A DNA stretch of 33,522 nucleotides from an uncultured Ureaplasma sp. (GTDB lineage: Bacteria; Bacillota_I; Bacilli_A; Mycoplasmatales; Mycoplasmoidaceae): NCBI GenBank assembly GCA_902766725.1, contig CACXEQ010000014.1, positions 1-33,522 of the forward strand, given 5' to 3'. A program made the translations under genes and the position numbers. The notes beneath the pieces are model-generated. The model did no database searches, had not been told where the DNA came from, and saw only the letters and a list, made by a program, of their open reading frames with translations. Shown here in pieces: positions 1-33,522 of this stretch. How positions within the stretch are numbered: the first letter of the stretch is position 1; every line of letters starts with the position of its first letter.

Positions 1-63
1 AGTCAACAAAAAATTGTTGAAATTTATTTGCTAAATGATGCATGTTTTGAAGCAAGATTTTAG
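1..63 (+). CDS. Possible 3' end of a truncated gene (unidentified)
   Basis: An open frame runs from the first base to a TAG at 61-63 and would give the last 20 residues of a protein (ending NDACFEARF). It is too short to recognise. In DNA this AT-rich a 20-codon open frame can occur by chance, so this is only a candidate for a gene cut by the window edge. Confidence 0.2.
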   Translation, partial: SQQKIVEIYLLNDACFEARF

Positions 64-83
64 AAATGATTTCGTGCAAAAAA

Positions 84-102
84 TGCTCACTTTTTGCAAC
101 AT
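84..102. repeat. 19-bp inverted repeat, left arm (partner at 33399-33417)
   Basis: The 19 bases here (TGCTCACTTTTTGCAACAT) are the exact reverse complement of 33399-33417. Read outward from each arm, both copies encode M-L-Q-K-V-S in the same frame. This copy also lies in a local hairpin, with TGCAAAAA at 75-82 facing TTTTTGCA at 91-98. The repeat's function is unknown; it may belong to a dispersed repeat family that continues outside the window. Confidence 0.6.
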
Positions 103-204
103 AGCTCTAAAATGATATAGCAAAATTATGTAGTTCATTTTGAATATTACTAACAGATTGTATAAACTTGATTTATTAAGTAAAGTCTCAAAAAATAAGT
201 TAGT

Positions 205-210
205 TATAAT
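205..210 (+). promoter_or_regulatory. Candidate -10 box upstream of tlyA
   Basis: A perfect TATAAT lies 55 bases before the tlyA start. No convincing -35 box is visible at the usual spacing, as is common in mollicute promoters. Confidence 0.35.
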
Positions 211-265
211 ACTAATAATGATTTAAATTATACCTAATTTAATTACTCTTATATACACAATTAAT

Positions 266-994
266 ATGATTAGATTAGATAAATATTTAGTAAGCAGATA
301 TTCACAATTTTCAAGAAACAAAATTAACAATTTTATTTCCTTTGGTTATGTTTTAGTTAATAATAAACCAATTACTAAATCTAGTTATTTAATAAAGGAA
401 AATGATGAAGTTGTTTTAGTTGTTGATGAAAATAATTTATGGGTTTCAAGAGGAGCTTATAAATTAAAAAAAGCTTTGGAAATATTTAAAATAAATTTGC
501 ATAACAAGACATGTCTGGATATAGGTTGCTCAACAGGTGGGTTTTGTCAAGTAATGATAAAAAATGGAGCTAAAAAAATTTATGCTGTTGATGTAGGGGT
601 TGGACAATTTTCAAAAAAACTATTGAATGGAAAAATTATTTTAAAAGAAAAGACTGATTTTTGTTTAACTAAAAGCGCTGATTATGATAAAATTGACTTT
701 ATTAGTTGCGATGTTAGCTTTACTTCGGCAACAAAAATAATTAATCATGTTGCAAGAATATTTAATTACCCTTATATCTTTATTTGTTTAATAAAACCAC
801 AATTTGAATTAACAAAGAAAATTTTATATAGTTGCAATGGGTGTGTACACAAGAAATATTTTCAACAAGTATTTGACAAAATCTATAATTGTGCTAGAAA
901 AAATAATTTAATTTACTCGAAAATAATCCCAAGTCCAATCTTAGGTGCTAAGAGAAATAATCAAGAATTCTTTATTTGTATGGAGCATAAATAA
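266..994 (+). CDS. tlyA: TlyA-family rRNA 2'-O-methyltransferase (hemolysin A family)
   Basis: This 242-residue protein has the TlyA layout. An S4 RNA-binding domain occupies about residues 1-60 (starting MIRLDKYLVSR). An FtsJ-like methyltransferase domain follows, with VSRGAYKLKKAL as the entry motif, LDIGCSTGGF as the SAM-binding loop at about residue 85, and DVSF, KPQFE and NNQEF further on. These supply candidates for the K-D-K-E catalytic tetrad. Characterised members methylate 16S and/or 23S rRNA; the hemolysin label is historical. Its TAA stop shares one base with the ATG of the next gene (TAATG), so the two are probably translated together. The family is clear; the exact target nucleotide is not shown by the sequence. 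Confidence 0.9.
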   Translation: MIRLDKYLVSRYSQFSRNKINNFISFGYVLVNNKPITKSSYLIKENDEVVLVVDENNLWVSRGAYKLKKALEIFKINLHNKTCLDIGCSTGGFCQVMIKNGAKKIYAVDVGVGQFSKKLLNGKIILKEKTDFCLTKSADYDKIDFISCDVSFTSATKIINHVARIFNYPYIFICLIKPQFELTKKILYSCNGCVHKKYFQQVFDKIYNCARKNNLIYSKIIPSPILGAKRNNQEFFICMEHK

Positions 995-2152
995 TGCAAA
1001 AAACAATTTTTCATATTGATCTAGATGCTTTTTTTGCTACATGTGAAGAAATAATTAATCCTAAATTAAGAAACAAAGCATTTGTTGTATCTAGTCGTAA
1101 TAAATGATCAGTCATTAGTTGTGCTAGTTATCCAGCAAGAAAATATGGAATTAAAGCTGGTTTACCAGTTTATTTAGAAATAAAAAAGAAACCTAATTTA
1201 ATAATAGTTCCTGGTCATTATGAACTATATGATGAAATGTCAAGAAAATTTTTTAAATTTATAAAAATAAATTATTCAAATATTTGCGAAGAAATGTCGA
1301 TTGATGAATGTTTTGTTGATGTTAGTAAAAATCTTAAACATTACAAAAATAATAGTTATTTACTAGCTAAGCATATGCAAAATGATATCAAAAATAAATT
1401 AGGATTATCTTGTTCAATTGGGATAAGTTACAATAAATTTTTAGCTAAAATGGCTACTGATATGAATAAACCATTTGGCATCACAAAAATTATGTCTAAA
1501 AATGACATTCAAAATAAAATTTGGCCATTACGAATTGAACAAATGTTTATGATAGGTAAATCCACTACACCAAAACTTAAAAAGATAGGAATTAATACTA
1601 TTCATGATTTAGCTAAATATGATGATTATGAAAAATTGTATAACATTTTTTTTGATTCATGATTAGAAATGATAAAATTAGCTAATGGTCATGGTTCAGA
1701 CATTGTTGATATTAGCAAAAATGAACCCCAATCCCAATCTATTAGTCATTCATTATTAGAAGAAACAAATGATATATCAGAAATTGAAGTTTATTTCAAA
1801 CACATAGCAAGTGAATTAGCTACTAAATTAAGTTCACACAATATAGCCTGTTATACTATAGGTGTCACATATAAAATTGAAAAAAATACTTTTATATTAT
1901 CTAAAAAGTTAAATAAATCAATCTATTCATATGAAGATATTTATGAACAAGCATTAAAGTTATTTAGTAATAAATATGATTTTAATAAAAAAGTTAAATT
2001 GTTAGGAATAAACGCATCTAAACTTGTTAATATTAACCAATCATGTTTATCTAATATAACACTAAAATGTAAAAAAAATAAATTGGAAAATATAGTGGCA
2101 AATATAAATAAGAAAATTGGTAAAGATTTGGTTTGTATTTGTTATGATAAAT

Positions 2153-2163
<11 letters not shown>
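994..2163 (+). CDS. dinB: Y-family DNA polymerase IV
   Basis: This 389-residue protein is a Y-family translesion polymerase. The N-terminal motif FHIDLDAFFATCE carries the first catalytic Asp and the steric-gate Phe. The second catalytic motif, SIDECFVDVS, is at about residues 101-110. CSIGISYNKFLAKMATDMNKP, in the palm region, is typical of DinB, and the little-finger region follows after about residue 225. In-frame TGA codons at 1108 and 1660 are read as Trp. The start overlaps the tlyA stop by one base. The last 11 bases overlap the 3' end of the convergent ileS gene. No C-terminal clamp-binding motif was identified with confidence. Confidence 0.92.
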
Positions 2164-4861
<2,698 letters not shown>

Positions 4862-4906
4862 AAATAACAATCATTATACATATATAAATTTCAATTAATG
4901 ATTCAA

Positions 4907-5986
4907 TTAATATAAATTAAATGTTGTTTTAATAATTTTGTTAACAATTTTTTTAGATTCACAAATAATTAAATTACTAAATTGTTGATTAATACCATTT
5001 TTTGCCATTTCTATTAAAGGCAAATATGATGTAGTAGAAATTATTTCACTTTGGTTAGCAGAATTTATGAAATATCAATTATTTAGATTAAGATAAAAGT
5101 TTTCACCACATTTATAGAGTTTAATTTGTTTTGATGGTTTTTTCTTAACAAAAACAAAACCATCACCATAATCATTAGCTATGTCTAATGCAATAGCTGT
5201 TTGTTTCATGCTTTTTACCATATTGCTAGTAATCCTGCTTTTTGTTTTATTTATTGGATTACTACATGTGTTTAAAAAAATACTTGACATTGGAAAATAT
5301 TTTTCTAAGTTTTCAAAGGTTGCTGTGTCATAAATAAACCTAGAAGTATTATTAGATAAATGTTTGATTAAATTATTAAACTCTAATTGTTTTGAATAAT
5401 TAATGTCATTATCTAACACAATAACATTAAATCCTTTTTCTAAAGCTAATTTACAAATTTCGATACTGGCAAAACTAGCATTTAAAAGTAAAAAATAATC
5501 ATTTGAACGGGGGGGATTTATTTTTTTTTTATTTTTAGTTCAATCAGTTAAAATTTTATTAATAATTAGAAAAGCATTTTGAGCTTTTAGTTGTTCTAAT
5601 TTAGAAAATAAAACATATTTTTGATTAGTAAGTAAAGCATTTCAATATAAACCTGTTACATTGTTTTTTAACATATAGTATAACATCCCAATATTATTAA
5701 CAAAATTGCTTAATGTTACAGCTATTTTGTTAGTCAAAAAATGACAATCATTTTTAGTAAAGGGATTAATTTTACATATTATGTCAGATTGACTTATTAC
5801 TTTAATTTTCGTATCAAAAATTTTTGCACCTACTTTTTCATATTGTTGATCACTTATATTTAAACAAGAACCATAACCGGTTTGCACATTAACTCTTAAA
5901 CCAGTTAAGCACATTTTTTCTATTTCATTAGGTAATAAAAAAACTGCATTTGTTTTTTTATCAAAAATTAAACCTATATTTTTCAT
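4907..5986 (-). CDS. Alanine dehydrogenase/PNT-like protein lacking the dinucleotide-binding loop
   Basis: This 359-residue protein aligns along its length with alanine dehydrogenase and transhydrogenase alpha chains. Residues 31-74 (TGYGSCLNISDQQYEKVGA, then SDIICKIN) match the N-terminal domain. Residues 252-276 (ITSNMVKSMK, LDIANDYGDG) match the C-terminal motif around the catalytic Asp, here D272. The glycine-rich NAD loop expected at about 168-173 reads NASFAS, with all three glycines gone. The family Arg (near residue 13), the Lys of VKEP (here Asn74) and the His of LHLA also appear lost. The frame stays open across an A10 and a C7 tract, so it is not frameshifted as given. It sits just upstream of ileS and diverges from rpsP. 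Family assignment is from motif reading; loss of dehydrogenase activity is inferred. Confidence 0.6.
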
Positions 5987-6027
5987 TTTTCTTTATCAAA
6001 TAATACTATATATAATTTTATGTTAAT

Positions 6028-6057
6028 TTGATGACTATATTATAAAATAGTTATAAT
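6028..6057 (+). promoter_or_regulatory. Candidate promoter of rpsP-rplS-trmD
   Basis: TTGATG (6028-6033) and TATAAT (6052-6057) are separated by 18 bases, 46 bases before the rpsP start. An AAAGGA at about 6074-6079 lies some 24 bases from the ATG, too far for a normal Shine-Dalgarno site. Confidence 0.55.
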
Positions 6058-6103
6058 TATTAGATTATTTATTAAAGGAACATAAAAATTTTATATTAAA
6101 ATT

Positions 6104-6451
6104 ATGGTAAAGATAAGATTAACAAGATTAGGTAAGCATAAAAAGCCATTTTTTAGAATTATTGCAATTGATCAACGTAAAAGACGTGATGGTGCATATC
6201 TAGAATTGTTTGGTACATATGATCCAATATCTAAAAAAGTTACAATTAATGAAAAAACAATTTTAGAATTTTTAAATAAAGGAGCTCAACCATCACAAAC
6301 AGTTCTTAATATTTTAAAAAAACATGGTATTTGAGTCAAATTTAAATCTACAAAAATTAAAATGAAATCTCATAAACGTCCTATGTCTGCAAAAAGAAAA
6401 TTATCTAAAGTTAAACAGCCTAATACAAATAAGGAAGAAAAAAATAAATAA
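6104..6451 (+). CDS. rpsP: 30S ribosomal protein S16
   Basis: The 115-residue product begins MVKIRLTRLGKHKKPFFRI, the typical S16 start, and has RRDGAYLELFGTYDP, also typical. A TGA at 6332 is read as Trp; beyond it lies a basic tail of about 38 residues (KMKSHKRPMSAKRK), so a standard-code reading would wrongly end at 6334. S16 is a small-subunit assembly protein. It is followed after two bases by rplS. In many Firmicutes rimM and trmD come next; here rimM is absent from this position. Confidence 0.95.
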
Positions 6452-6453
6452 CT

Positions 6454-6804
6454 ATGGCAAAAATTAATAATATCAAAATTTTAAACAAAATCACTAGAGG
6501 TCAAATGAAAGATGATTTACCACTTTTTAGATCTGGTGATACAATTTCTGTTAGTTATAAGATAGTTGAAGGAAAAAAAGCAAGAATTCAAGTTTTTACT
6601 GGTGTTTGCATGAGAATCAAAGGTCACAATAATTCTCAGACATTTATTTTGAGAAAAAATAATGGTGTAGAAAAAACATTCCCTATGCATTCACCTCTTA
6701 TTGTAAAAATTGATGTTGCTAAAAAAGGTAAAGTTAGAAGATCATATATTTCTTATTTACGAAAAAGATCTGGTAAATCAGCTCGAATAGAGTTAGCTGA
6801 TTAA
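6454..6804 (+). CDS. rplS: 50S ribosomal protein L19
   Basis: The 116-residue protein has the L19 signatures FRSGDTISVSYKIVEG and VFTGVCMRIKG, and ends with the typical RRSYISYLRKRSGKSARI. L19 sits at the interface of the ribosomal subunits. It lies two bases after rpsP and 22 bases before trmD, in one apparent operon. Confidence 0.97.
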   Translation: MAKINNIKILNKITRGQMKDDLPLFRSGDTISVSYKIVEGKKARIQVFTGVCMRIKGHNNSQTFILRKNNGVEKTFPMHSPLIVKIDVAKKGKVRRSYISYLRKRSGKSARIELAD

Positions 6805-6826
6805 CAACTAATTATTACATTACATT

Positions 6827-7498
6827 GTGAAAAAAATAACAATTTTGACATTATTTCCTGAAGTTTTTGTTCCATTCAAAAATTTTTCTATTATTAAAAA
6901 AGCTATAAATAATAAACATTTAAAAATAAATGTTATTAATTTTAGACAATATGCAAATAATAAACATATGAAAGTAGATGACTATCCAACTGGTGGTGGG
7001 GCTGGGATGATAATTTCTTTGCCATCAATTGTTATGGCTATTAGAAAATGCCAGACAAAAAATAGTCATGTAATTTTGCTTTCACCACAAGGTAAAATTT
7101 TTAATCAAAATAAAGCAAATAAATTAGCTAGAAACAAAAATGATTTAATAATCATTTGTGGTCATTATGAGGGTTTTGATGCTAGAATTATCAATTATGT
7201 TGATGAAGTGATATCTATTGGAGATTATATTTTAACTGGAGGAGAAACTGCCGCAATGGTATTAATAGATGCTATTAGCAGATTGGTTAAAAATGTCATT
7301 AGTAAAGAATCCCTTGAAACAGAAACACTAACCAATAATCTATTAGATTATGATAATTACACTAAACCAAAAAATTTTGAAGGACATTTAATACCTGACA
7401 TACTGTTTTCTGGGAATCACAAAAAAATTGCTAAATTTAGAAAAAATAATCGTGTTTTAAAAACTAAAAAATATCGGCCTGACTTATTATCTAAATAA
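6827..7498 (+). CDS. trmD: tRNA (guanine-37-N1)-methyltransferase
   Basis: The 223-residue product is TrmD, which methylates G37 next to the anticodon to prevent frameshifting. It starts at a GTG (MKKITILTLFPEVF). Visible family motifs are DDYPTGGGAGM, LLSPQGKIFNQ, ICGHYEGFDARI and the trefoil-knot segment SIGDYILTGGE with the catalytic Asp nearby. Length is slightly short of the usual 230-250. No Shine-Dalgarno site is visible. It follows rplS; the order rpsP-rplS-trmD without rimM is a reduced version of the Firmicutes operon. Confidence 0.96.
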   Translation: MKKITILTLFPEVFVPFKNFSIIKKAINNKHLKINVINFRQYANNKHMKVDDYPTGGGAGMIISLPSIVMAIRKCQTKNSHVILLSPQGKIFNQNKANKLARNKNDLIIICGHYEGFDARIINYVDEVISIGDYILTGGETAAMVLIDAISRLVKNVISKESLETETLTNNLLDYDNYTKPKNFEGHLIPDILFSGNHKKIAKFRKNNRVLKTKKYRPDLLSK

Positions 7499-7562
7499 TT
7501 TTTATAAATTTGTGTTAACTCATCATTATTTTTGTTAATTAATGAATGGAGGCTTATACAAA

Positions 7563-8294
7563 ATGGATCAAATTTTATTATATTTATCACTTAAATATAA
7601 TGGCTTATGAATGGCAATTTACAATAGTTTACAAAAAAAAGAACAATTATCACTTAGGGATGTGACAAGGTTGACTAATGAAGTTAATTGTGATTTTATC
7701 ACTTTAATAAATAATAAATATGTTCCAAACTTAAAAACGATTAACAAACCACCATTTGGAATTTTTTGCTATGGTAATTACAATTTATTAAACCAAAGAT
7801 GTGTTACTGTTTTTTCTGATTCATCATCAATTGATTTCATAGATGTTATTAAACAACAAGAGATTAATTTTCTTTGAGTAAATTTAACAAATAAGGAATT
7901 AATTAATGTTTTATCAAAATATCAAAGTAATAATATTTTTTATATGAGTGAAATTAAAAATATAAATAATAAAATTTATCAAAATCTATTAAATGACAAA
8001 TTAATTCTAAGTAATAATGCATTTATTTCTGAAATTTGGGAACGAAATAATGCAATTGATTACACAAATCAATTGCAAGAAAGGATGTTTTTAGGAATTA
8101 CAAAACAAGTAATAATTTTAAAAAAATTAAAATCTAAACAATTATATTCATTGGCTATTTATGCTAAACATGAAGATATAAAAATATTAATATTGAAGAA
8201 ATATTATGATGCTAGATTTAAAAAAATAATAGATAAAAAAAGAATATTTATATTTGATGATACTACATCATTAAAAAGTTATTTTCTAGCATAA
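7563..8294 (+). CDS. Degenerate DprA/Smf-like protein
   Basis: This 243-residue protein is tentatively DprA/Smf. The segment KYVPNLKTINKPPFGIFCYG followed by NYNLLN resembles DprA's lead-in to the Rossmann fold (YPxLLxxIxxPPxxLFxxGNxxLL). Near residues 157-183, ISEIWERNN and MFLGITKQVIILK resemble the later SEY, RNRIIAGLS and VVVVEA motifs. The diagnostic GSR after the first strand reads SDS here. Context supports the call: in Bacillus the dprA (smf) gene precedes topA, as it does here. In transformable bacteria DprA loads RecA on incoming single strands; whether this divergent form does is unknown. GGAGG at 7548-7552 lies 10 bases before the ATG. A TGA at 7608 and another at 7875 are read as Trp. 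It is shorter than typical DprA (280-370). Confidence 0.55.
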
Positions 8295-8368
8295 ATTCTA
8301 ATTTATGAACAATTAATTCAAATATTTTTGTAAATGAAAATAATATTTGGCATATATAATAATGAAAT

Positions 8369-10426
8369 ATGTTTAGTAACCTTGTTGTTATTGAGTCACC
8401 AAACAAAGAAAATACGATCAGGAAATATTTAGGCAATGATTATGAAATAATTGCCACTGTTGGTCATATTCGGGACATTCCTTCTACTAATGCAAAAGCA
8501 TTTGATCCAGTTACATTTGAACCAAACTGAAAAATATCCTATGATAAAAAAACTAAAAAATCTAAAAAAGAAATTATTGAAAAAATCAAAAACGAAGCCA
8601 ATAAAGTTAATAAGATATATTTAGCTACTGATCCTGATAGAGAAGGTGAAGCAATTGCTTGGCATGTCTATGAAATATTACCAAAGTCATGTCAAAAAAA
8701 ATGTGTTCGAATTACATTTAACGAAATAACAAAAAATGCTATTGATTCCGCTATCAAAAATGAAAGAAAAATAGATTTAAATTGGGTACATTCACAATTT
8801 GTAAGACGAATTATTGATAGGATTATAGGATATGATTTATCAAAATTTGTTCGAAAAAAATTTAATGGTACATCAGCTGGGCGTGTTCAATCGGTTGCAT
8901 TAAAATTTATATACGAACGTGAACAAGAAATCAACAATTTTAAACCTACAACGACATATACATTAGATACAATTTTAGAAAATGGGGACAAAATCTATTT
9001 ACGTCAAACAGATAACAAATCAAAAAGTGAAAAAGAAAATACATCAATTCTTGATTTTAAATCTGAAGATGAAATACAAAAAATTATTGATAATTTAAAT
9101 CCAGAATTTGAAGTTTATTTTCCAAGAGGTAAGGAAGACATTAAAATTCTAAGAAGAAATTCACAACCACCATTTAAAACATCAACATTGCAGCAGACTG
9201 CTAGTAATGTATTTAATTGATCAATTAGTAAAATAACTAAAGTTGTTCAAGATTTATATGAAGGTATTAATGTGGGTAATGAGCATATTGCTTTGATTAC
9301 ATACCCACGAACTGATTCAATTAGAATGTCAGATTACTTTAAAAATATTGCCCTTGAATTTATCAAAAAAACATATGGTGAAGAATATGTAAATTCTAGT
9401 TCAAAATTTTATAATAAAAAAAATGACAATGTCCAAGATGCTCATGAATGTATAAGAATTATTGATCCATATTTATCTCCAGAAAACTTAAAAAAGATGA
9501 ATGTTAATAATGATTATGTTATTATGTATGATCTAATTTGAAAAAGATCTATAGCATGTTTGATGACACCATGTCGATATATTCACAAAATCATTCGATT
9601 TAAAAACAATAATTGTAAATTTTTTACTTATTCTAATAGCATAGAATTCGATGGATATAGAAGAATATATGCCAATACTAATAATGAAACAATTGAAATT
9701 AATCATGGTTCAAAAAATATTTATAAAAATGGTCAAAAATTCAAGGCCAAATCAATATCTATTGGTAAACATGTTACTGAACCACCACCTCGCTATAACC
9801 AAGCAAGTTTAGTCGAAGCACTTGACAATGCAGGAGTTGGTCGACCATCAACATACAGAATCATGGTAGATATTAATCCATCTAGGGGATACTGTGAGAT
9901 TAAGAACAAATCTTTTTATATGTCAAAAATAGGTGATTCTGTTATTAAAGGTTTAATTGAAAATTTTAATGATGTAATTGATAAAGATTTTACAAAAAAT
10001 ATGGAACAACGTCTAGATGCAATAGCTGAACAAAAAGAGCCATGAAATAAATGACTTAAAATATTTGTTCCAAAATTTAAAAATAAAGTTGAACAAAAAG
10101 ACAAGACAATTAAAACAGAATCACTAAATGTTGGTAGAAATTGTCCAAAATGTGGTAGTCATCTTGTGTATAGATTTAGTAAAAAAACAAAAAAACAATT
10201 CATAGGTTGTAGCAATTATCCTAAATGTTCATATGCAGAATTTCCAAACAATAATCAAATATTAATGGAAAAATGTCCAAAATGTGGTAATTTATTAATT
10301 CAAAAGACAAATAAATGGAATAAAAAATTTATTGGTTGCAGTAATTATCCAAAATGCAATTTTATTTGTAATAATTTAAAAGATATAATAAATAATAAGT
10401 TTAAAGATGATTCAAGAAATAACTAA
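8369..10426 (+). CDS. topA: DNA topoisomerase I
   Basis: This 685-residue type IA topoisomerase relaxes negative supercoils. The TOPRIM domain is seen as NLVVIESPNKENTIRKYLG at the N-terminus and ATDPDREGEAIAWH, the acidic DxDxE cluster. The active-site Tyr lies in ITYPRTDSIRMSD at about residue 312. RYNQASLVEALDNAGVGRPST is a conserved core motif. Two C-terminal C4 zinc fingers (CPKCG...GCSNYPKC, twice) end the protein. The start was set by the first ATG of the conserved N-terminus; an ATG six bases upstream in the same frame runs into a stop. The last 20 bases overlap the thioredoxin gene. Confidence 0.95.
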
Positions 10427-10718
10427 ACAAACTGATATAGACCAACTATTTTCTCAATATAAGAATGTTCTTATTGATTTTTATGCTTCATGATGTGGTC
10501 CATGTAAAATGATGAGTCTAGAAATTGACAAAATTAATGATAAGCATCATGATTTATTAATCTTAAAAATAAACATTGATAATTACCCAAAACTTGCGGA
10601 AAAATATTTAATTCAATCCATTCCAACTATAATATATGTAGTTGATGCTAAAGAAAAATCAAGAATTATTGGTTATCAACCTGTATCAATAATAGAAAAA
10701 CTAATTAGTAAGGAATAG
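10407..10718 (+). CDS. trxA: Thioredoxin
   Basis: The 103-residue protein has the thioredoxin active site DFYASWCGPCKMM (the Trp encoded by TGA) and the cis-Pro loop QSIPTIIYV. It donates electrons to protein disulfides, normally with thioredoxin reductase. The ATG at 10407 lies inside the end of topA, an overlap of 20 bases. A downstream ATG at 10509 would omit the active site and is rejected. rpmG follows after four bases. Confidence 0.93.
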
Positions 10719-10722
10719 AAAT

Positions 10723-10884
10723 ATGGCTGTTAAAAGACACTTAAGATTAGAATGTTCAGTTTGTAATAGTATTAACTATTTAACATTCAAAAATAGCAAG
10801 AAAGTTACAAAAAAATTAGAATTAAAAAAATATTGTCCTAAATGTAAAAAAGTAACCGTTCATAAAGAAACAAAAAAGAAGTAA
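10723..10884 (+). CDS. rpmG: 50S ribosomal protein L33 (first copy)
   Basis: The 53-residue L33 starts [14 protein letters not shown] and carries two zinc-type Cys pairs (CSVC and CPKC). It is the first of two L33 genes, 78 bases apart. It directly follows trxA and is closed by a terminator-like hairpin. Confidence 0.9.
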
Positions 10885-10909
10885 TAATGTCAATTATTAT
10901 ATATTTTTG

Positions 10910-10915
10910 TATAAT
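10910..10915 (+). promoter_or_regulatory. Candidate -10 box before second rpmG
   Basis: TATAAT lies 48 bases upstream of the second rpmG start, just before the hairpin at 10927-10949. A transcript starting about seven bases downstream would begin at or just before the hairpin. Confidence 0.35.
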
Positions 10916-10926
10916 AAATTAAATAT

Positions 10927-10949
10927 AAGAGGTTAAAGCCTCTTTTTTT
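10927..10949 (+). terminator. Rho-independent terminator-like hairpin between the two rpmG genes
   Basis: AAGAGG (10927-10932) pairs with CCTCTT (10939-10944), with a six-base loop and a T run to 10949. It probably ends the topA-trxA-rpmG transcript, or attenuates the genes that follow. Confidence 0.7.
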
Positions 10950-10962
10950 AGAAATGATGCAT

Positions 10963-11109
10963 ATGAGTAGAAAAATTATTTTAATTTGTAGTGATTGTCT
11001 AAGTAGAAATTATCACATTACAAAAAATCAACATTCTACCAAAAGAATGGAAATTAAAAAATTTTGTGCCCATTGTAATAAACACACTATCCATAAGGAA
11101 TCTAGATAA
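10963..11109 (+). CDS. rpmG: 50S ribosomal protein L33 (second copy)
   Basis: The 48-residue product ([17 protein letters not shown]) is a second L33, with Cys pairs CSDC and CAHC. This is the copy usually found just before secE and nusG in Firmicutes. Its stop overlaps the secE start by one base. In-frame ATGs at 10954 and 10957 are alternative starts; 10963 matches the family N-terminus. Confidence 0.9.
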
Positions 11110-11507
11110 TGATAACAATTAATCAAAATAATGCTAATAATTCTAAATTAGTTAATAAACAACTTAAACTTGAAAATAAAAAAAAGAAAAAAATAGCTAA
11201 ACTTGAACTAAAGAAAACGAAATTAAATAAACAAATTGTTTTCAATATGAGTCCTAAAAAAAGAACAGAAATAGAGGACCAAATAAGAGCAATAGATTTA
11301 AGGATAACAGAATTAAATAATAATAAGATAACTTTAAAAAATTCTTTAAAAATTTGATCTAAAGGAATCGCAAAAGAATCAAGACGAATAATATGAGAAA
11401 AAAAATGAGATATTATTAAAAATTTTGTTACTATTGTTGTGATAACAATAATTTTAGCATCCATTTTCTTTGGTATAGACATATTATTGTTAACAATAAA
11501 AAAATAG
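11109..11507 (+). CDS. secE: Preprotein translocase subunit SecE
   Basis: The 132-residue protein ends with a SecE domain: an amphipathic segment (GIAKESRRIIWEKKWDIIKN) followed by one membrane helix (FVTIVVITIILASIFFGIDI). SecE clamps the SecY channel. In front of it lies a Lys- and Leu-rich, probably coiled-coil region of about 80 residues, longer than in the minimal bacterial SecE. A TGA at 11355 is read as Trp; without that the SecE domain would be missed. It is translationally coupled to rpmG and followed by nusG after 12 bases. Confidence 0.88.
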
Positions 11508-11519
11508 GAGATTATAAGA

Positions 11520-12239
11520 ATGTTAGAAGAAAATAGAGTTCAATGATATGTGTTAACAGCAATTGGTGGTCAAGAAGAGTCAATTGCTCAATCATTAAGA
11601 GAAAAAATGATTAATTTTGGATATCAATCAAAAGTTAAAGAATTTAAAGTCTTTACTAAAAAAATAGTCCAAGTTGATACATTTAATAAAAATGATCCTC
11701 AAATACCTAGTAATCTAAAAAATACTAAAACAATTGAATGAAAAGCATTACCAAATGGAAGATATCAAAGAACTAAAACAAAAATAGTTAATAGATTCCC
11801 TGGATATATTTTTGTTTATTGCGATTTAGATGACGATATTTGATATGCTATTAGAAATACAATTGGTGTTTTAGGTTTTGTTGGGTCAATTGGTAAAAAT
11901 ACTAAACCAATTCCGTGTGCAACCAATGAATATGAACGACTATTATCTGAAGCAGCTACTGCTGAATATGCCAAGAAAATAGAAATGTTAAATAATAATG
12001 AAACAAATTCATCTAAACAATCTTCTAAGAATAACCAAAACGATCATGAAAATACTTCTTTAGTTGCTCCAGCTAAGGTTGGGCAAGATGTAATATTAAC
12101 ATCTGGATCATTTGCTGGTACAATTGTTAAAGTAATACAAATAAACAATGATAAACATACTTTAAAAGTTGAAGTTAATTTTCTAGGGCGTGTAAATTAT
12201 TTCGATGTCCCATTTAGTGACGTAAAATTAGCTAAATAA
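11520..12239 (+). CDS. nusG: Transcription termination/antitermination factor NusG
   Basis: The 239-residue NusG has the NGN domain (VQWYVLTAIGGQEESIAQSL, later NRFPGYIFVYCDL and NTIGVLGFVGS) and a C-terminal KOW domain (VGQDVILTSGSFAGTIVKV). A low-complexity Asn- and Ser-rich linker of about 30 residues separates the two, and a Lys- and Asn-rich insertion lies inside the NGN domain at about residues 50-75. NusG binds RNA polymerase and links transcription to translation. An AGGAG at 11506-11510 is well placed before the ATG. It follows secE, as in most bacteria; the usual rplK-rplA do not follow. Confidence 0.94.
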
Positions 12240-12253
12240 ATTAAAATAATAAA

Positions 12254-12272
12254 AATGTATATAATATACATT
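12254..12272 (+). promoter_or_regulatory. Promoter-like palindrome upstream of rpsB
   Basis: AATGTATA and TATACATT flank TAA as a perfect 8-bp inverted repeat. A TATAAT (12260-12265) is embedded in it, 20 bases before the rpsB start. It may be the -10 box with an overlapping operator. Confidence 0.4.
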
Positions 12273-12285
12273 CATAGGGTAAAAC

Positions 12286-13287
12286 ATGGATAAATCAATA
12301 AATAGTGAAAAAAATAAACTTGTTGATGATTTTAAATCAAGTCATCATAAAACAACAAATGATACAACTAAGCATGTATTTGCAACAAAGTCATTAAATA
12401 ATCAATCCAAATTTCCTCGTGATGAAATTGAAGCAAAAGTTAAAAATTTCTTTGAGGCAAATAAAAATTTTCAAATATTAGTTTCTGTAGCAAAATTAAT
12501 GGAAGCAGGAGCTCACATTGGTTTACCAAGATATATGTGAAACCCCAAAATGTTGCCATTTATATATAAATCAAAAAGATTATCAAAAACAATTATTGAT
12601 ATTTTAAAAATTATTGTTTTTTTGTCAAGAGCTTATAATTTTTTATATGATATAGCTGAAAATGGTGGTAAAATTTTATTTGTTGGTACACATAATGCCA
12701 ATGTTAAGGGCTATGTTAAGGATGAAGCTACACGAGTTGGGGCATTTTATGTTAATCAACGTTGATTAGGTGGGACATTAACAAATTACCGCAATGTGAG
12801 TAATTCAATTAATAAGTTAAATAATTTAAATAGCTTATTAAACTCTGATTCAATCAATAACTATACTAAAAAACAACGTCTTGATATTTCAAGAAAAGTT
12901 GCAAAAATGGAAAAATTCATTGGTGGAATTAAAGAAATTAATGGGTTGCCTAATGCTATTATTGTAGCTGATCCAATTCTTGAACACAATGCTGTAAAAG
13001 AAGCTAGAGATTTACATATTCCAGTTATAGCAATAGCTAACACTAATGCTAATCCAAATTTAATTGATTTTATTATTCCTGCAAATACATATTCTATTAA
13101 AACTCAATGATTAATTTTATCTATTTTAGCTGATGCAATAGCATCTGCTAATGGTAAAGAAATGAAAATTGTTGGTAAAAAAGATGGAGAAATAATCCTA
13201 CCTGAGACTACTAAAACTCCTAGAAAAATAGTATATACTAAAGGGACATCTATTGATACATTTGTTAATAAAAAAGATAAAAAATAA
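12286..13287 (+). CDS. rpsB: 30S ribosomal protein S2
   Basis: This 333-residue protein contains a complete S2 domain from about residue 65: VSVAKLMEAGAHIG, WNPKMLPFIY, FVGTHNANVKGYV, QRWLGGTLTNYRN, IIVADPILEHNAVKEA and PVIAIANTNANP. The first 60 or so residues are a polar, Lys- and Asn-rich extension absent from the usual S2. A further basic tail follows the domain. In most Firmicutes rpsB precedes tsf; here tsf is about 12 kb away in another cluster. The stop directly abuts the stop of the convergent ParA-like gene. Confidence 0.94.
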
Positions 13288-13887
13288 TTAATTATTAATC
13301 ATATTGAATTCAATATAAAGATTAGATCATGGTGGAATATTATTTATTTCATCTAGATTTTTTAATTTTGGTAATTCAATAATTTTTATATTAAATTTAA
13401 CTTTCTTGGTTAATTTTAAAATTTCTAAGTATTTTTTATGATTTTGAAGATTATTTTTGTAATCATAAAAAAATAAAATAATTTTTTCTAAATTAATATT
13501 TGTGATATTTATAAAATAAAAAAAATCTTTTAACTTAAATTTAATAAAATTTGCAAAAATAATCGTTTTATCACTAAGTGAATATATTTGATTGCTGTTA
13601 TGATATATATTTGGATTTATTATGATAGGTAATTTTTTATCAATATTTCTATTTACTAAAATATTTTTTTTATTCATTTCATTTTTAACTGATTCATAAA
13701 AAATAAATGAATTATTAAAAATTTTATTGTTTTTAGATGAAGTGAAATGGTTTTCATTACTAAAATTAAAAATAATACAACCACCATATTTCTTCTCATT
13801 AATACTTGCTAGAATTAATGTTTCTAAATATTGATTAAAAGAACTATTTATATCTATCACACTAATAATTTTATTTTTCATAATCAA
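13288..13887 (-). CDS. Divergent ParA/Soj-like protein without Walker A
   Basis: This 199-residue protein is not a clear match by motif, but its pattern follows ParA/Soj. The start (KNKIISVIDINSSF) resembles KIIxVxNQKGGVGKT with the phosphate-binding loop replaced. Residues 87-113 (PIIINPNIY, SLSDKTIIFANF) resemble the Walker B strand and the following segment. Residues 136-181 (IILFFYDYKNNL, KIIELPKLKNLDEI) resemble the late ParA motif with YDxRTNL and IPRNVRLSEA. Place supports it: Bacillus has mnmG-rsmG-noc-soj near the origin, and here it follows mnmG and rsmG. The start overlaps rsmG by 17 bases. Without Walker A and with Asn where Walker B has Asp, ATPase activity is unlikely. A TGA at 13327-13329 is read as Trp. 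Assignment is by eye. Confidence 0.45.
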
Positions 13888-14584
13888 AACCTTTTAGCAT
13901 GTATTTATAATCACGTGGATATTTTTTAGGTGTATTACTATTTTTTTTAATTATGATGGTATAAAAATCATGGTTATCAAATTTAATATAATCAACACAT
14001 ATTAATTTACCACCAAGTTGGTTTATTTCTTGATTAAGATTTTTAACTTCTGATAAGAAGTTCTTACTTTTTGGCACAACACATAAACCATTAATTTTAG
14101 TAAATGGTAATAACATTTCTAGGACTATTTCTACTGGGGCTAATGCTTTTGCTGTTGTTAAATCAAATTGTCTATATTTTGATAAATTTTCTATTCTTTG
14201 TCAAATTGTTTCTACATTATTCAAATTTATTTTTTTAATCAGTTGTTGTAAAAAATAGCATTTTTTTCTATTAGAGTCGATTAATGTTAATTTAACATTT
14301 GGAAAAAATAATTTTAAAACAACGCCAGGTATACCACTACCGCTACCTACATCTAAAAGTGTATTAATATTTGTAAAATCAATTGAATTATATACAATGA
14401 TAGATTTAAAAAAATAATTTGATCAAATGTTTTTTTCATCATCCAGTCTTGTTAAATTCATATATTTATTTTGTTGTTGCAAAAAATTTTTATATATTTC
14501 TAATTGCCAGTCTAGAAATGATATATTAAAATTCTTAATTTTAAATAATTTTAATGTTTTATCAATAAATTCATTTTTATTCAT
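13871..14584 (-). CDS. rsmG: 16S rRNA (guanine-527-N7)-methyltransferase RsmG
   Basis: The 237-residue protein is RsmG (GidB), which methylates G527 in the 530 loop of 16S rRNA. The SAM-binding motif is LLDVGSGSGIPGVVLKLFFP, and KYMNLTRLDDE upstream is also typical. DLTTAKALAPVEIVLEMLLPF is the usual following motif. Its start overlaps the mnmG stop by eight bases; the mnmG-rsmG pair is widely conserved. The ATG at 14584 is in frame; the one nearer 14574 is not. Confidence 0.93.
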
Positions 14585-16427
14585 TTTTTTTACTCATGTT
14601 TGTTACATAATTTTTTACTATTGCAATGTCAAGCAAATTGATTCCACTTATCCTTTTAGCTTGTGCTAAATTTAGTGGTTTTATTTTATTTAATTTGTCA
14701 ATTGCCTCCAATGATAGATTTGGAATAATTTTGTAATCATTAATTTTATTTAGTTTTGTTTTTGATAAATGAGATAGTTTTTTAATGTTAATTAATTGAT
14801 TTTTAATATAACCTTCAAATTTTATAACAATATCAATTTTTTCACAGATAGTTTTGTCATATTTTTTATTTAAACACATTTTAAACAAATTGAATGAATT
14901 AACATCTTGCCTTTTTAATAATGCATATAAGCTAAGTCCGCCATTACCATATTTATTAAATAATATTTTGAATTCATGAATTTTATGTTTTTTTAAATAA
15001 TCAATTAATTTATTGAATAATTTTTTCTTTTTGACATAATTATTGTAAACTTTTTTATCAATTGAACCTATCTTTTTTCCATATTCAATTAAACGATCCT
15101 GACAATTATCATTTCTTAAACAAAGTCGATATTCAGCTCTAGATGTTAATAATCTATAAGGTTCAGTTATCCCTTTAGTCATTATATCATCAGTTAAAAC
15201 ACCTAAATAAGCATTGTTTCTCTCTAATATAAAAGGTTTTTTTCTCTTAATAGTAAGAACAGCATTAATTCCTGCTAATAAGCCTTGTCCAGCAGCTTCT
15301 TCATAACCACTTGTACCATTTATTTGTCCAGCACAAAAAAGATTTTTTATTTTTTTCATTTCATAATTTAATTTTAATTCGGTTGGATCGATAGCATCAT
15401 ATTCAATAGCATAAGCATATTTTAGAAAAATTGCATTTTCTAAACCAGCAATTGATCTAACTATTTTTTCTTGAGTTTTACAATCAAAACTTGTTGATAA
15501 GCCTTGTAAATAAATTGAATTAGAATTCCTAGTTTCAGGTTCAACAAAAATTTGATGCCGTAGTTTATCAGTAAATTTCATTACTTTATCTTCAATGCTT
15601 GGACAATATCTTGGGCCGATTGAATGTATTTTTCCAGAATACATTGCTGATTTAGAAATATTTTTTTTAATTATTTCATGGGTTTTTAAATTTGTATATG
15701 TTAAATAACATGGAATTTGTTTTTTGAAAGGCAAGTAAAAAGGCTTGTAATGTTCAAAACTTAAACGTTGATTTGTTCCTGGAACAAGAAACATTTTATT
15801 GAAATTAATACTTTTTTTTAATATTCTTGGTGGTGTACCAGTTTTTAACCTTATCAATTTTATACCATGATTCAATAAACTTTTAGATAAAAAATTTGCA
15901 CCTTTTTGACCATTAGGACCTTCGATTGTTTGCACATTGCCTCTATGACAAATAGCATTTAAATATGTTCCTGTTGTCAATATTAATGTTTTACACTTGA
16001 AAATTCCTTTAGAAGTCTCAATCCCAATAATTTTTTTATTTCGAACAATAATATTTTTTACTTCAGCAATGATTAATGATATATTTTTTTGTTTTTTAAT
16101 TGATGAAATTCAAAAATCATGATAAAGTTTTTTATCAATTTGTGCTCTAAGTGCTCATACGCCAGCACCTTTAGCTGTATTAAGCATTTTCATTTGTAAT
16201 TGACAACGATCTGCAGCAATAGCTTGCATGCCACCTAAAGCATCAATTTCACGTGTGACAATCCCTTTGGCTGGTCCACCGATTGATGGATTACAAGGAC
16301 AATCACCAATGTATTTATAATTTAATGTTATCAATGCTACATGCATATTTAGTTTAGCAGCAATGAATGATGCTTCTAATCCTGCATGTCCAGCACCAAC
16401 AACAATGACATCAAATTGTTTAATCAT
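14577..16427 (-). CDS. mnmG: tRNA uridine-5-carboxymethylaminomethyl modification enzyme MnmG
   Basis: The 616-residue FAD protein works with MnmE (and folate) to modify U34 of tRNAs. The FAD motif is [13 protein letters not shown] at residues 8-20. [15 protein letters not shown] and [20 protein letters not shown] are diagnostic for the family, the Trp being a TGA codon. [20 protein letters not shown] and [16 protein letters not shown] follow, and the C-terminal MnmE-binding region includes [14 protein letters not shown]. Length is typical. It lies nine bases downstream of a small membrane protein gene. Confidence 0.97.
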
Positions 16428-16436
16428 ACAATAATT

Positions 16437-16619
16437 TTATTGCTTTAAGAAAATAGGTGATAATAATAGCATTGCACCAAAAATTATATAAATAATAGGT
16501 ATTCATGTTTGATCAGCTCTATAATAGTTCAAACATAAAAAAGTAGTACTTAGTGTTATAAGACTAATCCCTATAATGAAAAAAATAACAATAAATATTA
16601 TCTTTATAACTTTTCTCAT
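16437..16619 (-). CDS. Small membrane protein (hypothetical)
   Basis: A 60-residue open frame begins MRKVIKIIFIVIFFIIG and has two hydrophobic segments, about residues 4-31 and 39-57, joined by a short loop (NYYRADQTWIP). A TGA encodes its Trp. A GGTG motif lies about 10 bases before the ATG. The gene sits between the RNase P RNA terminator and mnmG, nine bases from mnmG, so it is probably the first gene of that operon. I do not recognise a family. The two-helix pattern and clean spacing support a real gene. Confidence 0.6.
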
Positions 16620-16643
16620 TTAATATTTCACCAAAATGTTATT

Positions 16644-16673
16644 TTAATAAAAATAGCACAAAAATTGTGCTAT
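16644..16673 (-). terminator. Terminator after RNase P RNA
   Basis: On the minus strand ATAGCACAA and TTGTGCTAT (16653-16673) form a nine-base-pair stem with a three-base loop, followed by TTTTATT. It lies directly after the RNase P RNA. Confidence 0.8.
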
Positions 16674-16677
16674 CCCT

Positions 16678-17016
16678 CTGTCTAATATAACCCATGTTCT
16701 GTTTAAGTTGATCATTTATCTATAATGTATTAAAAAATACCTTATTTTTTAAATTTTTCAATTCAAATTTAAAAATTCCCTTACCATAATTTAGGTTTCT
16801 TGCTTGTGGGGTTTGCCGCGTTTCATTTAATCATTTCTAATTAACTCGTCTCTGTGGCACTTTTGAAGTTTCATCATAGTATTAAAACCTTAGACTAGAC
16901 TATCCGTCACTTGGGAGCGCTATAGAAGTTAATCTATACACAAACACTACAAGGTTAACACCTTGTGCAAGCATGGAGTTTCCTCTATTTTGTCAATAGC
17001 GATCAACTATTAGACA
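16678..17016 (-). ncRNA. rnpB: RNase P RNA
   Basis: The minus strand carries the conserved RNase P RNA core: GAGGAAACTCCATGC near the 5' end (16971-16985) and ACAGAACATGGG near the 3' end (16691-16702), the two strands of helix P4. The 5' and 3' ends pair as helix P1 (TGTCTAATAG with ATATTAGACA). GGCAAACCCCACAAGCAAGAAACC in the middle is also typical. The RNA is the catalytic part of the enzyme that trims tRNA 5' ends. Its length (about 340) and layout suggest the Bacillus (B) type. Both ends are estimated to within a few bases from P1. Confidence 0.9.
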
Positions 17017-17029
17017 AGAAAATTATATA

Positions 17030-20000
17030 TTAAAATAATCTTAACTGATCATCAATTACTAAATTATCAAGAACATGCATTTTCTTTAATTTTTCAATTA
17101 GTGTAATAGTTAATTTTGTTCGATTTTGTAAATCAGAAATTGATGAGAATGGTCGTTCATTTCTAGCTTCAACTATAGATTCTGCCACTTCTATTCCTAA
17201 TCCATCTAAACTAGCAAATGGTGGTAATATATTATTACCAACTGCAACAAATTCATTAGCTTTTGACTTGTTTAAATTAATATTTAAAACATTAATTCCA
17301 CGAGCAAACATTTCTAAGCAAACTTCAAAAATTGGAATTAAATCAATTTGCTTATTTGATAATTTGATTGAATTATTTTGGTTATTTTGATGTTCCTTCA
17401 ATCACAAATATTTTGTTTTTACTTCATTTTTACCTTTAATTACTGTCTCAATATCAAAAACATCTGATCTAATAGAAAATCACACAGCATAAAATTGAAC
17501 TGGATAATAAACTTTAAACCATGCTGTTCGCAATGCATCAAGAACATATGCTGTTGCATGTGCCTTTGGGAAAAGGTATTCTACTTTTTCACATGAATCA
17601 ATATATCATAATGGAACTTTTTTACTAATCATTAATTGTTTGTATGCATTACTTACTCCTTGACCTTTTCTAATTTTTTCAGTTATTTCAAATGCAATGT
17701 TTTGTTCTATTCCACACCTTGACAAATAATTAACTATATCTTCTCTACAAGCAATTAATTTTTTAAGTTCAATTCCATTTTTAACTAAATCTTGAGCATT
17801 ACCTTTTCATACTCCTGTTCCATGACTTAAACCTGAAATTCTAATTAAATCATCAACTGTTTTTGGATGAGTTTCTTTTATAATTTTTCTTGTAGATTCA
17901 GTTCCAAATTCAGGTAAAGCAATAGATGCAATTTTATTTATATCATATTCATTATCTATAATGTTTAAACTTGCACTATTAGTAAATAGTTGTAAAACAT
18001 TTTTGTCATTGTTTAATATTGTTCTTGGATCAATTTTTGTCAAATCATGTAAATGTTTTAAAATAGTTGGTTCATCATGACCAAGGATATCAAATTTCAA
18101 TAAATTTTTTTCTATAGAATGATATTCAAAATGAGTTGTAAACCATGATTTTGTTTTGTCATTAGATGGATAAGAATAAGGTGTAAAATCTGTAATATCT
18201 TTGTCTAATGGTACAACAACTATTCCACCTGGATGTTGTCCAGTTGTTCTTTTTACACCTACACATTTACTTGCTAATGCAAAAATTAAAGCATTAGAAG
18301 GGTTGAAATCTGGCTGAGTTTGTTCAAAATATGACTTAACATATCCAAAAGCCATTTTTTCTGCAGTCGTTGCAATTGTTCCAACTCTAAAAGCGTGTTT
18401 ATCATCAAATACTTTTTTGATAAAATTATGTGCCTTAGCTTGGTATTCGCCTGAGAAGTTCAAATCGATATCAGGAGTTTTGTCAAAATTAATTCCTAAG
18501 AATGATGAAAATGGGATATTGTGTCCATCAGACATTAATTTATGACTGCATTTTGGACATGTTTTATCGGGTAAATCAAACCCGTCAACACTATCATTTT
18601 CATATTTTTCATAATAATGACAATGTGGACAAATATAATGTGCTGGTAATGGATTGACTTCTGAAATATTAGCAAGGAAAGCAATGATAGAAGAACCTAC
18701 CGAACCACGAGAACCAACTAAATAACCATCTTTATTTGATTGATCAACTAAAAGATGACATATTCAATATATAACATCATAACCTTTTAAGCATATCCCA
18801 TTTAATTCTTTATTTATTCTATCTAATATTTCTTGAGGGATTGTTTCACTATATATTTTTTTAGCATTGTTTCAAACTAAATCTGATAGAAGTTTTTGGG
18901 AATTAGCAATTTTTGGATAGAAAGGCAAATTATTAATCGGTTGAATGTTATTGTCTATTTCATTCATAAAATTAATAGTATTATCAACAACAATTTGGGT
19001 AATTAAATTATCATTTTTTAGAAATTTAAATGCATTAAGCATTTGTTTTGTTGTTAAATAATGAAAATCAGGAACATAAGTTGTACCATCGTGTTGGTAT
19101 AATCAATGTCTTTTCCCAGCAAGTTGTTTTGTGTATACAAATATTTTATGGATTGTTCTTTCATCTTCTAACAAATAATAGGCATCTGATACAGCACAAA
19201 CTTTTTTACCTAACTTTTGTGAAGTTGTGATAATTTTGTCTAATAGTTTGTTAATGTTTTGAGTTGTAATTTTTTCTTGTTTAACTAAATAATTTAAATT
19301 TTTACTTGGAGCAACAAAAATATAATCATATTTAGCTATTTTTTGTTGGAAATTTTCATTGTTATCAAAAAGAACAGATTCTCATATTTCACCTTCATAT
19401 GGATGAGGACAAATAATAAAATCTTTTTTATATTTTTGTAAATCCTCAAAATACAATTTTGGAGTACCGTTTGACAAATACTTATTTTCTTCATCATCAT
19501 CTTTTTGAAATAATCTTTCTGTTAATGATAAACTCAAAATATTGTATAAACTCTTAATACCTTGTTGTTTTTTTACATAAACATCTACTAAATAACCATG
19601 TCTAGTTGCTCGTAATGATGCTGTTTGTAATTTGGAATTTATTTGATCAATATAATCAATTTTATTAGACAATATTTTTTTCATCAAATCTTGTCAAACA
19701 ATTAATAAATACTCAGCATCCTTATTAGCCCTATGAGCATGTAATTCGTTATAATCAACTTTTAATTTTCGAACAATAAATCCTAAATTATGTTTACCAT
19801 AATTTTTATTAATAGCATGAGATATTTCTAGTGTGTCAATCAAACAATTATTAATCGGGTCAATATCATATTTCTCACATAGTTTATTTAAAAATGCTAG
19901 ATCAAATTTAATACCATTATGAGCAATTAATATATCATTCCCTATTCATTCTTTAATTTTAATTAATGCTTGTTTTTGACTAATTGCATCATTAACCATT

Positions 20001-21436
20001 TCAGGTGTTATATGACTTAAATTTATTGCAACATTGCTTAAAGGTTTAGTTGGTTTAACAAAAAAATTAATTGTGTCCAATATTTTACCATTTTTCCACT
20101 TTACAGCTCCAAATTCTATTAAATCTTCTGTCACTGGATATAAACCTGTTGTTTCAATATCAAATATTGTATATTCTGCATCAATTATTTTTTTTTTGAT
20201 TGGATTAATAACTATTGGTATATTTTTTTCTATTATTTCAAATTCGCACCCAAAAATAGGTTTTATTGATGTTGTTTTAGCAGCTTTGACAATATCAGGA
20301 ATTGCTTGTACATTCATTCGATCAATTATTGCAATAGCATCATGTCCTAATGATTTTGCATACTGAAAAATTTTTAATGGTGAATCTATACCATCATATG
20401 GAGTCATATTAGAATGAATAAGTAATTCAATTCTTTTTTTTGGTTCATCATCGCTTGGTGTTAAAAATAATGGTGGATTTGCTTTAGATATTTTAATGAT
20501 TCTGCCATAAAAATCAAAATTACTTCATTTGCTTGATTTAATTTGAACTTCTGCATTAATTCAATCACCTTTTTGAAATAAATTAAGATATTCTTCATTC
20601 AAAATAAATTTATTATTTTTATTGAATTTAGAGTTTTGAATGCGATTAATGATCATACAATAGTATGATATTTTTATTGCTCCATTGTCATGATCATAAA
20701 TATTGAAAATATATAGTATTAAATTATTACTTTTAATATTTTTCTTTTCTATAGAAATTATTTCACCTTCAACATTAATAATTGATTCTAATGATTCACT
20801 TGATATAGAATTTATTTTAGTAATTGGTCCGTTTATTTTACAATAATTAGAATACTTAGCATTTTTTTGAGTAATTTCATTTAACAATTGCTTATTAATT
20901 TTTGAAATAATCTTATTTTTTTCACTAATAGCATTAACAAAGTTGGTTTGTTTATTTTCATCAAGTTCAAAATTTATATTTTTAATAGCAAAATGAATTT
21001 TTTTTAAAAAACAAAGTAAATCATTTTGCACAGAATTGAGTGCAACTAAATCACTTTGCATTAAATATTTAATATTTAATTGTTCATTTTGAATATATAA
21101 ATTATTTTTTTCAAATAAATCAATGTAAATTAATTTATCAGGGTGATTGCAATTAGCTCAATACAACATATATTCGCTTATTTGAGAATAATTAGTAGAA
21201 TATGTTGTATTAACAATGTTAATTACTAAATTTTTTATTTTAAAATTAATAATTTTTTTGTAAATAGCAAATGGTATTATATCATTAGTATTAATATTAA
21301 TTATTAATCTACCATCGTTACGTGATGGCATATGAAAACTAAAAGAACAAATATTGTTAATTAAATTAAATTCATCATCATTAAAAAGGTTGATTTTTTT
21401 GAAAAATTCTCTAAATCGATCATTTGATTTATACAT
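17030..21436 (-). CDS. polC: DNA polymerase III alpha subunit, PolC type
   Basis: This 1468-residue replicative polymerase follows the PolC order. An N-terminal domain and OB fold (1-330) come first, then a PHP domain split by the 3'-5' exonuclease. Exonuclease motifs are FDIETTGL at 425-432, [11 protein letters not shown] and HRANKDAE. A zinc ribbon with CPHC and CPKC follows at about 930-965. The polymerase core has [12 protein letters not shown] with D989 and D991, then [15 protein letters not shown] and [12 protein letters not shown]. Near the C-terminus, [17 protein letters not shown] is the helix-hairpin-helix. The PHP domain is unusual: ELHLHT reads ELLIHS, TDH reads IDR and VHYL reads AYYL. 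At least five TGA codons are read as Trp. It lies 38 bases after dxr, and rnpB follows directly. Confidence 0.96.
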
Positions 21437-21474
21437 GAAAATAATACTTTTATATATTTTAATAAATTAAATAT

Positions 21475-22548
21475 TTATTTTCAATTTAAAAATATTTTAT
21501 TTTTGATTTTATTATAAAAATCAAATACTTCATTAATTGAATGAATTTTATGCTTTCTAATGTTTTTAATCCCTCATGATATTAATGGTAAAATTTGATT
21601 AAATTTAATCTTACATTTTACAAACAAATCATGAGCAACATCATTAGCACAATTAATAATAATACCTAATGAATTGGTTTTATCATTAATAATATCATAA
21701 CCTCAGCAAATCGGTTTAATGTTATTAATTACAGGATAGGAACTACTTGTTGGTAATAATTGTTGTTTTTTTTCTAAATCGATTTTAAAATTTGTTAATG
21801 CTAGTTTAATTGCATTTGACATATTAGGTGATGAACATGAATAATAAAAAGAACCATCATTTGTTAAAACTGCTGAGTGCATATGTGATTTTTTATCTAA
21901 TAAAACATTGATTCTATTAGTTTTAAAATACCAATATGCTTCTACAATTTCAAAACACTTATTCATTAATGTATTAGAATCGATGGTAATTTTTGCTCCC
22001 ATTAATCAATTTTTATGTTTTGTAGCTTGTTTATAATTTATTGTTTGTTTCTGTTTATTTGTTCAGTCAAAAAAACTTCCACCAGAACATGTAATGTAAA
22101 TACTATTAATAATATTAGTATTAAGATGCATTAATTGATTATATAAATTGGAGTGTTCAGAATCAATAGGTAAAATATTAATTTTTTTTATTTTTGCTAA
22201 TTTAAAAATAAATTTTCCTGCTACAACTAATGATTCTTTGTTTGCTAATGCTATATCAACATTGTTATTAATGGCAGCTAATGTTGCTTTTAAACCTGGC
22301 ATGCCAACAATAGCATTAACAACTAAATTTGGTTTACATTTTTTAATCAATTGATTAAAACTTCCATTTTTATTTAATGCACAATATACATGCTTTATGT
22401 TATTATTGTTAATTATTTTCTTAGCAAGTTGATGATTATGATAGTATGAACAACCAACTATCTTAAAATTCAATTTCTTAGCTATATCAATTGTTTGTCG
22501 CCCAATTGATCCTGTTATCCCTAGGATACAAATTTTTTTTATTCTCAT
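21475..22548 (-). CDS. dxr: 1-deoxy-D-xylulose-5-phosphate reductoisomerase
   Basis: This 357-residue protein is a divergent Dxr, which converts DXP to MEP in the non-mevalonate isoprenoid pathway using NADPH. The cofactor loop is [13 protein letters not shown] at the N-terminus. ANKESLV is at 102-108. Metal ligands are present: PIDSEHS (D129, E131) and MNKCFE (E200). CSGGSF, KHKNW and [15 protein letters not shown] are also kept. The usual HPQS motif reads DKKS at 218-221, so one conserved His is lost. The chain is about 40 residues short of the family norm. The gene starts inside cdsA (10-base overlap), the normal Firmicutes neighbourhood, which argues for vertical inheritance. The true stop is TAA at 21475, after a TGA read as Trp. 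Confidence 0.85.
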
Positions 22549-23651
22549 ACATATAAAAAACTAAAATTTGTACGACTTATAACAGATGTAATTATTTGTC
22601 CAATAATAGTAAACAAAAAGAAGATAGAAAAAATAAAAATGAAGGCATCAAGTCTATCTAATATTCCACCATGTCCAGGTAATAAATGGCTAAAATCTTT
22701 AATATAAAATTTTCTTTTAATCATGCTAAAAAATAAATCACCACATATACTAATAGTCATTAATAATAATGTTCCAATAATATATATACTTCAAAAATAT
22801 CATTGGAGATTATCTAAATTATTCTTTTGCTTTAACCATTGACAACCTAAAAATCAATATAGTGAATGATATTGTTGTTCAATGTTGGGAATATTGTTGT
22901 TCATGGGAATAAAGAAAAATAAACTATATATCCCACACATTAAAATCAATGTCATAATACATGCAAATATCAATCCTTCTCATGTTTTCTTAGGACTTAT
23001 TTTAGGAACAAACTTATGTTTACCAAAAAGCGACCCGCCTAAATAGGCAAATATATCATTACAATTGCTAATTAAAACTAAAATAGCCATTGTTACTCAA
23101 CCATTAATAATGCTAACATAAAAAAAACCATTAAAAAATAATGAACATAAAAAGAAAAGAACAGGATACCAAATTTTTACTTTTTTTATCACATATGAAA
23201 ACATTTTAAACACAAAGAAAATAATCACGTATGTCATTAGTGAAAAAAATAATATAGATCCAATTAGTAAAATTAAAAATATTTCTTCCTTAGTCAACGA
23301 ACCATTTAATAACTTAATACTTTTTATTTGCATCAAAATCAAGAAAGTTGTTGGAACCAGAAAAGACATGCTGAGAAAAATGCATGTAAAAAAAATAATT
23401 TTTTTTTGTTTTGGGAAACAAAGGCTAGATATCTCATTAGAAGCAAAATATATTATTGGAATAATCAACAAAATATTAGCAAAATACAACAATGGTCTAT
23501 AATTTGTATCAATATTTATTTTTATTCAATTATTATTTGCAACAATTAAAATTAATTCATAAAAAACGTAATAAATTAAAATTATGAAAGATGTCTTTAA
23601 TCTTTGATTAAAAACATCTTTTTTAAATGATTCATTATATATCTTGTTCAT
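22539..23651 (-). CDS. cdsA: Phosphatidate cytidylyltransferase
   Basis: The 370-residue integral membrane protein makes CDP-diacylglycerol from CTP and phosphatidic acid. The family signature is in the C-terminal part: [11 protein letters not shown] followed by [13 protein letters not shown], with the last Ser of the consensus replaced by Ala. SPKKTWEG, also conserved, is about 120 residues upstream. About eight hydrophobic segments are visible. It is longer than typical (260-310), mainly from an N-terminal hydrophobic extension and a loop near residues 250-290. After the last membrane segment a TGA is Trp and the stop is TAA at 22539, overlapping dxr. It follows frr after 12 bases; uppS, usual between them, is missing. 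Confidence 0.92.
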
Positions 23652-23663
23652 AAAAAACCAATT

Positions 23664-24218
23664 TTATAATGATAATAATTTTTTTTCCTTATCCATAAAA
23701 ATATTTAATAATTTATCATTAATTGATTTAGTTAGTTTATTTAACTGATCTTCATAGTACCTTACATCATCATTCGAAACTTCAGGATTTTTTTTATATT
23801 TAGATTGAATTGTTTGGCGAATTATTCGAATTTTCTGAAGGGCATTATTATAATATTCTTTTGCTTTTTTAACAGCATCATTTCGACTTTCTTCTGTTAA
23901 TGGTGGAAAAATAATTCTGATACAATTATCAGCAACTTGTGGATTGACTTTGAATTCAGATTCACAAAGGGCCTTGGTAATAGTTTTTAACATGTTAATA
24001 TCATACGGTTTGATTAATAGTTGTCTAGCGTCAACTACTGAAACATTTCCCAGTTGGACAAGAGGTGTTTTTTGTCCATAAGCATCTATCATAAGATGGT
24101 TAAACATATTTGGATTAATTCGACCTGAATTAATTTTTTGTAATTCATTTTGTAAATACTCTAAAACATTTTGAGATAACTTCTCAAACTCATTTTTTAA
24201 TATATTTCAATCTAACAT
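23664..24218 (-). CDS. frr: Ribosome recycling factor
   Basis: The 184-residue RRF splits post-termination ribosomes with EF-G. Diagnostic segments are SGRINPNMFNHLMIDAYG, VVDARQLLIKPYD, IRIIFPPLTEESR and KYKKNPEVSNDDVRYYEDQL. The ATG at 24218 is preceded by a strong AAAGGAGA. A TGA in the fourth codon is read as Trp. It follows pyrH after 11 bases, a gap occupied by its Shine-Dalgarno site. Confidence 0.95.
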
Positions 24219-24229
24219 ATTTGTCTCCT

Positions 24230-24946
24230 TTAATTGTGTATGTATGTATATTTAGTATTGTTTGATTGCTTGACTACATTAATGATTGCATTTTTTGCAT
24301 CTGCCATAAAAACATAAATATTTATTTTAAATTTTTTACACATTTTCATTGCAGTTAAATCCATTACTTTTAAATTCATTTTTATAGCTTTTGTAAAAGT
24401 TATATCATTAATAAATTTAGCATTTTTATTTATCTTAGGATCAGATGTGTAAATGCCTGACACACCATCTTTCCCCATAAAAATTACTTTTGCATTAATA
24501 TCTTTTGCCCTTCTAACACATGCAGTATCTGTAGTGTATGATGGTCGACCAATACCACCAACAAATATTAATAATTTATCTTCAGATAATTTCTTATTTA
24601 ATAGTTGGGGTGATATTTTTAATGCAATTTTTTCTATGGAAAGAGCAGAAAAAAGTTCTACTTTAACCCCTATCTTACTCAAAACTTCTTTTAGAGCAAT
24701 ACCATTCATTATTGTTGATATCATTCCCATATAATCAGCACTATCAGAAGAAAAGATATGGTTTTTTGTCATATTTCCTCGTCAAATATTACCTCCACCT
24801 AAAACAACACCAATTGAATAAATTTTACTTAATGCTTTTAATTGTTCAGCTAAGCATAATAATTTCTTATTACAAAAAATGGAATTTTTCTCGTCTTTAA
24901 TTGATGCGCCTGAAATTTTAATAATTATTCGTTGTTTTTTTACCAT
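24230..24946 (-). CDS. pyrH: UMP kinase
   Basis: The 238-residue UMP kinase makes UDP from UMP and ATP. It has the amino-acid-kinase fold motifs KISGASI, VVLGGGNIWRG, DYMGMISTIMNGIAL, FVGGIGRPSYTTDTA and FMGKDGVSGIYTSDP. The order tsf-pyrH-frr is the usual one in Firmicutes. It starts at 24946, eight bases after the tsf stop. Confidence 0.94.
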
Positions 24947-24954
24947 AATCTATT

Positions 24955-25833
24955 CTATTTAGACATTTGTTCAGCAACTTCAGCAGCAAAATCTTTTTTA
25001 ATAACTTCAATTCCCTCACCAACTTCATAACGAATAAATTTAATAATAGAATTATTATTATTTTTTAGTAATTGTCCTACTGTAATGTCAGGTTGGAAAT
25101 CAAATTCTTGATTATATAAGCAAACTTCTGCTAGTTTTTTCTGTAATTTACCATTTAATATTTTTTCAACAATTGATGCAGGTTTATTTCCAAATGAAGA
25201 ATTAGAATGAATTACTTGTTTTTCATCTTCTAATCATTTTTTATCAACTTGATTATTATCAATAAATTTTGGATTTCTTGCTACAATATGCATAGCAATT
25301 TGTTTTTTTAATTGATCAGCAAGTTTATTAGCAAACAAAACAATTGCTCCATATTTTTTGTTAGCATGTTGATAAATTCCTATATCTTGGTTTTCATTTT
25401 TAGCAACTTTATCAAATCTTCTGACAATTATTTTTTCACCAATTTTACCAGACAAATTTTTACATGCCTCAGATATAGACTCATTATTAACCAATTTAAC
25501 ATCAACTAATTGATCAATACTACTAACTTCAGCATCTAACAAAGTTGTAGCAATGTTATCTGATAAAGTAATAAAAGCATTATTTTTTGTAACAAAATCT
25601 GTTTGACAATTTATTTCTACAATCAATGCATAATCAGCATTATTTTTTACAATAATTGCCCCTTCAGCAGCGATTGCTCCAGCTTTTTTTGCTGCTTTTG
25701 CTAATCCTTTTTCTCTTAAATATTTACATGCAAGTTGTAAATCACCATTAAATTTTTCAATTGCCAGTTTACAATCTTGAAAACCAGCTTGTGTCATATT
25801 TCTAAGCTGTTTGACTAAATTTAAATCAGCCAT
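24955..25833 (-). CDS. tsf: Elongation factor Ts
   Basis: The 292-residue EF-Ts is the nucleotide exchange factor for EF-Tu. The N-terminal signature is VKQLRNMTQAGFQDCKLAIE, and EINCQTDFVTKN is the core motif. A TGA at 25231 is read as Trp, adding about 90 residues including IKFIRYEVGEGIE. A GAGGT lies about 10 bases before the ATG. It is the first gene of the tsf-pyrH-frr-cdsA-dxr-polC run and is separated from rpsB, its usual upstream partner. Confidence 0.96.
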
Positions 25834-25861
25834 TTATCTTACCTCAAATTTGATTTGCTAT

Positions 25862-25871
25862 ATTATATAAT
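25862..25871. promoter_or_regulatory. Overlapping divergent -10 boxes for tsf and cls
   Basis: The 59-base gap between tsf and cls holds TATAAT on the minus strand (25862-25867) and TATAAT on the plus strand (25866-25871). They overlap by two bases, so the two promoters probably cannot be occupied together. Confidence 0.5.
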
Positions 25872-25892
25872 AATCACTAACAATTTTGTAAT

Positions 25893-27440
25893 ATGAATAA
25901 AACAAAAATATATGCATCAGTGGTAGTAGTATTTTTAATATGTTCATTCATTATTGGTAGCATATGTTTTTTTATCTTTAATAATGTTATTTGACCATTA
26001 GTATTATGTGTTGGCATTTGTGCATTTGTAAGTATTGTTACACTATTTTTTATTTTTAATTCTACAAAATGTTGATATGCAAAGTCATCATGGTCATTTA
26101 TTATTACCATTTTTCCAATTATTGGTTTACTTATATTTTTTATTTTTGGGATTAATCCATTAAGAAAGAAAACTAGAAAAAAATATTTTCAAAATCAAAA
26201 AGTTTTTTTAAAATATGAAAATTTTTGTTTCAGCAAAAATCTTACAAAATTTAATAACAAATTTAGACATTTTTTTTCATATGGATTATTTAATATGCAT
26301 AAACCAATTTACAAATGTAACATTAAAATAATTGAAGACAATAGTGAATTATTTTATTATGCTATTAATTTAATCCGTAGCGCTAAAAAATATATTAATA
26401 TTCAATGTTTTATTTACAATTTCAATGGTTTTTGAACAAGATTTATTTTTACTGAATTAATAAAAAAAGCAAATGAAGGTGTAAAAATTCGATTAATTTA
26501 TGATTGAGTTGGAGCATATAAAAGAGTTAAACCAAGTATATTTAATGAATTACAAAAATATGGAATTGAAGTTGCATGTTTTAATCCAAAAGGAATAACT
26601 AAATTTAAGGGGGCAACCAATTATCGACTTCATTCTAAGTTTATTATTATTGATAATGAAATAGCTATGTATGGAGGAAGTAATTTTTCTGATGAATATT
26701 TATCAATGTCTTTTAATGAACCACATTGACGAGATTTAAATTTTATTATTCAAGGTCCAATTCTCACAACAATAAATATAACTTTTATTAATTATTGAAT
26801 AAATTTCACAAAGAAAAATAATAATAAGTATAGTTGCCAAAATATTCTCAATGATTTATCATTAATATTACCTAAAAAAGATTTAAAATATACTAATTCA
26901 CTAACTCAATTATTAGTGTTTGATCCAAACTATAACGAATTTATATTAGAAAAAGTATTTTGTAATTTAATTTATAATGCTAAAAAATCAATAAAGATTC
27001 TAACTCCTTATTTTTGTATGCCAAGTAGCTTTATCAATGCGTTGAAATATTGTAAAAATAAAAATATTGATATTCAATTGATTGCACATAATAAAAACCA
27101 AAGATATGTGCAAATGATCAATAGAGATAATTATTCTAAATTAATAAATTGAGGCATTAAAGTATATGAATATGATGGATATTTACATTCTAAATGCATA
27201 ATTATTGATGATGAATATGCTTTAGTAGGAAGTTGTAATTTTGACTATCGATCAATTTATATGAATTTTGAATCTGCAATTATTGTTGATAGTACACAAA
27301 TAATTTCTAGTCTTATAAAAAATTTTGATAACACCAAAAAAAATAGCCTATTATTAACAAGTTCATTTATAAATAAAAAACTAAATTTGTGAACAAAGTT
27401 TGTTTTAAAATTATTAAATGTCGGAAAAAATTTATTTTAA
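25893..27440 (+). CDS. cls: Cardiolipin synthase (phospholipase D family)
   Basis: The 515-residue protein has three N-terminal membrane segments (about residues 7-28, 30-55 and 65-88) and two phospholipase D motifs: HSKFIIIDN at H247 and HSKCIIIDD at H432, each followed by a GSxNF. It condenses phosphatidylglycerol into cardiolipin at the membrane. Eight or more TGA codons are read as Trp. No Shine-Dalgarno site is visible before the ATG. RecU follows after 21 bases. With cdsA in the same window, two steps of anionic lipid synthesis are covered. Confidence 0.92.
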
Positions 27441-27461
27441 TTTTTGTTAATTAATATTTGT

Positions 27462-27944
27462 ATGACAAAAAATTTAGGAATGTATATTGAACAATTAGTC
27501 AATAGAACTATTTTGTTTTATGAAAAAAACAATATTGCTTTGTTGGAAAAAAGAGAAATTCCAATAAGAATAATTAAGCATATTAACATAAACACTATTT
27601 TAGGAAAATTGATTGCTAAAGGAAAAGTTGATTATTTTGGATTTATAAATAAAAAATATGTTGAAATAGAATGTAAACAAACATCATTTGATTATTTTGA
27701 TCTTAAGCATATTAAAAAACATCAAATGAATTATCTGAAAAAAATTCATGAATTGAAATGTTTGGCTTATCTATTAATATATTTCGAAAAACATGATGAA
27801 ATATTAGCTATTGATTATCAAAATTTAATTAAATGCAAAAAAATGTATAAAACTAATCTTATATGTTATGAAATCATTAAAAAAAATGGTACACTTGTAA
27901 AAATTATTTATCCTGGAATTCTTGATTTAACTAAACTTTTTTAA
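27462..27944 (+). CDS. recU: Holliday junction resolvase RecU
   Basis: The 160-residue protein is RecU, which cleaves four-way junctions in Firmicutes. The N-terminal NLGMYIEQLVNR and the catalytic region GKVDYFGFINKKYVEIECKQT (with Asp, Glu and Lys of the nuclease core), then FDLKHIKKHQ, match the family. ATG at 27462 starts the conserved sequence. A TTG at 27444 in frame is less likely. Its last 18 bases overlap the convergent isomerase gene. Length is slightly short for the family (170-200). Confidence 0.88.
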   Translation: MTKNLGMYIEQLVNRTILFYEKNNIALLEKREIPIRIIKHININTILGKLIAKGKVDYFGFINKKYVEIECKQTSFDYFDLKHIKKHQMNYLKKIHELKCLAYLLIYFEKHDEILAIDYQNLIKCKKMYKTNLICYEIIKKNGTLVKIIYPGILDLTKLF

Positions 27945-28925
27945 TTCTAATGGTAATAATTTTTTATCAATTTTTAGTCTGCTAAAATATTGATAACTAA
28001 AACAATAACCAAGTTGTAATAAATGAATATTTGGCTTAATCTGATTACTATCTATGAATGCATCAACTATTCTATTAACATTATTTGGTGTAACATTTCT
28101 TGCTCCAATGGCTAATATATTAGCCCCATATTTTTCACGAGCTGTTTTTGCTTGTTTTACATTTGAACAAATACATGATAATGCTCCTTTAAATTTATTA
28201 CATGTATTTGCTATCCCAAAGCCTGTGAAACATATAGCAATACCACAAAAAGCATTTTTAACATGTTGCATCATGGCTATAGCATATAAAGAATAATGGG
28301 TAGATTCTTGAGAAAAAGTACCAACATCAATAACATTATATTTATGATTAGTTAAGTGTTTTATGATTGTTTGCTTAATGTTATATCCGGCATGATCAGA
28401 ACCTAAAACTATAGTACGTTTACAATTAGCATTAAATTTAATAATTTTTTTACTATTTTTAAATGAATTATGCATAATAGACAATCTTGTTAAGTGCCTG
28501 CCACCTTCAAATTTTGTGCAGCAATATTTGATGATAATATCATTAATATTAGAAGCTTTAATATTGTTTAATGCCAAGATACAAATGTTCGAATTATTAT
28601 GTGCTCTTGACAAATAAGCAGATATAGGATCAATTGGTATGCTGACAACACGATTTTTTTGTTTAGAAAAGAATAAAAAAGGTAAAAATCCGTCTAGATC
28701 AATAACAAAAATTATTTTTGATTTACAAGCATTAGAAAAAACGGAAAACCAATTGTTTTTATCAAAAAAAGTAATTTTTGAAAAATTAAAAAAAGTTAAA
28801 ACATGCTTTTGAACAATTTTCTTAAGTAATATATTACGATAAAGCTGTTTGTTAATTAGTATACAAACATTAAGTTGTTTGCTATTTTCATTTAATGAAC
28901 AATTATTAATATTCATAATCAACAT
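27927..28925 (-). CDS. Fused LacA-LacB-type sugar-phosphate isomerase (RpiB/LacAB family)
   Basis: This 332-residue chain holds two RpiB/LacAB domains. Residues 19-150 are LacA-like: VIDLDGFLPF in place of the CGTG loop, SAYLSRAHNNSN (H109, N110), FEGGRH (141-144) and R147. Residues 171-310 are LacB-like: LGSDHAGYNIK (D177, H178), STHYSLY, ICFTGFG (C232, T234) and VDAFIDSNQIKP. The N-terminal half lacks the DHAG and Cys; the C-terminal half has K-Y for the active-site H-N (265-266) and lacks GGRH. In RpiB and LacAB each active site is shared between two subunits, so the halves look complementary. The reaction could be galactose-6-phosphate to tagatose-6-phosphate, or ribose-5-phosphate to ribulose-5-phosphate. 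ATGs at 28925 and 28916 are both possible starts. Domain identity is by motif; the composite site is inferred. Confidence 0.85.
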   Translation of the reverse strand: MLIMNINNCSLNENSKQLNVCILINKQLYRNILLKKIVQKHVLTFFNFSKITFFDKNNWFSVFSNACKSKIIFVIDLDGFLPFLFFSKQKNRVVSIPIDPISAYLSRAHNNSNICILALNNIKASNINDIIIKYCCTKFEGGRHLTRLSIMHNSFKNSKKIIKFNANCKRTIVLGSDHAGYNIKQTIIKHLTNHKYNVIDVGTFSQESTHYSLYAIAMMQHVKNAFCGIAICFTGFGIANTCNKFKGALSCICSNVKQAKTAREKYGANILAIGARNVTPNNVNRIVDAFIDSNQIKPNIHLLQLGYCFSYQYFSRLKIDKKLLPLELKKFS

Positions 28926-28984
28926 ATTGATTTTATCATTGATGATTCATTAGTCAATAATATAACATATATACTTGAATTATA

Positions 28985-29002
28985 TTATTGTTAGAACAAT
29001 AA
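28985..29002. promoter_or_regulatory. Palindrome upstream of the isomerase gene
   Basis: TTATTGTT and AACAATAA are separated by AG, an 8-bp inverted repeat about 60 bases upstream of the isomerase start and downstream of the tuf terminator. It could be an operator. No regulator is encoded next to it. Confidence 0.35.
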
Positions 29003-29019
29003 CATAATAAATATTATAA

Positions 29020-29056
29020 AAAATAGTTGATCTAAAATTGACCAACTATTTTTACC
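29020..29056 (-). terminator. Terminator of tuf
   Basis: On the minus strand AATAGTTG-G-TC pairs with GA-T-CAACTATT around a loop of about seven bases, followed by a T run. It lies 20 bases after the tuf stop. The A run on its other side may let it act in both directions. Confidence 0.75.
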
Positions 29057-29076
29057 AAAAATTATATTTACTTTAA

Positions 29077-30261
29077 CTATTCAATAATTTCAGTAACATT
29101 ACCAGCACCAACAGTGTGACCACCTTCTCTTATAGAAAATTTAGAACCATTTTCAATAGCAACTGGAGCAATTAATTGAACAACGATTTCAGCATTATCA
29201 CCAGGCATAATCATATCAACACCACTAGCTAATTCAATAGAACCTGTTACATCAGTTGTTCTAAAATAAAATTGTGGTCTATAACCTTGATGGAATGCAG
29301 TATGTCTACCACCTTCTTCTTTCTTTAGAGCATAAATTTGTGCTTTGAATTTTTTAAATGGTTTAATTGAATTTGGTTTAGCTAATACTTGACCACGTTC
29401 TACATCTTCTCTATTTACACCACGAAGCAAAATACCTGCATTATCACCTGCTAAAGCTGAATCTAATGTTTTTTTAAACATTTCAATTCCTGTAACAACA
29501 ACTTTTTTTGTAGGTCTCAAACCAACGATTTCAACTTCATCATTCATTTTTATTGTTCCACGTTCAACCCTGCCAGTTACCACAGTTCCACGTCCAGTAA
29601 TTGTGAAAATATCTTCAATAGGTAATAAAAAAGGTTTATCAATATCTCTAACAGGATCAGGAATATATGTGTCAACAGCATCTAATAATTCTTGAATCTT
29701 AGCCTCTCATTGTTCTTCGCCTTTTAAAGCACCAAGTGCAGAACCAAAAATCATTGGAGCATTATCACCATCAAATCCATATGAATTTAGTAAATCACGA
29801 ATATCCATTTCCACTAATTCTTTTACTTCTTTGTCAGTAACAACATCACATTTGTTAATAAAAACAACAATTTTAGGAACCCCTACTTGTCTTGCTAATA
29901 AAATGTGTTCCCTTGTTTGGGGCATTGAACCATCAGAAGCTGCAACAACTAAAATTGCTCCATCCATTTGGGCAGCTCCAGTAATCATGTTTTTAACATA
30001 ATCAGCATGTCCAGGACAATCAACATGGGCATAATGTCTCTTTGCTGTTTCATATTCAACATGTGTAGTATTAATAGTAATTCCTCTTGCTTTTTCTTCA
30101 GGTGCTGAATCAATAGATCCATAGTCTCTTGCTTTAGCTAAACCTTTTTTAGCAAGATATGTACAAATAGCTGCTGTTAAAGTTGTTTTACCATGATCAA
30201 TATGTCCGATAGTTCCAATATTAACATGAGTTTTTGCACGATCAAATTTTCCAATTGCCAT
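29077..30261 (-). CDS. tuf: Elongation factor Tu
   Basis: The 394-residue GTPase delivers aminoacyl-tRNA to the ribosome. The G motifs are [25 protein letters not shown] and SALGALKG. The body matches EF-Tu domains II and III ([42 protein letters not shown]). In the usual GHVDHGKTT, Val is Ile here, a conservative change. One TGA at 29706 is read as Trp. AGGAG lies about 13 bases before the ATG. It stands alone between a terminator and a divergent promoter region, not in the str operon. Confidence 0.98.
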
Positions 30262-30299
30262 ACTCTATTTCATTTCTCCTAATATAAATTGATTGATAC

Positions 30300-30305
30300 A
30301 TTATA
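30300..30305 (-). promoter_or_regulatory. Candidate -10 box of tuf
   Basis: The minus strand reads TATAAT about 39 bases before the tuf start. The -35 region is weak. Confidence 0.45.
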
Positions 30306-30396
30306 TAAATAAATAAATGACTTTTTTAAAAAATATGAAATCATATTATTTACCATCAAAAGTCAACATTAATTTAAACAATCTAAAATTGATTAA

Positions 30397-30402
30397 TATA
30401 AT
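30397..30402 (+). promoter_or_regulatory. Candidate -10 box of tig
   Basis: TATAAT ends 29 bases before the tig start. A weak TTAAAC (30374-30379) stands 17 bases upstream of it. Confidence 0.4.
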
Positions 30403-30431
30403 GTTAGCATTTAGAGTTTAAAAAAATAAAT

Positions 30432-31745
30432 ATGAAAATTTTATCAACAAAATTAGACAAAAACAATGTTATTTTTACAGTTGAATTAGATTCAAATCAA
30501 TGATCCAATGCTTATTCATCTGCTAAAAATGTTATTGCTAAAAATATTCAAATTCCTGGATTTAGAAAAGGTCATGTTCCGACTAACATAATTGATGATA
30601 AGGTTGATCCTATTGCAATTGGTGAAAAAGCAATTAATAAACTGCAATCAAAATTAATTGATAGTATTATTCAAACAAATGAATTTAAAAATAGTAAATG
30701 TTTAGATTCATGTATTGGCATTCAAATATTAAAATTTGATGCTAATCATTCAAGTCCTCAACTTAATTTTACATTTGAGCTAAAACCAACTATTATAAAT
30801 TTCGATGCTAAAGATCTGAAAAATATTTCTATTCCTGTTTTTAAGCAACCTGATATTTCAGATAGTTTTATTGAACAACAAATTAAACTAATGACAAGAA
30901 ATGATGCTATGATTAGTGCAAAAACTACAAAAATTGAAATGGGTGATTTGGCTATTATTGATTTTCAAGGTTTTATTGATGATAAACCATTTGAAAACGG
31001 TAGTGGAACTAATTATGAATTAGAAATAGGTTCTAAAACATTTATAGACAATTTTGAACAACAATTGATTGGTTTAAAAATTAACGACCAGAAAGATATA
31101 AACGTTACTTTTCCACTAGATTATAACAAAAAGTCATTAGCTGGAAAGAAAGCAATATTCAAAGTTAATATTAAAAATGTTAAAAAAATTCAATATCCTG
31201 AATTAACTCCTGAATATTTAGCTAAATTTAAACTCCCTGTTAAAACTAAAAAACAATTAGAAGATCATCTTAAAAATTTATTTTTTGAGGAAGCTCAGAT
31301 ACATTATCAAGAATCAGTAATGAAAATAGTTAATGACAAAATTAACAAAGATGTAAAAATATCATATTATCCTCAAACCTTGATGAACTATTACAAACAT
31401 CATGTTTTAGAAAAATATGAATCAGAAGCTCGACAAGCAGGTTATTCAAATATTGATGCATATAAAAAAGCATTAAATGTGTCAAATGAGAAATTTAATC
31501 AAACATTAAATGAATCAACAATCTCATCATTAAAACTAGCAACTGTTTATGAAATGCTTATTAATGAATACAAGATCACTGTAACTGATGATGATGTAAA
31601 AAAACATTTAGTTAAATTAACTCAATATTTTAAAGATGAGAAAAAAGCAAATGAAGTATACAAGAATAATCCTAACTATGTGAATTCATTGATAATTAAT
31701 CAAAAATTAGTCAATAAAATTATTAACGAATGTAACAAAAAATAA
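30432..31745 (+). CDS. tig: Trigger factor
   Basis: The 437-residue chaperone binds the ribosome exit and nascent chains. The ribosome-binding signature is IPGFRKGHVP at about residues 41-50. A PPIase (FKBP-like) domain follows at about 165-245 (GDLAIIDFQGFIDDKPFENG, then IGSKTFIDNFEQQLIGLK). The C-terminal helical arms follow. A TGA at 30501 is read as Trp. The gene stands alone, divergent from tuf. Confidence 0.95.
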
Positions 31746-31884
31746 AATATATTTTAGTTACAATCTATATGTAATTTTTATTAATCTAATTAACAAAATA
31801 ACAAAATTATTCTCATAATTTATCATGACTTAACATAAAATTAAAAGAAATTTTAACATGATTAATATTGTTATAGTGAATAAA

Positions 31885-31912
31885 AAAAATAATCAAAAAA
31901 TGATTTTGTGAT
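31885..31912 (-). terminator. Weak terminator-like hairpin after rpsD
   Basis: On the minus strand AATCA and TGATT enclose a five-base T loop and are followed by a T-rich run. The stem is short and AT-only. Confidence 0.3.
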
Positions 31913-31935
31913 CTCGTTAGTTTTATGACATAGAT

Positions 31936-32544
31936 CTAAACTAATCTATTGTATCATTCTACAACGTATGTTTCATTAATTTCTTGATTCAATTCATCTC
32001 TATTAGGAAATCTTACATACTCTCCCATTTTACTAGCAGAATCAACCTTGACAAATCCCAATGGTTTAGCCAATTTAGTATCTTTTATTAATGGAATGGC
32101 TCTTGATTTTTCTTTAATAGATATTTTAGATCCAACTTTACATATAGTAGATGGGATAGAACATTTTTTATCATTTAATAAAACATGCCCATGATTAACT
32201 AACTGTCTAGCAGCTCTTCTAGTTGGAGCAAAACCCATTCTGTAAACCAAATTATCAAGTCTAGATTCAAGAATAATTAACAAATTTAAAGCATTAGAAC
32301 CTTTCATTTTTTTAGCTAAAATAAACAATCTTCTAAATTGTCTATCATTCATTCCATACATAAATTGCAATTTTTGTTTTTCTTGCAGTTGTTGACCATA
32401 ACCGGATAATTTTTGTTTATTAAGACCATGTTGTCCGGGTGCATATGTTCTTTTTTTTCCTTTAGAAAATTCCTTATTATTTTCTAATATTGAAAAACTC
32501 AATCGACGTGATTTACGATAAATACTAGCAGTATATCTTGACAT
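31936..32544 (-). CDS. rpsD: 30S ribosomal protein S4
   Basis: The 202-residue S4 starts MSRYTASIYRKSRRL. It has the 16S-binding YAPGQHG segment and the S4 RNA-binding domain (ESRLDNLVYRMGFAPTRRAA, then LVNHGHVLLND). A TGA at 31954 is read as Trp and adds seven codons to a TAG at 31936. A GAGG lies about 10 bases before the ATG. A TATAAT on the minus strand at 32690-32695 suggests a leader of about 140 bases. Confidence 0.97.
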
Positions 32545-32717
32545 ATTATCCTCTTATATCAATGCTCTTATAAAGTAATACTTGTATGGTGATTCATCAT
32601 TAGTAATTTCAATTTTATAGCTTATCTACTTTTAGAACTGATTGTTGATGAATATAACAAACAATATTGCTTTGCTAAAAGACTTAGTTATTATATATTA
32701 AAATAAAAAATATTTTT
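32545..32717 (-). promoter_or_regulatory. rpsD leader region
   Basis: The 173 bases between the HIT gene and rpsD contain a minus-strand TATAAT (32690-32695) and, downstream of it, the self-complementary CAATATTG (32662-32669). In Bacillus rpsD is autoregulated by S4 through its leader. A similar role here is possible but not shown. Confidence 0.3.
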
Positions 32718-33134
32718 TTAAATATTCTTTTTTATTTTTAATTTTTTTGCAACATTATTAATCGGAGCAACATTAACAACATAATGAGATAGTTTAAAAC
32801 CTTGATATTTGTAATATTTAGGAATTACATGTAAATGTACATGATAAATAGCTTGACCAGCAATTTTGCCTTGATTTGATAAATAATTGAATCCTCATGG
32901 TTTCAATTTTTTCTCTAAAATTTCAGTTACATTCTTACTTAATGCAACAATATGGTTTAAAACATTAATAGGAGTTGATTGTCAATCTGGATAATGTTGT
33001 TTGCTAATGATAATTGTATGGCCATTAGAAATAGGATTAGCATCTAAAAACGCCATGGCATGTTCATTTTCAGCCAACAAATAACAACCTATTTTTCGTT
33101 TTGCAATTTTACAAAAAATACAATTATTCAACAT
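32718..33134 (-). CDS. HIT-family nucleotide-binding protein
   Basis: The 138-residue protein has the histidine triad motif as HVHLHVIP near residues 98-105 and the N-terminal CIFCKIA with two Cys, plus MAFLDANPISNGHTIIISKQH. HIT proteins hydrolyse nucleoside phosphoramidates or dinucleoside polyphosphates. Mycoplasmas often call this gene hit. Two TGA codons are read as Trp. An AAGG lies 14 bases before the ATG. The exact substrate is not shown. Confidence 0.92.
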
Positions 33135-33302
33135 AACAATTAAGCCTTAAAATATAACAATTTAAACACTATTCATTAAATTATATTATTTATTACAAAA
33201 TTATTTATTAAAAACATAACTATCTATTTAACTAACAGTAAATTATGCTAATTTATGGCATAAACATTAAATCAATTAATACTGATAAATGATCAGAATT
33301 TT

Positions 33303-33425
33303 ATGATTGAAAGAAATTCAAAAGATCAATTAACAATCACAATGATAATATTAATGTTTATTTCTGTCATTCATATTGTGCTTGAGAAAAAAGGAGTAAT
33401 GTTGCAAAAAGTGAGCAAATTTTAA
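33303..33425 (+). CDS. Doubtful small membrane peptide
   Basis: A 40-codon open frame (MIERNSKDQL...) contains one hydrophobic segment (LTITMIILMFISVIHIVL) and ends in MLQKVSKF. No Shine-Dalgarno site precedes it. Its last codons lie in the 19-bp repeat. It may be a relic or chance. Confidence 0.2.
   Translation: MIERNSKDQLTITMIILMFISVIHIVLEKKGVMLQKVSKF
33399..33417. repeat. 19-bp inverted repeat, right arm
   Basis: These bases (ATGTTGCAAAAAGTGAGCA) are the exact reverse complement of 84-102. The flanks differ: here the repeat continues AATTTTAAC, at the other arm (in the same sense) TTTTTTGCA. Confidence 0.6.
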
Positions 33426-33440
33426 CAAAAATTTAGTAAA

Positions 33441-33468
33441 TATGTATGTATATTTATATACATACATA
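33441..33468. repeat. Perfect 12-bp hairpin
   Basis: TATGTATGTATA and TATACATACATA flank TTTA. No T run follows on the plus strand; on the minus strand a T-rich run precedes it, so it is not a standard terminator. Confidence 0.6.
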
Positions 33469-33486
33469 AAATTAAAAAAATACCTC

Positions 33487-33511
33487 GAACTATACATTCA
33501 TAATATAGTTC
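33487..33511. repeat. 8-bp hairpin just before a possible gene start
   Basis: GAACTATA and TATAGTTC flank a nine-base loop. The hairpin ends one base before the ATG at 33513. Confidence 0.5.
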
Positions 33512-33522
33512 TATGAAAAAGA

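Follow-up and report, generated by a model that had tools for sequence, protein, structure and literature searches.

The window, by which we mean the whole 33,522-nucleotide stretch of DNA from an uncultured Ureaplasma sp. that was analysed, contains a gene in which a LacA-type domain and a LacB/RpiB-type domain are joined in one chain. We consider it roughly two-thirds probable that a lacA-lacB gene pair fused in the common ancestor of one group of Candidatus Hennigella (Mycoplasmoidaceae) species, and that the product is a single-chain LacAB with one composite active site that now acts as a ribose-5-phosphate isomerase.

Gene and reading frame

The fused LacA-LacB-type sugar-phosphate isomerase gene (27927..28925, minus strand) is a single open frame of 332 aa, with orthologous fusions in two other species. 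Pfam LacAB_rpiB (PF02502) matches the protein in two stretches, in both halves (E 1.9e-42), and the score of 144.9 bits against a cut-off of 24.7 places it in the RpiB/LacAB superfamily. In the source organism TGA encodes Trp, and most genes of the window, including ileS, polC, tuf, tsf, frr and rpsD, are full length only with table 4. There is no TGA within the fusion gene, so tables 4 and 11 give the same frame. The sequence-only reading had described two RpiB/LacAB domains in one 332-residue protein, which both the Pfam matches and the same frame in two other species bear out. The residues it had named, H109, R143, D177, H178 and C232, are all found in the protein, together with N110, H144 and R147 in the N-terminal half and Y211 and T234 in the C-terminal half. 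Elsewhere in the window, an alanine-dehydrogenase-like protein with a weak match in its C-terminal domain is encoded at 4907-5986 (minus strand), between ileS and ribosomal protein genes, and has a counterpart with only 28% identity in G003, a genome of the same genus. A 199-aa frame beside an rsmG-like gene (13288-13887, minus strand) has no Pfam match.

Distribution and gene neighbourhood

Within a set of 59 whole genomes, made up of the window genome (G000) and relatives, the one-chain fusion was also found in two further species of the genus: G005, the horse faecal MAG of Candidatus Hennigella equi (322 aa, 36% identity), and G002, a goat-reticulum MAG (299 aa, 34%). The genus, one of gut-dwelling relatives of the mycoplasmas, is RUG11194 in GTDB, family Mycoplasmoidaceae (PMC8957277). 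In all three genomes recU overlaps the fusion tail to tail by a few bases; in the window the overlap with recU (27444..27944, plus strand; Pfam RecU E 7.1e-31) is 18 bases, and G002 and G005 have the same layout. A PLD-domain, cardiolipin-synthase-like gene and recU are the conserved neighbours on that side. On the other side lies tuf (EF-Tu; 29077..30261, minus strand), a neighbour in G000 and G002. G003, which is without the fusion, retains the PLD gene and recU, and two unrelated frames fill the site before tuf. By eye only, one of these frames (G003:C1:287095-289012) is HNH-endonuclease-like and the other DNA-methyltransferase-like.

Could the assembly have joined two genes? The source genome is a draft assembly in 38 contigs. 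However, the fusion occurs in three separately assembled genomes of different species with conserved neighbours, and this independent recurrence refutes an artefact, which the sequence-only reading had named as a possible objection and to which we assign a vanishingly small probability. The fusion is a genuine, lineage-restricted, single-chain version of LacAB.

Among the matches listed for a sample of 298 genomes of the order, a LacA-type gene is present in about 40 genomes, and in all except the three fused cases it is a separate frame adjoining lacB. No further fusion was found among the matches listed in a sample of 395 genomes of the class, where the two best matches outside the genus are separate lacA and lacB genes. 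The search for the same architecture that had been proposed earlier thereby yielded two more species and, outside the genus, none in about 640 sampled genomes (among the matches listed). Several candidate fusions were rejected: G065, with a frame of 308 aa, has separate lacA and lacB; G392 and G556 have separate genes; in G011 and G020 the frame is an RpiB with a C-terminal extension; and in G013 it is TsaC/YrdC-RpiB. In the last case (L064:883-1953) a TsaC/YrdC domain is joined to RpiB in one 356-aa frame. This protein resembles the fusion in that an RpiB-family domain of a mycoplasma relative is joined to another domain, but its partner is an unrelated domain and there is no second isomerase domain. 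TsaC/YrdC and RpiB are neighbouring genes in G011 and G020, where the C-terminal extension of RpiB is long, and RpiB matches in frames of 340-375 aa in several genomes of the class may resemble TsaC/YrdC-RpiB. The lacB frames of two genomes (L123 and L126, in G080 and G102) look broken or truncated. A first scan of genome contigs with the single protein as query gave no match, viral contigs searched for the fusion gave none, and phage records gave only unannotated partial matches. The earlier view that a LacA-LacB fusion was not previously known agrees with the literature searched, in which no report was found and whose coverage leaves out most subscription journals.

The N-terminal half is of LacA type

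By alignment, tree and profile the N-terminal domain (about residues 18-155; 28461..28874, minus strand) is of LacA type, as the sequence-only reading had held. It falls in the LacA clade with an SH-aLRT of 99, and with home-built profiles it scores 76.9 bits for LacA against 34.9 for RpiB, the range over the fusions being 77-94 against 31-57 bits. It is without the Asp-His pair and the catalytic Cys, and has the His-Asn and Arg-His-x-x-Arg of LacA. In an alignment of 11 sequences two groups of residues are invariant: His109-Asn110 (28596..28601, minus strand), equivalent to LacA His96-Asn97, which act in ring opening and intermediate binding, and Arg143-His144 with Arg147 (28485..28499, minus strand), equivalent to the phosphate-binding LacA Arg130-His131 and Arg134 (PMC3755991). 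An independent tandem duplication of RpiB as the source of this domain was rejected on account of the LacA-type stretch IDxxxxxF(M/L/I)xxSKxK and the placement in the tree.

The domain is RpiB-like at one position of the pocket, with Leu in place of Met92. The phosphate-binding residue of RpiB at beta5/alpha5 is Lys in G002 and G005 and Asn120 in the window protein. Since this Lys also occurs in several LacA proteins whose LacB keeps Arg39, we dropped a restored phosphate-binding residue in the LacA half as an argument. An inter-domain linker (about residues 154-170; 28416..28466, minus strand) runs from the last helix of the N-terminal domain to the first strand of the C-terminal domain in the AlphaFold2 model.

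The C-terminal half is a mosaic of LacB and RpiB

The C-terminal domain (about residues 171-295; 28041..28415, minus strand), whose best Pfam stretch is 172-294, has Asp-His, Cys and Thr; Lys-Tyr replaces the His-Asn of RpiB, and GGRH is absent. Asp177-His178 (28392..28397, minus strand) is invariant in the alignment and corresponds to LacB Asp8-His9, both essential in LacAB (PMC3755991). Genome comparison identifies Cys232-Phe233-Thr234 (28224..28232, minus strand) with the catalytic base loop Cys65-Gly66-Thr67 of LacB; at the Gly66 position the window protein has Phe, G005 Trp and G002 Gly, and Phe or Trp beside the catalytic Cys is unique to the first two among the surveyed sequences. At the position of LacB Arg39, which binds the hexose phosphate, all three fusions have Ser (Ser208; 28302..28304, minus strand). 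The C-terminal tail (27930..28040, minus strand) does not contain the W..G.Y motif of LacB helix alpha7, and in a comparison of tails from 42 genomes the fusions are the only intact genes from which this motif is absent; beyond residue 295 the AlphaFold2 model has only short helices.

The domain thus combines LacB-like and RpiB-like positions. In LacB numbering, Asn73 and Tyr99 (3/3 fusions) and Thr40-His41, before Tyr211 (2/3), are LacB-like, while Ser7, Ala10, Gly11 and Ser39 are RpiB-like. The sequence-only reading had it that this half reads like LacB. That it is of LacB/RpiB type, and groups with LacB in the best tree (SH-aLRT 92), stands, but LacB over RpiB is not certain: an AU test does not reject grouping with RpiB (p 0.48), and home-built RpiB profiles score somewhat higher than those of LacB (117 vs 113, 117 vs 103 and 128 vs 101 bits), as do the NCBIfam RpiB models. 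The equivalog cut-offs of NCBIfam are reached by neither half (C-terminal domain 64-97 bits on LacB models with cut-offs of 234-325; N-terminal domain 32-34 bits on LacA models with cut-offs of 164-243), which is weak evidence because the unfused LacB proteins of relatives tested also fall below them.

These scores and the AU test, together with the RpiB-like SDHAG and Ser39, would also suit a partner swap, in which an RpiB was joined to LacA and then lost its His-Asn and GGRH while still isomerising ribose-5-phosphate. We think this unlikely, given the pairing with LacB in the best tree, the LacB-like Asn73, Tyr99 and Thr40-His41, and the preserved lacA-lacB gene order. In addition, LacB loop 10-12 is back to the RpiB-like Ala-Gly not only in all three fusions but also in the intact, unfused LacB of G022 and G249, which are likewise without Arg39. 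A LacB that has reverted toward RpiB is therefore the simpler account.

A predicted composite active site

In the Lactobacillus rhamnosus LacAB the site is built from Asp8, His9, Arg39, Tyr42, Cys65 and Thr67 of LacB and His96, Asn97, Arg130, His131 and Arg134 of LacA; one of the two sites works and the other is dead, and LacB helix alpha7 is considered to promote formation of the LacA-LacB heterodimer (PMC3755991). Apart from Arg39, the window protein keeps all of these residues on the expected halves. The complementary loss of active-site residues that had been claimed from the sequence is thereby upheld, with residues split so as to suggest one composite site. However, this arrangement is inherited from LacAB, as separate LacA and LacB chains already work in this way (PMC3755991). 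New relative to LacAB, judging from the sequence, are the covalent link, an altered pocket and the missing alpha7.

With 18 aligned sequences AlphaFold2 gave a two-domain model with a pLDDT of 89.4 and a pTM of 0.88 (with three sequences the model was poor, pLDDT 68). The best PDB match of the model is 4lfk chain B (34% identity), also the top structural match of the C-terminal domain, followed by RpiB structures; 4lfk chain A matches as well (TM 0.82 by target). The pTM suggests a defined arrangement of the two halves, and from this value and homology we infer that H109 and R143 meet D177 and C232. The chain would fold as a covalent LacA:LacB heterodimer with its halves docked as in LacAB. 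Asp177, His178, Cys232 and Thr234 of the C-terminal domain and His109, Asn110, Arg143 and Arg147 of the N-terminal domain would form the composite site, and the mirror-image site would be without catalytic residues. With the covalent link in place, the protein may no longer need alpha7, by which LacA is normally held to LacB.

The fusion is like LacAB, the D-galactose-6-phosphate isomerase (EC 5.3.1.26; PDB 4LFK-4LFN), in its predicted composite site, one working and one dead per pair, and in having the same catalytic residues on the same halves. It differs in being one chain rather than two, in having Ser for LacB Arg39, in lacking the alpha7 motif and in coming from a genome without the lactose PTS IIA. 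With RpiB (E. coli 2VVR, M. genitalium 6MU0) it appears to share the fold, the chemistry, the SDHAG loop, Ser at position 39 and a likely metabolic role, but RpiB forms homodimers in which both sites are identical and work and each subunit has a full catalytic set, whereas the fusion has two unlike domains, one predicted site, and residues divided between the halves.

Long branches in the tree and the Phe or Trp adjoining the catalytic Cys could be signs that the gene is decaying or non-functional. We regard this as very improbable, since all catalytic residues are retained across species at 34-36% identity, the frame is open in all three fusion genomes and the predicted fold is confident.

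Metabolic context and the likely substrate

The non-oxidative pentose phosphate pathway needs a ribose-5-phosphate isomerase. In the three fused genomes the fusion is the only gene of the LacAB/RpiB family found; RpiA, a separate RpiB and the lactose PTS IIA were not found in them. These genomes are MAGs of 60-82% completeness, and the chance that a second isomerase is missing from all three by incompleteness is about 1% if losses are independent, which is possible though unlikely. Among six genomes of the genus, transketolase and ribulose-phosphate epimerase (Rpe) are present in exactly the three that carry the fusion, and fusion, transketolase and Rpe are all absent from G001, G003 and G004; presence of the fusion therefore tracks the non-oxidative pentose phosphate pathway. 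All six encode PRPP synthetase. In the three unfused members the isomerase appears to have been lost along with transketolase and Rpe, with PRPP synthetase retained, so their ribose phosphate must have another source, perhaps nucleoside salvage.

The sequence-only reading implied a galactose-6-phosphate isomerase. That reading is not supported, because a role as ribose-5-phosphate isomerase fits better with genomes that are without the lactose PTS IIA, RpiB and RpiA, that keep transketolase and Rpe, and in which LacB Arg39 is lost. The fusion might still isomerise galactose-6-phosphate or another hexose phosphate in a tagatose-type pathway, merely in fused form: its N-terminal domain is clearly LacA, two of the three fusions have the LacB-like Thr-His before Tyr211, and in several related genomes the unfused LacAB adjoins lactose PTS IIA or class II aldolase-like genes. 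We find this improbable, slightly more so than the partner swap, as the fusion lies beside recU, away from sugar genes, the PTS subunit is in no fused genome, and the transketolase and Rpe that remain would otherwise have no isomerase. Gene content makes ribose-5-phosphate isomerase the most likely role: with lactose uptake and RpiB gone, the fusion would serve the non-oxidative pentose phosphate pathway by interconverting ribulose-5-phosphate and ribose-5-phosphate. Among relatives without RpiB and transketolase, LacAB lies beside a ROK-kinase-like gene (by eye) at L017, L021 and L026 (in G050, G045 and G055), and its substrate there may be yet another sugar.

The loss of Arg39 was compared with gene content in 42 LacA-bearing genomes. 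Of the eight that have transketolase but neither lactose PTS IIA nor any isomerase besides LacAB, six have lost Arg39, against none of the remaining 34 (Fisher p 5e-6); the two exceptions, G037 and G194, have this gene content yet keep Arg39. Every genome with a separate RpiB, 25 in the survey, keeps it, as do the genomes of family f11, in which LacAB is present and RpiB and transketolase are absent. Since the tree needs only about three independent changes, and the association is not significant once kinship is counted, we take it as suggestive and not proven. In an alignment Arg is found here in E. coli RpiB too, so that Arg39 is no strict marker of hexose substrates.

Implications for enzyme evolution in reduced genomes

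We see an even chance that the fuller history holds, in which the fused form of a lactose-pathway heterodimer evolved anew to be the sole ribose-5-phosphate isomerase of the cell, the link replacing the pairing helix, the pocket reverting toward RpiB, and an asymmetric chain with one site functionally replacing a symmetric enzyme with two. Such fusions will probably be annotated just as 'RpiB/LacA/LacB family', which hides their architecture and likely role. The fusion offers a heterodimeric enzyme as a natural single chain, whose two halves can be mutated separately at their active-site residues. The matching changes at one phosphate-binding position suggest, in a way that can be tested, how specificity may switch between hexose phosphates and pentose phosphates. 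The fusion would also be an instance of one enzyme taking over the function of another in reduced genomes, where LacAB appears to replace RpiB in several lineages.
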